Source: Synechococcus sp. CC9605
GTDB lineage: Bacteria > Cyanobacteriota > Cyanobacteriia > PCC-6307 > Cyanobiaceae
Assembly: GCF_000012625.1 (NCBI RefSeq)
Contig: NC_007516.1
Location: 1,240,001-1,304,000, forward strand
Length of the DNA stretch: 64,000 nucleotides
Direction: 5' to 3'
Position 1 is the stretch's first letter, and every line of letters begins with the position of its first letter. The notes under the pieces were generated by a model. The model was not told the origin of the DNA. It saw only the letters and a program-made list of their open reading frames with translations, and made no database searches. The translations under genes were made by a program, and so were the position numbers. This document shows positions 1 to 64,000 of the stretch, piece after piece.

Positions 1-228
1 AACGCCGAGAACCTCGGTGTTCTTGCTGGAGAAATCGGCGTAGCGGTCGCTGAAAGCCGTGATTTCAGTCGGGCAAACGAAGGTGAAATCCAGTGGATAG
101 AAGAACAGCACCACGTACTTGCCCCGATACTGGGACAGGGTGACTTCCTTGAACTCCTGGTCCACCACTGCGGTGGCTGTGAAATCAGGGGCCAGCTGGC
201 CCACACGCAAGCAACCGGTGTCGGTCAT
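1..228 (-). CDS. 2-Cys peroxiredoxin, C-terminus cut by window edge
   Basis: Thioredoxin-dependent peroxidase that reduces H2O2 and alkyl hydroperoxides in the cytosol. The 76 visible codons start at the ATG complementary to 226-228 and show the typical N-terminal half: APDFTA near residue 13, then [13 protein letters not shown] with the peroxidatic cysteine at residue 52. This is the typical 2-Cys (AhpC/Prx1) signature. The resolving cysteine would lie beyond the window. It is divergent from the small gene at 350 across about 120 bp that should hold both promoters. Confidence 0.93.
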
Positions 229-349
229 GTTCGGGAGGTGAATGAGTGAGCTGAAGGCCGCAACCGACTTAACACGTAGTCGATCCGACTTCCAGTATCA
301 GGATTGAACCTATCACGACCATAGCCATCCGTCGCCATAAACTCAGTGG

Positions 350-673
350 ATGACTGACCAACTCACGAGCTGGGATCCTGCGCTCCTGCGCAAGTTCAGT
401 TCCACCGGACATTTCCGTCTGCTGAACCAACTGAAGGGAGATCTGCGCAAGAAACCCCTGGACAGAGACCAGCGCACTGGCCAGCTGAGGAGTCTGGGTG
501 GGAATCGCGGCGCAACCCGGCGTTCGATGCCAACGAGAAACGTTGAGCCGGCACCAGCACCCTCACCCGCCGCACCCGCACCGACAGTGGTTGTTGAGAC
601 CGTGGCTCAGCCCACCAAGGAAGAACAGCCGAAATCCTTCCGAGACCGCCTCAATGCCATCGACATGCGCTGA
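350..673 (+). CDS. Conserved cyanobacterial hypothetical protein, 107 aa
   Basis: Family not recognised by name. The first 50 residues are basic and look folded; residues 64-82 are a Pro/Ala-rich linker; the end is a short charged helix (FRDRLNAIDMR). There is no signal peptide or membrane segment, so it is probably cytosolic. Codon use matches its core neighbours and it ends about 50 bp before the tRNA. Two overlapping frames on the same segment are less convincing. Confidence 0.65.
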   Translation: MTDQLTSWDPALLRKFSSTGHFRLLNQLKGDLRKKPLDRDQRTGQLRSLGGNRGATRRSMPTRNVEPAPAPSPAAPAPTVVVETVAQPTKEEQPKSFRDRLNAIDMR

Positions 674-720
674 GGCTGAACCCTTGAGATGTATGATGGG
701 GACTTGCCTGAAGGGCCTGC

Positions 721-794
721 GTCAGAGTAGCTCAGCTGGTTAGAGCACAGGATTCATAACCCTGAGGTCGGGAGTTCAAGTCTCCCCTCTGACA
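721..794 (+). tRNA. tRNA-Met (CAU anticodon), elongator type
   Basis: A full cloverleaf can be drawn. The acceptor stem is gtcagag (721-727) with ctctgac (787-793) and discriminator A794. The D arm is at 730-746, the anticodon CAT at 755-757 in loop ttcataa, and the T arm gggag-ttcaagt-ctccc ends at 786. CCA is not encoded. A fully paired first acceptor base pair argues against the initiator tRNA; a tRNA-Ile(k2CAU) cannot be excluded by eye. Confidence 0.93.
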
Positions 795-855
795 TTCATT
801 GTTCCGAGTTGTCGAGCAAACAGCTCGAGACCGGATCGGTCATGAAATAGTTGAT

Positions 856-1944
856 TCAGGCCTTTCGTGCCGGCAGCTTGACCAAGGGATTGAGTGCTGC
901 GCCACCGGCTCGACGGATTTCGAAGTGAAGGTGAGGTCCGGTGCTACGTCCGGTGCTTCCCATCAGTGAAATGCGAGCCCCGCGAGGAACAACTTGTCCT
1001 TTTTTGACCAGAAGGCGGCTGTTGTGGGCATAACGCGTGGATTCACCATCACTGTGAGCAATTTCAACCAGGTATCCGTAGGCACCGCTCCAGCCGGAAT
1101 AGGAGACAATCCCATCTCGTGCTGCAACGACAGGTGTTCCGGTGTTGTTGGCGATATCAATCCCTTTGTGCATCCGACCCCAACGCCATCCATAACCAGA
1201 GGTAAAAACACCCTTTGTTGGCCATTGATAACCCACGATCGGTGGTTTGAGGCTGTCGGGTTGATCCGCCATCGGGAGAAGCGTGTGCTCTGGCCAAGCA
1301 GCACCTCCACTTCGGAGCGGACGAACAGCAAGCAGGGACTGGCCGGAAGAAGCCTGGGCGACTTGAAGTTCCCGACCAACCGTCAGAGCACTGAGTTCAA
1401 GCCCTGGATTCCAGGTCTTGAGCTGCTCTTGGGTGACGCCGTGGCGCTTGAGGAAGGCAGCCAGGGAATCACCTTTCTGGATTTTCGCAAGGGTGCCGAC
1501 CGGTGGCGGGGCGGCCACTGGAAGCGTCTGACGCTCACTGTTCCGCTTGAGTGACGACAACGTCCCAGCAACAACCCGGGCAGAACGAGGCAGGGAAAGC
1601 CAACTCTCTTTCGCGAAAACGTGGGAGGAAGGCACGTTGTTCAACGCGGCCAGAGCCTCACGATCAAGTTTGAACAGTTCAGCAAAACGCCTCAGCGACG
1701 TTTCGCGAACAACCTCGAACCAAACCGGATTTGTTGGTTCGGCTTTGCTTACAACAGCGTTGATTACCGGAGGATCAAGAGCTGGCAGCGGAGGCAACTC
1801 AGCAAGCTCAAAGGTGGCGTTATCGGCAATTCCGGGCAGAGAAGCCCACAAACCCAAGGACAGCACAGGGCTTACAGCAGCTGCCAGAGCAAGCGGTGCG
1901 CGCATGAAAACCCTTAGACGCGTTGAGGGTAACGATCCGAACAT
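856..1944 (-). CDS. LysM and M23 (LytM-type) peptidoglycan endopeptidase
   Basis: Predicted exported cell-wall hydrolase or an activator of one. An N-terminal hydrophobic segment (about residues 16-40) acts as signal or anchor. Two LysM-like repeats follow, around residues 74-120 and 150-196. The C-terminal M23 domain has the zinc-ligand patterns HKGID (His259) and HLHFE (His338 and His340), so it looks catalytically competent. The internal ATG at 1905, directly before the hydrophobic stretch, is an equally good start. It stands alone, 33 bp from trmL, which runs in the same direction. Confidence 0.88.
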   Translation of the reverse strand: MFGSLPSTRLRVFMRAPLALAAAVSPVLSLGLWASLPGIADNATFELAELPPLPALDPPVINAVVSKAEPTNPVWFEVVRETSLRRFAELFKLDREALAALNNVPSSHVFAKESWLSLPRSARVVAGTLSSLKRNSERQTLPVAAPPPVGTLAKIQKGDSLAAFLKRHGVTQEQLKTWNPGLELSALTVGRELQVAQASSGQSLLAVRPLRSGGAAWPEHTLLPMADQPDSLKPPIVGYQWPTKGVFTSGYGWRWGRMHKGIDIANNTGTPVVAARDGIVSYSGWSGAYGYLVEIAHSDGESTRYAHNSRLLVKKGQVVPRGARISLMGSTGRSTGPHLHFEIRRAGGAALNPLVKLPARKA

Positions 1945-1977
1945 CCCGGCGCAAGGGGGATTGGAGCAGTGGTGGGA

Positions 1978-2469
1978 TCACCACAACTGCAACTGCTGAC
2001 CAGCCACATAGGTGACCAGAGCGCAGGCCACAGAAAGGTTGAGGCTGCGCACGCCTCCCTGGCCAGCGTCATCAGCTGCTCCAGGCATGGGGATCGTGAG
2101 GATGCTGTCGCAGGCATCGCGTACCGATTCCGGAAGCCCCGTGTCTTCCCGGCCAAACAGCAGCACATCGCCGCGTTGGAACGTGAACGAAGTCAGCGAG
2201 GAGCCACCGCGACGGCTGCAGCCGATCAACCTCTGCCCTGGACGAAGCCCGGCTTGAAACTCAGGGAAGTTCGAAGCAATCGAGAGCTGCACATGGGGCC
2301 AGTAATCGAGGCCGGCACGGCGCACGCTGCGATCATCCACCTTGAAGCCAAGGGGCTCAATCAGGGTTAACGGAATCCTGAAGGCCGCCGAGGTGCGAGC
2401 GATATTGCCGGTGTTCGGTGGAATCTGGGGCTCGAACAGGGCGATCCGCAGGGGTGAGATCTCAGTCAT
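1978..2469 (-). CDS. trmL: tRNA (cytidine/uridine-34 2'-O)-methyltransferase TrmL
   Basis: SPOUT-class methyltransferase that uses S-adenosylmethionine to 2'-O-methylate the wobble base of tRNA-Leu isoacceptors. The 163-aa length is usual. Family motifs are visible: LFEPQIPPNTGNIAR at the N-terminus, then DVLLFGREDTGLPE and a C-terminal trefoil-knot segment with IPMPG and SLNLSVACALV. Its start overlaps the stop of cobU by 4 bp, so it is probably the downstream gene of that transcript. Confidence 0.93.
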   Translation of the reverse strand: MTEISPLRIALFEPQIPPNTGNIARTSAAFRIPLTLIEPLGFKVDDRSVRRAGLDYWPHVQLSIASNFPEFQAGLRPGQRLIGCSRRGGSSLTSFTFQRGDVLLFGREDTGLPESVRDACDSILTIPMPGAADDAGQGGVRSLNLSVACALVTYVAGQQLQLW

Positions 2470-3050
2470 GGCACCTCATGGCCAAGGGCATGAAGGTTCA
2501 GAGCGCGACCTTGGAGAACGAGCCAGGCGCCGTCGGCGACGCGATCCAGCGCTTGGGCCAGACTTCCGAGACGATCCCGGAACAATCCACCAATGCGTGT
2601 TGGGGGAACAACCCCCCATCCTGTCTCTTCGATCACCAGAACAAACGTGCAGTGGGATGACCTGATCGATGCGATCAGTCGTTCACAGAGCTGATCCCAG
2701 TCCGATGCAGTGAGTTCAAGGTGGTGGGCAACAAAGCCACCGAGTGCGTCAATCAGGACAGATTGCCCCGGAGCCAGGTTGTCGATGAAGTTCACCAGCG
2801 CGGCTCCAGATTCAGCCACACTCCAGTGGTCGGGTCGACGCTTCCGGTGGGCCTCCAGTCGCATCTGCCAATCACGGTCATCCGGCCGGGTGGCGGCCGT
2901 GGCGATGTAGGTCACAACAGGATGATGATGCAAGAGATGCTCAGCCCACCGGCTCTTTCCGCTGCGGGCCGGGCCGCTCACGAGAATCAAGCGGCTGGTT
3001 TGGCATGCACCGGCGGGCTCCAAATGGACCGTGGAATCACCCACCACCAT
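2466..3050 (-). CDS. cobU: Adenosylcobinamide kinase / guanylyltransferase
   Basis: Bifunctional enzyme of the last steps of cobalamin biosynthesis: it phosphorylates adenosylcobinamide and transfers GMP to give AdoCbi-GDP. The P-loop GPARSGKSRWAE lies around residues 26-37, followed by the family segments VTYIATA and LIDALGGFVAHHL. The 194-aa length is normal. It overlaps pcxA upstream by 14 bp and trmL downstream by 4 bp. It fits the aerobic CobN and B12-dependent MetH elsewhere in the window, all part of B12 synthesis and use. Confidence 0.92.
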   Translation of the reverse strand: MVVGDSTVHLEPAGACQTSRLILVSGPARSGKSRWAEHLLHHHPVVTYIATAATRPDDRDWQMRLEAHRKRRPDHWSVAESGAALVNFIDNLAPGQSVLIDALGGFVAHHLELTASDWDQLCERLIASIRSSHCTFVLVIEETGWGVVPPTRIGGLFRDRLGSLAQALDRVADGAWLVLQGRALNLHALGHEVP

Positions 3051-4185
3051 TCATCCCCTTCAACGTTGCGACGGACGATGGAGATACACGGTTGAGATAT
3101 CTGAAAATCCAGTACTTGAAAATCGTCGCCAACACCACGGGGAATGTTGCGATGAAGAGATTGACGAAACTCTGGCTGGAGGGAAGGCCGAAATGGTCAG
3201 CAACTCCATCCAGCAGCACCGACCATCCTTCGGGGCTGTGGTAACCCACAAAGATGTCTGTGAACAAGATGATGGCGAAGGCCTTGGCGGAATCACTCAG
3301 CCCGTAGACAGCTTCATCCACGAATCCTCGAAGAACCCGCAGTTCATCACGGCTCATCAAACAGACCACAGCAAAGGCGATCAGGCCTGCCAAATCCGCA
3401 AAGACGTTTTTGATTGCTTTGAGACTTTCCTCATCGGCATCGTGCTTGAGCTCGGTCGCTTTTTCCGTGAGCTTGTTGCGCAGTTCTGCATCATCGAGGG
3501 GTTCCACACCCTTGAGAAAGGCATCAAACTCAAGCTCCTGTTTGTATAAACGAAGCTTCTTTGCTGCTTTTTCTTCCAGTAGCGGCTTGGGATAACTCAA
3601 GAAGGGCAATTCGGGTGAGAACTGATTCACCGCAGGGGAAATCAGATAAGTCCCCGAGATTTGCGACACCAACAAAGGGACCAGGACCAAAAGCAACAAC
3701 ACCCTCAGTGAGATCAGCGTTGTGTCACGACGGCGGCGAAAACCGGCGACGACACTGTCTTCTGTAGAGGGGTCTAGCTGAAGTCGAATGCTGTCAAAGA
3801 CACCCAGGAGTGAGCGGGGCAAGGCATCCGGTGAACGGCTGATTGAAGGCGAACTGGTGGATCGTCTGGATCCGTAGCGGCTGACGATGGATTCGATCAG
3901 TTGGAGTTGACGCAGCTCCTGAGAATCCAGCTGACCTCTCTGATCTGAGAGTTTGGCTGCTGAACTACGGCAGATGGACAGAGCGGTTTTGAAGCGGCGC
4001 AGAATCGTTGCCTGCACCGAGCGAGGAACGGAGAGTTTGAGCTCCGGACGGATCTGTCGGTCGCCGTAATACTCGAGTTCAAGGCTTTGAATCAGCAGAG
4101 CCGCGTCGTAACCACGCTCAAGATCACCAGACAGTTCAACGGATTGACTGGTGCTGAACAGGTTGATCCAGTTACGGCGGCTCAT
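3037..4185 (-). CDS. pcxA: Proton extrusion protein PcxA (CemA family)
   Basis: Cytoplasmic-membrane protein needed for light-induced Na+-dependent proton extrusion in cyanobacteria and related to chloroplast CemA. The N-terminal third (about 150 residues) is soluble and charged. Membrane segments follow around residues 178-200 (LRVLLLLVLVPLLV), near 265, near 305 (AFAIILFTDIFVGYHS) and near 345. The end FKYWIFRYLNRVSPSSVATLK is typical of the family. The start is 13 bp downstream of the psb32 stop, suggesting cotranscription of psb32-pcxA-cobU-trmL. Confidence 0.9.
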   Translation of the reverse strand: MSRRNWINLFSTSQSVELSGDLERGYDAALLIQSLELEYYGDRQIRPELKLSVPRSVQATILRRFKTALSICRSSAAKLSDQRGQLDSQELRQLQLIESIVSRYGSRRSTSSPSISRSPDALPRSLLGVFDSIRLQLDPSTEDSVVAGFRRRRDTTLISLRVLLLLVLVPLLVSQISGTYLISPAVNQFSPELPFLSYPKPLLEEKAAKKLRLYKQELEFDAFLKGVEPLDDAELRNKLTEKATELKHDADEESLKAIKNVFADLAGLIAFAVVCLMSRDELRVLRGFVDEAVYGLSDSAKAFAIILFTDIFVGYHSPEGWSVLLDGVADHFGLPSSQSFVNLFIATFPVVLATIFKYWIFRYLNRVSPSSVATLKGMNGGG

Positions 4186-4198
4186 CGCAGTTGTTCAA

Positions 4199-4870
4199 TC
4201 AGCGGGAGAACACCCACCAGGTGGCCATCGGAATGATGGTGCCAAGCACCAGCAGAATGATCACCCACTTGGTGGCATCGCTTTCAGCCGTTTCAGCCTT
4301 GGTGGGGATGTTTGTAGGAAGAGTGACCCGTTCGATCTCCTTCGGGGGGCCGGGATCTTCCCCACCTGAAAGAACGGTTGAAAGGCGAGTCAGCCCATCA
4401 ACAGAGGCCTGGCGGTAACGATCTCCATCCCGAAGAGGGACAGTCATCGTTGTACGAGCTGTGCTTTTGAGCAGGCTGGACGGCAGCTGTGCTTCGAGCT
4501 CCTGATTGGCAACCACGGCGGATCGCTTGTTCGAGGTCTCGATCAGCATCAACAGCAAAGGATTACTGCTGGGTGAGCTCCAGGTCTCAAGGAGATCCTC
4601 GCCGAAGCTGTTCAAGCTGATGCCGTAATCCAGACGCCGCAGTGTGATCAATCGGGCATCCACCCGTTGATCCTCAAAACTGCGCAATTTCGCTTCCAAT
4701 TCACCACGGCTGGCGCGGCTGAGCACGTCCGCATCGTCGATCACCAGTGCATCCGGCAGGCTTCCACCCAGAGCAGCAGGGGAGATCGCCAGGCTGGCAG
4801 GGGCCCAGAGAAGAAGGCAGATCCCGAAACTGAGCAGGCTGGCCAACAGGCGTCGGACGGAACGGGACAT
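4199..4870 (-). CDS. psb32: Psb32-like TPM-domain protein, photosystem II repair
   Basis: Related to cyanobacterial Psb32 and plant TLP18.3, which protect photosystem II and speed its repair. The chosen ATG gives a signal peptide (residues 1-28, ending LWAPASLA), a lumenal TPM domain with the motif VIDDADVLSRASRGELEAKL, and a C-terminal anchor WVIILLVLGTIIPMATWWVF. That topology is the family's. An upstream ATG seven codons earlier (4891) is possible but would lengthen the signal peptide. It is followed closely by pcxA. Confidence 0.87.
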   Translation of the reverse strand: MSRSVRRLLASLLSFGICLLLWAPASLAISPAALGGSLPDALVIDDADVLSRASRGELEAKLRSFEDQRVDARLITLRRLDYGISLNSFGEDLLETWSSPSSNPLLLMLIETSNKRSAVVANQELEAQLPSSLLKSTARTTMTVPLRDGDRYRQASVDGLTRLSTVLSGGEDPGPPKEIERVTLPTNIPTKAETAESDATKWVIILLVLGTIIPMATWWVFSR

Positions 4871-4903
4871 CCCTTCAAGCGTTATGACCACCTCAGTCTG
4901 CCG

Positions 4904-5311
4904 TCAGCTGTCCAGCATGTCGCGGTTTAACGCCGCAATTGCCTCGACAACCATGCGGGCATCGTTGTCGGGCATCGTCATCTGACGGGTGAGCTGGTCC
5001 AGGAGGTCGGTCTCCTCCGCTGTGATCTTGCGGTCGGCATGCACAAGATGTGCTGCCACCGCCAGGGCCGACTGCTGCTGGTTTTGATTGAGTTGCGGCA
5101 AGGCGGAGCTGATCAAGCCTTGAACACCCTGCTCCCGCAACAGTTGCAGCAAACGATCAAATAATTCACCCATCGCTGCTTCAGAGCTGTCGCTGTACAG
5201 CGATCGGTACTCCAGCTGACAGCGCAGGGCATGGGCTTCATCCCGCCCAAGCTTTCCGTCACAAGCAACGGCGGCAAGGGCAATGGCGGCAAAAGCCTCG
5301 GGGGTCGTCAT
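4904..5311 (-). CDS. TerB-like (tellurite resistance TerB family) protein
   Basis: All-helical protein of 135 residues with two TerB-like halves, each with an acidic helix-loop motif: VACDGKLGRDEA near residue 16 and VHADRKITAEETD near residue 95. TerB domains are metal-binding-like helical bundles of uncertain function; a tellurite role is not implied here. The start MTTPEAF was chosen because frames upstream lack coding character. It lies 33 bp upstream of psb32 on the same strand. Confidence 0.78.
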   Translation of the reverse strand: MTTPEAFAAIALAAVACDGKLGRDEAHALRCQLEYRSLYSDSSEAAMGELFDRLLQLLREQGVQGLISSALPQLNQNQQQSALAVAAHLVHADRKITAEETDLLDQLTRQMTMPDNDARMVVEAIAALNRDMLDS

Positions 5312-5367
5312 GGCAGGGACGCACATGTCGGTATTTGAGCAGGATGATTGCGTTCTGACAGCACCCT

Positions 5368-6024
5368 TTGTTGATGCCAGGTCCCGCCCGTGCCGTTCTG
5401 ATCTGCGCGCTCCTGTTGCTGGGTCTGACCGTGACCAATGCGGGCGTGGCGGAGACCGTGACTCCCGAGCTGCAAAGGGCAGAGGTGCTGGCAGGAATGG
5501 CATCAGTTGGGCTGATGCTTGTGGCGGTGCTCTGGACACGGGCCAATCCCAGATCAGCGGAGAAGGTTCCGTTGAAGGGAGAACAGGGACTCGTGATGAT
5601 GGATCAGTACAACGCGGTTCAGAAACAGGAGCTGGCTTGGGGCAGCCACATGCTGCTGACAGCGACGCCAGCGGCTTCCGTGCTGGTGCTCTGGCGGGAT
5701 CAGATTGTGCTGCGTCGCGGCTTGATCAGTCAGGAACCATTCGAGCCAGGGGCGATCACCAAGCGGGCCATGGAGCGTGATCAAACCATCTCCCTGGTGA
5801 ACACCACACTCTTTCCGGGACGGGCGGAATTCGACGCAATGTTACCGTCACTCCCTGCCATTGTTGTATGCCCCATGGGAAACGAGGGGGCCGTGATCGT
5901 GGGGGGCTGGTCGCCCCGATGTTTCACCCGTTCGGATGAACGATGGCTGGAGGGCTGGTCACAGCGCCTCAGAACGACACTCGGGGACGACGTGGTTTCT
6001 CCTGTGCCGCCGGACTCAATTTGA
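5368..6024 (+). CDS. Cofactor assembly of complex C subunit B (CCB2/CCB4-like)
   Basis: Member of the cyanobacterial family related to plant CCB2/CCB4, which attach haem c(i) to cytochrome b6. Two membrane helices are near the N-terminus (residues 8-30 and 44-62), then a soluble domain with ASVLVLWRDQIVLRRG and PMGNEGAVIVGGWSPRCFT. The 218-aa length fits. Its 3' end overlaps the converging lptC by 56 bp. The family call is from recalled sequence pattern only. Confidence 0.72.
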   Translation: MLMPGPARAVLICALLLLGLTVTNAGVAETVTPELQRAEVLAGMASVGLMLVAVLWTRANPRSAEKVPLKGEQGLVMMDQYNAVQKQELAWGSHMLLTATPAASVLVLWRDQIVLRRGLISQEPFEPGAITKRAMERDQTISLVNTTLFPGRAEFDAMLPSLPAIVVCPMGNEGAVIVGGWSPRCFTRSDERWLEGWSQRLRTTLGDDVVSPVPPDSI

Positions 6025-7135
6025 TCGTGGATTCAACCCGTGCTCCGGATTGGCCGAAGCGAATCTCACCGTCCTCAGAGATCTTGGCCTCCATGCGTGA
6101 GGCCCGTGTGATCTGCTCGGGGTTCGTCCGCCGAAGAACCACATCCCCATCGGCCACAACCCGTTCACGGCGCCAGTTCCAGGCACAACGCCGGGCTGTC
6201 AAAAATGCCGTCTTCTGCTGCATTCGGCAGCCACTGGAAATAATCACGGTGCCAGTGCGCTCATCAAGCTTGAACCCTGTGCCCTGCACGTTGCTGTTTT
6301 TCAGATCGGCCTGAACGGGTTGATCGGATTGCAGTTGCTTCTCTGAAAACAACCAGCGCGTCCGACCGGCAGTGATACGGCCTCGGTCGCCTTCGAGCTC
6401 AAGCGTGACCGGTTGTTGTAAGTCGAGGTATCCTTCGCGGGTGTTGCCATTCAGCCCAGAGGCGCTGAGCGTGCGGCCATCAGTGCGGGAGGCCTCCACC
6501 GGCCCAGGCGCCTGCATCAAACCGCTCTTCAGATTCCAGCTCCCGCTGCCACCCCGCACCACAGTGGAAGCAGCACTTGTTTGATCAACACGGTTCAGCT
6601 GGGTTGGGCCGCTGAACACAAGCACCTCGCTGTCCTGCTGAAACGTCAGCTCGCGGGAGCGAATTTGCGTCTGGCCATCATTGGCCTTGGGCCGTTGATT
6701 GATCACCATCCGCGATTGCGATGGCGTCCAAATCAGATTGTCTCCCTCGATCGTCAGCCCCCGTTGGTTTAACTGCCGCAGCTGAACCGACCCTTCCAGC
6801 ACAACGAGCTCACCATCCCGCAACACCGTGGCAAGATCGGCCGTAATTCTGTATCTGGGTTGATCGTTTTGATAGAGGAGGCCTTCGGGACGTCGCGCAC
6901 GGATGGTTCGACTGCTGAGGTCGTAACGCGCCTCGGGGCTGGTTAGATCCCAGTCACGATCTCCGTTGTCGGCACGCTGACTCAGATCCAGCGATCGGAA
7001 CACAAAGGACGGCGTCGGTGCAACCGCCATCAATCTGCGGGGACTGCAAGCAGCCATCAATGCACTCGCCAGAAGGGCTGCTGTCAGACCACAACGCGAC
7101 AAGCGACCCAGCATGCTTTGTTCAGAGCGGTTCAT
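5969..7135 (-). CDS. lptC: LptC/LptA-like lipopolysaccharide transport protein
   Basis: Predicted periplasmic bridge component of lipopolysaccharide export. It begins with a hydrophobic segment ending in a lipobox-like LASALMAACS (Cys near residue 29). The rest is a long beta-rich domain with repeated OstA-like strands such as LYQNDQPRYRITADLATVLRD and LEGDNLIWTPSQSRMVINQR. At 388 residues it is longer than enterobacterial LptC, as in other cyanobacteria. Its start overlaps the metG stop by 14 bp, so it is probably translated from the metG transcript; an internal ATG at codon 8 is an alternative start. Confidence 0.83.
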   Translation of the reverse strand: MNRSEQSMLGRLSRCGLTAALLASALMAACSPRRLMAVAPTPSFVFRSLDLSQRADNGDRDWDLTSPEARYDLSSRTIRARRPEGLLYQNDQPRYRITADLATVLRDGELVVLEGSVQLRQLNQRGLTIEGDNLIWTPSQSRMVINQRPKANDGQTQIRSRELTFQQDSEVLVFSGPTQLNRVDQTSAASTVVRGGSGSWNLKSGLMQAPGPVEASRTDGRTLSASGLNGNTREGYLDLQQPVTLELEGDRGRITAGRTRWLFSEKQLQSDQPVQADLKNSNVQGTGFKLDERTGTVIISSGCRMQQKTAFLTARRCAWNWRRERVVADGDVVLRRTNPEQITRASRMEAKISEDGEIRFGQSGARVESTIKLSPAAQEKPRRPRVSF

Positions 7136-8666
7136 CCAGTTCCAACCGCTGCATCACCGGAGTTGGCTTGGGCAGGGCAGAACCGCTGCACAGCCTGCCC
7201 CAATTCAGCTGATTCGACCAGTTGTTTGGATCCAAGCTCTCCCCGAGTTGGGACAGGATCCGCTCGCTGAGATCGGGAAGCAGCGGGGCAAGCAGGAGCC
7301 CAACGATGCGGGTGGTTTCCAGCACAGCGAACAAATCCTCGGCCACGCCTGCCTCTTGGCCGGGTTCCTTCATGCGACTCCATGGAGCCGTGTCATTGAG
7401 ATGACCGTTCGCCGCAATGGCCAGCTGAAGAATCGATTCGGCCGCGGTCTTGAACGCGAGCTGAGGCATCGCCTCCATCACCGTGCTGATAGTTTCCGCA
7501 GCCTTGAGGGCCAGCGGATGGTCAGCCTCTGAGGCTGCTCCTGCTGGGGGGACGCCGTCATCGAACCACTTGCGGGCCATCGACGAGGTTCGGTTCAGCA
7601 GGTTGCCGATGGTGTTGGCCAGGTCGTTGTTGACCAGATCCACAAAGCGTTGTTGCTGGAAATCTCCGTCGTCTCCGAATTGGATGTCGCGCAGGAGATA
7701 CCAGCGAACGGCATCAGTGCCGCATCGCTCCAGCAACAGTTCCGGGTCGAGCACATTGCCCAGGGACTTACCCATTTTCTGCCCCTCCCGGGTCAGGAAG
7801 CCATGGCCGAAAACCTTTTGCGGCACCGGCAGTCCTGCAGACATGCACATGGCCGGCCAGAACACGGCATGGAAGCGAAGAATGTCCTTGCCGATCACAT
7901 GCACGGAGGCAGGCCAGCCGCAGGATGCCAGCCGATCCAGCGATACCGCTTCACCGTCATCCAGAAGTGCTGTGAGATAGCCCAGCAGGGCATCAAACCA
8001 GACGTAGAAGGTGTGACCGGGATGGTCGTGGACAGGAAGTCCCCAGGACACATTCACCCGTGAAATGGAGAAGTCGTGCAGGCCTTGGGCGACGAAATTG
8101 CGCACTTCCTGGCGTCTGCTGACAGGGGCAATGAAGTCGTCCCGAGCCACCAACTCTTCAATGGCGGATTGATAGCGGGAGAGCCGGAAGAAGAGGTTCT
8201 CCTCATCGCGCCATTCCAACGGCTTGCGGTGGATCGGACAGGAGGGCGACTCCGCCTCGGCCGGATCGTCCTTGTATTCCTCGCAATCGACGCAGTACCA
8301 GCCCGTCTGTTTGCCGACAACGATGTCGCCGGATGCCTTAACCCGTTCGTAGAACTCACCCACCAACTCCAGGTGACGCGGGTTGGTGGTGCGCACGAAG
8401 CGATCGTCGGAAATTCCCCACTGATTCCACAGATCGCGGTAGCGGCTGCTGACGCGATCGCAGTGGTCTTGCGGGCTCAGCTGCTGACGTTCTGCGGTGC
8501 GTTGAATCTTCTGGCCATGCTCATCAACGCCGGTCACGAAGGTCACCTTCTCCCCCAGGAGCCGCTCGAAACGAGCCAGGGCGTCACAGGCCAGCGTGGT
8601 GTAAGTGCTGCCCAGGTGGGGACGGTCGTTGACGTAATAGAGCGGAGTCGTAAGGGTGTAGGGCAT
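7122..8666 (-). CDS. metG: Methionyl-tRNA synthetase
   Basis: Class I aminoacyl-tRNA synthetase that charges tRNA-Met. The HIGH-like motif is PLYYVNDRPHLGSTYTT near residue 8 and the KMSKS loop is GQKMGKSLGN near residue 295. A connective peptide with the zinc-ligand pair CVDCEE and CPIH sits around residues 125-145. The 514-aa length matches the short form without the C-terminal dimerisation domain. The start is the first ATG and gives the conserved MPYTLTTPLYY beginning. lptC follows with overlap. Confidence 0.96.
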   Translation of the reverse strand: MPYTLTTPLYYVNDRPHLGSTYTTLACDALARFERLLGEKVTFVTGVDEHGQKIQRTAERQQLSPQDHCDRVSSRYRDLWNQWGISDDRFVRTTNPRHLELVGEFYERVKASGDIVVGKQTGWYCVDCEEYKDDPAEAESPSCPIHRKPLEWRDEENLFFRLSRYQSAIEELVARDDFIAPVSRRQEVRNFVAQGLHDFSISRVNVSWGLPVHDHPGHTFYVWFDALLGYLTALLDDGEAVSLDRLASCGWPASVHVIGKDILRFHAVFWPAMCMSAGLPVPQKVFGHGFLTREGQKMGKSLGNVLDPELLLERCGTDAVRWYLLRDIQFGDDGDFQQQRFVDLVNNDLANTIGNLLNRTSSMARKWFDDGVPPAGAASEADHPLALKAAETISTVMEAMPQLAFKTAAESILQLAIAANGHLNDTAPWSRMKEPGQEAGVAEDLFAVLETTRIVGLLLAPLLPDLSERILSQLGESLDPNNWSNQLNWGRLCSGSALPKPTPVMQRLELDEPL

Positions 8667-8752
8667 CAGAAAAGTTCGAACTCCGCTGCACCGCAGCGAC
8701 GACAGACTCTAACGAGCATGCCCAATACGCTCCACGCCAACCCGCCCTCACC

Positions 8753-10540
8753 ATGACGCACCGCGACGTGGTGGTTTGGGGTGGTGGTTGCGGGGGCGTC
8801 GCTGCTGCACTGCAGAGCGCGAGATCAGGAGCTGAAACGGCACTGTTCACCCCTGGTCCCTGGCTCGGGGGCATGGTGAGTTCGGCAGGAGTTTGCGCGC
8901 CGGATGGCCATGAACTGACCTGTTGGCAGACCGGGATCTGGGGCGCCTTTCTGCGGCAGCTGGAGCTTGAGGAGCCGAGCGGGCTTGACCACAACTGGGT
9001 GAGTTGTTTCGGATACAGGCCGCAAACGGCCGAACGGATCCTGCAACGCTGGGTGGCAGCCGAGCCCAGGCTGGAGTGGCGTCCCCACTGCCGCTTGGAG
9101 CAGGTTCACGGCCAGCAGGGACGCCTCCACTCCCTGGAGATCCTCAGCGTGAAAGGCGTTGAAACCTTCTCCGCCGATGTGTTTGTGGATGGCAGCGACC
9201 TGGGAGATCTGCTTGCCCTGTCGTCGGTTCCCTTCCGCTGGGGTTGGGAAGCCAAGGAGATGTGGGATGAACCCAGCGCCCCCGATCAGTCCCGGCTCGA
9301 GAGCGACGCATTCTTTGAACAGCAACCGATTCAGTCACCCACCTGGGTGGTGATGGGTCAGTTGCATGGGGAACTCGCTCCGCAGCGTGCCGCTGGGGTA
9401 CCGCGGTGTCCATTTGATCGGAGCACCGCCAGCTTCGGCCTCAAGGAAACCATCACCTATGGCCGTCTACCCAGCGGCCTGGTGATGCTGAATTGGCCCC
9501 TGGAGGGCAACGACTGGCACAACGGCCTCGATCGAAGCCTCAGCGCTGATGGTGAGGTACGTGCGGAGCTGGCCCAGGAGATGCAGAGGCACAGCAAGGA
9601 TTTCCTCACGGCGCTGGAGGAATGCAGCGACGGTTGGATCGCGGCCGGCAACGCCTTTCCAGGTGAAGATCCCAGCCTGGCGTTGATGCCTTACTGGCGG
9701 GAAGGTCGGAGGTTGATGGGTCGATCAACGGTCACGGAACGCGACCTCCTGCCGATGTCCAGAGGAGCCCTGCGGGGACCGCTCCCGATCGATGCCCAGG
9801 GACGCTGCACCAGCATCGCTGTGGGCACTTATGCCAATGACCATCACTACCCGCGTAAGGACTGGCCCCTCGCACCGAAAAGTGTGCGTTGGGGTGGACG
9901 TTGGAGCGGTACGCCTTTCTGCATCCCCTTCGATGCCTTGATCTCAGACGCGATCCCCAACCTCGTGATGGCGGAGAAAGGCTTCAGCGTCAGCCACATG
10001 GCCAATGGAGCCACGCGGTTGCAGCCTTTGATCCTCAATCTGGGCCAGGTGGCGGGTCTGGCGGCGGCCATGGCCGTTCGCCAGGGCTGTGACCTTGGCG
10101 ATCTTGCAGTTGAGTCGATCCAGTCAGCCCTAATCCACGAGCCCAAGGCCCCTGCAGCGGTTCTCCCGATCTGGGACTGGCCGCACTGGCATCCGCACTG
10201 GGTCACGGCACAGGAGCAGGGCTTGGCTCAGCCTGAAATCCTGGACGCCATGGGCTGCCTTTCAGATATTGAAGTCAGCATGCTGATGCCTCCTGGCATG
10301 AACCAGGCGCCACACCAGTCGCATGAGGTCGGTCTCAGTGGCGTGCTCACAGGCAACCTCCAGGAGGGCTACCAGCTGCAGACCTCTGAAGGGATCTGGC
10401 CTCTGATCACCCTGGAACCGGCGATCCATCGCTGGCTATCCGAACAGGATCACTCGGGCCAAACCCTGAACCTCCGCGGCATCAAAAACATCTGGGGGCC
10501 TTGGGTCCGGATCACCGGGGTTCTGGATCAAGCCAACTGA
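8753..10540 (+). CDS. FAD-dependent oxidoreductase
   Basis: Flavoprotein with an N-terminal dinucleotide-binding motif VVVWGGGCGGVAAAL followed by PGPWLGGMVSSAG, the arrangement of the FAD-dependent oxidoreductase family PF12831. A second FAD contact resembling SHMANGATRLQPLILNLGQVAGLAAA lies near residues 415-440. It has 595 residues, no signal peptide and no membrane segments, so it is cytosolic. The substrate is unknown. The 3' end overlaps the converging ribonuclease gene by 13 bp. Confidence 0.82.
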   Translation: MTHRDVVVWGGGCGGVAAALQSARSGAETALFTPGPWLGGMVSSAGVCAPDGHELTCWQTGIWGAFLRQLELEEPSGLDHNWVSCFGYRPQTAERILQRWVAAEPRLEWRPHCRLEQVHGQQGRLHSLEILSVKGVETFSADVFVDGSDLGDLLALSSVPFRWGWEAKEMWDEPSAPDQSRLESDAFFEQQPIQSPTWVVMGQLHGELAPQRAAGVPRCPFDRSTASFGLKETITYGRLPSGLVMLNWPLEGNDWHNGLDRSLSADGEVRAELAQEMQRHSKDFLTALEECSDGWIAAGNAFPGEDPSLALMPYWREGRRLMGRSTVTERDLLPMSRGALRGPLPIDAQGRCTSIAVGTYANDHHYPRKDWPLAPKSVRWGGRWSGTPFCIPFDALISDAIPNLVMAEKGFSVSHMANGATRLQPLILNLGQVAGLAAAMAVRQGCDLGDLAVESIQSALIHEPKAPAAVLPIWDWPHWHPHWVTAQEQGLAQPEILDAMGCLSDIEVSMLMPPGMNQAPHQSHEVGLSGVLTGNLQEGYQLQTSEGIWPLITLEPAIHRWLSEQDHSGQTLNLRGIKNIWGPWVRITGVLDQAN

Positions 10541-12558
10541 AGCTGAAGCTCACCACGTACCGGGTCAGCACGACCCACCTTGAGTTCAAGAACGTCGCCA
10601 GGGCAAGGGTCGTCTGCAGAAACAAAACCCACCAAATCCATGGCCAGATCGCTCACATGAACCAAGGCCAAGCGATCCTGCGGGCGCAACCAGCGCAGGA
10701 ACACGGCCGTCCAGACGGTGTTGTGATGCTCGGCAAACCACACCTGCTGCCAGTGACGCTGATCCTCCCGGCTGATCTGAATGGATTGGCGCAATGGATC
10801 ATCGAGATCGTCAATCACTTCACCAAGACGCTCTTCATCCATCGGTTCAAGCGCCGACAGCTGGGCAATGATCTGCCGGTGGGCGATGAGATCGGCGTAG
10901 CGTCGAATCGGTGACGTCGCCTGCACATAGGCCTCAAGGCCGAGACTGAAATGGGGCATGGCCCGCGTGCCCTGCACGCCACGGCTCAAGCAGCGCTTGA
11001 TCGCCGCATCACGGGCTGGTCCCTCGGGGATTCGATCGAGTTCATCGCTTGAGGGCAGCTCCGCCGCAGGCTGACTGCGGAACGGCAGAGGCAGGTTGTG
11101 CTTTTGCCCAAAGCTGGCCACAACAGCACCCATCAGCAGCATCGCTTCACTCACCATCAGGCGGGAGGGTGACGGGTCAATCACCTGCAGCGTCAAGGAC
11201 CCATCGCTGCGGCGGAAGCGTCCTTCGGGGCGGTCGAACATCACGGCTCCTTTGGAGCGTCGCCAGCGCATGCGCTGCATCAACAGTCCCGAAAGATCCG
11301 AAAGGGCCTCATCTCCTGGAGGTGCCAACTCGATTAGCTCGTCGCCATCGCCGTACGTGAGGCCATAGCGGGGTCGGATCCAGCTGCGAGCAATCCGTTG
11401 CTCCACCACAGCACCATCGGCATCGAGGTGAACGGCTGCACTCAGTGCTGCACAGCGCTGCCCAGCTCGAAGGCTGAGGGGACCGGCCGCCAGTTCCAGA
11501 GGGAGCATGGGCATCACACCCTCCGCCAGATACAAGCTTGTGGCCCGACGTCTGGCTTCCTGATCCAGGGGGGAGTCAATGTCGATCAGACGGCTGGGAT
11601 CAGCGATGTGGATCCAGATCCAATTGACGCCATCACGACGCTCCAGCGAGAGCGCGTCATCAATTTCGCGGGTGCCTGCATCGTCCAGGCTGTAGGTGGC
11701 CAGGTGGGTGAGGTCGATGCGTTGCTCATCCGCAGGCAGTTCTTCTTCCGAAAGAGCAACAAGGCGATTCGCTTCCTCCATCAGATCAGAGGGAAAACGG
11801 CGTGACCAGACGCTGCCTCTTAGGCCAATGGGCTCGTTTGGATCGAGCAACCCACGCACGATTAACCACTGCCGCAGATCGGCGGCATCCGATCCAATCG
11901 ACAACGCTGCCGACCACTGCTGGAGATCAAGATCGGAACCCACCGCAGCGGGATTGTCTTTCAGCAACTGAATCCAGTGTCTGAACTGCTCGTCCCAAAC
12001 CGGGTCCAGTTCCAAGCGTTCATCGTCACTGAGGGCTCGCTCAGCCCGAAGCAACGCGAGCTGTCGTTGTTCATGCTGTTGTGCCTGCCGCTCAGCTCGA
12101 CGTTGGCGCCGCAGGCTGTCCCTTTCCCCGCGGGGGAGCGGTTGGATCAAACGGTCGCGACGCCAACGGAACAGCTGTTGGTTCCCATGAAGCCAGGCCC
12201 ACAAGGCTGCCAGCCCAGCGAGGTTGAACGGGGTCAGCACCAACTCGCCAAAGTCGCAGAGCCTCAATCGAGCCAATCCCCCCGGTTGATCCGTTTCCAG
12301 TAGCTGCCAGGCCTCTAGGAGGGCCCGTGCTGATGGAGCGCTGTCCTGCACCTGCTCAGGAGCCGGTAAAGCACTGTTCGCGAAGCGATGCTCGGGATCG
12401 ATGGCAATCAGGTCGCGCAGGGGCAGACCCTGGTCACGACGTTGACCACCAAAAGAAAGAACCGCCTTGCTGCCTTTGATGGACAGAAGACGGCCGAATA
12501 GAGGGGAACCCTTGAGAACTACCGCGACGGTGTCTCCGGGTTGGATTGAGTTGTTCAA
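10528..12558 (-). CDS. RNase II/RNase R-family exoribonuclease (RNB domain)
   Basis: Hydrolytic 3'-to-5' exoribonuclease of the RNB family. The catalytic acidic motif DDAGTREIDDALSLER is around residues 290-305, with ADPSRLIDIDSPLDQEA and TSPIRRYADLIAHRQ following in family order. The C-terminal 70 residues look like an S1/OB-fold RNA-binding domain. At 676 residues it matches cyanobacterial and chloroplast RNase II-type enzymes better than E. coli RNase R. It is 10 bp downstream of rpsR, so rpmG-rpsR-rnb is probably one operon. Confidence 0.92.
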   Translation of the reverse strand: MNNSIQPGDTVAVVLKGSPLFGRLLSIKGSKAVLSFGGQRRDQGLPLRDLIAIDPEHRFANSALPAPEQVQDSAPSARALLEAWQLLETDQPGGLARLRLCDFGELVLTPFNLAGLAALWAWLHGNQQLFRWRRDRLIQPLPRGERDSLRRQRRAERQAQQHEQRQLALLRAERALSDDERLELDPVWDEQFRHWIQLLKDNPAAVGSDLDLQQWSAALSIGSDAADLRQWLIVRGLLDPNEPIGLRGSVWSRRFPSDLMEEANRLVALSEEELPADEQRIDLTHLATYSLDDAGTREIDDALSLERRDGVNWIWIHIADPSRLIDIDSPLDQEARRRATSLYLAEGVMPMLPLELAAGPLSLRAGQRCAALSAAVHLDADGAVVEQRIARSWIRPRYGLTYGDGDELIELAPPGDEALSDLSGLLMQRMRWRRSKGAVMFDRPEGRFRRSDGSLTLQVIDPSPSRLMVSEAMLLMGAVVASFGQKHNLPLPFRSQPAAELPSSDELDRIPEGPARDAAIKRCLSRGVQGTRAMPHFSLGLEAYVQATSPIRRYADLIAHRQIIAQLSALEPMDEERLGEVIDDLDDPLRQSIQISREDQRHWQQVWFAEHHNTVWTAVFLRWLRPQDRLALVHVSDLAMDLVGFVSADDPCPGDVLELKVGRADPVRGELQLQLA

Positions 12559-12568
12559 CGCCCGAGGG

Positions 12569-12790
12569 TCAACCTTCGGGATTCACAAAGGGCAGAAGGG
12601 CAACGATGCGGGCACGCTTGACAGCGTTGGTGAGATCGCGCTGCTGCTTGGCGGTGAGGCCGGTGAGGCGACGGGGAAGGATCTTGCCGCGTTCAGTGAT
12701 GAACTTCTTGAGAAGATCCACATCCTTGTAATCGATGGGATCACCGGGCTTGATCGGCGAAAGACGCTTCTTGAAGAAGGAGCTGGACAT
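12569..12790 (-). CDS. rpsR: 30S ribosomal protein S18
   Basis: Small-subunit protein that binds the platform next to S6. The 73-residue sequence shows the family core [34 protein letters not shown] (residues 18-52). It lies 38 bp downstream of rpmG and 10 bp upstream of the RNase gene. The rpmG-rpsR pair is a usual cyanobacterial and chloroplast order. Confidence 0.97.
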
Positions 12791-12828
12791 GACTCAGGAA
12801 CGGATGGAGGAAAGACGGACCTGCAAGG

Positions 12829-13023
12829 TCACTTGATCTCCTTATGGATCGTGGACTTGTTGCAGTGGGGACAGAACTTTTTGATCTCCAGCCGTTCGGT
12901 GGTGTTCCGGCGGTTCTTTTCCGTCGTGTAGCGAGACACGCCGGGTGAACGCTTGGCGGGATTGGACCGGCATTCGGTGCACTCGAGAGTGATCACGATC
13001 CGGACGCCCTTGTTCTTGGCCAT
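12829..13023 (-). CDS. rpmG: 50S ribosomal protein L33
   Basis: Large-subunit protein of 64 residues. It starts [18 protein letters not shown] and keeps both CxxC pairs (C15/C18 and C51/C54), so it is the zinc-binding form. The longer upstream reading frame (to 13089) is not supported because the conserved N-terminus begins at this ATG. It is the first gene of the rpmG-rpsR-RNase transcript and is divergent from pheT across 126 bp. Confidence 0.97.
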
Positions 13024-13149
13024 AAAGGACGTTGCGCCGCAGGTGCGAAGCGAATTGACAAACATCGAGCTTACCCCCTGACCCGACATGCCCTGGGCTG
13101 CTCTTCCAAGGGGACTTCCTAGGATCGCGCGCTGTCTGGCTTAGATCCG

Positions 13150-15573
13150 ATGCGGGTATCCATCTCCTGGCTGAAGCAGCTGGTCCAGGTGAATGAGTCC
13201 GTGGACGATCTCTCTGAGCGTCTGTCGATGGCAGGCTTTGAGGTGGACGACGTCGATGACCTCAGCGCCCGGGCCCAAGGCGTGGTGGTTGGCAATGTGC
13301 TGGAACGAGAGAAACACCCGAACGCCGACAAGCTGAGCGTTTGCAAGGTGGATGTCGGAGCTCAGGCCCCGATCCAGATCGTTTGTGGTGCCAGCAACGT
13401 TCGTTCCGGGATCCATGTTCCGGTGGCCATGGTCGGAGCCACCCTCCCCGCCGTGGGATTGACGATCAAAGCCGGCGAGTTGCGGGGTGTGGCCAGCAAC
13501 GGAATGATCTGCTCCCTGACCGAGCTGGGTCTGACGGAGCAATCCGACGGCATCGCAATCCTGGATGAGCTGGATGAATCCTTGCCGCCCAACGGGTCGC
13601 CTGTGGCGCCCCTGCTGGGTCTCGACGACACCGTTTTGGAGCTGGCCATCACCGCCAATCGCCCCGACGGCCTCTCGATGGTGGGTATCGCTCGCGAGGT
13701 GGCGGCCTTGACCGGTGGCAGCTTGAGCCTGCCCGAGCTGGATCTGGATCCCAGCACCAGTCCGCTGACCACAGAACTGGACGGCTGCTTCTACACGATC
13801 ACCAGGATTGAGGGTGTGGACGGCTCAAAGCCCTCACCCACCTGGTTGCAGCAGCGCCTTGAGCGAGGTGGCGTAAACAGCGTCAATGCGGTGGTTGACG
13901 TCACCAATCTGGTGATGCTGGAACAGGGGCAGCCCCTCCACGCCTTTGATGCCGATGCGCTGGAACAACTGACCGGGCAACCGGTGGACGCCAAGAGTTT
14001 TGCGGTCCGTTCCGCCCGCGATGGGGAAATCTTCGTCGGTCTGGATGATCAGAAGCGAACCCTCGACAGCCGTGTGCAGGTCGTCACCTGCCATGACCGG
14101 CCTGTCGCCGTCGCAGGTGTGATGGGGAGTCTCGAGAGTGGGGTGACCGCCAGCACCCGGAACATCTGGCTGGAATCCGCCCTGTTTGCTCCGCCGCGGG
14201 TTCGCCATTCCGCCCGGGCCTTGGGCTTGCGCACCGATGCCAGCAGCCGTTTCGAGAAAGGGTTGCCTGTGGAAATGACCCTGCCCTGTTCGGCCCGTGC
14301 TTCGGCCTTGTTGAGTCAGGAGTTTTCCTGCTCTGAAAGCGGCCGTTGGGTGGGCGGCAGCGGTCCTGCAGAAGCGGGACCGGTGCTGTTGCGGCGCAGT
14401 GCCCTGCATCAACTGCTTGGCCCCCTCGATGCTGCCGATGGACCGGAGGATCTGGATGACACCAGCATCGAAAACTGCCTGACAGCCCTCGGTTGCCAGC
14501 TCTCAGCCCATGAACAGGGTTGGGAGGTGATGGCGCCCCCATCGAGACGGCAAGACCTGCAGCGTGAAGTTGATCTGATCGAGGAAGTGGCTCGTCTTGT
14601 GGGCTTCGACCGATTCGGGGCTCATCTGCCGGATCCGCTGGAGCCCGGGGCACTCACACCGCGCCAGCAGGCGGAACGGCGTCTGCGGCAGCTGTTCTGT
14701 GCAACAGGGCTGCAGGAGGTCACCACCCTGTCTCTCGTTCCGGCTTCCGAGCAGGAGCAGCGCATCGCCATCAGCAATCCGTTGTTGGCCGACACAAGCC
14801 ATCTGCGCACCAACCTCTGGGAAGAACACCTGCAGATCTGTGTTCGCAATCTGAAGGCATCGCAGCGGGGTTGCTCCGTCTTTGAGATCGGCAACACCTA
14901 CAGCGGCTCCCCGGAGGCCGTCAGCCAGAAAGCGGTTCTGGCTGGTGTGATCTGCGGAGATCGACGCCTCTCCACCTGGGCAACCAGTGGCAAACCCCAG
15001 GCACCCGACTATTTCCAGGCCCGTGGTGTTCTCACCCGGGTGATGGAGGCCCTGCAGCTGGAGCTGTCCGACCGTCGCCTGACAGATGACGCACGACTGC
15101 ATCCAGGTCGGGCCGCCACCCTGGTGTTGGAGGGACGCCCATTGGGCTGTTTCGGACAACTGCACCCAGCTATGGCTGAGGAGCTCGATCTTCCTGAAGC
15201 CACCTATCTATTCGAGCTCGACCTTGCGAGACTGCTGGATGCCGCCACCCGCAGCAACCGCTGGACGCCGTCCTTCAAACCCTACCCAACCGTGCCGTTC
15301 AGCGAGCGGGATCTTGCCGTCATCGTTGACCGATCCAGTGCCGCTACCGATCTGATCCAAGCCATCCGCAAGGCGGGCAAACCTCTTCTGGAGCAGGTGG
15401 AACTGGTGGATCGCTTTGAGGGCGAGCAGCTGGGCGACAACAAAGTGAGCCAAGCCTTCCGTCTGCGCTACCGCGGCAAGAACGAAACCCTCACAGACGA
15501 CAAAATTCAGCCCGTTCACGACAAGGTGCGTGCTGCTTTGAGCAAGCAGTTTCAAGCTGAGCTCAGGAGCTGA
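13150..15573 (+). CDS. pheT: Phenylalanyl-tRNA synthetase beta subunit
   Basis: Large subunit of the alpha2-beta2 enzyme that charges tRNA-Phe. The 807 residues show the full order: N-terminal MRVSISWLKQLV, a tRNA-binding EMAP/OB domain around residues 40-150 (HPNADKLSVCKVDVG), B3/B4 editing domain, B5 domain, catalytic-like domain, and a C-terminal ferredoxin-fold anticodon domain (KPYPTVPFSERDLAVIVD near residue 712). The end overlaps the converging rlmD by 11 bp. Confidence 0.97.
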   Translation: MRVSISWLKQLVQVNESVDDLSERLSMAGFEVDDVDDLSARAQGVVVGNVLEREKHPNADKLSVCKVDVGAQAPIQIVCGASNVRSGIHVPVAMVGATLPAVGLTIKAGELRGVASNGMICSLTELGLTEQSDGIAILDELDESLPPNGSPVAPLLGLDDTVLELAITANRPDGLSMVGIAREVAALTGGSLSLPELDLDPSTSPLTTELDGCFYTITRIEGVDGSKPSPTWLQQRLERGGVNSVNAVVDVTNLVMLEQGQPLHAFDADALEQLTGQPVDAKSFAVRSARDGEIFVGLDDQKRTLDSRVQVVTCHDRPVAVAGVMGSLESGVTASTRNIWLESALFAPPRVRHSARALGLRTDASSRFEKGLPVEMTLPCSARASALLSQEFSCSESGRWVGGSGPAEAGPVLLRRSALHQLLGPLDAADGPEDLDDTSIENCLTALGCQLSAHEQGWEVMAPPSRRQDLQREVDLIEEVARLVGFDRFGAHLPDPLEPGALTPRQQAERRLRQLFCATGLQEVTTLSLVPASEQEQRIAISNPLLADTSHLRTNLWEEHLQICVRNLKASQRGCSVFEIGNTYSGSPEAVSQKAVLAGVICGDRRLSTWATSGKPQAPDYFQARGVLTRVMEALQLELSDRRLTDDARLHPGRAATLVLEGRPLGCFGQLHPAMAEELDLPEATYLFELDLARLLDAATRSNRWTPSFKPYPTVPFSERDLAVIVDRSSAATDLIQAIRKAGKPLLEQVELVDRFEGEQLGDNKVSQAFRLRYRGKNETLTDDKIQPVHDKVRAALSKQFQAELRS

Positions 15574-16960
15574 CCCGTTTCAGCAGCGCCAACGACTCAA
15601 GGTGCGTTGTCTGGGGGAAGAAGTCCACGGGCTGGAGCACCTCCAGCTCGTAGGAACCTGATGGAGCGAGCAAAGCTTTCAGATCCCGTGCTTGCGTGGC
15701 GGGGTCACAGCTGAGGTAGACCACCACGACAGGAGGCTGCTCAAGGATGCTGTCCACCACGCGTCGATCCAGACCCCGGCGCGGTGGATCCAACACCAGC
15801 GCCTGACAGTCGTCCAGATGCGCAGCGAGGAGGTCTGCAACATCGCCGGCATGAAATGCACAGCGGGAGGAAAGGCCGTTATGCATGGCATTCAGCCGGG
15901 CCTGCTCCACCGAGTCGGGATTGAGTTCCAGGCCCTGAACATCAAAACCGGCCTTGGCCAGGGGCAGGGCAATGGTTCCGACGCCGCAATAAGCGTCGAC
16001 CACCAGTGCGCCGGCGCACTGGTTCAAGAGCCAGTCGGTGAGCAGCTGAACGATCCGTTCCGCCTGCGGCGTGTTCACCTGAACAAAGGTGGTGCTGCTG
16101 AGGGCGAGCTTGATGCCGCAGAACTGTTCCTCGATGGTGGGAACTCCAGCGAGGCAATGGGTTTTGCGACCAAGCACCAGGTTGTTGGCCTCGGGTTGAA
16201 GGTTAAGGCACACCCCTTTCACCTCAGGCCAACGCTCCACCCAGCTCTGAGCGAGATCCTCTAGGCCTCGAAGCTGAGCATGGCTGCTGATCAACGTGAT
16301 CAACACGTCTCCCGTTGCGCTGGCCAGACGAAGTCCGAGATGGCGCAGACCCTGGGCTTCGAGCAGGTCATGGTCCGCCGGCCACCCACCTGAATCGAGG
16401 TCTTGCTTGAGAGGCTCCACAAACGTGTCCAGGCGTGGATCGAGCACCGGGCAGTGGTTCAGATTGACAATCTTGTGGGTCTTCGGTCGGAAGTAGCCGG
16501 CCTTCAAGCGTCCGTTCTGATCCCGCTTTAGAGGGATCAAGGCCCTGTTGCGGTAACCAAAGCAGCGTTCAGCATCAACAATGGTGGCTGCAGGGGCAAC
16601 ATCAATGCCCCCAATGCGCTGCATGGTCTGTTGAAGCTGCTGGGCTTTCCAACGGGTTTGTGCAGAGTCGTCCAGACGTTGCAGGGTGCAACCACCACAG
16701 TCATCGGCAAGGATGCAGGGAGGGCGACGCCGCTCTGCGGAAAACGAGATCTGGTCCACACGACGGCTCAACCAGCGCGACTTCTGACGTTGCTGCAGCT
16801 GAACGGTGGCACGCTCCCCCGGCAAAAGATCAGCAACGACGATCACCCAGTTGTTCCAACGGGCCAGACCCTTGCCGTCGCGATCCAGGTCAACAGCCTC
16901 GAGCTCGATCGTGAGCCCGGGCCGCGGTTCACTGCTGTGCGGGCTATCGACTTTGGTCAT
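15563..16960 (-). CDS. rlmD: 23S rRNA (uracil-5-)-methyltransferase RlmD/TrmA family
   Basis: SAM-dependent m5U methyltransferase with an iron-sulfur cluster. An N-terminal TRAM-like domain (about residues 10-65) precedes the cluster ligands CILADDCGGC near residue 82 and a fourth Cys in LNHCPVL near residue 171. The Rossmann methyltransferase part has VDAYCGVGTIALPLA, a conserved DPPRRG, and a catalytic Cys in VYLSCDPATQARD. The start MTKVDS was preferred to a codon eight positions upstream. The exact U position modified cannot be told from sequence. Confidence 0.88.
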   Translation of the reverse strand: MTKVDSPHSSEPRPGLTIELEAVDLDRDGKGLARWNNWVIVVADLLPGERATVQLQQRQKSRWLSRRVDQISFSAERRRPPCILADDCGGCTLQRLDDSAQTRWKAQQLQQTMQRIGGIDVAPAATIVDAERCFGYRNRALIPLKRDQNGRLKAGYFRPKTHKIVNLNHCPVLDPRLDTFVEPLKQDLDSGGWPADHDLLEAQGLRHLGLRLASATGDVLITLISSHAQLRGLEDLAQSWVERWPEVKGVCLNLQPEANNLVLGRKTHCLAGVPTIEEQFCGIKLALSSTTFVQVNTPQAERIVQLLTDWLLNQCAGALVVDAYCGVGTIALPLAKAGFDVQGLELNPDSVEQARLNAMHNGLSSRCAFHAGDVADLLAAHLDDCQALVLDPPRRGLDRRVVDSILEQPPVVVVYLSCDPATQARDLKALLAPSGSYELEVLQPVDFFPQTTHLESLALLKRVSS

Positions 16961-17060
16961 GCTCTCGGTTCCCTGCCATTGCAATGGCGTAACACCCGGG
17001 CGGAGATGGGTCTGGTGAACGGGTCGAGACCACTAAACTCCACGAAGCCTGCCCAGTTCC

Positions 17061-17555
17061 ATGAGCGTTGTCCGGGATCTCATCCTCCAGGCCGATGACG
17101 ATCTGCGGTATCCCACCAGCGGAGAACTCCGCACCATGGTGGATTTCCTTGACCAAGGCGCCATGCGCGTTTCTGTGGTCAAGGTTCTGACCGAAAACGA
17201 GAAGAAGATCGTCGACGAATCCGCCAAGCAACTGTTTGGTCGCAAACCTGAATACGTCGCACCTGGCGGCAATGCCTATGGTCAGCGCCAGCGGGCCCAG
17301 TGTCTGCGCGACTACAGCTGGTATCTGCGTCTGATCACCTACGGAGTGCTGGCCGGCAGCACCGAAATGATCCAGGAGATCGGCCTAGTGGGTGCCCGCG
17401 AGATGTACAACAGCCTCGGTGTTCCGATGCCTGGCATGGTCGAAGCGATGAAGTGCATGAAGCAAGCGTCCCTGTCGCTGTTGTCGGAACAGCAGGTGAA
17501 GCTCGCGTCTCCATACTTCGACTTCTTGATTCAGGGCATGCAGACGTCGACCTGA
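17061..17555 (+). CDS. apcD: Allophycocyanin alpha-B subunit (terminal emitter)
   Basis: Phycobilisome core terminal emitter that passes excitation energy mainly to photosystem I or II. The 164-aa globin-like protein has the phycocyanobilin-attachment cysteine at residue 81 in QCLRDYSWYLRLITYG and the ApcD-like run GLVGAREMYNSLGVPMPGMVEAM. These features separate it from ApcA and ApcF. It is monocistronic: divergent from rlmD across 100 bp, with its own terminator directly downstream. Confidence 0.94.
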   Translation: MSVVRDLILQADDDLRYPTSGELRTMVDFLDQGAMRVSVVKVLTENEKKIVDESAKQLFGRKPEYVAPGGNAYGQRQRAQCLRDYSWYLRLITYGVLAGSTEMIQEIGLVGAREMYNSLGVPMPGMVEAMKCMKQASLSLLSEQQVKLASPYFDFLIQGMQTST

Positions 17556-17578
17556 TTCAAAGAACGACATCAGCAAAG

Positions 17579-17605
17579 AGCCGGGCCTACATTCCCGGTT
17601 TTTTA
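17579..17605 (+). terminator. Rho-independent terminator of apcD
   Basis: A stem of ccggg (17581-17585) and cccgg (17594-17598), extended by outer weak pairs, is followed by a run of six T. It begins 24 bp after the apcD stop and suits a strongly expressed single gene. Confidence 0.8.
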
Positions 17606-18117
17606 TTGCCATCTATCTCTAATGAGATCAATAACGAGACCAAGAAAGCGTCTCAAGCAAGAGAAGTAGTTCTTCTTACTCGTCTCAATAAGCCAAGGCG
17701 AGTCCAGGCATGAGTCCTGGAACTATTCCCATGTGATCAGCTCGAGACCGAGCCCAAACTCAACCACCAAGGGCAGAAAAACTGTGGATCTAGCAGCGTA
17801 CCTGTGTCTACCGCAGGTACGCGGACTCCAAAACGGCTGATGTTGCCGAGTTTTGAAGGGTCATGGTGCTCCCTGGACTGGCCGTGGACTCCAGCAAAAA
17901 GCAGCAAACAGTGATTTTTTGCATGAGATCGAAACAGCCGAGACACCACTGGATGCTGCAAGCAAAACAACGCAAGATCCAAATCTTGAGAATTAGCACT
18001 TGTCTCAGTCGAGACAAGTTTCAAGTCTTGTTATGCGAATCAACCAAGATCCGAAATTGTGATGATCAGACTATGCCCGATTGATTGAGTTGAGCCATGG
18101 CCGCGCGATGGATTTAA
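17606..18117. other. Gene-poor interval with two perfect inverted repeats
   Basis: No convincing gene is seen in these 0.5 kb. Two exact inverted repeats stand out. gcgtacctg/caggtacgc (17796-17804 and 17814-17822) has a 9-base loop; cttgtctc/gagacaag (17999-18006 and 18011-18018) has a 4-base loop. Short frames on both strands (for example a 73-codon frame from 17863) have no recognisable domain or ribosome binding site. Confidence 0.5.
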
Positions 18118-18168
18118 CGAAGGTTTGAGCGGCTGATCTGGAAATTCCGGCTAATCAGCATTGTTCCG

Positions 18169-18630
18169 GTGGTGTTGAGCCTGCTCGGAAGCGTTGGCTG
18201 CTTCGTGATTGGGGCGATCGAAGTCATCAATGCCTTTCTCGTGATCATGCGGCTGTCCTTCACGACCAAGAGCGTTGCCGCCAAGACAATCGCTCAGATG
18301 GTTGGAGGGGTTGATTACTTCGTGATCGGCATCGCCCTGCTGATCTTTGGCTATGGCATCTATGAGCTGGTGATTTCAGACCTGGATCCACGCCTTGAGG
18401 GTGGGGAAGAGCAGCACAACAACATTCTCTCTGTGAACAGCCTTCAAAGCCTGAAAAACAATCTGTCCAATGTGATTGTCGTGGGCCTGATTGTCGCTGC
18501 GTTCAAAAAGACCATTGGCTTCGAGGTGAACAACGCCACCGACCTGTTGGCGCTGTATGGGTCTGTGGCAATGCTGGCCCTCAGTGCCTGGCTGATTGTT
18601 CGCAGCCACGGCGCCGAACACAAGACCTGA
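18169..18630 (+). CDS. UPF0114 (YqhA) family membrane protein, start problematic
   Basis: Integral membrane protein with about three to four helices: residues 2-30, 45-70 (YFVIGIALLIFGYGIYELV), 100-118 and 128-148. LQSLKNNLSNVIVVGLIVAAFKK is typical of the family, whose role is unknown. From GTG 18169 the protein has 153 residues. In-frame codons upstream (18118-18168) read RRFERLIWKFRLISIVP, which looks like the family N-terminus, but that stretch has no ATG, GTG or TTG and is preceded by an in-frame TAA at 18115. The real start is therefore uncertain. Confidence 0.75.
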   Translation: MVLSLLGSVGCFVIGAIEVINAFLVIMRLSFTTKSVAAKTIAQMVGGVDYFVIGIALLIFGYGIYELVISDLDPRLEGGEEQHNNILSVNSLQSLKNNLSNVIVVGLIVAAFKKTIGFEVNNATDLLALYGSVAMLALSAWLIVRSHGAEHKT

Positions 18631-18692
18631 CTCAGAAGAATCAGACAAGACGCAATCCGAGTCCAATGACGCGTCTTGACTAGGATAGACGA

Positions 18693-19694
18693 TTAGCGGT
18701 TTCGGTACAGCTCGCGCAGCAACCGATACGCCTCATTGAGTCGCCGCATCGCATCGGTGGAACCACCCGCATCCGGGTGTTCTTCAAGTGCCCGTTGCTT
18801 GTAAGCATCCCGGATGGAGCTCAGGGTGACCGAAGTGCCTGCCTGGGTCGACATACCCAAGAGCTTGAGCGCCCCGTGCACCGTCATCGTTGACTCCAGA
18901 GTTTCGAAGGAGGTGACCTGCCGGCTGCGACGGAACCGGTTTACAAAGCGACGGATCAGGGTCGGCATGCGCTCCGCCAATGCAGACGTGGCAAAGGGAT
19001 CCTCAAGAGCTCCGGCCACCACCATCACACGTCCCAGCGATGGATCGCCTGACTCCCAGCCGGCACAGAGCGTTTCAACGGCCGCATTCGCAGCCGACCA
19101 GGTGAATGGACGCCCATCACTGGCATCGGTGCTGGACCAGACATCACGGGCCAGCCAGGTCATGGCGGCTTCAATCACGGTTGGGCCCGGTGGTTGGCCG
19201 TACAAGGACCTCCAGTGTTCTTCAGCTGCAGCACTGGCCTCTCTGAGATCAACGGAATCCACCGTTGAGACAAGCGGCTCGTTCTGTGCAGAATCCCGCT
19301 GCTGCGGAGAGCGAAGGGTCGCTTTGAGCTGACTGGTGCGCTTGCTCACGAACCCCGGCAGATCAATGCCCGTGGCAGCCCCCCCCGAGGGAACCCCAGA
19401 TGCTGAGGTTGGAATCTCTTCAACACCAAGTAAATCGTTGCCCGTTGAGATCAGAACGAGACTGGTGACCTCATCAGATCTGCTTGTTGCTGCTGGTTGA
19501 GGATCATCCTTGATGGGTGCGATCTCGGGATCCGATGCCGCATCACCAGGGTCGAGCAGATCCTGCAGGAGCATTTCAAGCACTCGGCCACGGGAACGCG
19601 CTCCGTATTCACCCTTGAGCTGGTCAATCAACGCGACCATGGGCTCTGACATCTCCACAGAGATGCGTTGACGTTTTGAGTCCTCGCCGCTCAA
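18693..19694 (-). CDS. Protein with C-terminal J domain and ribbon-helix-helix-like N-terminus
   Basis: The last 60 residues form a J domain (LLGMSTQAGTSVTLSSIRDAYKQRALEEHPDAGG then MRRLNEAYRLL) that keeps the HPD tripeptide, so it could stimulate an Hsp70. The first 45 residues (RISVEMSEPMVALIDQLKGE...SRGRVLEMLLQDLL) resemble a ribbon-helix-helix fold. The middle is acidic and low-complexity, followed by a helical segment. There are no zinc-finger repeats, so it is not DnaJ itself. Length 333 aa; client unknown. Confidence 0.78.
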   Translation of the reverse strand: MSGEDSKRQRISVEMSEPMVALIDQLKGEYGARSRGRVLEMLLQDLLDPGDAASDPEIAPIKDDPQPAATSRSDEVTSLVLISTGNDLLGVEEIPTSASGVPSGGAATGIDLPGFVSKRTSQLKATLRSPQQRDSAQNEPLVSTVDSVDLREASAAAEEHWRSLYGQPPGPTVIEAAMTWLARDVWSSTDASDGRPFTWSAANAAVETLCAGWESGDPSLGRVMVVAGALEDPFATSALAERMPTLIRRFVNRFRRSRQVTSFETLESTMTVHGALKLLGMSTQAGTSVTLSSIRDAYKQRALEEHPDAGGSTDAMRRLNEAYRLLRELYRNR

Positions 19695-19718
19695 AAGTTC
19701 AATCCACCTTCGGGAAGG

Positions 19719-21260
19719 TTATCGACCCTGAAGCTGGAGCAACCATTGCTGCTGAGAACGAACCACATCGCCATAACGGGGACTGGCCACGGGAATCACG
19801 GCAGGAATCCCTGGGGCCGGCTTCAACGTTGTTGGACTTACAGGTGCAGGGTTCACAACAACAGGCTTTGCTTCTGGAGGAGGAGGAGCGCTCTTCGGCC
19901 CCACCTTGCGGGATTTGGAGTCTGCAAGTTTCAACTGGGCATCTCGCTGTTGTTGCTTGCATCGATGAAGCATGGCCAGCTGCTGCACGGGAACAACGCT
20001 GAGGAGATGGCCTGGTGTGGCATCAGCTGGATAAACCAGACTCACCTTCACCGCCTTGCGGGTGCCTGGCACCAGGTTGAGATCAGCCAGGGCCAGGCTT
20101 TCCCCTGAGCGCATGCCCACGTGAACCTCCTGAAGGGCTCGATCCTGAACAATCTGCAGCGATCCACGAAAAGCTGTGAACGTCTTCTTGCCAGAGACCA
20201 CAGGGTGACTGAGCACCAGTTGATGGGGTCCTGCACCGGAAACATTGAGAGTCACGTCATAGCGAACCCCATAGGTGCCGACGTTGTTCAAAGCAGAGTC
20301 AATCATCCGTGTGGTCAACGGATTGACCTGAACATCGCTGGTGCCGAAGTGATGCCGCTTTGTGCTGGTCAGAGGAACATGCAGTGGACCCTGGTTGAGG
20401 TCATGGCTGATCTCAGCCTTGTAGGCATCGCCCAGGGCGACGCCGGCCACCCGGGAGAAAACACGACCCAGCTGGATCTCGCGAATCCGGTTGAGATAAA
20501 TCCTCCCCGGCGCCAGTCGCCCGGACCGCAGCACCGCGAAGAGATCGGAATCCTGTGCTGATTGCTCGGCCGCAACAACAGCCATTGTGAAAGGACCATT
20601 GCTGCGTCCCCTCAGCAATCCGTTGGCAATGCCACGGGCAGGAAGCACGGTACGCACCACAACCTTCTGCCCACCTGCCGGGATCACGACATGTTCGGGT
20701 AATTTCCGGTCCAGTTCGCCGCGCAGGAGTTGAACAGCTGTGGCATCGCCAGGTCCTGTGTTCCAAGGACGCTTCCCGAGGGGCTTTACCCCCATCAAAC
20801 GATTCGGGAGATAGGGCGCTTCGAAACTGTTTTTGACGGAGCCACGGTCAAAATTGAGCGTGATCGGGCTTGATCCGGGATTCGTCGCGATCAGAGCCAG
20901 AGTCATCAAGCCCCTGGATCGACGCCCCCCCAACTTGGCTTGGTCTTGGGGGTAATACTTGTGGTGCATATGAACGCCGAATTCACCGTTGAAGGTGTGG
21001 GCGGCGTTACGAAGCGGCTGGTTTAACTCTGCGGGGATGGCCGAACCCGCAGCTGTGTTCACCAGGATTCCTGGCCCGGTGACGATCTCCGGTTGATTGG
21101 AGTGAAGAACCGGAACGTTGTTGAAGGAGCCGTTGAGAGGTCGAGCTTTTTGACCTGCCATCAGGGCGACATACGCCTCAGCGCTGCGTTGAAGACCAAA
21201 CTCAAGACCCGCAAGTGAGACGCAGGTCAAGACCAAGATTGGGATTCGCCTGAGACTCAT
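19719..21260 (-). CDS. DUF3370 family exported protein
   Basis: Cyanobacterial protein of 513 residues and unknown role. It has an N-terminal signal peptide (residues 1-28, ending RSAEAYVALMAGQ), a beta-rich body with family runs such as LNGSFNNVPVLHSNQPEIVTG and FNGEFGVHMHHKYYPQDQ, and a Pro-rich tail (PPPPEAKPVVVNPAPVSPTT) that could span the wall. The family assignment is from recalled sequence pattern. It is probably periplasmic or outer-surface. It lies 24 bp from the J-domain gene on the same strand. Confidence 0.75.
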   Translation of the reverse strand: MSLRRIPILVLTCVSLAGLEFGLQRSAEAYVALMAGQKARPLNGSFNNVPVLHSNQPEIVTGPGILVNTAAGSAIPAELNQPLRNAAHTFNGEFGVHMHHKYYPQDQAKLGGRRSRGLMTLALIATNPGSSPITLNFDRGSVKNSFEAPYLPNRLMGVKPLGKRPWNTGPGDATAVQLLRGELDRKLPEHVVIPAGGQKVVVRTVLPARGIANGLLRGRSNGPFTMAVVAAEQSAQDSDLFAVLRSGRLAPGRIYLNRIREIQLGRVFSRVAGVALGDAYKAEISHDLNQGPLHVPLTSTKRHHFGTSDVQVNPLTTRMIDSALNNVGTYGVRYDVTLNVSGAGPHQLVLSHPVVSGKKTFTAFRGSLQIVQDRALQEVHVGMRSGESLALADLNLVPGTRKAVKVSLVYPADATPGHLLSVVPVQQLAMLHRCKQQQRDAQLKLADSKSRKVGPKSAPPPPEAKPVVVNPAPVSPTTLKPAPGIPAVIPVASPRYGDVVRSQQQWLLQLQGR

Positions 21261-21486
21261 GCGGCTTGTGGATGTGGTGTTCGTAACAACGTTGACACCA
21301 CGATGTGGATGCTCTCAATTAACAACGTAGTTCCACCTTCTGAGACAGCCAAGTGATCGGCGGATCACACCACGCTTGAAAATCGGTCAGCATGCGAGAA
21401 GAGCCGACGCTGACATGCTTCCTCCCTTCTGCTGCAGCCCCAGCACCGATCACACGACCCTGCGTCGCCAACATCAGGAACGAAAG

Positions 21487-21600
21487 ATGTCGATGCTGAG
21501 GTTCTGGCGTGATAGTGCTGAACGGCAGCTGTCGGCCCTCAATGCCGCCATCCAAACGCTCCAAGATCAGATGAATCGCGACGCTCAGGCTCCCAGCTGA
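21487..21600 (+). CDS. Small conserved-looking protein, 37 aa
   Basis: Starting from ATG 21487 the frame reads MSMLRFWRDSAERQLSALN and ends AQAPS. It is an amphipathic helical peptide with no known domain. A GGAACGAAAG-like purine stretch lies just upstream. The frame is open further upstream but loses coding character. It converges on the sigma-factor pseudogene and overlaps its end by 16 bp. It might instead be a chance frame. Confidence 0.4.
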   Translation: MSMLRFWRDSAERQLSALNAAIQTLQDQMNRDAQAPS

Positions 21601-22261
21601 GCAGCTTTCAGCTCGTTCGCGAGGATGTGCAGGCCGCGTTTGACGCGCCTCTGAGCCGTCATCGCCGAAACCTCTAGCTGTTGCGCTGTTTGCCGAACTC
21701 ATGCCATCGAGGACGACCATCTGCAGAGCGCGTTGGTCGTATCTCCAGGTTGCGGAAGAGCTTGTTCACTCTGCTCCAGGCCTCTGAGCGTTCGATGAGA
21801 TCGATCCCCTCCGGTCGGTCATCAAGTAGATCGTCATTGAATTCCACCCAGTACTGCTTGCTGCGGTAGTAGTCCACCGCCAGGGCATCGGCTGCGCTGA
21901 GAGGAGTGCCTTCCGGTTTGCGCATCATCTTCATGGCCCGCTCCTCGACGGCCCTTGGGAGTCGGACCAAACCTGCTCTATCGCGGAGGAAATGAAGAAT
22001 GTCTCACCGGATGTGCGGCTTGGCGAAGCTTGGAAATGGTGCCCCCCGCTTCGCCTCATAGCGGTTGTATGCCTTGATCAGGCCGAGACATCCCACTTGC
22101 AGGAGATCGTCACTTTCGAGGCCTGTCTGCTGGGCGTAGTGACGGGCAATGGGTCGAACCATATGCAAGTTGTCATGAATTTGTCGGTTCCGACGCTTGA
22201 GGCAGGTCTTGTCCAATGAATGCTTGTTGGCTGCATCTCCAGCCTTGGCAGAGAGAAGCAA
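21585..22261 (-). pseudogene. Sigma-70 family factor, inactivated by three lesions
   Basis: Region 2 is clear (ESDDLLQVGCLGLIKAYNRYE) and runs into FAKPHIR. An in-frame TGA at 22004-22006 then replaces the expected glycine codon, and the same frame continues DILHFLRDRAGLVRLPRAVEER. Further on, a frame change near 21738-21745 leads into ALQMVVLDGMS, and an extra T near 21696 leads into RQTAQQLEVSAMTAQRRVKRG, which is region 4. All three pieces belong to one alternative sigma factor. Three independent lesions favour decay over sequencing error. Confidence 0.85.
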
Positions 22262-22291
22262 GCCATGGCATCTGTGCCATCACTGAACTTT

Positions 22292-23137
22292 TCAGCTCTG
22301 CCCGTCAACAACGGCTTGAAGCAGAGCTTCTGGCCCCGCACGCTGAATCCATTGCCGATCGGAAAGCTCGGTGCTCAACAAGGATCCTGCGAAGCCAAGG
22401 GCGTTGACACTGAAGCCACGAATGCCCTCCCTTCCGCGGCGAACCATGGCCATCCACTGGCTTGAAAGCAGCAGGTTGTAAGCCCCTCGAGGGCAGTCGT
22501 CGGTGGTGGGGTGCCCCAACCCGAGGTCTGCAGCCAGAGCGAGATACAGCTGATGAAGCGTCTCGGCCGTCAGGGTTGAACGGATCGGCGCGACCCGTGC
22601 ACTATGCAACAGAGGATCCTGAGCAGACGTTGTTGTGCCCTCCGCACAGCGCTGGAACCAATCCTCGCGAGCACAGATCCGCTCCCCTGCTGAACGCGGT
22701 AACAACTGCAGATGCCGATGGGGCTGACTGGCGCCGGCATCAGGACCACTGTTGAAAAACCACAGCCCCGTCGTCATTGCATCGACCCGGGCGAGGGAGC
22801 GCCAATCCTCCATCGATAACCAACCGGTCTGGGGTTGCCAGTCCTGCGTGATCAGCAACATGTGCGTGGTCTGAACGGGATATTTGTTCAGGATCACGAC
22901 GTGGGACTCACCGATCCGATCAACCTCCAGACGTTGGTCCCAGGGGAGAAACGGATTCGGCTTCGGTCCTGATGCTCGAAGGTGTTTGGGTGTGGCGCTG
23001 AGCAGATGGCGCAACTCAAAGCGACTTCCTCCATCCCCCATGAGGTGGGTCAACGAGGTGTCAAGCGGCACCAGCGCCCCGGATGCGGTCGCTGCAACCG
23101 TGACCTCGATCGCTTTTTGAAGCAGTTCACTGGTCAT
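22292..23137 (-). CDS. ATP adenylyltransferase / Ap4A phosphorylase-like protein
   Basis: HIT-superfamily enzyme that would split Ap4A with phosphate into ADP and ATP. The 281 residues include VVILNKYPVQTTHMLLITQ (about 80-98) and the histidine-triad-like catalytic motif SQPHRHLQLLP (about 139-149), with FNSGPDAGASQ before it as in fungal Apa1 and cyanobacterial homologues. It is 25 bp upstream of the SpoIID-like gene stop and on the same strand. Confidence 0.86.
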   Translation of the reverse strand: MTSELLQKAIEVTVAATASGALVPLDTSLTHLMGDGGSRFELRHLLSATPKHLRASGPKPNPFLPWDQRLEVDRIGESHVVILNKYPVQTTHMLLITQDWQPQTGWLSMEDWRSLARVDAMTTGLWFFNSGPDAGASQPHRHLQLLPRSAGERICAREDWFQRCAEGTTTSAQDPLLHSARVAPIRSTLTAETLHQLYLALAADLGLGHPTTDDCPRGAYNLLLSSQWMAMVRRGREGIRGFSVNALGFAGSLLSTELSDRQWIQRAGPEALLQAVVDGQS

Positions 23138-23162
23138 GCCATGTCAACAGTGCCAGCGACGC

Positions 23163-24005
23163 TCATGCGTAGTACTTGCCGAGAATGGCATTGAAGGGAA
23201 GTCCCTGACGGGCAAGTCGCTGAGCACCGGTTTGACTCATGCTGGCGCCGAGATGGCCATGGGCTTCAGCACTCACTTGCGCGTTCGACGCATAAAGGCT
23301 TTCCACAATGCCTCCGCTGTAACTGATGATGATCCCGCGGGCCTCCCGTGTTGCTGAACGACTGGCTGTGGTTATACTTATCCCCCCTCCAAACACCTGC
23401 CAACGGGTTGTGTCACCCAGGTAATACGCCGTCGTTGCAGGTCGGGCGAGATGCGCAATCGCGTAGGAGCGGGCTGCAACGGCCTTCGCTTTCGGTGCTT
23501 CCCGATGACATGCGCTGGGCATTTCGGCGCCAACCACTGAAGCCACATAAGTCTCCAGGTCAAGCGAGACCACCGGAAGCCAATCATCTTGGCCATTGAG
23601 CAGGGATACATCGCCTCGATAGTGCTGCTGGTTGATCTGAACAGGTCCACTGGAGCAATAAATCTCATGCGGAGTGAACGCAGCAAGGCTGTTCAGCAGC
23701 TGTTGAGCAAGAATTACAGAGCCGTGCTGATTGCGGAAAAGCATGTTGGGTCCTGGCCGGAAGGCGGTGATGGGGCTCTGGCTGACCAGACCGACGCGGA
23801 TCTCCAGGGGCACATGATCAGAACCCGGCGGCACCCTTGGAACAACACGGGAACCAACAGTTGCGTCGTGATCGAGCAGCGCAAGCAAGCTGGAGCTCGG
23901 CTGATCAGACCGCTGGGGGAGTGGCCGAGCCAACCAGCCGATCAACGCAGCCATGAGCAGGCTTCCGAACAGGGCCGGTGGCCAGAAATGACGGCGAAAG
24001 GGCAC
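23163..24005 (-). CDS. SpoIID/LytB domain protein, exported
   Basis: Resembles SpoIID, a peptidoglycan lytic transglycosylase that removes stem-peptide-free glycans; cyanobacterial members are of unknown role. A signal anchor is at residues 10-27 (ALFGSLLMAALIGWLA). The domain core LDLETYVASVVGAEMPSACHREAPKAKAVAARSYAIAHL is around residues 148-187, with the conserved Glu in GAEMP. The 280-aa length suits a single-domain member. Confidence 0.85.
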   Translation of the reverse strand: MPFRRHFWPPALFGSLLMAALIGWLARPLPQRSDQPSSSLLALLDHDATVGSRVVPRVPPGSDHVPLEIRVGLVSQSPITAFRPGPNMLFRNQHGSVILAQQLLNSLAAFTPHEIYCSSGPVQINQQHYRGDVSLLNGQDDWLPVVSLDLETYVASVVGAEMPSACHREAPKAKAVAARSYAIAHLARPATTAYYLGDTTRWQVFGGGISITTASRSATREARGIIISYSGGIVESLYASNAQVSAEAHGHLGASMSQTGAQRLARQGLPFNAILGKYYA

Positions 24006-24081
24006 CAGAACTGCTCAGCAGAGCCTCCAGCCGATGATGCCTGATTTCCGCTAGACGGTCTCTTCTCCGCAGCAAGATCAC

Positions 24082-24810
24082 ATGGTCGAAGCAGCCTCAA
24101 CCACTTGGGTTGGCTTGGCCCTGGTGGTTGGCCCCGGCGGGATCGGATCGGCAGTGGCAGCAGAACTGAAGCGCACCTGCCCTGATCTGAAGGTACTGAC
24201 CGCTGGACGTCATGGACCGCCGGCATCCTCACTGAATCTGGACATTGAAAACGACAGTGATCTGGATGGGCTGAGCGCAAGCCTGGATGCCGAGGGGCTC
24301 CCCCTGCGATTGGTGTTCAACTGCAGCGGTCGACTGCACGGTCCTGGGCTGCAACCGGAAAAACGTCTTCAACAGGTCGATCGATCCCAGTTGGAGCAGC
24401 AATTCGGCATCAATGCCATGGCTCCGATCCTGCTGGCCAAGGCGATCGAACCTCTGCTGCAGCGCGATCAACCCTTTCATTTCGCCAGCCTCAGCGCTCG
24501 CGTGGGAAGCATCGGCGACAACCGAACTGGAGGCTGGTACGGCTACAGGGCAGCCAAGGCGGCTCAGAACCAGCTGCTGCGCTGCCTAAGCATTGAATGG
24601 GCTCGCCGCTGGCCGTTGGCCACCGTGAGCCTGTTGCACCCCGGAACAACCGACACATACCTGTCTCGTCCGTTCCAGAGCTTCGTGGCAGCGGACAAAC
24701 TTTTCTCTCCAGAACGGGCCGCGCGTCAGCTGGTTGAGGTGTTGCTGCAGCAGACCCCGGAACAATCAGGGGCCTTTCTCGCCTGGGACGGTCAATCGAT
24801 CGATTGGTGA
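24082..24810 (+). CDS. Short-chain dehydrogenase/reductase
   Basis: NAD(P)-dependent SDR of 242 residues. The glycine motif is VVGPGGIGSAVA (about 16-27), the NAG-like motif is FNCSGRLHG, and the catalytic YxxxK is YGYRAAKAA near residue 155, with the usual Ser in ASLSARVGS. The cofactor loop TAGRHG points to NADP. It resembles C-factor/CsgA-type SDRs; the substrate is unknown. It overlaps the converging DUF2237 gene by 19 bp. Confidence 0.87.
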   Translation: MVEAASTTWVGLALVVGPGGIGSAVAAELKRTCPDLKVLTAGRHGPPASSLNLDIENDSDLDGLSASLDAEGLPLRLVFNCSGRLHGPGLQPEKRLQQVDRSQLEQQFGINAMAPILLAKAIEPLLQRDQPFHFASLSARVGSIGDNRTGGWYGYRAAKAAQNQLLRCLSIEWARRWPLATVSLLHPGTTDTYLSRPFQSFVAADKLFSPERAARQLVEVLLQQTPEQSGAFLAWDGQSIDW

Positions 24811-25187
24811 GCGTGCTGCTTGAGCTGGTCAAGGCTGACGACCGTCAGGGCGCTCTCTTCCGTGGCCTCCAGGCGCACAAGAGGTGCCACGCCATCCTCG
24901 TAGGCCTGCTTCCAGCGCGGCGCACAGACGCACCAGTGGTCCCCTGGTTTCAAGCCCGGGAACTGAAAAGCGGGCATCGGCGTGCTCAAGTCATTGCCCT
25001 GGGCCTTGCTGTAACTGAGAAATTGTTCAGTCATCACGCAGCAGATGCTGTGCTGGCCGTGATCCGATGGATCGGTTTGACAGAGACCATTGCGATACCA
25101 ACCCGTCATCGGCTCACAACTGCAACTCTGCAGTGGGTCACCAAGAACGTTCCTGGCCGGCGGAAATTCGGGGCTACTGCTGGACAT
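24792..25187 (-). CDS. DUF2237 family protein
   Basis: Small cytosolic protein of 131 residues. It has the family pattern NVLGDPLQSCSCEPMTGWYRNG, then TDPSDHGQHSICCVMTEQFL and GDHWCVCAPRWKQAYEDGVAPLV. Several conserved Cys could bind a metal. The function is unknown. The ATG at 25187 was preferred to one 14 codons upstream because it begins directly before the conserved part. Confidence 0.88.
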   Translation of the reverse strand: MSSSSPEFPPARNVLGDPLQSCSCEPMTGWYRNGLCQTDPSDHGQHSICCVMTEQFLSYSKAQGNDLSTPMPAFQFPGLKPGDHWCVCAPRWKQAYEDGVAPLVRLEATEESALTVVSLDQLKQHAHQSID

Positions 25188-25298
25188 CTGAGCGCTCAAT
25201 CGAGGGGGAGTCTGCCCAAGGACTGGCACATTTTGACTTCAGACGGTTGACGAACCCCTGGGTGAACAGGTTAAAGGTCATTCAGTCATGTCCACTCG

Positions 25299-25529
25299 AT
25301 GGATTGGGAGTTCACTGAAGACGCTGCGTTTCTGGCGCTCTGCGATGCGTTTCGCGAGAGCGGCGAAAGCTCGGCGATCGAGTTCCTTGCCAATGGAGAG
25401 GGAGCCTTTCATTTCCAGGACCTGGCCCAGAACGCCGCTGGCGAAGGCCTTGATCTAAGCGAATCCAGTGCCCTGGAATCGTTCCAGCAAGAGGTGATCG
25501 ACACGATGGAGAAGCTCTGCCAGGACTGA
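25299..25529 (+). CDS. Conserved acidic hypothetical protein, 76 aa
   Basis: Acidic helical protein (MDWEFTEDAAFLALCDAF...) without signal peptide or membrane helices and not recognised by name. The frame is compact, its codon use is like its neighbours, and it fills the space between converging core genes. It converges with the 90-aa gene at 25560. Confidence 0.65.
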   Translation: MDWEFTEDAAFLALCDAFRESGESSAIEFLANGEGAFHFQDLAQNAAGEGLDLSESSALESFQQEVIDTMEKLCQD

Positions 25530-25559
25530 GCCCGGCAGCGCTTCTCCTTCACAAGGAGA

Positions 25560-25832
25560 TCATCCGTAGAAGAAAGCAATCTCCTTGTCCTTCAGACCGT
25601 CCCATCCGGCCTTCAGGAGCCTCTGATTGAGGGTGTCCTGGTCGAAATGCTTGGCTCCGGTCTTAACCACCCGGTTGCGCATCGATTTCAGAACACCACT
25701 GCGAGCGCGCTGACTTTCCAGATCCATCACCTGGTTATAGAGAGCGAGCATCGCTTCAGGGATTGGACTTCCATCGAGATCCACACCCGCTTCGATGGCG
25801 GCATCAACACCGTCCGGTCCGGCAATGGCCAT
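25560..25832 (-). CDS. Conserved cyanobacterial hypothetical protein (DUF4090-like), 90 aa
   Basis: Contains GPDGVDAAIEAGVDLDGSPIPEAMLALYNQVM and ends GLKDKEIAFFYG, a pattern recalled from the cyanobacterial family DUF4090. It is cytosolic and of unknown function. It sits 47 bp downstream of metH on the same strand and may be cotranscribed with it. The family name is less certain than the gene call. Confidence 0.75.
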   Translation of the reverse strand: MAIAGPDGVDAAIEAGVDLDGSPIPEAMLALYNQVMDLESQRARSGVLKSMRNRVVKTGAKHFDQDTLNQRLLKAGWDGLKDKEIAFFYG

Positions 25833-25879
25833 GGTGAGCAGAAACAGGGCGTCTCAGGCTATGGGACGCCGCTCTGGGC

Positions 25880-28800
25880 TCAGGCGCTGAAATAACGAGC
25901 CTGGGAGTGGAGAGCCACCAATGCTGTGGTGCTCTGCTCAGGCTCGAGCTGGTCACTAGCGTCCATGCTCAAGCCGATGCGCTCAGCGCCGAGCCAGTCC
26001 AGCTGCTGCCTGGAATCAGCCACATTGGGACAGGCGGGGTAGCCGAAGGAGTACCGGCTACCGCGGTATCGCTGCGCCAGCACATCCCGCAGGGCCATGC
26101 CGTCGGGATCAGCGAAGCCGAGCTCCGAACGAATCCGTGCATGCACCCATTCGGCCATCGCTTCGGCCATCTGCACCGCAAGGCCATGGAAGTACAGGTA
26201 GTCGCTGTAGCGATCGCCCTTGAACAGCTCCTGAGCCACCACAGAGGCCTTCTGGCCCATGGTCACGGCCTGAATCGGCAGCACATCCGTCGGACCTCCC
26301 TCAGCGTCCAGATCGTTGAAGAAATCGGCAATGCAGAAGCGGTTGCCAGACCGTTGACGGGGAAGCTCAAAACGCCCGAGTTCCCGCGTGCCGTCGGCAT
26401 CGAACACCCGAAGGCTGTTGCCATCGCGTCCCACAGGGAAGTAGCCGTACACCGCACGGGGAGTCAACAGTGACTCATCCATGCAGCGCTTCATCCACTC
26501 CTTCAGCACCGGGTCTGCCTTCTCCGCCAGCATCGCCTCATAGTCGTCTCGGCTCTGCTCCTTGGTTTTTCGGAGCATCCACTGGCCTGCGAAGAGAGCA
26601 TTGCGGTCGAGGTAGTGGAAGACCTCGGCGATATCGATGTCGGCCTCAGTGATCACCGAAGAGCCGAGGAAGGGCGCCAGCGGTGCGGCTTCAGCGGGAA
26701 CGGCGTCGGATCGATCTGAGCTCACCGGCGGCAGATCTGCGGCTGGAGCATCCGTTGCGGAGATGGATGTCTCCTCAGCCTTCTCGGAGGTTGTCGACTC
26801 TTCATCCAGGCCAACCCCTTGGGGAGCATCAGCCAGAAAGCCCTTGGTGTTGGTCCAGTTCTCGCTGCGCTTCGCATCCATCAAGGCATCCATGAAGCGC
26901 AGATCAGCGAAGGCATCACGGCCGTAGATCACCTTGCCGTCGTACACCTCGCGGCAGTCCTTCTGCACGAAGCGTGGCGTCAAGGCCGCACCGCCGAGGA
27001 TCACAGGAACATCAATCCCCGCATCGTTGAAAGCTTGGAGATTGTCTTTCATGAAGGCCGTGGATTTCACCAGCAGACCGCTCATGGCGATGCAATCGGC
27101 CTGATGTTCACGCTGGGCCTCAATGATGGCTTCACAGCTCTGCTTGATGCCGAGGTTGATCACCTCGTAGCCGTTGTTGGTGAGGATGATGTCCACCAGG
27201 TTCTTGCCGATGTCATGGACATCGCCCTTCACCGTGGCGATCAGGAACTTGCCCTTGCTCGTGCTCTCGCCCTCGCTTTTTTCCATGTGCGGCTCGAGGT
27301 GTGCCACGGCGGATTTCATCGTCTCGGCGCTTTGCAGCACGAAGGGGAGCTGCATCTGGCCGCTGCCGAACAATTCACCCACCACCTTCATGCCATCCAG
27401 CAGGAAGGTGTTGATGATCTGCAGAGGGGGATAGGTCTGCAGCGCCTCGTCCAAGGAGGGCTCAAGTCCGATGCGCTCGCCATCAATGATGTGCTGCTTA
27501 AGCCGTTCCTCAATCGGCAGATCCGCCAGCGAGGGGCCTGAAGCACGGGCTTCCTTGGTGCTGACTCCCTCGAACAACTTGGTGAGTTCGGTGAGCGGGT
27601 CGTAGACGCAGATGCCGTCCTCGAAACGGCGGTTGTCATTGATCAGATCACGACACACCTTCTGGTGGTCATCGCTGATCTTGATCAACGGAAGAATCTT
27701 GGCGGGGCTGACGATGGCCGAATCCATGCCGGCTTCACAGCAGTCGTGGAGGAAGACCGAGTTCAGCGTGATCCGTGCTGCCGGTGACAGGCCGAAACTC
27801 ACATTGCTGACCCCGAGCACCACGTGCACACCGGGAAGGTTCTCCCGGATCATCCGGATGGCATCCACGGTGGCGCGACCATTCAGGCGGTCTTCCTCAA
27901 TGCCAGTGGAGATGGGAAGAGCTAGGGGGTCGTAGAAGATCTCGTGGGCAGGGATGCCGAACTCCAGAGCATCGCGATAGGCCCGCTGGGCGATGGCGAA
28001 CTTCTTCTCGGCCGTTCTGGCCATACCGTCTTCGTCGATCGTGCCAACCACCACAGCGGCGCCGTAGCGGCGGGCCAGCTCCAGAACCTTGAAGAAGCGC
28101 TCGTCACCGTCTTCGTAGTTGGTGGAGTTGAGGATGCACTTGCCCCCGGCCACCTTGAGGCCCGCTTCCATCTTCTGCCACTCGGTGGAGTCGAGCATCA
28201 GGGGCAGGTTGACGTTGGTGACCAGACGGCTCACCAGCTCGTGCATGTCCCGTTCGCCATCGCGACCGACGTAGTCGACATTGACGTCGAGCACGTGGGC
28301 GTTCTCCTTCACCTGCCCGCGGGCCACCGACACCAGCCCGTCCCAGTCTTCCTCCGCCAGCAGTTCACGCACCTTGCGGCTGCCGCTGGCATTGAGCCGC
28401 TCTCCAATGATCAGGAAAGAATTATCTTGGTGGTACGGCGTGACGCCGTAGATCGATGAGGCAGCGGGCTCGTAATTGGGGCTAGGTCGCACATCCTTTG
28501 CGCTGGCGCGGTCCCAGCGGGAGGGGCGTTCAGCCGGCTTGAGCTCCTGCGCCAGTTCCGCAAGGCTGCCGATGTGGGCTGGAGTGGTGCCGCAGCAGCC
28601 ACCGATCACTTGCACGCCGAGGTCTTCAACGAAGTGCATCAGCTGCATCTTCAGCTCCACCGGCGTGAGGCGGTAATGGGCCACACCGCCAATGTTTTCC
28701 GGCAGACCGGCATTGGGAATGCAGCTGACGGTGAAGGGGGAATGCTCGGAGAGATAGCGAATGTGCTCCTTCATCTGCTCCGGACCAGTGGCGCAGTTGA

Positions 28801-29506
28801 GGCCGAGGATGTCGATCGGAAACGGTTCAAGGATCGACACCACGGCAGCGATGTCCGTGCCGACGAGCATGGTGCCGGTGGTTTCCATCGTGACGGACAC
28901 CATCAGGGCCCGCCGTTCACCAGTGGCGGCAAAGGCCTCTTCGATGCCCTGGAGCGCTGCCTTGATCTGCAGCACGTCCTGACAGGTTTCGACGATGAAC
29001 AGGTCGACGTTGCCGGCGATCAGTCCCTCAGCCTGCTCGCGGAACGAATCCCGCATCGTGTCGAAATCGATGTGGCCGAGGGTGGGCAACTTGGTGGTGG
29101 GGCCCATGGAGCCCGCCACGAAGCGGGGCTTTTCAGGGGTGCTGAATTCATCAGCCATTTCCCGGGCCAGCTCCGCAGCCCGCTTGTTGAGCTCGAAGGC
29201 CTTGTCTTCCAGGCCGTATTCCGCCAGCACAATCGACGCAGCGCCGAAAGTGTCGGTCTCGATGACATCGCAGCCCACCTCGAGGAACTGGCGATGCACA
29301 GCCTTGACCGCATCCGGTTTGGTGACCGCAAGGTTCTCGTTGCAGCCCTCCAGGTCAGGACCACCGAAATCTTCTGCCGTGAGCCCCAGCCCCTGAAGGC
29401 TGGTGCCTGTGGCGCCGTCGAAAACCAGCACAGGACGCTGCGGACCATGCAGGTGGTCGAGAAATGCAGAGGTGGTGACTTGCCGATCTGCCTGCGTCAC
29501 CACCAT
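25880..29506 (-). CDS. metH: Cobalamin-dependent methionine synthase
   Basis: Transfers the methyl group of methyltetrahydrofolate to homocysteine through methylcobalamin. The domains are in normal order over 1208 residues. They are: homocysteine/zinc domain ([10 protein letters not shown] at the start, [11 protein letters not shown] near 310), pterin domain ([16 protein letters not shown] near 365), cap and B12 domain with the cobalt-ligand motif DVHDIG, and a C-terminal reactivation domain with the SAM-binding [11 protein letters not shown] charged Ser/Glu-rich linker separates the last two. It depends on the B12 genes also present here. Confidence 0.97.
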
Positions 29507-29569
29507 CCGTGCACCCCCTGAGAAGCACTGATCTTAAGAAAAGCTCAGGAGGAACTTCAGCCGTTTCGA

Positions 29570-30487
29570 TCAGGCAATGGAAATGCGGGTCACCCAGTGC
29601 TCATAGGCGGGGTCCCGTCCTTCGGTGATCGCCACGAGCTTGGCTTTCAGCGCATCCATCACAGGACGCTTGGCGTTCAGCACCGTGGATTCGATCTGAC
29701 GGATCGGCGTCACCTTGGCGGCCGTGCCGGAGAGAAACACTTCATCGGCGATGAACAACTCGGTTTTGTCCACCGGACGTTCAATCACAGGGATGTCCAT
29801 CGCTTTGGCCAGCTCAATCACGCTGGCGCGGGTGATGCCCTCGAGGATGTCCTGATCCACTCCAGGCGTGATCAGCTGGCCATCACGCACCAGGAACAGG
29901 TTCATGCCGCTGGCTTCGCTGATCTTGCCGCGACTGTTTAACAGCAAGGCTTCGTCGAAACCGCTCTGCACGGCTTCCGTCTTGGCCAGGGAACTGGTGA
30001 TGTATGCGCCGGAGATCTTGCCGCGCAGCGGCAGGGATCGATCCTCCTGGCGTGTCCAGCTGCTGATCCGGCAACTCACCCCCTCCGGAGACAGGTAATC
30101 CCCCAAGGGGAGTCCGTAGATCAGGAAGTCGGTCTCGATGTTGTGCAGGCGCGGGGCAATGCCCAGATCGCTGGTGTACACAAAGGGCCGCAGATAGATT
30201 GGCTGGTCAGGCTTGTTGGCCTGAAGCATTGCGGTAAGGGCCGATAAAATCGTCTCTTCACTTAAATCCGTGAGCAGCAACCGGGCGCTCTGGCTGAGAC
30301 GCCGGGCGTGCCGATCAGCTCGGAACAGCAGCATGGTGTTGCTGCTCTGGAGATCGGGAATGGCGCGCATGCCTCCGAAGGCACCGGTGCCGTAGTGCAG
30401 GGCATGGGTGGCAATGGAGATCCTGGCCTCCTCGAAGGGAACGCACTGGCCCTGGAACCAGGCATAGGGCAGGAACTGATGCATCAC
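29570..30487 (-). CDS. ilvE: Branched-chain amino acid aminotransferase
   Basis: PLP-dependent class IV aminotransferase that interconverts Leu, Ile and Val with their keto acids. Family runs are ALHYGTGAFGGMRA (about 28-41), the PLP-lysine region GKISGAYITSSLAKTEA (about 158-174), and DEALLLNSRGKISEASGMNLFLV. The 305-aa length is normal. It is divergent from cobN across 62 bp, so the two promoters share that short space. Confidence 0.95.
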   Translation of the reverse strand: MMHQFLPYAWFQGQCVPFEEARISIATHALHYGTGAFGGMRAIPDLQSSNTMLLFRADRHARRLSQSARLLLTDLSEETILSALTAMLQANKPDQPIYLRPFVYTSDLGIAPRLHNIETDFLIYGLPLGDYLSPEGVSCRISSWTRQEDRSLPLRGKISGAYITSSLAKTEAVQSGFDEALLLNSRGKISEASGMNLFLVRDGQLITPGVDQDILEGITRASVIELAKAMDIPVIERPVDKTELFIADEVFLSGTAAKVTPIRQIESTVLNAKRPVMDALKAKLVAITEGRDPAYEHWVTRISIA

Positions 30488-30549
30488 AGTGATGGATCCG
30501 ATCGCTGAATCTTCTCACCACCGGGCACCGCAACACGGAGAATGGGGCC

Positions 30550-33500
30550 ATGCACCGCCTTGCCACCTGTCCGGGTCTGGATCCACCGGAAGATGTGGTG
30601 CTCGTCGAGCAGCCGGGCGCGGATGTGCTGTTCCTCACCAGCGCAGGCACCGACATCAGCTGCCTGGACGCCAGCCTGCCGAGCAACCAGGACTGGAAGG
30701 AGCGGATCCGGGCGTTGCCCCTGAGCTGCCTTGAGCACCCAGCGCAGCTGGACCATTACCTCAACACCACCGCCCAGGCGGCGCACTTGATCGTGGTGCG
30801 CCTGCTCGGCAGCCGTGGGCACTGGAGCTACGGCCTCGAGCAACTGCAGCGATGGTGTGCAGACGACACGCAGCGGCAACTGCTCGTCCTCGCCGGAACG
30901 GCTGATCAGAGCAACGAACTGCATGGGCTGGGCTCCTGCAGTGCTGAACTGGCCGATCAGCTGTCGGCACTGCTGCGGGAGGGCGGCATCGACAACATGG
31001 GGCGGTTCCTCGGAGCTCTCGAGGCTCTTCTGGAGGGAACCCCCGTATCACCCGACAGCGTGGCGATGGTGCCTTGCCCCGATCCAATGCCCTGGGATTG
31101 GCGCGATGAAGCGGGGACTGCGGTGGGCGTGGTGCTCTATCGGGCCCAGTTTCAGGCCGGAGACCTTGGCCTGGCGGATGCCCTCACGGCCGCCCTGCGG
31201 CAAGAGGGACTGCGACCCTGTCTGCTCTGGGTCAGCAGCTTGAGAAACCCGGCAGTGCAGGCCGGCGTTCACGACCTGTTGCAGCAGCAAAACGCTGAGC
31301 TGGTGATTGCGGGCACGTCCTTTGCCTCGGTGCAAACCGAACAAGCCGGCCTGGGGAGCCCCCTCTGGGATCGGCTCGATCGACCGGTGTTGCAACTGCT
31401 CAGCAGCAGCCGCAGCCGGGCCCAGTGGCTGGAGAGCAGCCAGGGGCTGAATCCGATGGATCTGTCATTGCAGGTGGTGATGCCGGAGCTGGATGCCCGG
31501 ATCACCACGCGGCCCTGCGGTTTTCGCGACCACAGGCAGACCAGCGGCCCACTGGCCACGGCCATTCCCTGCCTGCAGCCGGATCCAAATGGCCTCAAGT
31601 GGCTGGCTGAGCACAGCCGCCATTGGGTGGAACTGCGCCAGACCCCATGCCCCCAGCGGCGCATCGCAATGGTGCTGGCCAACTACCCCGTGCGCGATGG
31701 TCGTGTGGCGAATGGCGTGGGCCTTGATACGCCAGACAGCACGGCGCGGATGCTCGGCTGGCTGGCGGACACCGGCCATGACCTGGGCTCGGACCCCTTG
31801 CCGGTTTCAGGCGATGGCTTGATGCAAAAGCTGTTGGCCGGTCGCACCAACGCACCGGAGGGACAGCACCGCCCAGCCCTGGACCATCTGCCCCTCATTG
31901 CTTATCAGACGTGGTGGAGAACTGTTGCAGAGCCGGCTCGACGCTTGATCGAAGCTCGGTGGGGTGCTCCAGAAGCCGCCTGCGACCTGGATCCAAACAA
32001 GGGCTTTGCTATTCACGGCCTGCGTTTCGGTCATGTGGTGGTGCTGATCCAGCCGGATCGCGGCTATGACGCCGATCAGATCGCCGATCTCCACTCACCG
32101 GATCTGCCGCCACCGCACAGGTATCTGGCCCAGTACCTCTGGCTGCGCAGCGTGCATCAGACCCAGGTGATGCTGCATGTGGGAAAGCACGGCAGTGCGG
32201 AATGGCTGCCGGGCAAGTCGGTGGGGTTGAGCGATGCCTGCGCCCCCGCGCTGGCCCTGGGCCCAATCCCCCACCTTTACCCCTTCATCGTCAACGACCC
32301 TGGCGAAGGATCTCAGGCCAAGCGTCGCGGACACGCCGTGGTGCTGGACCACCTCACACCGCCATTGGGGCGGGCTGGGTTGCACGGACCGCTGCAACGT
32401 TTGGAGGGCCTGCTCGATGAACTGGTGGAGGTGCGGCAGCTGGGGGGGAAGCGGGCCCGGGTGCTGGAACAGGCGGTGCATTCCAGCCTGCTGTCCCTCA
32501 ACTGGCCCGCAATCCCCAGCCAAGAAGCCATTCGCCGCCAACCGGAGCTGCTGGAGACCTGTCTGGACCAGGCGGAAACCTATCTCTGCGAGCTGAAGGA
32601 ATCGCAGATCCGCACGGGCCTGCATCGGTTCGGTGTAGCGCCATCGGCAGAAGCCGCCGATGAGCTGCTGATCGCCCTGGCCCGCCCCCCCAGGCAGGGG
32701 CAACCGGGCTTGCTGCAGGCCATGGCCCTGGTGGCAGAACTGGACTTTGACCCCTGGCAGCAGGACGAAGGCGACAAGCTCTCGGAGGCGGATCAGGCCC
32801 GCCTGAGGTTGCTGAGTGGCGAAGACTGCCGACGGGTGGGGGATGGTTGCGCCTGGATGGAGCAGCAGGCCCAATTGTTGATTCGGCGGATCATCCATGG
32901 GGAACAGGCCGACGGACTGGCGGAACCGTTCCGGAGCTGGAGCCGTGAGGATTCCTGCCTGCAGAACCTGCAGGGCGATCTCTGGCCCCGCTTGAACGGT
33001 TGTGCCGCTGCCGAAAAAGAGGCCTTCCTACGGGGCATTCAGGGGCAGCGCATCGCTGCGGGGCCCTCAGGGGCACCGAGTCGCGGTCGGCCCGATGTGC
33101 TGCCCACCGGGCGAAATTTTTATTCCGTCGATCTGCGGGGCTTGCCCACAGAAGCCGCCTGGGACCTGGGGCGACGCTCGGGGGAGCAGTTGCTGGATCT
33201 GCATCTGCTGGAGCAGGGAGAACCCTTGCGCCATCTGGCGTTGTCGGTTTGGGGAACAGCCACGATGCGCAATGGCGGAGAAGACATCGCCCAGCTGCTG
33301 GCCCTGATCGGTGTTCGACCGGTCTGGGATGGCCCCACCCGAAGATTGGTGGACCTGGAGGTGATCCCAGCCCGTTTGCTGGGTCGACCGCGGGTGGATG
33401 TGGTGCTGCGCATCTCCGGGCTGTTTCGCGATGCCTTTCCACAATTGGTGGGATGGGTGCATCAGGCCCAGTCGATGGTGGCGGCCCTTGATGAACCGGA

Positions 33501-34278
33501 TGACCTGAATCCCCTGGCTGAGCTCACGCGTCAAGGCGGGCCCCAGGGCCGCATTTATGGGTCCGCCCCCGGTGCCTACGGAGCCGGTCTGCAAGCCCTG
33601 ATCGACAGTGGCGCCTGGGAGTCCCGAGCAGACCTGGGCCAGGCCTTCCTGAGTTGGAGCCAATGGTCGTACGACGGTGCAGCCGCCCCCAGCCTTGATC
33701 GATCCGGCCTCGAGCAGGCCCTAGGCAGGGTGCAGGTTGTGCTCCATAACCAGGACAACCGCGAGCACGATCTGCTCGATTCCGACGACTACTACCAGTT
33801 CCAGGGGGGCCTTAGTGCAGCGGTGGAAGAGGTGTCAGGAGCACGGCCGCAGCTTTGGTTCGCAGACCATTCCCGCCCCGAACGGCCTCGCCTGCACCGG
33901 CTTGAAAAGGAACTCGACAAGGTGATGCGCAGCAGGATGCTCAACCCCCGCTGGATCGAGGGAATGATGCAGCACGGCTACAAGGGTGCCTTCGAAATGG
34001 GGGCCAGCCTTGATTACCTGTTTGCCTACGACGCCTCCACCGATCGCGTTCCCGATTGGTGTTACGGCGCGCTGTGCGACCAGTGGCTGAGCCAGTTGCG
34101 GATTCTGGACTTCTTGAGCGCAAGCAACCCCTGGGTGCTGAGGGACATGGCCGAACGGTTGCTGGAGGCCTCCAATCGAGGACTTTGGACGTCAGCAACG
34201 CAAGACCAGATGCTGCACCTGCAAGACCTGGTGACCAGCAGCGAAGCCCAGATTGAACGGGGAAGCCCTATTTGTTGA
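30550..34278 (+). CDS. cobN: Cobaltochelatase large subunit CobN
   Basis: ATP-dependent chelatase subunit that binds hydrogenobyrinate a,c-diamide and inserts cobalt. The 1242 residues match the CobN/BchH fold. The signature VMLHVGKHGSAEWLPGKSVGL is near residue 540, and GRNFYSVDLRGLPTEAAWDLG and PDWCYGALCDQW follow in the C-terminal half. It is closer to CobN than to magnesium-chelatase ChlH. No B12-riboswitch-like leader fits in the short upstream gap. The end overlaps the converging gene by 11 bp. Confidence 0.92.
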   Translation: MHRLATCPGLDPPEDVVLVEQPGADVLFLTSAGTDISCLDASLPSNQDWKERIRALPLSCLEHPAQLDHYLNTTAQAAHLIVVRLLGSRGHWSYGLEQLQRWCADDTQRQLLVLAGTADQSNELHGLGSCSAELADQLSALLREGGIDNMGRFLGALEALLEGTPVSPDSVAMVPCPDPMPWDWRDEAGTAVGVVLYRAQFQAGDLGLADALTAALRQEGLRPCLLWVSSLRNPAVQAGVHDLLQQQNAELVIAGTSFASVQTEQAGLGSPLWDRLDRPVLQLLSSSRSRAQWLESSQGLNPMDLSLQVVMPELDARITTRPCGFRDHRQTSGPLATAIPCLQPDPNGLKWLAEHSRHWVELRQTPCPQRRIAMVLANYPVRDGRVANGVGLDTPDSTARMLGWLADTGHDLGSDPLPVSGDGLMQKLLAGRTNAPEGQHRPALDHLPLIAYQTWWRTVAEPARRLIEARWGAPEAACDLDPNKGFAIHGLRFGHVVVLIQPDRGYDADQIADLHSPDLPPPHRYLAQYLWLRSVHQTQVMLHVGKHGSAEWLPGKSVGLSDACAPALALGPIPHLYPFIVNDPGEGSQAKRRGHAVVLDHLTPPLGRAGLHGPLQRLEGLLDELVEVRQLGGKRARVLEQAVHSSLLSLNWPAIPSQEAIRRQPELLETCLDQAETYLCELKESQIRTGLHRFGVAPSAEAADELLIALARPPRQGQPGLLQAMALVAELDFDPWQQDEGDKLSEADQARLRLLSGEDCRRVGDGCAWMEQQAQLLIRRIIHGEQADGLAEPFRSWSREDSCLQNLQGDLWPRLNGCAAAEKEAFLRGIQGQRIAAGPSGAPSRGRPDVLPTGRNFYSVDLRGLPTEAAWDLGRRSGEQLLDLHLLEQGEPLRHLALSVWGTATMRNGGEDIAQLLALIGVRPVWDGPTRRLVDLEVIPARLLGRPRVDVVLRISGLFRDAFPQLVGWVHQAQSMVAALDEPDDLNPLAELTRQGGPQGRIYGSAPGAYGAGLQALIDSGAWESRADLGQAFLSWSQWSYDGAAAPSLDRSGLEQALGRVQVVLHNQDNREHDLLDSDDYYQFQGGLSAAVEEVSGARPQLWFADHSRPERPRLHRLEKELDKVMRSRMLNPRWIEGMMQHGYKGAFEMGASLDYLFAYDASTDRVPDWCYGALCDQWLSQLRILDFLSASNPWVLRDMAERLLEASNRGLWTSATQDQMLHLQDLVTSSEAQIERGSPIC

Positions 34279-34822
34279 GGTCGCGAACCATCTGACGAAA
34301 CGGATCGATCGATCCAGGCTTGGAGGACGGCGCTGCTGAACCCTCCTTGGCCACCGGTTCTTCCTTCGGCTTCAACTCTTCTTTACGGCCGACGGGAGCA
34401 GCATCTGCGGGAGCAGGGGTGTTCACACCCGTGATGGCGGTGCCCTTGAGGCGCTTGCTCATCTCCTCGGTGCTCACCTGCGTAGCGAAGGTTTTCTTCA
34501 CCGGTGTGGGAATGCCCGCGTTGAGGGTGATTGATTCTTCCTTCTTGACCACACCGCCGAGGCCTTCGCTGCGCTTTTCAAGCTTCTCGGTTTCGGCAGC
34601 CACCTCCATGATCTGTTCCTTCGTTCCGGGGCTTGCGGCTGTGCCGGGGAAGGTGCGGCGAATCGTCTTCGACTCGCGCATGTAGTTGACATCCCCCAGG
34701 GAGGAGGAAGCGTCGGCATCAAGGAAGAACTCGGCCGGCTTCTCCTTCGCCGGCTTGCGAGGCTGAATCGTGGAGTCGGAATCTGCGGAATCCTTTTTCA
34801 GCAGACGATCCAAGAAGCCCAT
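34268..34822 (-). CDS. Conserved hypothetical protein, 184 aa, low-complexity
   Basis: It begins MGFLDRLLKKDS and is rich in Lys, Glu, Pro and Ala, with little hydrophobic core. The middle FLDADASSSLGDVNYMRESKTIRRTFPGT looks conserved and the end DPFRQMVRDLNK is a short helix. It is probably largely disordered and cytosolic; the amphipathic N-terminus could touch membranes. The function is not recognised. It is 27 bp downstream of the PHP gene on the same strand. Confidence 0.7.
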   Translation of the reverse strand: MGFLDRLLKKDSADSDSTIQPRKPAKEKPAEFFLDADASSSLGDVNYMRESKTIRRTFPGTAASPGTKEQIMEVAAETEKLEKRSEGLGGVVKKEESITLNAGIPTPVKKTFATQVSTEEMSKRLKGTAITGVNTPAPADAAPVGRKEELKPKEEPVAKEGSAAPSSKPGSIDPFRQMVRDLNK

Positions 34823-34849
34823 GTCGACCAGAACTGAGATGGAATGAAC

Positions 34850-35509
34850 TTAGCGGCCGCAAAGGTCAATTCCATGGGTATCGGTGCCACACGTACGCAA
34901 AAGGCCAAGGTTGCTCAGCTGACGATCGATGGCCTCACAGATCAACGGGCTGGCGGACCAGGTTGGTTGCATCTCGTAGTCGTACCAGGCCTCACCACCA
35001 TCGAAACCAAGCCGGGCCGCCTCATCGATCAGCACGTCATGGCCAAGGCGGTAACGGGCGGGATGGGCCAACACTGCCAATCCACCGGCGGCATGGATGG
35101 CATTAACAACCGCCTCAGCCCTTAGCGGTTCACCGACGACGGCATCCCCACGGTTGTAGGGCTGGAGCGCAGGGTGGTTGAGCTCGAAGCCAAGGGCGAG
35201 CACATGAACAAGACACCCCTTCAGCAGTGCACTGATTTCCATGCCACTCCAGACGGTGGGGACCTCAACACCGCTGGCGCGCTGCTGATCCAGCCAGGCC
35301 TGGATCTCCCGGTGGGCATGGCTGCTGTGGTGATCCGTCACCGCCAGGTGCTTGAGCCCCCGCTCGGTGGCCTGCCAGATGAGCTCGATCGGTTCGAGAC
35401 TGCCGTCACTGCAGACGGTATGGCAGTGGAAGTTATGCGTGGTGGGACAGCTCGACGGCCCCACCTGTTCGAGAACGGTTTTGAGCGGGTGGGTCATCTC
35501 AACCCTCAT
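34850..35509 (-). CDS. PHP-domain metal-dependent phosphoesterase
   Basis: Polymerase-and-histidinol-phosphatase domain with the metal-binding motifs NFHCHTVCSDGS (His-x-His) and AVTDHHSSH, then GMEISAL and, at the end, CGTDTHGID. It resembles cyanobacterial PHP proteins of the YciV/TrpH type; the substrate could be a nucleotide or oligoribonucleotide. The ATG at 35509 directly follows the hemJ stop; an ATG four codons later (35497), with AGGG in front, is equally likely. Confidence 0.88.
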   Translation of the reverse strand: MRVEMTHPLKTVLEQVGPSSCPTTHNFHCHTVCSDGSLEPIELIWQATERGLKHLAVTDHHSSHAHREIQAWLDQQRASGVEVPTVWSGMEISALLKGCLVHVLALGFELNHPALQPYNRGDAVVGEPLRAEAVVNAIHAAGGLAVLAHPARYRLGHDVLIDEAARLGFDGGEAWYDYEMQPTWSASPLICEAIDRQLSNLGLLRTCGTDTHGIDLCGR

Positions 35510-35510
35510 C

Positions 35511-36083
35511 TCAGGCTTTGGCGGAGGCTTCGGCCCGCAGGCGGCGCCAGCGGGCATAGAACTGAATTGACGCTGCCATGAACACCACCAGGGCGACGAT
35601 GAACCAGGTCGCGGCGCTGGTGGGGAACTGCGTTTTGAACACCACCAGCATCACCACGATCACCAGCAGCAACGTCGGCAGCTCATTCAGGGCACGCAGC
35701 TGCTTGCCCGACCAGGCACAGGTGCCGGCGTGAAGTTGGCCCATCAGCCGATAACAGAACAGGTGGTAAGCCAGCAGGGCCGCCACAAAACCGAGCTTGG
35801 CGTGCATCCAGCCCTGCTGAAGCCAGGAGGGCTGGGCCAGAAGCAACCCGATGGCCATCGACACCGCCACAGCCATCCCCGGCGTAGTGATGATGTTGGC
35901 GAGGCGTTTCTCCATCAAGGTGTACTGATCACGGAACGGCTGCTGCAGTTCCGGCGCCAGTTCCTCCGTTTCAACGTGATAGATGAACAGGCGTACCAGA
36001 TAGAAGAGGCCCGCAAACCACACCACAACCCCAACGATGTGCAGGGTCTTGAACCAGAGGTAGGCCTCGGGCGAAAACGTCAT
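35511..36083 (-). CDS. hemJ: Protoporphyrinogen IX oxidase HemJ
   Basis: Membrane enzyme of haem and chlorophyll synthesis that oxidises protoporphyrinogen IX. It has about four helices, with the family start AYLWFKTLHIVGVVVWFAGLFYLVRLFIYH containing the conserved His, and HAKLGFVAALLAYHLFCY further on. The 190 residues fit HemJ. The start omits two upstream codons. The order hemJ-PHP is tight (1 bp), so both are probably translated from one mRNA. Confidence 0.9.
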   Translation of the reverse strand: MTFSPEAYLWFKTLHIVGVVVWFAGLFYLVRLFIYHVETEELAPELQQPFRDQYTLMEKRLANIITTPGMAVAVSMAIGLLLAQPSWLQQGWMHAKLGFVAALLAYHLFCYRLMGQLHAGTCAWSGKQLRALNELPTLLLVIVVMLVVFKTQFPTSAATWFIVALVVFMAASIQFYARWRRLRAEASAKA

Positions 36084-36118
36084 CAACACGACTGATCTGG
36101 AGGGACCTTACGCAGGGT

Positions 36119-37615
36119 TCAGGTGAGCGCGTCAAGAAAACCGCTGGCTCGACGCTGATGGGTCAACAGAACGTCGGGAGCCATGCGATCCAGGTTGCGG
36201 GCCATCATCGCTAGCCGGAATTGGCGCCGGAAGAAGTCCTGATGGCGATGGATGAACGTCCAGAACAGGCCATCCCAGGTGTCACACCACTCCCCTTTGC
36301 GGTAATCCGACATCTTGCGCACATAGTTCGAGCCGGAGAGATAGGGCTTGGTGGTGAAGATGCCGCCATCAGCGAACTGACTCATGCCGTAGACGTTGGG
36401 CACCATCACCCAGTCGTAGGCATCCACAAACAGCTCCATGAACCAGGTGTAGATCCGGGTTGGATGGAATCCGCAGAGGAGCATCACGTTGCCCAGCAGC
36501 ATCAGGCGTTCGATGTGATGGCAATAGCCGGTCTCCAAGGCATGACGGATGGCGTCATCGATCGGGGCCAGACCCGTGGATGCGGTGTAGAAGGCGGAAG
36601 GGATCGGTCGGTCGTCGAAGCCCCAGAAATTGCCGTTGCGCATCTCCACCCCATGGCGCCGGTACATCGCCGCCATGAACTCCCGCCAGCCGACGATCTG
36701 ACGCAGAAATCCCTCCAGTGAATTGAGTGGGATGTCACCGGCTTTAGCCCGCTCCAGCGTTCGATCCAGCACCTGTTGCGGCGTGAGCAGACCGATGTTG
36801 AGCATCGGCGTGAGCACGCTGTGCCACATCACCTGGTGCTGGGTGCTGATCGCATCTTCGTAAGCCCCGAACTGGCGCAGGCGTTGTTCGAGGAATTGAT
36901 CCAACCAACGGGCTGCATCGCCATGGGTAACGGGGTAATGGAACCCGTCCCAGCTGCCGATGCCGGCCACCCCCTCCCCGATGAGCTGCTGCCGGGCAGC
37001 CTCGACGAGGGCCACCGAACCGCTCGAGCGTTCGGCCGGGTGCTCTGGAACAAAGATTCCCTTGGGGAGCTTCTTGCGGTTGTCGGCATCGAAACTCCAG
37101 CGGCCACCGATAGGGCCACCATCAGGATCGATCAGCAGATCCAGTCGCTTGCGCTGCATCTCGTAGAAGCGACCCATGAGGGGCTTCTTTCCGGAGGCGA
37201 AATGGTCCCCGATGACGGCCTCTGGGGTGAGCAGCATCGGGGTGGCGACGATCTCTAGACCGCAGCCGTGGCGGGATGCGAAAGCGGAGATCCGCCGGGT
37301 CAGAACATCGTCCACCGGATCCGCCAGATGAAAGGCCCGGTAGCCCTGCTCAAGCAGATCCCCGAGAATCTCAGCGGTGCTGGCCGCATGCCCCTGGAGC
37401 ACCCGCAAAACGGTGAAACCCTTGGCCTGAAGCATCTCGGCATAGGCATTCATCGAGGCCCGATGCAGAAGCAGGCGCTGCCGATGCACCTGGATCGGCC
37501 ACTGGGCATCGGTGCCGAACAGCAGCGGATCTTCGATCAGGGCCACAGCCCGACCCGGCCGAAGCGCGGGATGGTGCTCAAACAGCTGATGGGGAAAAAC
37601 TAGACTGAGATCCAC
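36119..37615 (-). CDS. Cryptochrome/photolyase-related protein (FeS-BCP/CryPro type)
   Basis: Flavoprotein of the deoxyribodipyrimidine photolyase-related group, which includes bacterial (6-4) photolyases and CryB. The N-terminal antenna domain starts VDLSLVFPHQLFEHHP; the FAD domain has YDWVMVPNVYGMSQFADGGIFTTKPY. The GTG start at 37615 is favoured because GGAGG lies about nine bases upstream and it clears the preceding gene. The iron-sulfur loop is unusual: DYRKGEWCDTWDGLFW (residues 437-452) replaces the expected DYCxGC...CP pattern, leaving one Cys. Confidence 0.86.
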   Translation of the reverse strand: MDLSLVFPHQLFEHHPALRPGRAVALIEDPLLFGTDAQWPIQVHRQRLLLHRASMNAYAEMLQAKGFTVLRVLQGHAASTAEILGDLLEQGYRAFHLADPVDDVLTRRISAFASRHGCGLEIVATPMLLTPEAVIGDHFASGKKPLMGRFYEMQRKRLDLLIDPDGGPIGGRWSFDADNRKKLPKGIFVPEHPAERSSGSVALVEAARQQLIGEGVAGIGSWDGFHYPVTHGDAARWLDQFLEQRLRQFGAYEDAISTQHQVMWHSVLTPMLNIGLLTPQQVLDRTLERAKAGDIPLNSLEGFLRQIVGWREFMAAMYRRHGVEMRNGNFWGFDDRPIPSAFYTASTGLAPIDDAIRHALETGYCHHIERLMLLGNVMLLCGFHPTRIYTWFMELFVDAYDWVMVPNVYGMSQFADGGIFTTKPYLSGSNYVRKMSDYRKGEWCDTWDGLFWTFIHRHQDFFRRQFRLAMMARNLDRMAPDVLLTHQRRASGFLDALT

Positions 37616-37617
37616 CG

Positions 37618-37905
37618 TTAGCTGTCCTCCCCGGCAAGACGGCAGGCACGACGGCCCAGGGCGGTGGCATAGGCGCGATCCACGGGTCCGGCCATAGGGC
37701 TCAGCTGGCCAGCCCGGCAATTCATCACCACTTTTTCGCGATGGCCCTGCTGATCGTTGAGCCGCAACACCAGCTGCCAGTGGTTCTTGGCGCTGCGCGT
37801 GATGCCATCGGCACAGACAGGCCCCGTGCACAGTCCGGGGGACGCCCAGACCGGAGCGGCGAGAAGAAGCACTCCTGCCAGAGCCATGCAGAGATGACGG
37901 ATCAT
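37618..37905 (-). CDS. Small exported protein, 95 aa
   Basis: It begins with a clear signal peptide ([24 protein letters not shown]). The mature part has four Cys ([25 protein letters not shown]) that could form two disulfides. The function is not recognised. It overlaps uvrC upstream by 4 bp and lies 2 bp before the photolyase-like start, so uvrC, this gene and the photolyase-like gene are probably one operon. Confidence 0.75.
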
Positions 37906-39887
37906 GCGGAGAGTTCCTGAGGCTGCTCTTCTAAAGCAGCCCTGGCATCAGCGTCGGTTCCTTCGTCGGAAGGATGGAAGAAATCGTGGATGTCGCGGGC
38001 CAGCGCCGGACCCACACCCGGGGCCTTGGACAGGGTCTCAATCGATGCCAGCTGGATGGCATCAATCGAATGGAAATGAGCCAGGAGATCCTTGACCCGC
38101 TTGGGCCCAACCCCGGGGATGTCCGAGAGGCGTGACCGCTTCATCCGCTCACCACGCTGCTGGCGGTGGAAGCTGACAGCGAAACGGTGGGCTTCATCCC
38201 GCAGGCGGCGAAGCAGCACAACCCCGAGCTGATCCGGTTCACTCTCCAGCGGCTGGCTTTCACCGGGGAGAAACACCTCTTCGCGCTGCTTGGCGAGGGA
38301 GCAGACGTTGAGATCCTCATGCAGATCAAGCTCGCGAAGGGCCTCCATCACGGCAGAGAGCTGGCCCTTACCGCCGTCAATCATCACCACATCGGGCCAG
38401 TCGTTGAGGCCGTCGGTCTGCAGAGCGCTGCCGCCTTTGTGACGCAGAGCACCCACATCCATCCCTTCCGCCTTCGCCCGGGCCCAGCGACGAAAACGAC
38501 GGCGCATGATTTCCGCCATCGCCATGAAGTCGTCGCTGTGGCCAGCGCGGATGCTGCTGCTGCGGATCTTGTACTTGCGGTAGTGCTGCTTGGCGGGCAG
38601 TCCGTCGATGAACACCACTTGCGACGCCACGGCATCGCTGCCCTGGATGTGACTGATGTCGTACCCCTCGATCCGCCGCGGCGGGGTGGGCAACTCCAGC
38701 AGTTGCGCCAGATCCTCCGTGGCCAACGACTGCTTCTCCTGACCTTGCTTGGCACGGAGCAACTCAAACTCCGCGTTGCGCTGCACCAGTTCGATCAGAT
38801 CGGCTTTCTGCTGGCGCTGGGGGCAGTGGATCTGAACCCGACGCTCCCGCTGTTCCGTGAGCCAGTCCTCCATCAGTTTCTGCTGGGGCAGAGCGTGCTG
38901 CACCAACAGCTCGGGGGGCACCTCGACGGAATCCACCTGGCTGTAGTGCTCTTCGATCACCCGTTGCAGGATCAGGCCAGGTTCCAGGCCTGAGGCATCG
39001 GCGGTGTAGCCGAGACGACCCACCAACTTGCCAGCGCGCATTTGAAACAGCTGCACGGCTGCCAGGCGTTCGTCGAAGGCAAGGGCCAGCACATCCCGAC
39101 TCACGGAGGAGTCAGGCAAGCTCATCTTCTGGTCGGCGGTGAGCTGATCCAGGCCCTGAAGTTGATCCCGAACCCGGGCCGCCGACTCGTAGTCCATCCG
39201 CTCGGCATACCGCTCCATCTGCTCCTGAAGCAGATGCTGCAGTTCATCGCTGCGGCCCTGGAACACCATCGCCACCTTTCGGAGGGTGCGGTGATAGTCC
39301 ACCGAGCTGATTTTTTCCTGGCAAACCCCCGGACAGCGCCCGATGCTGTAGTTGAGGCACGTGCGATCGGGGTACATCGGTCGGGGCCGTTGCCGCAGCG
39401 GGAACACCCGCTTCACCAGGAACAGGGTGCGACGCAGCAGGCCGACATCGACATAGGGCCCGTAAAAGCGGTCGAGAGGGCTGCGGAAGCGACGGCGACG
39501 GGTGATGAAAATCCGTGGGTAGGCCTCACTCCAGGTGATGCAGAGGTATGGGTATTTCTTGTCGTCCTTCAGCAGCACGTTGAAGTGCGGCTGATGGTTC
39601 TTGATCAGGTTCGACTCGAGGACGAGGGCCTCCGCCTCGCTGTCGGTGACGATGAACTCAATCTCACAGACCTGGCGTGTCATCAGCCGGATCCGTGGCG
39701 ACAGATCGTGGCGGCTGCGGAAATAGCTGCGCACACGGCTGCGCAACGCCTTCGACTTGCCGACGTAGAGGATCCGGTCGTCGCAGTCCCGCATCAGATA
39801 GCAACCCGGCTCAGCGGGGATCTCCTTCAGGCGGCGTTCAAGACGCTCGGGCTGCGTCAGCAGCGGTGCACCAGAGGCAGCATCCAC
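37902..39887 (-). CDS. uvrC: Excinuclease ABC subunit C
   Basis: Nuclease that makes both incisions in UvrABC nucleotide-excision repair. The N-terminal GIY-YIG domain ([26 protein letters not shown], residues 26-51) is followed by a UvrB-interacting UVR motif (about 215-245), the RNase H-like domain ([17 protein letters not shown]) and C-terminal helix-hairpin-helix repeats ([16 protein letters not shown]). The 661-aa length is normal. Its downstream neighbours form a DNA-damage-related group with the photolyase-like gene. Confidence 0.97.
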
Positions 39888-39896
39888 CAGGCCAGC

Positions 39897-40379
39897 TCAG
39901 CCGCCGTAGTTCCAGCCGGTGCTGGCCAGGTTGAGGGCCTCGCCATCGGTGATCAGACGCGCCGTTTTCACTTCGCCAACAAAAACGGTGTGGTCACCGT
40001 GCTTGATCGAACCCACGAGCTCGCACTCCACACCACCGATGGCATCGGTGAGCAGGGGAAGTCCAAGTTCACCTTCCTCGAAGGGTGCCGCTTCAAAGCG
40101 ACCGCCGAGCGCCTTCTGGGGCTTGAAAAACACGGCTGCCAGATCTTTCTGATCGGCCCGCAGCACGTTGAGGGAGAACTTGCCGGTGGCCTCGATGATG
40201 GCGTGGCTGCTGCTGTCAGCCCGAACGCCCATGACCACCAACGGCGGTTCGAACGAGCCCTGGGTCACCCAGCTGGCCGTGAAACCGTTCACCTCATCGC
40301 CGTTGCGCACGTTGCAGATGAAGAGTCCATGGGGGATCTTGCGAAGCAGGACCTTTTTGGCGTCGGCGTCGAGGCTCAT
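39897..40379 (-). CDS. Flavin reductase-like (FMN-binding) domain protein
   Basis: FMN-binding split-barrel protein with 160 residues starting MSLDADAKKVLLRKIPHGLF. Family runs are NGFTASWVTQGSFEPPLVVMGV and KFSLNVL, with a central HTVFVGEV. Similar domains occur in cyanobacterial flavodiiron proteins, but here it stands alone. The chosen ATG begins at the family N-terminus; the much longer upstream frame is not supported. Confidence 0.85.
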   Translation of the reverse strand: MSLDADAKKVLLRKIPHGLFICNVRNGDEVNGFTASWVTQGSFEPPLVVMGVRADSSSHAIIEATGKFSLNVLRADQKDLAAVFFKPQKALGGRFEAAPFEEGELGLPLLTDAIGGVECELVGSIKHGDHTVFVGEVKTARLITDGEALNLASTGWNYGG

Positions 40380-40448
40380 GGCACGGGTGCGTTGGCTGAA
40401 ATCTAAACAGCGATCCGCTGCATAGGATCCGCCAATCGCAGATTCCCA

Positions 40449-40940
40449 ATGCGGGCGCTTTACCCCGGCAGTTTCGACCCTCTCACCAATGGTCATATGG
40501 ACCTGATCGAGCGGGCCGTGAGCCTGTTTGGCGAGGTGGTGGTTGCGGTGCTCAGCAATCCGAGCAAACGGCCTGCGTTCAGCGTCGACGAACGGATCGA
40601 ACAGATCCGCACGGCGACGTGCCATCTCTCCGGCGTTGAAGTGATCAGTTTCGATGGCCTCACGGTGAACTGTGCCGTCACCCATCGCGCCGACCTGATC
40701 CTGAGGGGCCTGCGAGCGATGAGTGACTTCGAATACGAATTACAGATCGCCCACACCAACCGCTCGCTGGCCGACGATCTAGAGACTGTGTTCATGGCCA
40801 CCACGGCACGCCACAGCTTTCTCAGCAGCTCCGTGGTTAAGGAAGTGGCCCGCTTCGGCGGATCGATTGATCACATGGTTCCGCCAGAGGTGGCGAAGGA
40901 CCTCAACAGGCTCTTTAATTCGGCTTTCCCCTCCAGCTGA
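40449..40940 (+). CDS. coaD: Phosphopantetheine adenylyltransferase
   Basis: Makes dephospho-CoA from 4'-phosphopantetheine and ATP. The HxGH-like motif is [17 protein letters not shown] near the N-terminus, and the second signature is [17 protein letters not shown] around residues 120-136. The 163-aa length is exact for the family. The coiled-coil gene follows after 1 bp, so the two are probably cotranscribed. Confidence 0.96.
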
Positions 40941-40941
40941 G

Positions 40942-41961
40942 ATGAACGACGTCCGGTTCTCCGTTCTCGATCAACTCGATCAGTTGGAGGAAGTTGTGCT
41001 GGAGGGCAGTCGGCTGCCGTTCACCGGCGGACGATTGGTCAACGAAACCGATGCCGTTGAGCTGCTGGATGCCGTCCGCGATGAATTGCCGAAGGAGCTG
41101 GAGCGGGCCGTCAAGTTGCTGGATCGCCGGGAAGAGTTCATCAACACCGCCCGCAGGAACGCCGAAGAGATTGTTGAGCAGGCCCAGCGACAGCGCGAAC
41201 AGCTGGTGAACAACGCCGCGATCCGCCAGGAAGCGGAACGGCAGGTGAATGAGATGCGTGAACAGGCGCGTCAGCAATGTGAGCAGCTGCTCCAGAAAAC
41301 GCGACAGCAGGGGGCGACTTTGGAACAGGAGATGCAAGGCAAGTTGGCGCAGTTGGAGCAGCAGTTCGCCACCCGCCGCCAGCAGCTGGAGCAGGAAGCC
41401 CTGGAGCGTCGCCAGCAACTGGATCAGGAAGCCATTGAGCTGAAGCGTCAACACGCCGAGCGACTCGAAGCCAGCCGCCAACAGGCTCAGCAGCAGATCC
41501 AGCAGATCGAAGCCAACGCCGTTGAGCTCAAACGCCAGCACGCTGAACAGCATGAAGCCAATCGCCAGCAGGCGCTGCAGGATTTGGAGACCATCCGCCA
41601 GGAAGCCCTGCGCCTGCAGAAGGAAGGCCGGGACGAAGCCGAGCGGATTCACAACGATGCGCTGCAGTTCCGCCAGCAGACCCAACAGCAGTGCGAGTCG
41701 CTGATCCAACGCAGCCGCCAGGAAGCCGCCGGCGTTCAGGACGGTGCCAACCGTTACGCCGAACAGACCCTGGGTGAGCTGGAGGTGCGCCTCAAGGAAA
41801 TGGCCCAGGTGGTAAGGGCCGGCCGTCAGGAGCTCTCCAAGATCCAGACGATCCGCTCAGCAGCTCCTGCACCCAACGCTGGTGATGACACCAAAACCGT
41901 GCCGTTCAGTCGATCCCAGCGGGCAGCGTCCCGGCTGCGGTCCATGCGGGGCAACGGCTGA
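40942..41961 (+). CDS. DivIVA/Cdv3-like coiled-coil protein
   Basis: The N-terminal 60 residues (VLDQLDQLEEVVLEGSRLPFTGG...DAVELLDAVRDELP) recall cyanobacterial Cdv3/DivIVA-like division proteins. Residues 70-300 form one very long Gln/Glu/Arg-rich coiled coil. It contains an internal duplication with a 29-residue period: AIELKRQHAERLEASRQQA (164-182) and AVELKRQHAEQHEANRQQA (193-211). The tail is basic and disordered. A role in cell division or envelope organisation is inferred from resemblance only. The 3' end overlaps dacB by 56 bp. Confidence 0.72.
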   Translation: MNDVRFSVLDQLDQLEEVVLEGSRLPFTGGRLVNETDAVELLDAVRDELPKELERAVKLLDRREEFINTARRNAEEIVEQAQRQREQLVNNAAIRQEAERQVNEMREQARQQCEQLLQKTRQQGATLEQEMQGKLAQLEQQFATRRQQLEQEALERRQQLDQEAIELKRQHAERLEASRQQAQQQIQQIEANAVELKRQHAEQHEANRQQALQDLETIRQEALRLQKEGRDEAERIHNDALQFRQQTQQQCESLIQRSRQEAAGVQDGANRYAEQTLGELEVRLKEMAQVVRAGRQELSKIQTIRSAAPAPNAGDDTKTVPFSRSQRAASRLRSMRGNG

Positions 41962-43213
41962 TCAGCTGGCTGGCCAGCAGGATCTGGCCCATCACGGAGT
42001 TGGGTGCATAGGCCCCGTTTGCAATCATGCTCACGTACCGCGGGCCATCGGTCGTTTCAAGAATTCCTGAGATCGCCCGAACACCACTGAGGGTGCCGGT
42101 CTTGCCCCAGAAGCGACCCTCAAGGGACGTGCCCCAGAAGTAGTTGCGCAGCGTTCCCCTTTGGCCAGCAATCGCCATCGAGGCCTGGTAGAAGGCCGCC
42201 AGGGGATGTTGCGCCATGCGCCACAGCAACACAGACAACGACCGACTGGTGAGCCGGTTGCCCCGGGAGAGTCCACTGCCATCCCGCAGCCGAAGTCCCG
42301 TCATCGGCACACCCTGGGCTTGCAACCAGCGGGTGGTAGCGAGGGAAGCACGATTCACATCCCAGACATCCGCCGCCTCACGCATCAGCACCTCAGCAGT
42401 GAAGTTATGGCTCTCAGAGTTGGCCAGGCTGAGCAGAGCGTGCATCGGCGCGGAATCCTCGTTGTGCAGCACCACACTTGCCCCCCTGCTCCGCGCGAGG
42501 GCCGCTTCCCGGGTCTGCTGATCGACCATCTGCAGGCGAATTTGCCCCCCCTGCTGCTGCACGGTGGAATTGAGGATCCGCTGCAGCCGTTGCGCTGGAT
42601 CCATAACCGCCATATGGAGGGCATTGCTGGTGAGGGCAAGACGGGTGATCGGTGCGCCGTAGGCGTAGGAGCGATCCGCAGGATCCCAATCGGCGGGCCA
42701 CCACCGCTGACGCGGTTCCTCCCGCACCATCAGCTGAACAGGCGCAAAGGAGACGCTGGAGGTGCTGCTGGAGCCGCCCTGGCCAAGAGCCACCATGGCA
42801 AACCTCTGGATCTCGGCAATGCTGAGGTCGGGATCGCCTTCCCCCACGATCTCCAGAGATCCATCGGGGTGACGCAAGAGCTGCGTCTTCAGACGGAAGT
42901 CGGGGCCGAGGCGATCCAGAGCAAAGGCCGTGCTGACCAGTTTTTGATTCGATGCCGGGATCCGGGGGATCCCCCCATTCAGATCAGCCAGCAGCTGCCC
43001 GCGTTGATCGAGAACGCTGACGCTCCACAACCGCTCTTCCCTTCCCACCGCTGAGTCCAAGGCCGTCTGCAGGGCCGGGCAAAGCGCACCGCCGCTGAGC
43101 ATGGCCTGGCCCTGACGTTGAACCACCGGAGGTGGTGCCAAGAGCGGAGGCGCTGCCCTGAGGGGCAACTGGGGCGCCAGCACCAGCAGGGAAACCAGGG
43201 CAGAGCGAATCAC
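41906..43213 (-). CDS. dacB: D-alanyl-D-alanine carboxypeptidase (PBP4, S13 family)
   Basis: Low-molecular-mass penicillin-binding protein that trims peptidoglycan peptides in the periplasm. It has a signal peptide at the start, then all three active-site motifs: SNQK in IPASNQKLVST, SES in ANSESHNFTAEVL, and KTG in GKTGTLSGVRA near the C-terminus. The 435 residues fit the class C type. It overlaps the DUF4330 gene upstream by 4 bp. Confidence 0.93.
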   Translation of the reverse strand: MIRSALVSLLVLAPQLPLRAAPPLLAPPPVVQRQGQAMLSGGALCPALQTALDSAVGREERLWSVSVLDQRGQLLADLNGGIPRIPASNQKLVSTAFALDRLGPDFRLKTQLLRHPDGSLEIVGEGDPDLSIAEIQRFAMVALGQGGSSSTSSVSFAPVQLMVREEPRQRWWPADWDPADRSYAYGAPITRLALTSNALHMAVMDPAQRLQRILNSTVQQQGGQIRLQMVDQQTREAALARSRGASVVLHNEDSAPMHALLSLANSESHNFTAEVLMREAADVWDVNRASLATTRWLQAQGVPMTGLRLRDGSGLSRGNRLTSRSLSVLLWRMAQHPLAAFYQASMAIAGQRGTLRNYFWGTSLEGRFWGKTGTLSGVRAISGILETTDGPRYVSMIANGAYAPNSVMGQILLASQLISRCPAWTAAGTLPAGID

Positions 43214-43716
43214 AGAGGCATCACTCCGCTCACAACACCTTTCAAGCGGTAGAGGCGACCCTCCAGTTCAACGGGCACACCCACCTTGAGCTTGGTGCCG
43301 CCGATCACAACACCGGAGGGTTTGATCTCGGCCTGGGCCTCCATCACAAACCGGGCATGGCGGGGCAGAGCCGTTGCGGGGGCATCGGCGACAACTACCG
43401 AACCATCGGGCTGCACCGCCGTCAGGGAATTGGTGACGTCATCCACCGACACCAGGCTCACCCGACCGGACGGTTGATTGCGGATCACGATGTTGAGTGC
43501 TGCTTCCTCCCGCACTGAATTCAGCAGCTGCTCGGGATCAGCGCTGTACAGCCGCACCACATCAACGCTGACTTGCACAGGCTTCACGGCACCCGTGGCC
43601 TTGGCGACCGCATTCGAGAGCTTGGGGGACCAGACCGCGCCTGCCAGAGCTGCCAGGGAGACGACTCCAGCCACGGCATCGATGGGTGAAAGGGATCGAA
43701 GCCTGTTGAGCACCAT
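43210..43716 (-). CDS. DUF4330 family membrane-anchored protein
   Basis: A single N-terminal membrane segment (IDAVAGVVSLAALAGAVW, about residues 12-29) is followed by a periplasmic beta-rich domain of about 130 residues with repeated valine-rich strands. The family is widespread in cyanobacteria and of unknown role. Its 4-bp overlap with dacB suggests translation coupling and a possible envelope function. Confidence 0.78.
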   Translation of the reverse strand: MVLNRLRSLSPIDAVAGVVSLAALAGAVWSPKLSNAVAKATGAVKPVQVSVDVVRLYSADPEQLLNSVREEAALNIVIRNQPSGRVSLVSVDDVTNSLTAVQPDGSVVVADAPATALPRHARFVMEAQAEIKPSGVVIGGTKLKVGVPVELEGRLYRLKGVVSGVMPL

Positions 43717-43778
43717 CGAAGGGGAGTCTGAGTTCGAACCTTAAAGAGAGTCTGAGGCTGGATCAAGCCAGGCGCGGC

Positions 43779-44495
43779 TCAATTGCGCAGACCATCAAGG
43801 AAGCGATCGACCCCGGAGAGCTGTTGCTTGATGCTGTCGGGATCTTCACCGGCCAAAAGAGCTGCTGTGGTGTCGGGATCCGGACGTTCAGGCAGCACCT
43901 CCAGTGGCCGGTAACCATCGGGATCCTGGCGATAGAGACGCCAGTCATCGGGGAAGCAGCGCATCAACGCTCCTCCCTGCAGGGGCTGGAGCCAGTAGGC
44001 CTGCTGCCAGCTGGCTACGAAACCCTTGCGGCGCTCCCGGGCCACGCTGCCGATGCCCACGGCGGCGTCTTCAAGACGCCCATTCAGCATCAGAACCACT
44101 CCAGCATGGTTTTCACACAACGCCTGGAACTCCTCGTAATCAGCAGGGGAGGGGTTCACCGCAAGCAGCAGGCGGGTGTCGGGGGCGTCGCTCTCCGCAC
44201 GTTTGAGCTGATTGAAATCAAGTATCACTTCTTTGAGGTCCTCGGCATCGCGCCGGGCCAAAGCGGCAGCACCGGCATCGGGCCAAACCATCAACAGATC
44301 CTGACCGGCAGTGATCAATGCACGGGCCAGACGCACCGCCACCGGGAGCAGACGAAGGCCCTCAAAGCGGAGGCTTGCGGACCAGCGTTGACCATCGCCG
44401 GATCCAATGGCCGCCAGGGCCGCTTGCAGCATGGCCTCCTCGGCCGCGAGCAAATCCGCAGGGAGGGCAAGACAGGGAGCGTCGGATTGAGTCAT
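43779..44495 (-). CDS. DUF1995 family protein
   Basis: Cytosolic protein of 238 residues with the family layout: an N-terminal helix, PVAVRLARALITAGQDLLMVWPDAGAAALARRD, a central LLLAVNPSPADYEEFQALCENH, and the end YRPLEVLPERPDP. Plant relatives (for example LPA3-like proteins) have been linked to photosystem assembly, but no function can be deduced here. It lies 12 bp downstream of the cysteine desulfurase on the same strand. Confidence 0.8.
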   Translation of the reverse strand: MTQSDAPCLALPADLLAAEEAMLQAALAAIGSGDGQRWSASLRFEGLRLLPVAVRLARALITAGQDLLMVWPDAGAAALARRDAEDLKEVILDFNQLKRAESDAPDTRLLLAVNPSPADYEEFQALCENHAGVVLMLNGRLEDAAVGIGSVARERRKGFVASWQQAYWLQPLQGGALMRCFPDDWRLYRQDPDGYRPLEVLPERPDPDTTAALLAGEDPDSIKQQLSGVDRFLDGLRN

Positions 44496-44507
44496 CGCTA
44501 AAGCATG

Positions 44508-45680
44508 TCAGGAAAATGCCGCAAACACGGATGCAAAACGGCCCGGAACGGCGTCGAGATCCTGATCCGACAGCCAGGGGCCAAGGGTCAGCCGCAGGCC
44601 CGACTGACGTTCAGTCCCGGGAATGCCCATGGCGGTGAGCACAGCACTGTCGGCACTGCTGCCACTGCTGCAGGCACTGCCGCTGCTGCAGGCCACCCCC
44701 GCCGCCGCCAGCCGTCGCACCAGATCGCGTCCCGGCAGCGGCTGTCCATCAACGGTTTTCGCCAACAGTGCGATGTGATGGGGCAGACGCTGATCCGGGT
44801 GAGGGCCGCAGAGCTGAAGCTGAGGTAGCTCGAGCAGGCGTTCGAGCAGTTGATCCCGTTGACGACGGATCTGGTTCGAGCTGCCCGGTGGAATTGGCTG
44901 GCTGACGGGGTCAAAGCTGGGAAGAGCCATCAGGGCATCGGCCATGCCGCTCACCAACGCAACCGGTTCGGTGCCGGAGCGCAGGCCGTGTTCCTGGCCA
45001 CCACCGCCCTGGAGCGGTGAAAGTTCCACACCCGGGGCCCGAATCAGCAGCCCCACGCCCCGGGGGCCACAGAACTTGTGGGCCGAGAGGGTCAGCAGAT
45101 CAACCCCGAGCCGCTCGAAGGCGAAGCAACCCTGGGGCACAAGCTGGGTGGCATCGCTGTGGATGACGATGCCGCGCTCACGGCAGGCCTTGGCGATCTT
45201 GCTCACGGGTTGCAGCGCACCCACCTCTCCCTGAGCTGCGATCAGGGAGACCAGCCGGGTTGGAGCCGACAACAGCCGATCGAGCTGGTCGAGCCGAACA
45301 ACGCCCTCACGATCAACGGGCCATTCGGCAATGCTCCAGCCCAGGGCTTCGAGTTGGTGCGCGGCAGCAACCACCGCCGGATGTTCCACCGCAGAGATCA
45401 CCAACCGGCCCGGAACAAGACCTGCGGCACTGCCCAGCAGGGCGAGGTGCACGGATTCCGTCGCCCCTGAGGTGACGATCAACTGATCAGGGCTGACAGC
45501 AAAACGCTCGGCAATGCGCCAGCGGGCCCGCTCGAGAGCCTCGGCTGCTGCCAACCCGGCGCCATGAAGGCTGCTGGGGTTCGCCCAGGCCTTCTGCTGC
45601 ACCTGCTGCATCACCGCGATAACCGCCGGCAGGGGCGGTGTCGTGGCAGCAGCATCCAGATAGAGCTCAGGGCGTTCCAC
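44508..45680 (-). CDS. Cysteine desulfurase (NifS/IscS family)
   Basis: PLP enzyme that takes sulfur from cysteine for Fe-S clusters and thiolation. It starts YLDAAATTPPLP, has the PLP lysine in TLSAHKFCGPRGVG (about residue 200) and the active-site Cys loop in ACSSGSACSSGS near residue 325. The GTG start (45680) lies inside the end of dapF with a 14-bp overlap, which suggests translational coupling. The 390-aa length is normal. Confidence 0.92.
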   Translation of the reverse strand: MERPELYLDAAATTPPLPAVIAVMQQVQQKAWANPSSLHGAGLAAAEALERARWRIAERFAVSPDQLIVTSGATESVHLALLGSAAGLVPGRLVISAVEHPAVVAAAHQLEALGWSIAEWPVDREGVVRLDQLDRLLSAPTRLVSLIAAQGEVGALQPVSKIAKACRERGIVIHSDATQLVPQGCFAFERLGVDLLTLSAHKFCGPRGVGLLIRAPGVELSPLQGGGGQEHGLRSGTEPVALVSGMADALMALPSFDPVSQPIPPGSSNQIRRQRDQLLERLLELPQLQLCGPHPDQRLPHHIALLAKTVDGQPLPGRDLVRRLAAAGVACSSGSACSSGSSADSAVLTAMGIPGTERQSGLRLTLGPWLSDQDLDAVPGRFASVFAAFS

Positions 45681-46773
45681 GCTCGAACCGCGCCTTGGTG
45701 CGCTGCTCCAGGGATTCACTGGCGAGATTGAGCATCGAGTCAAGGGACGTGCTGCTGAGGAAGACCTGCACCTTCTGCTGCGCCTCATCACGGAGGCAGC
45801 GGTCAGGACGCTGGCATTGATCAGCGCAATCCTTCGAGCAATCGAAATCGGCTGCAGCCGTCGCCGCAGGTGGAGCGGCAGGGGCTTCGCTGGTCGACGC
45901 CATCGCGGAACCAGCCGGCACCATATCAGGCGTCAGCACCCCGTCAAACACCGCTTCGGCGGGTCCCGTCATCAGCACGGAACCAGTGCGATCGCGCCAC
46001 TCAATCATCAGCGGACCGCCGGGCAGCACCACCTCGGCGCAGTCATCGGCGAGGCCCAGCAACACCGCCGCCACCAGCGTGGCGCAGGCACCGGTGCCGC
46101 AGGCCAGGGTCGGGCCTGCACCCCGTTCCCAGACCCGGATCTCCAAACGTTCACGGTTGTGCACCTGGAGGAAATGAACATTGGTCTTGGCCGGGAAGGC
46201 CGGATGCACCTCCAGCGCAGCCCCCCAGGCATCAAAGGGAATGCTGGCCAAGTCGTCGACAGGCACCACCACATGGGGATTGCCCATGCCAACGGCCGCC
46301 ACCTTCAGCTGTTCTCCCTCCAGCAGCAGCACCCCCTGAGGAAGTCCGTCTTCAGGCATCAGGGTTGTGGGGATGCCTTCGGAGCTGAGGAAGGGCGGCC
46401 CCATGTCCACCCGCAACTGGCCATCGGCCATCAGTTCAGGGCGAATCATTCCCGCCAGGGTTTCGATGTCCCAGCGGCGGCCGGGAGCATCACCGTCGGT
46501 GTCGGCCAGGTAGCGGGCCAGGCAGCGAATGCCGTTGCCACACATTTCGGCCTCACTGCCATCGACATTGAGAATCCGCATCCGCAGTTCTCCATCCGCC
46601 TGAGCAGGCAGCGCCAGGATCAAGCCATCGCCACCCACACCGAAGCGCCGATCACAGATGCGGCGCACCCAGGCGGGATCGGGATTGCTGATTGCATCGG
46701 GCAGTTGTCCCTGCCGGCCTTCAACGATCAGGAAGTCATTGCCAAGTCCCTGATATTTGCTGAACTGCAACAT
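45667..46773 (-). CDS. dapF: Diaminopimelate epimerase with extra C-terminal Cys-rich domain
   Basis: Converts LL- to meso-diaminopimelate for lysine and peptidoglycan. It starts MLQFSKYQGLGNDF and has both catalytic Cys regions: AEMCGNGIRC near residue 78 and LACGTGACAT near residue 225. The normal enzyme ends near residue 285. Here about 80 more residues follow: an Ala/Pro linker, a Cys cluster (C312, C316, C320, C326) and a helical tail. The start codon lies inside the 18-bp repeat that marks the left end of the integrated element, so its upstream DNA is element DNA. Confidence 0.94.
   Translation of the reverse strand: MLQFSKYQGLGNDFLIVEGRQGQLPDAISNPDPAWVRRICDRRFGVGGDGLILALPAQADGELRMRILNVDGSEAEMCGNGIRCLARYLADTDGDAPGRRWDIETLAGMIRPELMADGQLRVDMGPPFLSSEGIPTTLMPEDGLPQGVLLLEGEQLKVAAVGMGNPHVVVPVDDLASIPFDAWGAALEVHPAFPAKTNVHFLQVHNRERLEIRVWERGAGPTLACGTGACATLVAAVLLGLADDCAEVVLPGGPLMIEWRDRTGSVLMTGPAEAVFDGVLTPDMVPAGSAMASTSEAPAAPPAATAAADFDCSKDCADQCQRPDRCLRDEAQQKVQVFLSSTSLDSMLNLASESLEQRTKARFERGTP
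46756..46773. repeat. Left attachment-site repeat, overlapping the dapF start
   Basis: The plus strand reads TTTGCTGAACTGCAACAT. On the minus strand it is the dapF start codon and codons 2-6. The matching copy is at 54642-54659 and differs only at one position (A to G), a silent third position in codon 2. Direct repeats of this size at both ends of an integrase-bearing insertion are the classic attL/attR pattern. Confidence 0.82.
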
Positions 46774-47190
46774 ATCTTTACGATCCAGTGCTGACGGGCC
46801 TTCTCAGCATTCTGTCATCTCGGAATATGCACCGGGCTACCCACTGGAAAGACAGGGCTGATGAGGGCTCACTGACCCGAGCTGTCGCTTCTTCTGTCAG
46901 TCGCCAGCCTGAGCAAGTCGATAAACACGAGCCCCTTTATTCAGAGCTGGGGGGCTCTTTTTTTTTGGGCGAACGAAACCCCACCGGCAAGTGGGCCGAG
47001 CGATGGTGGTTCCGCTGCTCCGGATCAACTGCAAATCAACTGGAGCTTTTCTGTCGTAACCCTGCTTCGACAGGGCGTGACGCATCACCTGACACCTATT
47101 GAGAGAGGGATGTCCTGAATCGATGAAACAGAGATGCACAGCTGCTGCACGCATTTACCTTCCGGTTTCAATCTGATACTCATCTTCGGC
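46774..47190. other. Left end of the element, no clear gene, possible small RNA
   Basis: The first bases inside the element carry CGTAAAGAT (minus strand, 46774-46782) and GAATATGCACCGGG (46823-46836), both also found near the right end. A strong plus-strand terminator lies at 46929-46966 with no convincing frame before it, so a short RNA starting near the left end is possible. A 104-codon frame across this terminator is not credible. Confidence 0.5.
46929..46966 (+). terminator. Strong Rho-independent terminator near the left element end
   Basis: The stem is gagcccc (46929-46935) with ggggctc (46951-46957) and is followed by nine T. It would stop plus-strand transcription entering the element from the left, or end a small RNA. 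It does not serve dapF, which runs the other way. Confidence 0.82.
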
Positions 47191-47397
47191 ATGTACTTCA
47201 TCGAACGCCGAGGGGCCGACCGTCAATGGATCAGGGAACTGAACTTCAAAAATGAATTCAAGGCAGTGATCGGTGCTCGACGCAAGGCAATTTCAACCTT
47301 GGTTACCTATCGGGTCGTCCATGCGCTCTGGCCTAACCAAGTGGTCTGCTACGTGGATGGACCCGAGCTGGCCAAAGAGGTGGAAACAAAGGGGTGA
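47191..47397 (+). CDS. Hypothetical protein, 68 aa, element-borne
   Basis: From ATG 47191 the frame reads MYFIERRGADRQWIRELNFK and ends AKEVETKG; an upstream ATG would add 19 doubtful residues. No known domain is seen. The composition is plausible for a small soluble protein, but there is no strong ribosome binding site. It may be a chance frame. Confidence 0.35.
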   Translation: MYFIERRGADRQWIRELNFKNEFKAVIGARRKAISTLVTYRVVHALWPNQVVCYVDGPELAKEVETKG

Positions 47398-48402
47398 CCG
47401 CTCTGCAAAGCACACCCACCTAGAACCGAACTCATCTCGATGAGCTCAGGCTGAGGTGATGGGGCAAATTGATCCGATTTGCAGGATCGGCACACCGAGC
47501 TGAGTGAGGTGAGGCCTTCATCCGAACGACTGGTGACGCTTTGCCTCTCTTCTTTCTCTCACCACCGCAGGTTTCAACGGGCAAGCCAATGCACGAAACG
47601 GTATGTGTTGTCCATCAAGAATGAGTTCGCCGAGTGATTGAGCGTGGTGAAGGTGAATCTCCATCAGATCTCCTACCAACCTCCTCGGTGTAACCAGACC
47701 TCATTGCGGGTCAAGTGTCATCGGCTGCCATTTCGGCATTGCTTCTGGTTTGCCTCGTGCACCGTGGTGAGTGAGGTGAGGTGTCGTGCGGACCGTGGCG
47801 TGAAAAGTCGTCGGCACCGTGTGGTGAAGATTTGGGGGTGAGCCTGGGTGCGTCCTTGGGATCGCAAGGTGCCTCTTCCTTCCCTTTCTTCCTCAAGACG
47901 ACAACAGCGCCGGTCAGATCGTGGAAAACCTGAAGGTCTCCAACCTACCTGCGCCAGTGCATAGATACTTCTGTTTGTTCAGAACTGGATCAATTGATAT
48001 GCATCAGAAAGTCAGTCACTGCAATGTTCATCCATTCACAGCTGCCTGAAGTGCCAGTCCATTCTCAACAAGCCAGCTGAATCCACACCTGGTGGACCAC
48101 GGAAAAAAGAAAAGACAACCAGTGGCAGGTCTGAGTTCTGAAATTCAGAGGGGTGCATGGGGGTGGTTTTCATCCCTGACCTCTCGATAGAACACCATAT
48201 AAATTTTTATCATTTATTACCGAGCAGAAAAGGTCCCATACTTCGATCAATACTACTCAACGAAATTCATCCAACCCATGGTCAAGGTCGAGAAACCGCT
48301 GCGCCTCTCAGTTGAAGAGAATGAAGTCGGATAACTCAATGAGCCAATCGCTTTCCTTGAGGATATAGCGAACACTGCCAACCACTATCTATATTCAAAG
48401 TT
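47398..48402. other. Non-coding stretch of about 1 kb inside the element
   Basis: No supported gene. The segment gtgaggtgagg-type purine runs appear twice (around 47502-47513 and 47768-47779). An 18-codon frame (MVKVEKPLRLSVEENEVG, 48278-48334) could be a decayed remnant. A+T content rises clearly from about 48180 onward. Confidence 0.4.
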
Positions 48403-48828
48403 TTACTTGAACTCAAGTGTCTGGCACCTGGCAAATATGACACCAGACTCATGCTCCAAATGACCAGCTATCCGCACATCTTGATACTTGATATCATCAC
48501 CCAGCTCAGGTTTATTCCTAGACCTAGCAATGTATGGCTGGAACTTCGATGAGATGAACAGCTCACCCTTTCGGTTATAGACCTCAGACCTAGTTTCAAT
48601 CGGTTCACCATAGTCTGAATACTGTTGAGGTATCTCATCCATTGCCCAATCAATCAGCCGGTCAAGATCCATTCGGTTGCCGCCGATATCGATACTGCAG
48701 TGATGCAGAGGGACAAGAAAATCATGACGCTTCTGAGGCTCCCAAAGGTGAGAGCCATCCATCATCATGCAGCCATAGTCAAAGTCAAAAAAGTAATGTT
48801 CGGTTCGGAGCTGATAATTGTTATACAC
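48403..48828 (-). CDS. Hypothetical protein, 141 aa, element-borne
   Basis: Not recognised. It is soluble, with aromatic and His-rich segments (EHYFFDFDYGCMMMDGSHLW, PLHHCSIDIGG) and a basic middle (FQPYIARSRNKPELG). The GTG start at 48828 gives the longest frame; a run of three ATG at about codon 21 is another option. The frame is long for this A+T-rich region, which supports it being real or recently so. Confidence 0.45.
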   Translation of the reverse strand: MYNNYQLRTEHYFFDFDYGCMMMDGSHLWEPQKRHDFLVPLHHCSIDIGGNRMDLDRLIDWAMDEIPQQYSDYGEPIETRSEVYNRKGELFISSKFQPYIARSRNKPELGDDIKYQDVRIAGHLEHESGVIFARCQTLEFK

Positions 48829-48919
48829 AACATAAAGTGTGGGAAATTTTTTTCAACACTGGACTTAATGCTGTCATCGCGACAGGTGCCAGTAGCTGTT
48901 CAAATCCCCCCTTGTCGAG

Positions 48920-49120
48920 TCACACAATATTGCCGAGGTAGGCAGATCTAATCAGTTCCCTGATCACTCGTACCTTCGGACACTTGTAGTGCTTACCCAA
49001 CTCAGTCAGCATCTTATGCTCTTCATCAGACAGTGTGATCTTAGTTTTAACTTGCTTAGGCTTGATGTTGTTCTTGTCTAGTTTAATGCCAGGAATTATT
49101 TGAGTTTCTTCGTTAAAGGT
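48920..49120 (-). pseudogene. Ribbon-helix-helix-like frame without an ATG start
   Basis: The minus strand is open for 67 codons between a TAA at 49121-49123 and a TGA at 48920-48922. The reading includes KTKITLSDEEHKMLTELG and then VRVIRELIRSAYLG. This is the beta-strand, helix, helix pattern of CopG/Arc-type DNA-binding proteins. The only ATG (49010-49012) comes after the strand, so the full domain needs a rare start such as ATT, or the gene has lost its 5' end. Candidate element regulator or its remnant. Confidence 0.5.
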
Positions 49121-49440
49121 TTAAACAAAGCCGAAGGAAGTTACATAGTATTTAGTAAGTATCAGAGCTCCGGCTCTGCGAGCCTTCACTAATGATCAAA
49201 CTAAATAGGATGTAAGACCTTGAAGAACTACGATTCTGTCTTTCTATTGGGTATTAATGAGTATCAGGAACTCCGGCTCTGTCGAGCCTCCGTTCACTGA
49301 TTAAACTTAATAGACAATCACCTCTTGTCTTTCTTTAGAAGGTTTAAACAGAGTCGGTAGTCCTGTTGAGAATTAAGTGAGTATGGCTCCCTTCGTTCGC
49401 CCTATCAAACTTAATAAGCAACTAGTTCTTGGTGTCTTTT
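49121..49440. repeat. Three imperfect tandem repeats, about 100-120 bp each
   Basis: A motif gtatcag..ctccggctctg.cgagcc, followed by a tcaaac/ttaaac t(a/t)aata stretch, occurs at 49159 and 49261. A degenerate third copy (gtatggctcccttcgttcgcc) starts at 49381. Spacings are 102 and 120 bp. Each unit also has a ttaagtgag/tattaatga-like lead-in and a cttgtctttct segment. The repeats are non-coding and lie next to the ribbon-helix-helix-like frame. Confidence 0.65.
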
Positions 49441-49769
49441 TTAGCCCTTCTTCTCGACACTGTCGTGCCATCTGACTAAAGAACATGTTTGTCTTCCCCA
49501 ATAAAAGCAGCCCTTTGGATTTTATCTCCCTCTTATGTCGGCCCTTTGGATTGAGTTTTGTCCCTCTTAAGCTGGTGGGATCAAACCTTTTCCCCCCGGA
49601 TACTTAGGCCTTTGGATTATCCCCCCCTTCTAAGTGGGGTATCGGCCACTCATCGTGAATTAGTGGGACCAAAGTTCTGTCCCTCTCTACCCGACGTAGA
49701 AAAGCCAGTCAGATGCAGAGCCAATTACATACGTATAATATACAAGTGCCCGATGATCGGTCACCCCCC
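49441..49769. repeat. Three copies of a CCTTTGGATT motif with CCCTCTTA companions
   Basis: GCCCTTTGGATT occurs at 49510-49521 and 49541-49552, and GGCCTTTGGATT at 49607-49618. Each is followed by a pyrimidine-rich CCCTCTTA-like motif, and GTGGGA(T/C)C(A)AA follows the later copies. The interval carries no supported gene. It lies directly downstream of the winged-helix gene's 3' end. Confidence 0.6.
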
Positions 49770-50195
49770 TCACAAGTGCCATAGACACTGGGCTTCGTAG
49801 TAGCTGGAGGTGTCTGGTCTCTTCGCTTTGATCCTCATCTGTTTCAGCCGGTAGCTGGGTGGACCCATCACGTCGATGGAATACCTCACCGCTTCGAGAA
49901 TCTTGGGGTGGGTGACACGCCACACGGTGTTGTTCGATCCACCGGGGTTGGGCTCCTCATGTTCGATCTGCAGGAAGCCACCATCCAACAGCTTGTTCAA
50001 AGCTCGGGCCACGGTGTCTCGCTTCAGCCCTGTCTCGATTGATAGGCCCTTGATGGTGTAGCTCGTAGTGCCCCCACGATCGCCTCTGTTGTCGTTCCCG
50101 GCTGCTTCCCACATCACTGCATAGACACGCAGCGCAGAGCTACCTAGGAGAGCCACTGCCTTTAACATCGGCATGGCATTGTCAATCCTTACCAC
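49770..50195 (-). CDS. Winged-helix DNA-binding protein, element-borne
   Basis: Predicted helix-turn-helix protein of 141 residues. The core TIKGLSIETGLKRDTVARALNKLLDGGFLQIEHEE (about residues 47-81) has the helix-turn-helix and wing arrangement seen in MarR-like and replication-initiator proteins. The N-terminal helix AMPMLKAVALLGSSALRVYAVMW fits that fold. The GTG start is at 50195; the ATG at codon 8 is an alternative. With the repeats next to it, it is a candidate regulator or replication protein of the element; the latter is speculative. Confidence 0.62.
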   Translation of the reverse strand: MVRIDNAMPMLKAVALLGSSALRVYAVMWEAAGNDNRGDRGGTTSYTIKGLSIETGLKRDTVARALNKLLDGGFLQIEHEEPNPGGSNNTVWRVTHPKILEAVRYSIDVMGPPSYRLKQMRIKAKRPDTSSYYEAQCLWHL

Positions 50196-51213
50196 CGCTT
50201 AATTGAGGTTCTAATTTAATAATCAGGGGTAGACAACAACCATGACTGCAGGGCGAAGAATCGTCCTGAAGGCGCCTCGGCCCTGTCTTCTATAATAATC
50301 CACTTAATGTTATTTTGAAGCCCCTTCTAGCGTCTTCTGGAGGGGTCTCAGAGCATTTCTGTATAGCCGAAACACTCCTCATATCAAGTGTCATCGAAAA
50401 GGGTTGGTGAAAATTCGATTTCCGCTCTTTCGGACTCACCATATGGCTTGAACCTGTTGTGAGTCATGCACTACGACTTACGCAATGTGCAACGGGTTGA
50501 CTACACAAAAGCCTTTTGTCCACAAAAAACCAACAGATCCAATAGGACCTAGAAGCTGATATCAAACCGAACATTCTCAGAAAAAATGCAAACTATCGCT
50601 GCGGGGCTCCAGAGGCGGGATCAGCCAGCGGGTTAAACCTGGTCATGAACCACGCGCCTGCCGATCACAACCTGGTCACATGGGTGCATCAACTTGAGGT
50701 CGGCGAGAAGAGCTGCACCCCTGGGACTGAAACCACCAGGGGTCTTTCTTGCCGTAGCGGAGGGGAGGCTTACGGCTGCCTCCTTCTCCCTAACCACTGA
50801 TCAGCGGTTCCAGATCGCCTTACTTACTGACAGACCCCTCCGTCGGTAGGTCAACAACCGAAGCAAGGACTTGGGGCCACGGAACTGCGAGGAGGAACTA
50901 GTCCTCCCCAAGCGATGCAGTATCCGCTTAAACACGTTCGGCGCGTTACAAACCTCTTACGCAAATGCACCAAATGTCTTCAGATTTTTGATAAGCGCAG
51001 AAAGCAACCCCTGACATCGCTCATGCCAAGGGTGCCTTGACTGCCAGCTGACGGGTCGCTCTCCCGTGCTGCCAAGACAGTGACAAGTGGCACCGCCTGG
51101 ACACCAAATATGGGGGCAGTTGGGAGGATCTGCAGCGATTTCTCCGGCAAATATCAGTTCCCTGAAAAACGCCTAAGAGAATTCTCATTTGTATTGCTTG
51201 CTACTGCAAGTGA
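50196..51213. other. Gene-free kilobase with a cluster of hairpins
   Basis: No supported gene. Three stem-loops lie close together: cccctgg/ccagggg (50718-50724 and 50736-50742, then tctttctt), ggaggc/gcctcc (50764-50769 and 50778-50783), and ggagga/tcctcc (50891-50896 and 50902-50907). The first looks like a weak terminator. A structured RNA is possible. Confidence 0.45.
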
Positions 51214-51471
51214 TTGCTCGTCTTTTCACTCCTAGAACGCCTAGATCGCACTGACTGGGTTCGACTGATACTGAGAGGCATGGCAGAAAGGCAGTTCCGA
51301 GTCGAAGAACTCAACCCTTTCCTGGAGTGGCACCTTCATACATCAGCAGCGTCATTGGAGGTCGCCTCAGCAGAAGCGACGAGGATTGCCAAGGTGATCG
51401 GCAGTAAAACCAGGGTGCTCAGCCCAGATGGAGCAGTCCTATTTGAGGTGGATGTCACAACGGAAGACTGA
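51214..51471 (+). CDS. Hypothetical protein, up to 85 aa, element-borne
   Basis: The frame from TTG 51214 reads LLVFSLLERLDRTDWVRLIL; ATG 51280 would give MAERQFRVEELNPFLEWHLH. The C-terminal half (ATRIAKVIGSKTRVLSPDGAVLFEVDVTTED) looks like a small alpha/beta domain. No family is recognised and the start is unclear. Confidence 0.42.
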   Translation: MLVFSLLERLDRTDWVRLILRGMAERQFRVEELNPFLEWHLHTSAASLEVASAEATRIAKVIGSKTRVLSPDGAVLFEVDVTTED

Positions 51472-51519
51472 ACCCGTTGCCGATCCCCTCTGACATGGAG
51501 TAGTTCAGAAGTACTGCAA

Positions 51520-51753
51520 GTGAGCTTGATGGAGGAGTGGGGTTTTGTCGACGATCGGAAGTTTGAGTCCTTTAGGGGCCACAAGAGCTGTTCAACCTGC
51601 GGCCATTTCGGATTCGCCGTCTTGGGCCAATGCCAAGTGCTGGGTTGCTGCCACCTCAGACAAGCCCTGCTCACGCCTGGCTCCCATCCACTCAAGAGCT
51701 GCAAACATCGGAGCTACTGCTCAGCAGTGGATCCGTACAGCGAGGGCACCTGA
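51520..51753 (+). CDS. Small Cys-rich protein, 77 aa, element-borne
   Basis: The seven-cysteine core KSCSTCGHFGFAVLGQCQVL then GCCHLRQ, LKSCKHR and YCSAV gives a CxxC...C...CC...C...C pattern, suggestive of a zinc-binding or small redox fold. The GTG start is at 51520; ATG 51529 is an alternative. A truncated second copy of its C-terminal third lies about 1.1 kb downstream (52871-52936), which supports that this is a real gene. Function unknown. Confidence 0.55.
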   Translation: MSLMEEWGFVDDRKFESFRGHKSCSTCGHFGFAVLGQCQVLGCCHLRQALLTPGSHPLKSCKHRSYCSAVDPYSEGT

Positions 51754-51881
51754 ATTGACTCTCACCACAGAAATTAAGTTGTGTAAAAAGTGTATCGATA
51801 TCTGTAGGTAGTTGAACTCAAGTACATGAAGTTTCCGTTACATCTAGTGAGAGACTGGGTTCTGTATCAAGAGGCGCCTAT

Positions 51882-52040
51882 TTGGAATTACAGAATCCCT
51901 TAATATTCTTCGCATCGCTGATCATGGGCTCTGCCCTGCTTCCAATGGCTTCGTCCAAGAAGGAACTCGCACTGCTGGGTGGCACTTTCATCTTTGGCTT
52001 GAGTGCTCTTGAGATGGTTCTGCGAATTGGTGGATATTGA
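51882..52040 (+). CDS. Two-helix membrane peptide, 52 aa, TTG start
   Basis: Two hydrophobic segments (PLIFFASLIMGSALLPMA and LALLGGTFIFGLSALEMVL) are joined by a charged SSKKE turn, as in a helical hairpin membrane peptide. The purine run AAGAGG seven bases before TTG 51882 supports that start; ATG 51924 would remove most of the first helix. A palindrome agaggac-t-gtcctct (52043-52057) follows the stop. Confidence 0.45.
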   Translation: MELQNPLIFFASLIMGSALLPMASSKKELALLGGTFIFGLSALEMVLRIGGY

Positions 52041-52251
52041 GTAGAGGACTGTCCTCTGCCTTTAAGCGATAACCGGGCATCAAACCAAGGTGGTGGCTTC
52101 TGAAGAAGCTTGTATGGAAGAGGTTTGACTTAGGTCACCCTGATGGGGGAGAAGACCCGCTGAATAAATCCCTCGGCTAGGGGAGTTGATTCCCAGCTGG
52201 ATCGGAGATGGTGTGTTCACGGGCGAGAGCCTCGCAACACAAAGGAATCAA

Positions 52252-52695
52252 ATGAAACTCTTCAAGACAATCGCTGTTGCTATGGCAGCAATAGGCATCG
52301 GAGCAGTAGTCGCTGGCTGTGGTCCTTCCAAGCCCAGACAGGCTGACCTACCAAAGCAAGCAGATAAGTGGGTTAGCAAGGTGAAAGTTGATCCAGAGAG
52401 CAAAGTTACATACATAGGAAAAACAAGAAATTTTCTAATTACTGATGCAAGCCAGGTCAAGGAGCTGAATGACAGTCGACCCATAAAAATTGGCGACACC
52501 ATTAATGGAATAAAAATTGGAGCGATTAAGTGCAGCTTCCATTGGAATGACTCAAGCTATGGCAACAGCCAATTTATGTGGCGAGGCAAATGTGGATGCA
52601 TGGCTGGAAGAAACAAATATCAAATAAATAATGCTGTAAACAATGATGGCAAAAAGAATTTTGACTATATAAACGTAGCTCCGGTCTCTCTTTAG
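52252..52695 (+). CDS. Predicted lipoprotein, 147 aa, element-borne
   Basis: A signal peptide with lipobox (MKLFKTIAVAMAAIGIGAVV then AGC) predicts lipid attachment to Cys near residue 23. The mature part has a beta-rich region and a Cys-containing end (IKCSFHWN and GKCGCMAGRNKY). AAAGGA lies nine bases before this ATG, which decides the start against an in-frame upstream ATG at 52186. No family recognised. A terminator follows about 125 bp downstream. Confidence 0.68.
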   Translation: MKLFKTIAVAMAAIGIGAVVAGCGPSKPRQADLPKQADKWVSKVKVDPESKVTYIGKTRNFLITDASQVKELNDSRPIKIGDTINGIKIGAIKCSFHWNDSSYGNSQFMWRGKCGCMAGRNKYQINNAVNNDGKKNFDYINVAPVSL

Positions 52696-52820
52696 TTGAA
52701 TATTGTCGGGAAGCCTGATACCATTGCACAGTCGCTGAAAGCCATACAAGACCCGCAAGGGAAAAGCTGGGGGCGTTGATATTGTCGCTATCCATCTGCC
52801 GATAAAACCTCACACACTCG

Positions 52821-52846
52821 ACCCCGTCAGCAATGGCGGGGTTTTT
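52821..52846 (+). terminator. Rho-independent terminator downstream of the lipoprotein gene
   Basis: The stem is accccg (52821-52826) with cggggt (52837-52842), loop tcagcaatgg, then a run of T. It is placed to end the lipoprotein transcript. Confidence 0.75.
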
Positions 52847-52870
52847 ATCACGTCATAACGACCCTTCACC

Positions 52871-52990
52871 CAGCCACTGAAGAGCTGCAAACACTGGACG
52901 TTTTGTTCAGCAGTCGGTCCCTACAAGCGAGAACGTCTGAAGAGACGTGATCACCAATCAGAATGTGACCAGTACTTTTTATGCATGTAG
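52871..52990 (+). pseudogene. Truncated copy of the Cys-rich protein C-terminus
   Basis: The plus strand reads QPLKSCKHWTFCSAVGPYKRE, which aligns with HPLKSCKHRSYCSAVDPYSEG of the Cys-rich gene at 51520. The frame then continues to a TAG at 52988. The N-terminal CxxC part is absent. This is a partial duplication of about 65 bp, left directly after the terminator, and overlaps the 3' end of the opposite-strand secreted-protein gene. Confidence 0.6.
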
Positions 52991-53307
52991 CAAAAAGATC
53001 CTGCAATAAGCTTCGAAGCTTCGAATCCCCCTTCCAACTCAAAATAAAGAGCAGCAGAGAATATTTCGGTCTTGCAGTTCATGATCATCGCGCTCGGTAT
53101 ATCCAATCCGTTTCGGTCTTTATTTTGTTCTTTGGTTGTAATCGCAAGACCAAATAATGCATTGTCTTCTGATGATCTCGAGTAGGTCATTGACATAAAG
53201 TAAGGCTTTGTAAATTCAAAGTTGCCACTCTTGATATTTGGATCCACCTCGGCTGCGGCAAGTTGGGGGTGCATGGTCATGAGCAATACGACGAGAAGCT
53301 TTTTCAT
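52951..53307 (-). CDS. Small secreted protein, 118 aa, element-borne
   Basis: It begins with a signal peptide (MKKLLVVLLMTMHPQLAAAEV), probably cleaved after AAA. The mature part (FEFTKPYFMSMTYSRSSEDN then MIMNCKTEIFSAALYFELEGG, with a late Cys in GSFCYMHK) looks beta-rich. AAGGATCTAG-like purines precede the ATG. No family recognised. It is followed on its 5' side by the integrase gene, which runs in the same direction. Confidence 0.6.
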   Translation of the reverse strand: MKKLLVVLLMTMHPQLAAAEVDPNIKSGNFEFTKPYFMSMTYSRSSEDNALFGLAITTKEQNKDRNGLDIPSAMIMNCKTEIFSAALYFELEGGFEASKLIAGSFCYMHKKYWSHSDW

Positions 53308-53374
53308 TTGCTAGATCCTTCTCCCTCTTTTGTAGCTAGGCGCGTACAAATGGGACAGTGCTTCCAGCTGACCG

Positions 53375-54577
53375 TCATAACGAAAGCAACTCCAATGCCT
53401 TCCGTTTGGCGTCCATCGTCACGCTGCCATACCTGTTGGTGCTGGTCTTCGGAGTGTGACCAAGGATCGAACCAATCACGAACTCATTGACACCGTGAGC
53501 TCTCAGCACCGTCGTCGCTGCATCTCTGCAGGCCTTGGGTGAGACACCAATCCTCCGATGCCATGACATTCCATTGCCCCATCGCTTGTATTTGTCCTCG
53601 TACAAGCCTGGGAAAACGTATCCCTTGATGCCTCTCAGTTTCGCACCTTCGATGTGCTTCCTCAGGGCTGGGATGATTGGAATATCTCTGACCCTGTATG
53701 CGTTCTTGACTGGGCGAAGATCGTTCTCGCGGATGTGGAAGATGCCTTGCTCAAGATCAATATCGTCGGCTCTGATTCCTGCTGCTTCTGAGACGTGACA
53801 GCCGGAGTATTTCATCAGCCAATACAACAACTGTTGATGGTCAGGCAGTTTGTGGATGAGTTTGTCGGCTTCATCCAACAGCTGGACCTCTTTTGGCTTG
53901 CTCTTGGCCTTGATCCGCTTGAGCTTGATGGCGTTGAAGGGGTTCCTCTCAATCCAGTCCTCTTCCTCTGCAACCTCAAACAACGCCTTCACATACCTAA
54001 GCCTGGTCTTGGTGGTTGACGCTTGAACTGAATCCAACAGGTGGTCCCGGTACTTCCTGGCATGTGCCTCTGTGACCTGATCCACTGACTCGACACCAGC
54101 CACCTCCATCGCCTTGGAGAGATGCCTCTTCCATTCACCCAGCGTTGAAGGTGCTGGATCCTTCAGACGTACAGCCAAGTCGATCAGATCCTGCCAACTG
54201 CGTTCGACAGGGAGACCAGCCTCGATCCGTGACTGCCTCTCTACGACCCTGTGTGCCTCTTCATCAGTGAGTTTGGGACAGAGGTCAGTTGGTCCCATTC
54301 CCTCCTGTTCAAGGACCACAGAGGTGGGTGTCTCTGCACGCGGTGATCGAGAGACCACCTCCATCAGTGCATCCACGTCCCCTCGCGCCTCTGCAATCGC
54401 TCGGTCAGTCATGACCAAGAACTCAGGAACGGATCTCCTGGCCTCGGTCAGGTCGTTGCCTGCCTTCCATCTCCAGTGCTTCTTGCCAAGCCTTGCTTGG
54501 AGGTCCTTCGGCACAGCTCTGACAAAATACAGACCGGGCTTGGTGCCGAGTCTCTGAAGGTATGGAGATATGCCCAC
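53375..54577 (-). CDS. Tyrosine recombinase (integrase) with atypical catalytic residues
   Basis: Predicted site-specific recombinase of the element. The N-terminal part (YLQRLGTKPGLYFVRAVPKDLQ) resembles phage-type integrases, followed by a SAM-like core-binding domain (about residues 110-220) and a catalytic domain. The catalytic Tyr is in TSTNRYGSV (Y383), with His in LGHTP (H374), Lys291 and Arg351. The usual first Arg is His261 (YSGCHVSE) and the usual box II His is Lys348 (SPKACRD). The GTG start lies 65 bp from the right repeat. Confidence 0.88.
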   Translation of the reverse strand: MGISPYLQRLGTKPGLYFVRAVPKDLQARLGKKHWRWKAGNDLTEARRSVPEFLVMTDRAIAEARGDVDALMEVVSRSPRAETPTSVVLEQEGMGPTDLCPKLTDEEAHRVVERQSRIEAGLPVERSWQDLIDLAVRLKDPAPSTLGEWKRHLSKAMEVAGVESVDQVTEAHARKYRDHLLDSVQASTTKTRLRYVKALFEVAEEEDWIERNPFNAIKLKRIKAKSKPKEVQLLDEADKLIHKLPDHQQLLYWLMKYSGCHVSEAAGIRADDIDLEQGIFHIRENDLRPVKNAYRVRDIPIIPALRKHIEGAKLRGIKGYVFPGLYEDKYKRWGNGMSWHRRIGVSPKACRDAATTVLRAHGVNEFVIGSILGHTPKTSTNRYGSVTMDAKRKALELLSL

Positions 54578-54641
54578 GAATATGCACTGGGATGTCAGTA
54601 ACCGTAAAGATCCCAGTCAACCGTAGCTATTTGGCCGTGTC

Positions 54642-54659
54642 TTTGCTGAACTGCAGCAT
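54642..54659. repeat. Right attachment-site repeat with remnant of the dapF 5' end
   Basis: The plus strand reads TTTGCTGAACTGCAGCAT. On the minus strand it gives ATG and the codons MLQFSK, identical in protein to the dapF start at 46773, then diverges into DTAK and a stop at 54627. It lies 27 bp before the hfq ATG, which is where dapF would start if the element were absent. Confidence 0.82.
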
Positions 54660-54686
54660 GCGTGGCCGGTATTGCCGCCGAATCCT

Positions 54687-54908
54687 ATGGAGACATCTCC
54701 ACTCGATCCAAGCCTTCCGGGGGTTCGGTTGCTGCAGAGCTGGATCCGTGAACAGCTCCCCCTCAGCATTGGATTGGTGGGGCAGGAGCCCATAGAGGGG
54801 CGTCTGATCTGGCAGGACCCTGAATTTCTGGCCATCGAACGAGCGGGCACCAGCCGGCCCGTGCTGATCAACCGGCGTCAGATCAGCGTGATCCGCTCCC
54901 TCGGCTGA
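54687..54908 (+). CDS. hfq: Cyanobacterial-type Hfq protein
   Basis: Sm-fold protein of 73 residues. The pattern [43 protein letters not shown] and [12 protein letters not shown] (residues 8-73) matches cyanobacterial Hfq, which forms hexamers but differs from enterobacterial Hfq in its RNA-binding face and has been tied to type IV pilus function. hfq is commonly beside dapF in cyanobacteria; here they are separated by the element. leuS follows after about 46 bp. Confidence 0.88.
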
Positions 54909-54954
54909 ACACCAGGCATGTGGCACGATCGCAACCTTGCCGAGCGCTGGTTCC

Positions 54955-57564
54955 GTGAACGCTGCCAACCCTGCCGTCGACACCAGTGCCCAGACCGGTC
55001 GTTACGACCCCACCGCGCTGGAGCAGCGCTGGCAGGAGAGCTGGAAGGCGGATGGGGTGGACACCACTGAAGTTGGTGGGGAGAAGCCCGGGTTCTTTGC
55101 CCTGTCGATGTTCCCGTATCCCTCGGGAAGCCTGCACATGGGCCACGTCCGCAACTACGTGATCACCGATGTGATCGCCCGGGTGCAACGCATGCTGGGC
55201 CATGCCGTGCTGCATCCTATGGGCTGGGATGCCTTCGGACTTCCGGCGGAAAACGCAGCGATCGAACGCAATGTGGATCCCGGTGAGTGGACCGACCGCA
55301 ACATCGATCAGATGCGGGCGCAGCTGGATCGGCTTGGTCTGTCGATCGACTGGAGCCGCGAGCAGGCGACCTGTCACAGCGACTACTACCGCTGGACCCA
55401 GTGGCTGTTCCTTGAATTGCTTGAGGGCGGGCTGGCCTATCGCAAGAACGCCACCGTCAACTGGGATCCCGTCGACCAGACCGTGCTGGCCAATGAGCAG
55501 GTGGATGGTGACGGCCGCTCCTGGCGCTCCGGAGCCCTGGTGGAGCAACGCCAGCTGAACCAGTGGTTCCTGCGCATCACCGACTACGCCGAGCCGCTGC
55601 TCAATGACCTGGATGCCCTCAAGGGCTGGCCGGAACGGGTGCGCACCATGCAGGCCAACTGGATCGGCCGCTCCGAAGGGGCCGAGATCAGCTTCAACGT
55701 TGAAGGGGCACAGAATCAGACGATCACCGTCTTCACCACCCGCCCCGACACCCTCGCTGGGGCGAGCTATGTGGTGCTGGCACCGGAAAACGAGCTGGTG
55801 GACAGCCTCAGCAGCGAAGAACAGAAGGACACGGTCGAAGCCTTCCGAAAGGAGGTGGCTCGTCTCAGCACGATCGAACGCACTTGTGATGACAGGCCCA
55901 AACGGGGAGTGCCCATTGGCAGCCATGTGATCAACCCCCTGACGGGGGTGGTGCTGCCGGTGTGGATCGCCGACTACGTGCTGGCCGAGTACGGCACGGG
56001 CGCTGTGATGGGCGTACCGGCCCACGACCAGCGCGACATCGCCTTTGCCCAGTCGAATGGTCTGCCGATCCAGCAGGTGATCGACGCCGAGGGAGCTGCT
56101 GAAGCCATCGCGGCCGGTCAGGCCTGGACGGATGCCGGAACACTGGTCAACTCAGGCAGCTTCGATGGCACCGCCTCCAGCGAAGCAAAGGGCGCCATCA
56201 CTGGCCACGGCGCCGAGCAGGGTTGGGCCCGCAGCAAGGTCACCTATCGCCTTCGCGACTGGCTGATCTCACGCCAGCGCTACTGGGGCTGCCCGATTCC
56301 CGTCATCCATTGCGACAATTGCGGTGCTGTTCCGGTGCCGCGCGAGGACCTTCCGGTGGAGCTGCCCCGGGGCATTGATCTCTCGGGCAAGGGCGGTTCG
56401 CCCCTGAGCCAGCAAAGCGACTGGGTCAACGTGGCCTGCCCCCGCTGCGGCAAGCCTGCCAAGCGGGAAACGGACACCATGGACACCTTCATGTGTTCCT
56501 CCTGGTATTTCCTGCGCTTCGCCGATCCCCACAACACCGAGAAACCCTTCAGCAAGGAGGCGGTGAACCGCTGGTTGCCGGTGAAGCAGTACGTGGGTGG
56601 CATTGAACACGCGATCCTGCACCTGCTCTATGCCCGCTTCTTCACCAAGGCGCTGAAGGATCGCGGCCTGATCGACATCAACGAACCGTTTGAACGGCTC
56701 CTCACCCAAGGCATGGTGCAAGGCGTCACCTACCGCAATGCGACAACCGGCAAGTACATCGCTCCAGCGGACGTGGCAGATGCCGAAGATCCCCGGGACC
56801 CCAACACCGGCGACAAGCTCGAGGTGTTATTCGAGAAGATGTCGAAGTCGAAGTACAACGGCGTTGATCCCGCGGCGGTGATTGACCGCTACGGCGCCGA
56901 CACAGCCCGCATGTTCATCCTGTTCAAGGCACCGCCAGAGAAGGATCTGGAGTGGGATGACGCCGATGTGGAGGGCCAGTTCCGCTTCCTGCAACGGCTT
57001 TGGCGCCTTGTTGAGGCGGGTTCTGCCCGCATCGACTCACTCGAGCCGATGCAACGGCCGGCCGATCTGAGCGATGCCGATAGTGACGTGCGCCGGGCGC
57101 TGCACCTGGCCATCGAAGCCGTCAGCGAGGATCTCAGTGACGAGATCCAGCTGAACACGGCAATCTCCGAGCTGATGAAGCTCTCCAATGCCATCAGCTC
57201 CACGGGCATCGATGCCCTCAGTGCACCTGTGTTGCAGGAGGCTCTTTCCGGACTGGTTCGCCTGCTGGCTCCGTTCGCGCCGCATCTGGCTGAGGAGTTC
57301 TGGAACCGTTTGGGGGGAAGTGGCAGCGTGCACCGTCAAAGCTGGCCGGTTCTGGATCCAACGGCTCTGGTGCAAGACAGCGTTGAAGTGGTGATCCAGG
57401 TGAAGGGCAAGGTGCGGGGCAAGCTGCAGGTTCCGGCCTCAGCCGGCAAGGAGGAGCTGGAGCGGCTCGCCCTGGCAAGTGATGTGGCCGAAAAATGGTT
57501 GGAAGGAGCAGCTCCCCGACGGGTGATCGTGGTCCCCGGGAAATTGGTGAACCTGGTGCCCTGA
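54955..57564 (+). CDS. leuS: Leucyl-tRNA synthetase
   Basis: Class I synthetase that charges tRNA-Leu. The HIGH motif is in [16 protein letters not shown] (near residue 50) and the KMSKS loop in [14 protein letters not shown] (near residue 625). A CP1 editing domain ([18 protein letters not shown], about 265) and zinc-like Cys pairs (CDNCG, CPRCG) lie between. The GTG at 54955 is taken as start; a TTG six codons upstream is possible. The 869-aa length is normal. Confidence 0.96.
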
Positions 57565-57576
57565 TCCCTGTCGGGA

Positions 57577-59175
57577 TCAGCCTTTGCTAAAGCGCATCGA
57601 GGCGGGCTGACTCCAGTCGCCCTGGGCACTGAAGCCGCGCTGGTTGCCGGTGAGATGGCGCAGGATCCAGAAAATGGATTCGTCGGTGCCATCGCCGAGG
57701 GCCAGGCGGATCTCATCGGCGGAGCGGGCCACACCGTCGGCCAGGATTGCTTCCACACGACCTTGGAGATTGAGAATCGCAGCGGCTGCCTTTTTACCGG
57801 CTTCCACACCCGGCTGATGGTAGGCGTTGATGTTCACCAGTTCGCCGTAGAGACCGACGGCACGCTCGAACAGAGCGATCAAGGCACCGAGACGGCGTGC
57901 ATCAAAGCAGCGCATGCTGATCGTCATGCTCTGGCGCCCACTCTCGGTGAGGGCTGAGCGGGTGCCCTGCAGGAAACCATCGAGGAAGTCGCCTGGGCAT
58001 TCCCCGGAAATCGTAGGGATATCGCTCACGTCCTCGAGCACCTCGATGAAGGTGGCAAAGAAGTTGTCGACACCGTCGCGCAGTTGCTGCACGTAGGCGT
58101 GCTGGTCGGTGGAGCCTTTGTTGCCATAAACAGCAATGCCCTGGTGAACCACGTCACCGTTGCGATCCAGGCGCTTGCCCAGGGATTCCATCACCAGCTG
58201 CTGGAGGTAACGGCTGAACACCTCCAGACGATCGCGGTAGGGCAGAACAACCATGTCGCGCTGACCGCGACCACCACCGGCCACATGCCAGGAGGCGGCC
58301 ATCAGAGCGGCTGGATTGCGGCGAAGATCCGCCATGCGGGTGGCAGCATCCATCTGAGATGCTCCGCTGAGAAAATCGCGGATGTCGCAGCCAATCAAGG
58401 CCCCGGGCAGCAGACCCACGGCACTGGTGATGCTGGTGCGGCCTCCCACCCAATCGAACATGTCGAAACGCTTGAGCCAACCTTCCTTCTGGGCCTGCTG
58501 ATCCAGCTTGCTGTCGAGCATCGTCACGGCAACGGCCTGACCGGCCCACTGGCCACCAGCGGCCTCGAGGCGATGGCGAGCCTGCTCCATGCCGAGGTGG
58601 GGTTCAGGGGTGCCCCCCGACTTGCTCACCGTCACCACCAGCGTGCGGTCTAGACGACCTTCCAACCCCGCCAGGACGTTGCTCATCCCATTGGGATCGA
58701 CGTTGTCGAAGAAATGGAACGGAAGTCCCTCTCCCGGGTTCTGCAGAGCCTTGATCATCAAAGCGGGACCAAGACCACTGCCGCCAATGCCGATCCAAAG
58801 GACATCGGTGAAGGCTTCGCCGTTGGGGGCCTTGATCGTTCCGTTGACCACATCGCGCCCAAAGGCGGCGATCAGGTCAATTTCCCTGGAGATGTGCTGC
58901 TGCAGCTCTGAGGAAGGGGCGAGTTCGGGGGTGCGAAGCCAGTAGTGACCCACCTGACGCTGCTCATCGGGATTGGCGATGGCGCCAGCTTCCAACTCCT
59001 GCATCGCAGCGAAGGCCTTGTCCATCCGAGGCTGCAGCTGCTGCAGGTCGCTCGCGTTCACATGCATCCGGCTGATGTCGAGCCAGACGCCCAGATCATC
59101 GTGATACCAACTGAGATCGCAGAACCTCTGCCACTGAATATGAGCGTCGGAGGCGCTGAAATCCGGGAAGCTCAT
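57577..59175 (-). CDS. pgi: Glucose-6-phosphate isomerase
   Basis: Interconverts glucose-6-phosphate and fructose-6-phosphate in glycolysis, gluconeogenesis and the oxidative pentose phosphate route. It has the sugar-phosphate loops VLWIGIGGSGLGP (near residue 127), TVSKSGGTPE and FDWVGGRTSITSAVG, and the C-terminal helical domain of cyanobacterial Pgi. The start MSFPDF was chosen over a frame extension 20 codons upstream. It converges with leuS across 12 bp. Confidence 0.95.
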   Translation of the reverse strand: MSFPDFSASDAHIQWQRFCDLSWYHDDLGVWLDISRMHVNASDLQQLQPRMDKAFAAMQELEAGAIANPDEQRQVGHYWLRTPELAPSSELQQHISREIDLIAAFGRDVVNGTIKAPNGEAFTDVLWIGIGGSGLGPALMIKALQNPGEGLPFHFFDNVDPNGMSNVLAGLEGRLDRTLVVTVSKSGGTPEPHLGMEQARHRLEAAGGQWAGQAVAVTMLDSKLDQQAQKEGWLKRFDMFDWVGGRTSITSAVGLLPGALIGCDIRDFLSGASQMDAATRMADLRRNPAALMAASWHVAGGGRGQRDMVVLPYRDRLEVFSRYLQQLVMESLGKRLDRNGDVVHQGIAVYGNKGSTDQHAYVQQLRDGVDNFFATFIEVLEDVSDIPTISGECPGDFLDGFLQGTRSALTESGRQSMTISMRCFDARRLGALIALFERAVGLYGELVNINAYHQPGVEAGKKAAAAILNLQGRVEAILADGVARSADEIRLALGDGTDESIFWILRHLTGNQRGFSAQGDWSQPASMRFSKG

Positions 59176-59290
59176 GCCGGGCGGGCGTTGCAGTCTTGCC
59201 GAACGTATCCAGGATCTGGCGTGATGCCCACGCAAAAGGACACCCCAGCTAGTTTCATGTCACCTTCCGCTGACCGCATTTCCAGCCCCC

Positions 59291-60061
59291 ATGGCTGAGC
59301 CACTGCGATGGACAACGGCGCTGCTGGTGACGGCAGCCAGTTTCTGCCTGATCGGTCAGTGGTCGCAGCCGGTGGTTGATCTTGAGGATCAGGCGCCTGT
59401 GGTAGTCGGAGACAGGCTCGAGCCCACAGACTTCTCCCCCGAAGAACTCAAGCTGCTGCAACGGCGCTTCGGGGTGCACGGACCCCAGACGCAGCTGGCC
59501 CAACTGTTCACCAGCGGAGTTGATCAACTCCAACCCCTGCGCGCATCGACCCTGGATCGCCTGCGTGACCTGAAACCGGTGATCCTGCGCCAGGCAGAGG
59601 CTCATCAGGTGAATCCGATGCTGATCACCGCCGTACTTTTCGACGAAATTCAGCACTCCAAGCCAGGGGAAAGCCTTCCCTTCATCGCCCATTCCGGTCT
59701 GGTGAAGACCCATGGACCAGCCCAGATCGGCGTTTCGGAGCTGATCCATCAGAACCGGCTGCCGGCGAACCCAACACAGGAGGAGATCACCTGGGCCCGC
59801 AATCAATTGCTAGACCCCGAAATGAACATCACCCTGCTGGCGGCAAAATTCCAACGGCTGAAGTTGGCACTTGGCTTGCCGGAGAGCTTGTTGTTGCAGG
59901 CGAGCCGCTCCTACCTGGATGCCAAGGCGATCGCCACCCTCACCTATCTCCACAACGGGAAATTGGATTACCCGGCGCGTGTGTTGGGCTACATGCAGGA
60001 CCCTGAACTGCACAGGTTGATTTACGGCGGCCGCCAACCGAATCCCGACATCACGGTTTAA
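59291..60061 (+). CDS. Exported lysozyme-like-fold protein, 256 aa
   Basis: A signal anchor at residues 8-24 is followed by an acidic linker and a helical domain. QVNPMLITAVLFDEIQHSKPG (about residues 114-134) resembles the start of lytic-transglycosylase-like folds, with the Glu in FDEIQ as candidate acid, then HGPAQIGVSELI. It could cut peptidoglycan, but the match is distant and this is inferred. It is divergent from pgi. Confidence 0.6.
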   Translation: MAEPLRWTTALLVTAASFCLIGQWSQPVVDLEDQAPVVVGDRLEPTDFSPEELKLLQRRFGVHGPQTQLAQLFTSGVDQLQPLRASTLDRLRDLKPVILRQAEAHQVNPMLITAVLFDEIQHSKPGESLPFIAHSGLVKTHGPAQIGVSELIHQNRLPANPTQEEITWARNQLLDPEMNITLLAAKFQRLKLALGLPESLLLQASRSYLDAKAIATLTYLHNGKLDYPARVLGYMQDPELHRLIYGGRQPNPDITV

Positions 60062-60218
60062 ACATCCACGGAGGGGACTTGTCTGCTTAGGCGGCCCAAC
60101 CCAATCTCTCTTCTCCGCATCCCTCAGTTGAGGGAGATCAGCAGCTCCGCCTCTCCCTTATTGGGGCGATGCGGTAGCCCCCGTGGCTGTTGTTTCATCG
60201 GTCCAGCACGGTAGATCG

Positions 60219-60518
60219 ATGAAACAACTCCCTTACCTGCTGGCATTTGGCCTACTGGTTCCAGCAGCAGCGCTGGCTCAGGTGGACGCCGAAGTGGCAG
60301 CCCAATGCAAAGACGCCAGGGATTTTTATGGCTGCGTCAGGGCCTTCGCCACTCCAGCCCAGCGCTCAAATGACATTGAGCCTCTTGTCGGCGTGATGGG
60401 GCAGGTGGCTGCAGGTCTGATCTCCGGCCCGACCTACAGCAACGCACCAACAAGCTTCTCCCGGGGCATGATTCCGGCCGGCCTTGTTGAAGGGATCCTG
60501 CAAGGCGTTTTGCGCTGA
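60219..60518 (+). CDS. Small exported protein, 99 aa
   Basis: The signal peptide (MKQLPYLLAFGLLVPAAALAQ) is clear. The mature part has a Cys pair in AAQCKDARDFYGCVRAF, which may form a disulfide, and a Gly/Ser-rich end. An upstream GTG (60183) would spoil the signal peptide. No family recognised. Confidence 0.65.
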   Translation: MKQLPYLLAFGLLVPAAALAQVDAEVAAQCKDARDFYGCVRAFATPAQRSNDIEPLVGVMGQVAAGLISGPTYSNAPTSFSRGMIPAGLVEGILQGVLR

Positions 60519-60535
60519 ACCGAAGCAGGCCCCAC

Positions 60536-60775
60536 TCACTTGTGACAGCTCGCCCGAAACCGATCGGAGTGGCTGGTGGCTGCGTGTTTGGTTTTGCGTC
60601 CGCTCACCCGCTTGCGCCAGAGCTTGAACGACGACGATTTCAAGTGCTGCCGCATCACCGCAATCACCTGCGGCTCGGAAAGTCCGAATTGAAATTCAAT
60701 CGCCTCGAAAGGAGTGCGGTCTTCCCAGGCCATTTCAATGATTCGATCGAGATCTTCGCTGGGGAGCGTTGTCAA
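60536..60775 (-). CDS. TIGR03643/DUF2805 family protein, 79 aa
   Basis: Small protein with the family run DRIIEMAWEDRTPFEAIEFQFGLSEPQVIAVMR then SSFKLWRKRVSGRKTKH. A helix-turn-helix-like core is followed by a basic tail, which suggests nucleic-acid binding, but the role is unknown. It sits downstream of the amidase gene on the same strand. Confidence 0.82.
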   Translation of the reverse strand: MTTLPSEDLDRIIEMAWEDRTPFEAIEFQFGLSEPQVIAVMRQHLKSSSFKLWRKRVSGRKTKHAATSHSDRFRASCHK

Positions 60776-60811
60776 CGAGGCGCTAACAGCAAGAAAGACG
60801 CTAACGACGCC

Positions 60812-61699
60812 TCAGCTAACGCAGAGGTCCCCAAGGGCGGCGAGTCGCGTCTGCAGTTTCGACCAGTTGAAACTGCGCGGATCACCCCGTTCTCCGCCCA
60901 GATCCACATGGCGATGGGTGGTGATCGCCGCCGGCGGCAGATTGAAGGAACGAATCCAACCGGACAAGACCAAGGCCAGCGCGTCGTATTGCTGCGTGGT
61001 GTAGCCAGCATGGGAGCCATAGGCATTCGCGCCCGATGGGGGAGTTTCCAAGCTCAGGTGCAAGGCGAAGTTGTTGACGGACCCCTTGATCTTCTTGTTG
61101 GTGATCGCCCACTCCCCCAGAAAGGCTGAATACCCGGCGCCGTAGGCCCGACTCAACGGATCCACCAGATCCAGAACGCGGCCGTCTTGGCCCACCAACG
61201 TGTGGTAACTCACCTGATCTTCATCCCGCGGGTGGGGCGTCATGAAGGTGTTCAACGCGGAGCTCAGGGAGTAAACGGTTTCGTGCAGCACCACCACCCG
61301 CGGCGTGGCGTCGATCACGCGGCCGTAGGCGTCCTTGTAGTAACGCTCACCAAAATTGGTGGGATCGATCTTCACGAAGGCTCGCCAGGAACCCGAGCGG
61401 GCCTCGAGCTGGTTCAAACGCGACCGCAACGCGGTGTCCACACCCGAACACTGACGAGCCAGAGGCGACCGCCAGGAGCGCGATTTCGGCGGTAACGGCA
61501 CCGAGGAGGAGGGGTTGTCCTGCCGTTGGCGACCACGCTCGATCACCACAGGGGAGACCTCCCCTTGATCCATCAACATCCAACCGGTCAGTCCCAGAGC
61601 CAACGCCCCCACTGCAGCCCCGCTGATGGCGAACGACCGGTGCTGCTCAACGCGGTTCAACACTCCGCTCAAGCAACGGCTTAAACGATCTCGAACCAT
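60812..61699 (-). CDS. N-acetylmuramoyl-L-alanine amidase (amidase_2 family)
   Basis: Peptidoglycan amidase anchored by one N-terminal membrane helix (AISGAAVGALALGLTGWML, about residues 25-43). The T7-lysozyme-like domain begins RVVVLHETVYSL (zinc His) and has VSYHTLVGQDGRVLDLVD, then TTHRHVDLGGERGDPRSFNW with a further His ligand. The internal ATG at 61699 is preferred to 61756, which lies in the upstream gene. It overlaps the M61 peptidase gene by 19 bp. Confidence 0.85.
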   Translation of the reverse strand: MVRDRLSRCLSGVLNRVEQHRSFAISGAAVGALALGLTGWMLMDQGEVSPVVIERGRQRQDNPSSSVPLPPKSRSWRSPLARQCSGVDTALRSRLNQLEARSGSWRAFVKIDPTNFGERYYKDAYGRVIDATPRVVVLHETVYSLSSALNTFMTPHPRDEDQVSYHTLVGQDGRVLDLVDPLSRAYGAGYSAFLGEWAITNKKIKGSVNNFALHLSLETPPSGANAYGSHAGYTTQQYDALALVLSGWIRSFNLPPAAITTHRHVDLGGERGDPRSFNWSKLQTRLAALGDLCVS

Positions 61700-63378
61700 C
61701 GATCCCGCAACTGCCGTTGTTCCGTTGTGCACCCAGGATCCCAATCCAACGTCCAATGGTCCACACCCGTGTCAGGAAACAGACGGGTCTCCTTCATCAG
61801 GCTTCGGCGTGCGTAGGTGACGTTCACACATTCATGCTTCTCAAGCAGAACGGAAAGGTCACTGCTGCGTCGCACCCGGTAGCCATTGATCGCCAACAGC
61901 TCATCGCCCACCACAAGTCCAGCCCGCTGCCCGGGACTGTCGCGCCGCACCCGCTGAATCAAAGCGGCGCCCTCAGCGTCCTTGAGGGTGAGTCCATGGT
62001 CGGGGTGCTTGAGCGGCACAGGGTCCATGCGCAGCCCCAGAGCCTCCACGCAATCGATCAGGGGAAGGGCCTCGGGTTGATCCAGCCATTGATCCAGATC
62101 CGTCGCAAGATCGGCATCCCATCGAGCCACTGCAGCCTTGATGTGATCACGGCTGTAGCCGCGGGCCTGAAGGCCGGGACCCTGCCACAACTCCCGCAGG
62201 ATTGCCGCCATGGAGTGGCCCCGCTGACGCAGGCGCACATCAAGGCAGAAAGCCACTGCCGCACCGAGGCGGTAGTAGCTGATCTGGCTGTCCCGCGAGG
62301 CTGGCGTCGCTTTGTACAGCTTGATCCACGCCTCACGGGCACTGGCCGCCAGCGACTGGATCGAACAGCCGGGTGACATCAGAACGCTGGACAGCTCCTC
62401 TCCCAGATCCTTGAGCAGGGTCGGCCGATCCGAACAGCCCGCCAACATGGGCAGGCTGAGGTCGAAGTAACTGGTGATTCCCTCAGCAAACCAGAGGCCT
62501 TCGGTGATCACCGCCTGCCCGTAGTCGTAGGGGCGAAGCTCAACGGGTCGCAGCCGCCGCACATTCCACTGGTGCAGGTATTCATGGCCGATCAGCTGCA
62601 AGAGCTGCCGGTAGCCCTTGGGCTTGGCCAGAGCCGACCAGCTGAACTGCAGAACCGCACTGTGGTCGTGTTCCAGGCCGCCATAGCCCTGATCGAGCAG
62701 TTGCAGCACCAGCTGATAGCGGTCCCCCGCCGGAGGAGGGGTTCCCAGCAAGCGACAAGTGGCGCTGCACACCTTCTCGATGTCGCTGATGAAGTTCGGC
62801 GGCCAACCCATCGGGGGCGTGCCGATCAGCAGCAGCTCATGGCTCTTGCCCTCCACCATGAAGGGTTCTGCCTGGAACGGCCCCGCATGCAGCGGACTGT
62901 CCACGAGGGCATCGAAATCGGCAGCGACCCAGCCCTCAGCGCTGGTCTCCAGCGGCAGATGCACACTCCAGTGCTCCGGAGCCCTAACAGCAACGTGATG
63001 CGGTGACCAGCGGCAGCCGTCGATGTCCATCGCAACAGCAGCGAGACAGAGCGACGCGAAATCAGGATCGAGCAAACCGGTGCGGACGGTCAGATCCCGG
63101 GCTTCAAGCTGATAGTTGAGGGTGAGCGGGCTCAGATCCGGCAGATCACAGAGCCACTGGTGCGGCGCCATCCGACGCACCGGAAGCTCCTCGCCGTTGG
63201 CCAGCAGCTGCAGGCTGTGCAGGTGCTGGGCGTGATCACGCACCGTGTACGACCCTGGTGTCCACACCGGCAGCTGGAAGGTCTGGCGTTGGCTCTGCGG
63301 TGTCCACTGGATGGACATCGCAATGGTCTGTATTTCGGGATGGCTCAGATCGAGCCGGACCTGAACCGGTTCGAACAC
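61681..63378 (-). CDS. M61 family peptidase with PDZ domain
   Basis: Zinc aminopeptidase of the glycyl-aminopeptidase family, 565 residues. An N-terminal beta domain is followed by the catalytic HExxH at GHEYLHQW (His265, His269) and the family segment LWFAEGITSYFD with the third ligand Glu. A C-terminal PDZ domain (GLVVGDELLAINGYRV) follows. No signal peptide is evident. It is 1 bp from the DUF1257 gene upstream. Confidence 0.9.
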   Translation of the reverse strand: MFEPVQVRLDLSHPEIQTIAMSIQWTPQSQRQTFQLPVWTPGSYTVRDHAQHLHSLQLLANGEELPVRRMAPHQWLCDLPDLSPLTLNYQLEARDLTVRTGLLDPDFASLCLAAVAMDIDGCRWSPHHVAVRAPEHWSVHLPLETSAEGWVAADFDALVDSPLHAGPFQAEPFMVEGKSHELLLIGTPPMGWPPNFISDIEKVCSATCRLLGTPPPAGDRYQLVLQLLDQGYGGLEHDHSAVLQFSWSALAKPKGYRQLLQLIGHEYLHQWNVRRLRPVELRPYDYGQAVITEGLWFAEGITSYFDLSLPMLAGCSDRPTLLKDLGEELSSVLMSPGCSIQSLAASAREAWIKLYKATPASRDSQISYYRLGAAVAFCLDVRLRQRGHSMAAILRELWQGPGLQARGYSRDHIKAAVARWDADLATDLDQWLDQPEALPLIDCVEALGLRMDPVPLKHPDHGLTLKDAEGAALIQRVRRDSPGQRAGLVVGDELLAINGYRVRRSSDLSVLLEKHECVNVTYARRSLMKETRLFPDTGVDHWTLDWDPGCTTEQRQLRDRWFEIV

Positions 63379-63379
63379 G

Positions 63380-63730
63380 TCAGTTGGTCTGCAGGATCAG
63401 CTCGGCGGAACCCATGCGACCAAGGTGCACTTGGTCGATGGCATGGAGCAGGGCGTAGCGACGGGTCACCCGCTGCAAGCGTTGTTCAAGCCCCGGCTGG
63501 CGGCTGATCCGTTGGATATCGCCATGCATCACTATCGTGCCGTCCTCGCGCTGGGTCCAGCCCAGGGGCATGGCAGAGCCTTGGGACGCGAGCACATCCA
63601 CGGCATTGGAGTCGTCCGCGAATCCCTTCAATTCGGTCGATCGCTTCACCGTGAAGCCCTCATCACGAAGGGCCTGGACCAGACGCTCGAGGTCGGTGAA
63701 AACAGTCGGCAGGATGGAGAGATGGGACAT
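63380..63730 (-). CDS. DUF1257 (Ycf35-like) protein
   Basis: Protein of 116 residues beginning MSHLSILPTVFTDLERLVQALRD, the typical start of DUF1257 and chloroplast Ycf35. Function unknown; widespread in cyanobacteria and plastids. It is divergent from purN with only about 15 bp between start codons, and tightly coupled to the M61 peptidase gene downstream. Confidence 0.85.
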   Translation of the reverse strand: MSHLSILPTVFTDLERLVQALRDEGFTVKRSTELKGFADDSNAVDVLASQGSAMPLGWTQREDGTIVMHGDIQRISRQPGLEQRLQRVTRRYALLHAIDQVHLGRMGSAELILQTN

Positions 63731-63745
63731 GGACCGAACCCCGCT

Positions 63746-64000
63746 TTGACAGACCCTAGCCACAACAATCGAGCTGACCAGGCCCCGCTGCAGTTGGGGG
63801 TGATGGCATCTGGAAGCGGCAGCAACTTCGAGGCCGTGGTCCAGGCGATTCAGGCGGGGGATCTCAACGCGCGGATCCAGCGGCTGGTGGTGAACAATCC
63901 GGGCTGTGGTGCCCAGCAGCGGGCGGAGCGTCTTGGCATTCCTGTATCGGTGCTCGACCATCGCAGGATCAAGGACCGGCGCGAGCTGGACGGCGAACTG
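63746..64000 (+). CDS. purN: Phosphoribosylglycinamide formyltransferase, 3' part outside window
   Basis: Transfers a formyl group to GAR in purine synthesis. The visible 85 codons include LQLGVMASGSGSNFEAVVQAI, the N-terminal beta-strand and phosphate loop of PurN, then VVNNPGCGAQQRAERLGIPV. No ATG precedes this conserved start, so TTG 63746 is proposed; a GTG just before the strand is possible but would remove part of it. Cut by the window end. Confidence 0.88.
   Translation, partial: MTDPSHNNRADQAPLQLGVMASGSGSNFEAVVQAIQAGDLNARIQRLVVNNPGCGAQQRAERLGIPVSVLDHRRIKDRRELDGEL

Follow-up and report, generated by a model that had tools for sequence, protein, structure and literature searches.

The 5′ end of dapF as an integration site in marine Synechococcus: an element that parts the gene from its native upstream DNA and brings it a new start

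The genes dapF (diaminopimelate epimerase) and hfq (cyanobacterial Hfq-related protein) stand back to back in many picocyanobacteria, and in Synechococcus sp. CC9605 a 7,886-bp integrative element lies between them. The arrangement raises the question of which upstream DNA serves each gene when the element is in place. The window analyzed here is a stretch of 64,000 nucleotides (NC_007516.1, positions 1,240,001 to 1,304,000) from this single-contig genome (2,510,659 bp), and all positions refer to it unless stated otherwise. dapF occupies 45667-46773 on the minus strand (TIGR00652 DapF above cut-off; Pfam DAP_epimerase), and hfq occupies 54687-54908 on the plus strand, with its ATG at 54687 (NF047718 above cut-off; PF21979 Hfq_1). 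The dapF frame extends ∼80 codons past the conserved domain and overlaps a neighboring frame (44508-45791) over 45667-45791. A first-pass annotation proposed that the insertion displaces the upstream regions of both genes, and that excision or insertion would alter the control of the two together. The reading we favor, with a probability of roughly two in three, is that the element integrates at the 5′ end of dapF, leaves the old dapF promoter beside its own int gene, and gives dapF a new start.

The element differs from its surroundings in base composition, with a G+C of 0.40-0.57 in 500-base windows versus 0.60-0.67 outside, and it is bordered by a direct repeat (D10) that equals dapF codons 1-6. 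The left copy, TTTGCTGAACTGCAACAT at 46756-46773, reads as dapF codons 6-1 and is identical in 17 of 18 bases to the right copy, TTTGCTGAACTGCAGCAT at 54642-54659, which holds the original dapF start codon. From this old start codon, the minus strand runs on into element DNA as the fused remnant MLQFSKDTAK followed by a stop (10 codons, 54627-54659); position 54627, taken in the first-pass annotation as the left limit of the affected segment, is the end of this remnant. On the other side of the right copy lie the native 27-bp dapF/hfq gap (54660-54686) and hfq, which keeps 45 bp of native upstream DNA (the gap plus the 18-bp repeat). The earlier statement that dapF, starting at 46773 on the minus strand, is preceded by the left end of the element is correct, whereas the companion statement that the right end directly precedes hfq is not.

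Beginning 64 bp inside the right end and read away from hfq, int (53375-54577, minus strand) encodes a 400-residue tyrosine-recombinase-type integrase (Pfam Phage_integrase, 30.9 bits, cut-off 27.1; PHROG integrase, E = 1.9e-37). The element is otherwise poor in recognizable genes. It encodes a replication-initiation-like protein (49770-50195; PHROG E = 5.6e-6) and small proteins, two of which appear secreted- or lipoprotein-like by eye; no conjugation gene was found among nine element proteins scanned against Pfam and PHROG, and a defense-family search with five of its proteins gave one weak match (E = 0.0036). There is no tRNA at either end, the sole tRNA in the window lying at 721-794. Near the dapF end, a terminator-like hairpin and T run (46931-46965, plus strand) is directed into the element; such sites are not enriched in the window (nine found versus 6.9 expected from shuffles). 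The element also contains a Cyano-2 RNA (RF01702, 181 bits; 50872-51073, minus strand), and a second one lies in foreign DNA upstream of dapF in congener G028 (contig C20, 4436-4639, minus strand; L075). Since Cyano-2 matches occur in 24 of 34 congeners, with up to seven per genome and matches above the family cut-off in 19 of 34, this RNA may travel with islands. The same foreign DNA of G028 encodes a DUF2939 protein (L075 567-1196, minus strand) that matches the candidate defense family PDC-S55 (E = 9e-38).

Relatives supply the site in its empty, occupied, and scarred states. In a set of 34 congeneric genomes, CC9605 included, hfq was found in 30, and 20 of the 34 have the two genes side by side, only 26-27 bp lying between their starts, which bears out the earlier estimate of 27 bp without the element. 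The close relative G023 (L003) has an empty site whose flanks equal those of CC9605 except for single-base differences. A right junction with foreign DNA is present in seven of the 34, namely CC9605 itself (G000), G033, G030, G007, G015, G028, and G019. In all seven, TTTGCTGAAC and the native flank are preserved toward hfq and foreign DNA lies past them; G015 and G019 carry base changes elsewhere in the 18-mer. dapF is on another contig in G033, G030, and G028, so the two element ends are unlinked there. In G014 and G032 contig ends cut the site off, but foreign DNA is present upstream of dapF; G018 and G005 have gaps of ∼3.8 and 13.5 kb in which the right junction was not recognized; and in G010 the gap is 247 bp and dapF has an element-type start, a state we read as a scar. 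dapF is present and hfq undetected in G029, and neither was detected in G009. The 12 occupied or affected genomes counted below include G018 and G005 (right junction unrecognized), G014 and G032 (dapF side only), and G010 (scar).

The site is also occupied in another genus of the family, where G131 has a 4.3-kb insert at the same position with a related integrase and a repeat that reads CTTGCTGAA, a one-base variant of TTTGCTGAAC. G007 and G131 are single-contig assemblies, and in both the same contig spans the insert and its two neighbors, dapF and hfq. Elsewhere in the family G169 resembles a scar, and G195 and G183 have ∼0.6-kb gaps with an element-type dapF start. dapF and hfq are close and divergent in 36 further family stretches; these come from 40 stretches picked from listed coordinates, mostly for adjacency, so that 36 of 40 is not a frequency.

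Both sides of the junction carry information about the crossover. In the hfq-side copy, TTTGCTGAA is preceded by C in six of the seven occupied congeners (A in G019), and by A in the empty sites. On the dapF side, the native frame resumes at about codon 4, and codon 3 is non-native in 8 of the 12 occupied or affected genomes; in 8 of 12 the protein begins MLS, VLS, MLA, VLP, or MIA, not the native MLQ or MLH. In CC9605 the start of the DapF protein is unchanged (MLQ). The non-native third codon and the base change on the hfq side together suggest a crossover within or beside TTTGCTGAA (dapF codons 4-6). The dapF start codon and all DNA upstream of it are brought by the element, often along with codons 2-3. 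The insertion lies within the 5′ codons of dapF and the reading frame is restored, the first 286 codons being open in each of the 12 occupied or affected genomes. Each occupied genome searched has one dapF match, G010 having a second, partial match on another contig. Because dapF is single copy and open in the occupied genomes, it is presumably expressed from element DNA; being presumed essential as well, it must stay expressed. The segment directly upstream of dapF (46774-46930, minus strand), which is the element's left end, would then provide a replacement promoter and leader.

More than one kind of integrase uses this site. The first type comprises the integrase of CC9605, those of G007, G033, and G131 (42, 41, and 40% identical to it, respectively), and a broken copy in G019. 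A search with the CC9605 integrase gave no match in either G030 or G028, and BLASTP detects no similarity between it and the integrase of G030, which scores 25.7 bits against Pfam Phage_integrase, just under the cut-off of 27.1. Both types match the broad PHROG integrase family, and from these comparisons the dapF/hfq site is used by two integrase types that lack mutual BLASTP similarity. int is oriented away from hfq in all six loci, with another open frame intervening in G131; because the attachment site fixes the orientation within one integrase type, these amount to at most two independent cases. Tyrosine recombinases have a catalytic arginine in box I. The type found in CC9605 has a histidine aligned to this arginine (SG-C/A-H or TG-T/S/A-H, as read in 53375-54577 and in loci L069, L070, L084, L085, and L169), and the integrases beside an aminotransferase gene have arginine at that position.

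Several observations concern these integrases at other sites. CC9605 has a second related integrase, with 42% identity (G000:C1:1150496-1151710; L084 4494-5714), which directly follows a gene read as glyS and is fronted by similar GGGCCTA/GGGCATA repeats. The idea that related integrases always take 5′ ends was dropped, because others, with neighbors as read, follow glyS or marC or adjoin a class V aminotransferase gene or purC. More distant integrases lie ∼35-45 bp from, and divergent to, a class V aminotransferase-like gene in G012, G020, G024, and G004 (loci L086, L211, L212, L214, and L219), and no tRNA was found near this recurrent site. In viral contigs no relative of the CC9605 integrase was found, and two matches to the 18-bp site, in which no dapF start context was seen, were taken as chance. 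A dapF-alignment scan of genome contigs kept 80 loci, ∼18 of them picocyanobacterial, and was not used in the analysis.

The DNA from which dapF is parted contains a conserved box that we interpret as its −10 element. CATANGAT occurs on the dapF strand in 46 and TANGAT in 48 of 56 family upstream regions, 27-45 bp before dapF; of the other eight, by eye, four have TAAAAT, two TAGAAT, and two neither. TANGAT is found in 0 of 56 regions on the opposite strand and at a mean of 2.4 and a maximum of 10 in 200 Markov resamples, a comparison in which the 56 regions are related to each other, the resampling ignores phylogeny, and the motif partly coincides with the hfq start codon. The count starts from 61 regions with hfq and dapF on the same short stretch, from which L029 (scar) and L169-L172 (insertions or scars) were dropped. 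The CAT of the box is the complement of the hfq start codon; two regions from one other genus (L200 and L203) keep TAAGAT without CAT. The hfq strand has no ribosome-binding site directly before the ATG. In the window the box (TAGGAT, 54682-54687, minus strand) takes in the first base of the hfq ATG; it has remained with hfq and faces the int start 104 bp away. The native dapF promoter would thus be left on the far side of the element, pointing at int, and may transcribe it. The first-pass claim that dapF is cut off from its native upstream region is upheld by the position of this box, and we regard the separation as well supported. That the old box now faces int and that dapF takes its start codon from the element are additions to the first-pass annotation.

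For hfq, displacement of the upstream region finds indirect evolutionary support in synonymous sites of dapF. Codons 1-10 have a synonymous identity of 0.89 among 18 of the 20 empty genomes, and 10-codon windows beyond codon 60 in the same genomes average 0.46 and reach 0.62 at most. Codons 6-16 lie at or beyond the crossover; here 19 of the 20 empty genomes (G013, with only 104 dapF codons, left aside) give an identity of 0.77 and the 12 occupied or affected genomes one of 0.61, and from codon 21 onward the values are 0.47 and 0.50. A difference this large at codons 6-16 was reached in 12 of 2000 label permutations, which ignore phylogeny. Leu10 is encoded by CTT in all 19 empty genomes versus 7 of the 12 occupied or affected ones (Fisher P = 0.005), and synonymous differences to the nearest empty relative number 16 versus 62.5 expected in empty genomes and 25 versus 35.5 expected in occupied ones. 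G018, G010, and G005 contribute much of the excess in the occupied group, and relaxation is absent from CC9605 itself (1 of 11 synonymous differences at codons 6-16 versus 0.08 in the rest). Three control genes have a 5′ excess smaller than that of dapF or none: codons 1-10 versus the rest give 0.69/0.64 for purC (six of eight sequences used), 0.55/0.58 for leuS (18 of 19), and 0.63/0.61 for the aminotransferase (nine of nine), which shows a modest excess at codons 6-16 (0.75 versus 0.61). The pattern points to a role for sequence within the beginning of dapF, either for hfq or for the dapF start region, and to a loss of constraint upon insertion. Translation initiation of dapF, as opposed to hfq, may be what codons 6-16 are conserved for. 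Taken with the box, the conservation fits a split, overlapping control region in which hfq would keep 45 bp of native upstream DNA and lose a conserved stretch within dapF codons 6-16. That hfq loses control sequence in this way is plausible, and its expression may then change upon insertion.

A competing account is that only the control of dapF has moved, hfq being unaffected in practice because its promoter lies in the retained 45 bp or its transcripts start in element DNA. This is a live alternative, at somewhat under even odds, and the native DNA still upstream of hfq and an open hfq in five of the seven congeners with a confirmed right junction speak for it. Against it, a −10-like sequence in the hfq direction and conserved across empty strains was not seen by eye in the retained gap, and in occupied genomes the synonymous sites upstream of hfq are less constrained. 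hfq is also broken in the occupied G028 and G019, though likewise in the empty G027; the three interrupted genes lie in loci L026, L030, and L031. A plus-strand candidate −10 for hfq, GATATT in dapF codons 6-8, was a guess and was set aside, since it is not conserved outside the genus.

Under the favored reading, the end that now adjoins dapF would drive it. A generic sigma-70 scan returned no site at either end, and it likewise missed the native box; its total in the window is at chance level (eight found versus 7.1 expected). No shared promoter motif is recognizable across the left ends, of which some (G014, G007, G015, and G032) have TAGGAT, TAGGCT, or TAAAAT near the dapF start and others do not. 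What recurs at the ends is repeats. GGGCCTAG n5 GGGCCTAG direct repeats in G033, GGGCATAC and GGGCTTAC/GGGCTTAG pairs in G007, and AATACCAAC-like repeats in G030 and G028 are each found at both ends of the same element, and similar repeats lie near int in G019 and G131. Candidates of this kind in CC9605, identified by eye on the minus strand, are GTGCATAT n4 GGGCATAT at the int start (54568-54587) and GGTGCATATTCCG in the left end (46821-46833), which resembles the right-end sites. Because the same repeats recur at the int end, they look like integrase arm sites, and for the same reason the GGGCCTAG-type repeats beside dapF were dropped as promoters.

The lack of a clear common promoter in the left ends accords with a second alternative, that the element is a neutral passenger: any promoter-like end would serve dapF, the box would be idle for int, and box decay and codon relaxation would reflect insertion age. 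The fate of the box bears on this. TANNAT stands at the box position in 20 of 20 empty congeners, in five of five occupied congeners with int, and in none of five occupied or scarred congeners without a working int; this count leaves out G014 and G032 and takes G028 as having int from the 311 open codons read. In the other genus, G131, with int, keeps the box, and the scar of G169 is without it. The presence of int is confounded with insertion age, and box loss, which coincides with int absence, could simply reflect that age. However, age alone leaves the strong constraint in empty genomes unexplained, and we consider the passenger account rather unlikely.

An extension of the favored reading is a relay of promoters. 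With the element integrated, int would be expressed from the host dapF promoter and dapF from the left end; once the element had excised as a circle, transcription from that end would cross the rejoined attachment site and enter int. Were this so, whether the element is in or out would set the expression of the integrase, of a cell-wall gene, and of hfq at once, and the old host promoter would persist only while it served int. We regard this exchange of promoters as improbable. To an assembly or annotation artifact we give practically no credence: CC9605 is one contig, the junction recurs in six more congeners and one other genus, and the insert is flanked by both genes in the single-contig G007 and G131.

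Integration at a 5′ end that re-supplies promoter and N-terminus is already known from dusA and prfC elements. In the sections of PMC8409611 and PMC4482086 that treat them, the dusA elements (IMEVchUSA3 and the DAI islands) give their target new 5′ sequence, SXT at prfC is cited alongside, and PMC8409611 demonstrates a new promoter for dusA by lacZ fusions. Like the element described here, dusA elements carry an integrase, enter a housekeeping gene at its 5′ end, and supply new 5′ sequence; they differ in their hosts (Vibrio, Acinetobacter, and Pseudomonas) and in the lacZ evidence for the promoter, whereas here the target is dapF, 27 bp from divergent hfq, and the promoter is deduced. The dusA-specific integrase family is defined by insertion in dusA, and by that mark the present element, with dapF as its target, falls outside it. 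SXT is a conjugative element of Vibrio with another target, and none of the nine dapF-element proteins scanned is a conjugation gene product. SpyCI islands at the mutL 5′ end, as covered in part of PMC3430984, separate mutL from its promoter; one strain regains expression through a promoter within the decayed int, and SpyCIM1 turns mutL off and leaves the site according to growth phase. These islands, like the dapF element, part a gene from its promoter at its 5′ end, but SpyCIM1 silences its target, whereas dapF, single copy and presumed essential, must stay expressed.

Tycheposons, which target tRNA genes, are like the dapF element in being mobile elements of marine picocyanobacteria and differ from it in that neither of its ends has a tRNA. 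The portion of PMC10187409 concerned describes them from Prochlorococcus as mobile elements of marine picocyanobacteria and ties a picocyanobacterial integrase to tRNA-Phe and tRNA-Cys. For WH 8102 and MIT 9313, PMC1242208 had already placed hfq in the dapF-leuS region. The main text of PMC2441476 mentions neither hfq nor diaminopimelate, and a literature search, largely outside subscription journals, gave no report of dapF/hfq as an integration site among the papers listed.

These findings describe a housekeeping gene in marine cyanobacteria that passes from host to mobile-element upstream DNA, with the empty, occupied, and scarred states all available for comparison. The same start-codon site has been chosen by elements with two BLASTP-unrelated integrase types, and genomes whose int is gone have also lost the promoter-like box left behind. 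Together, the three states, the two integrase types, and the loss of the box make the consequences for both divergent neighbors testable by strain comparison.
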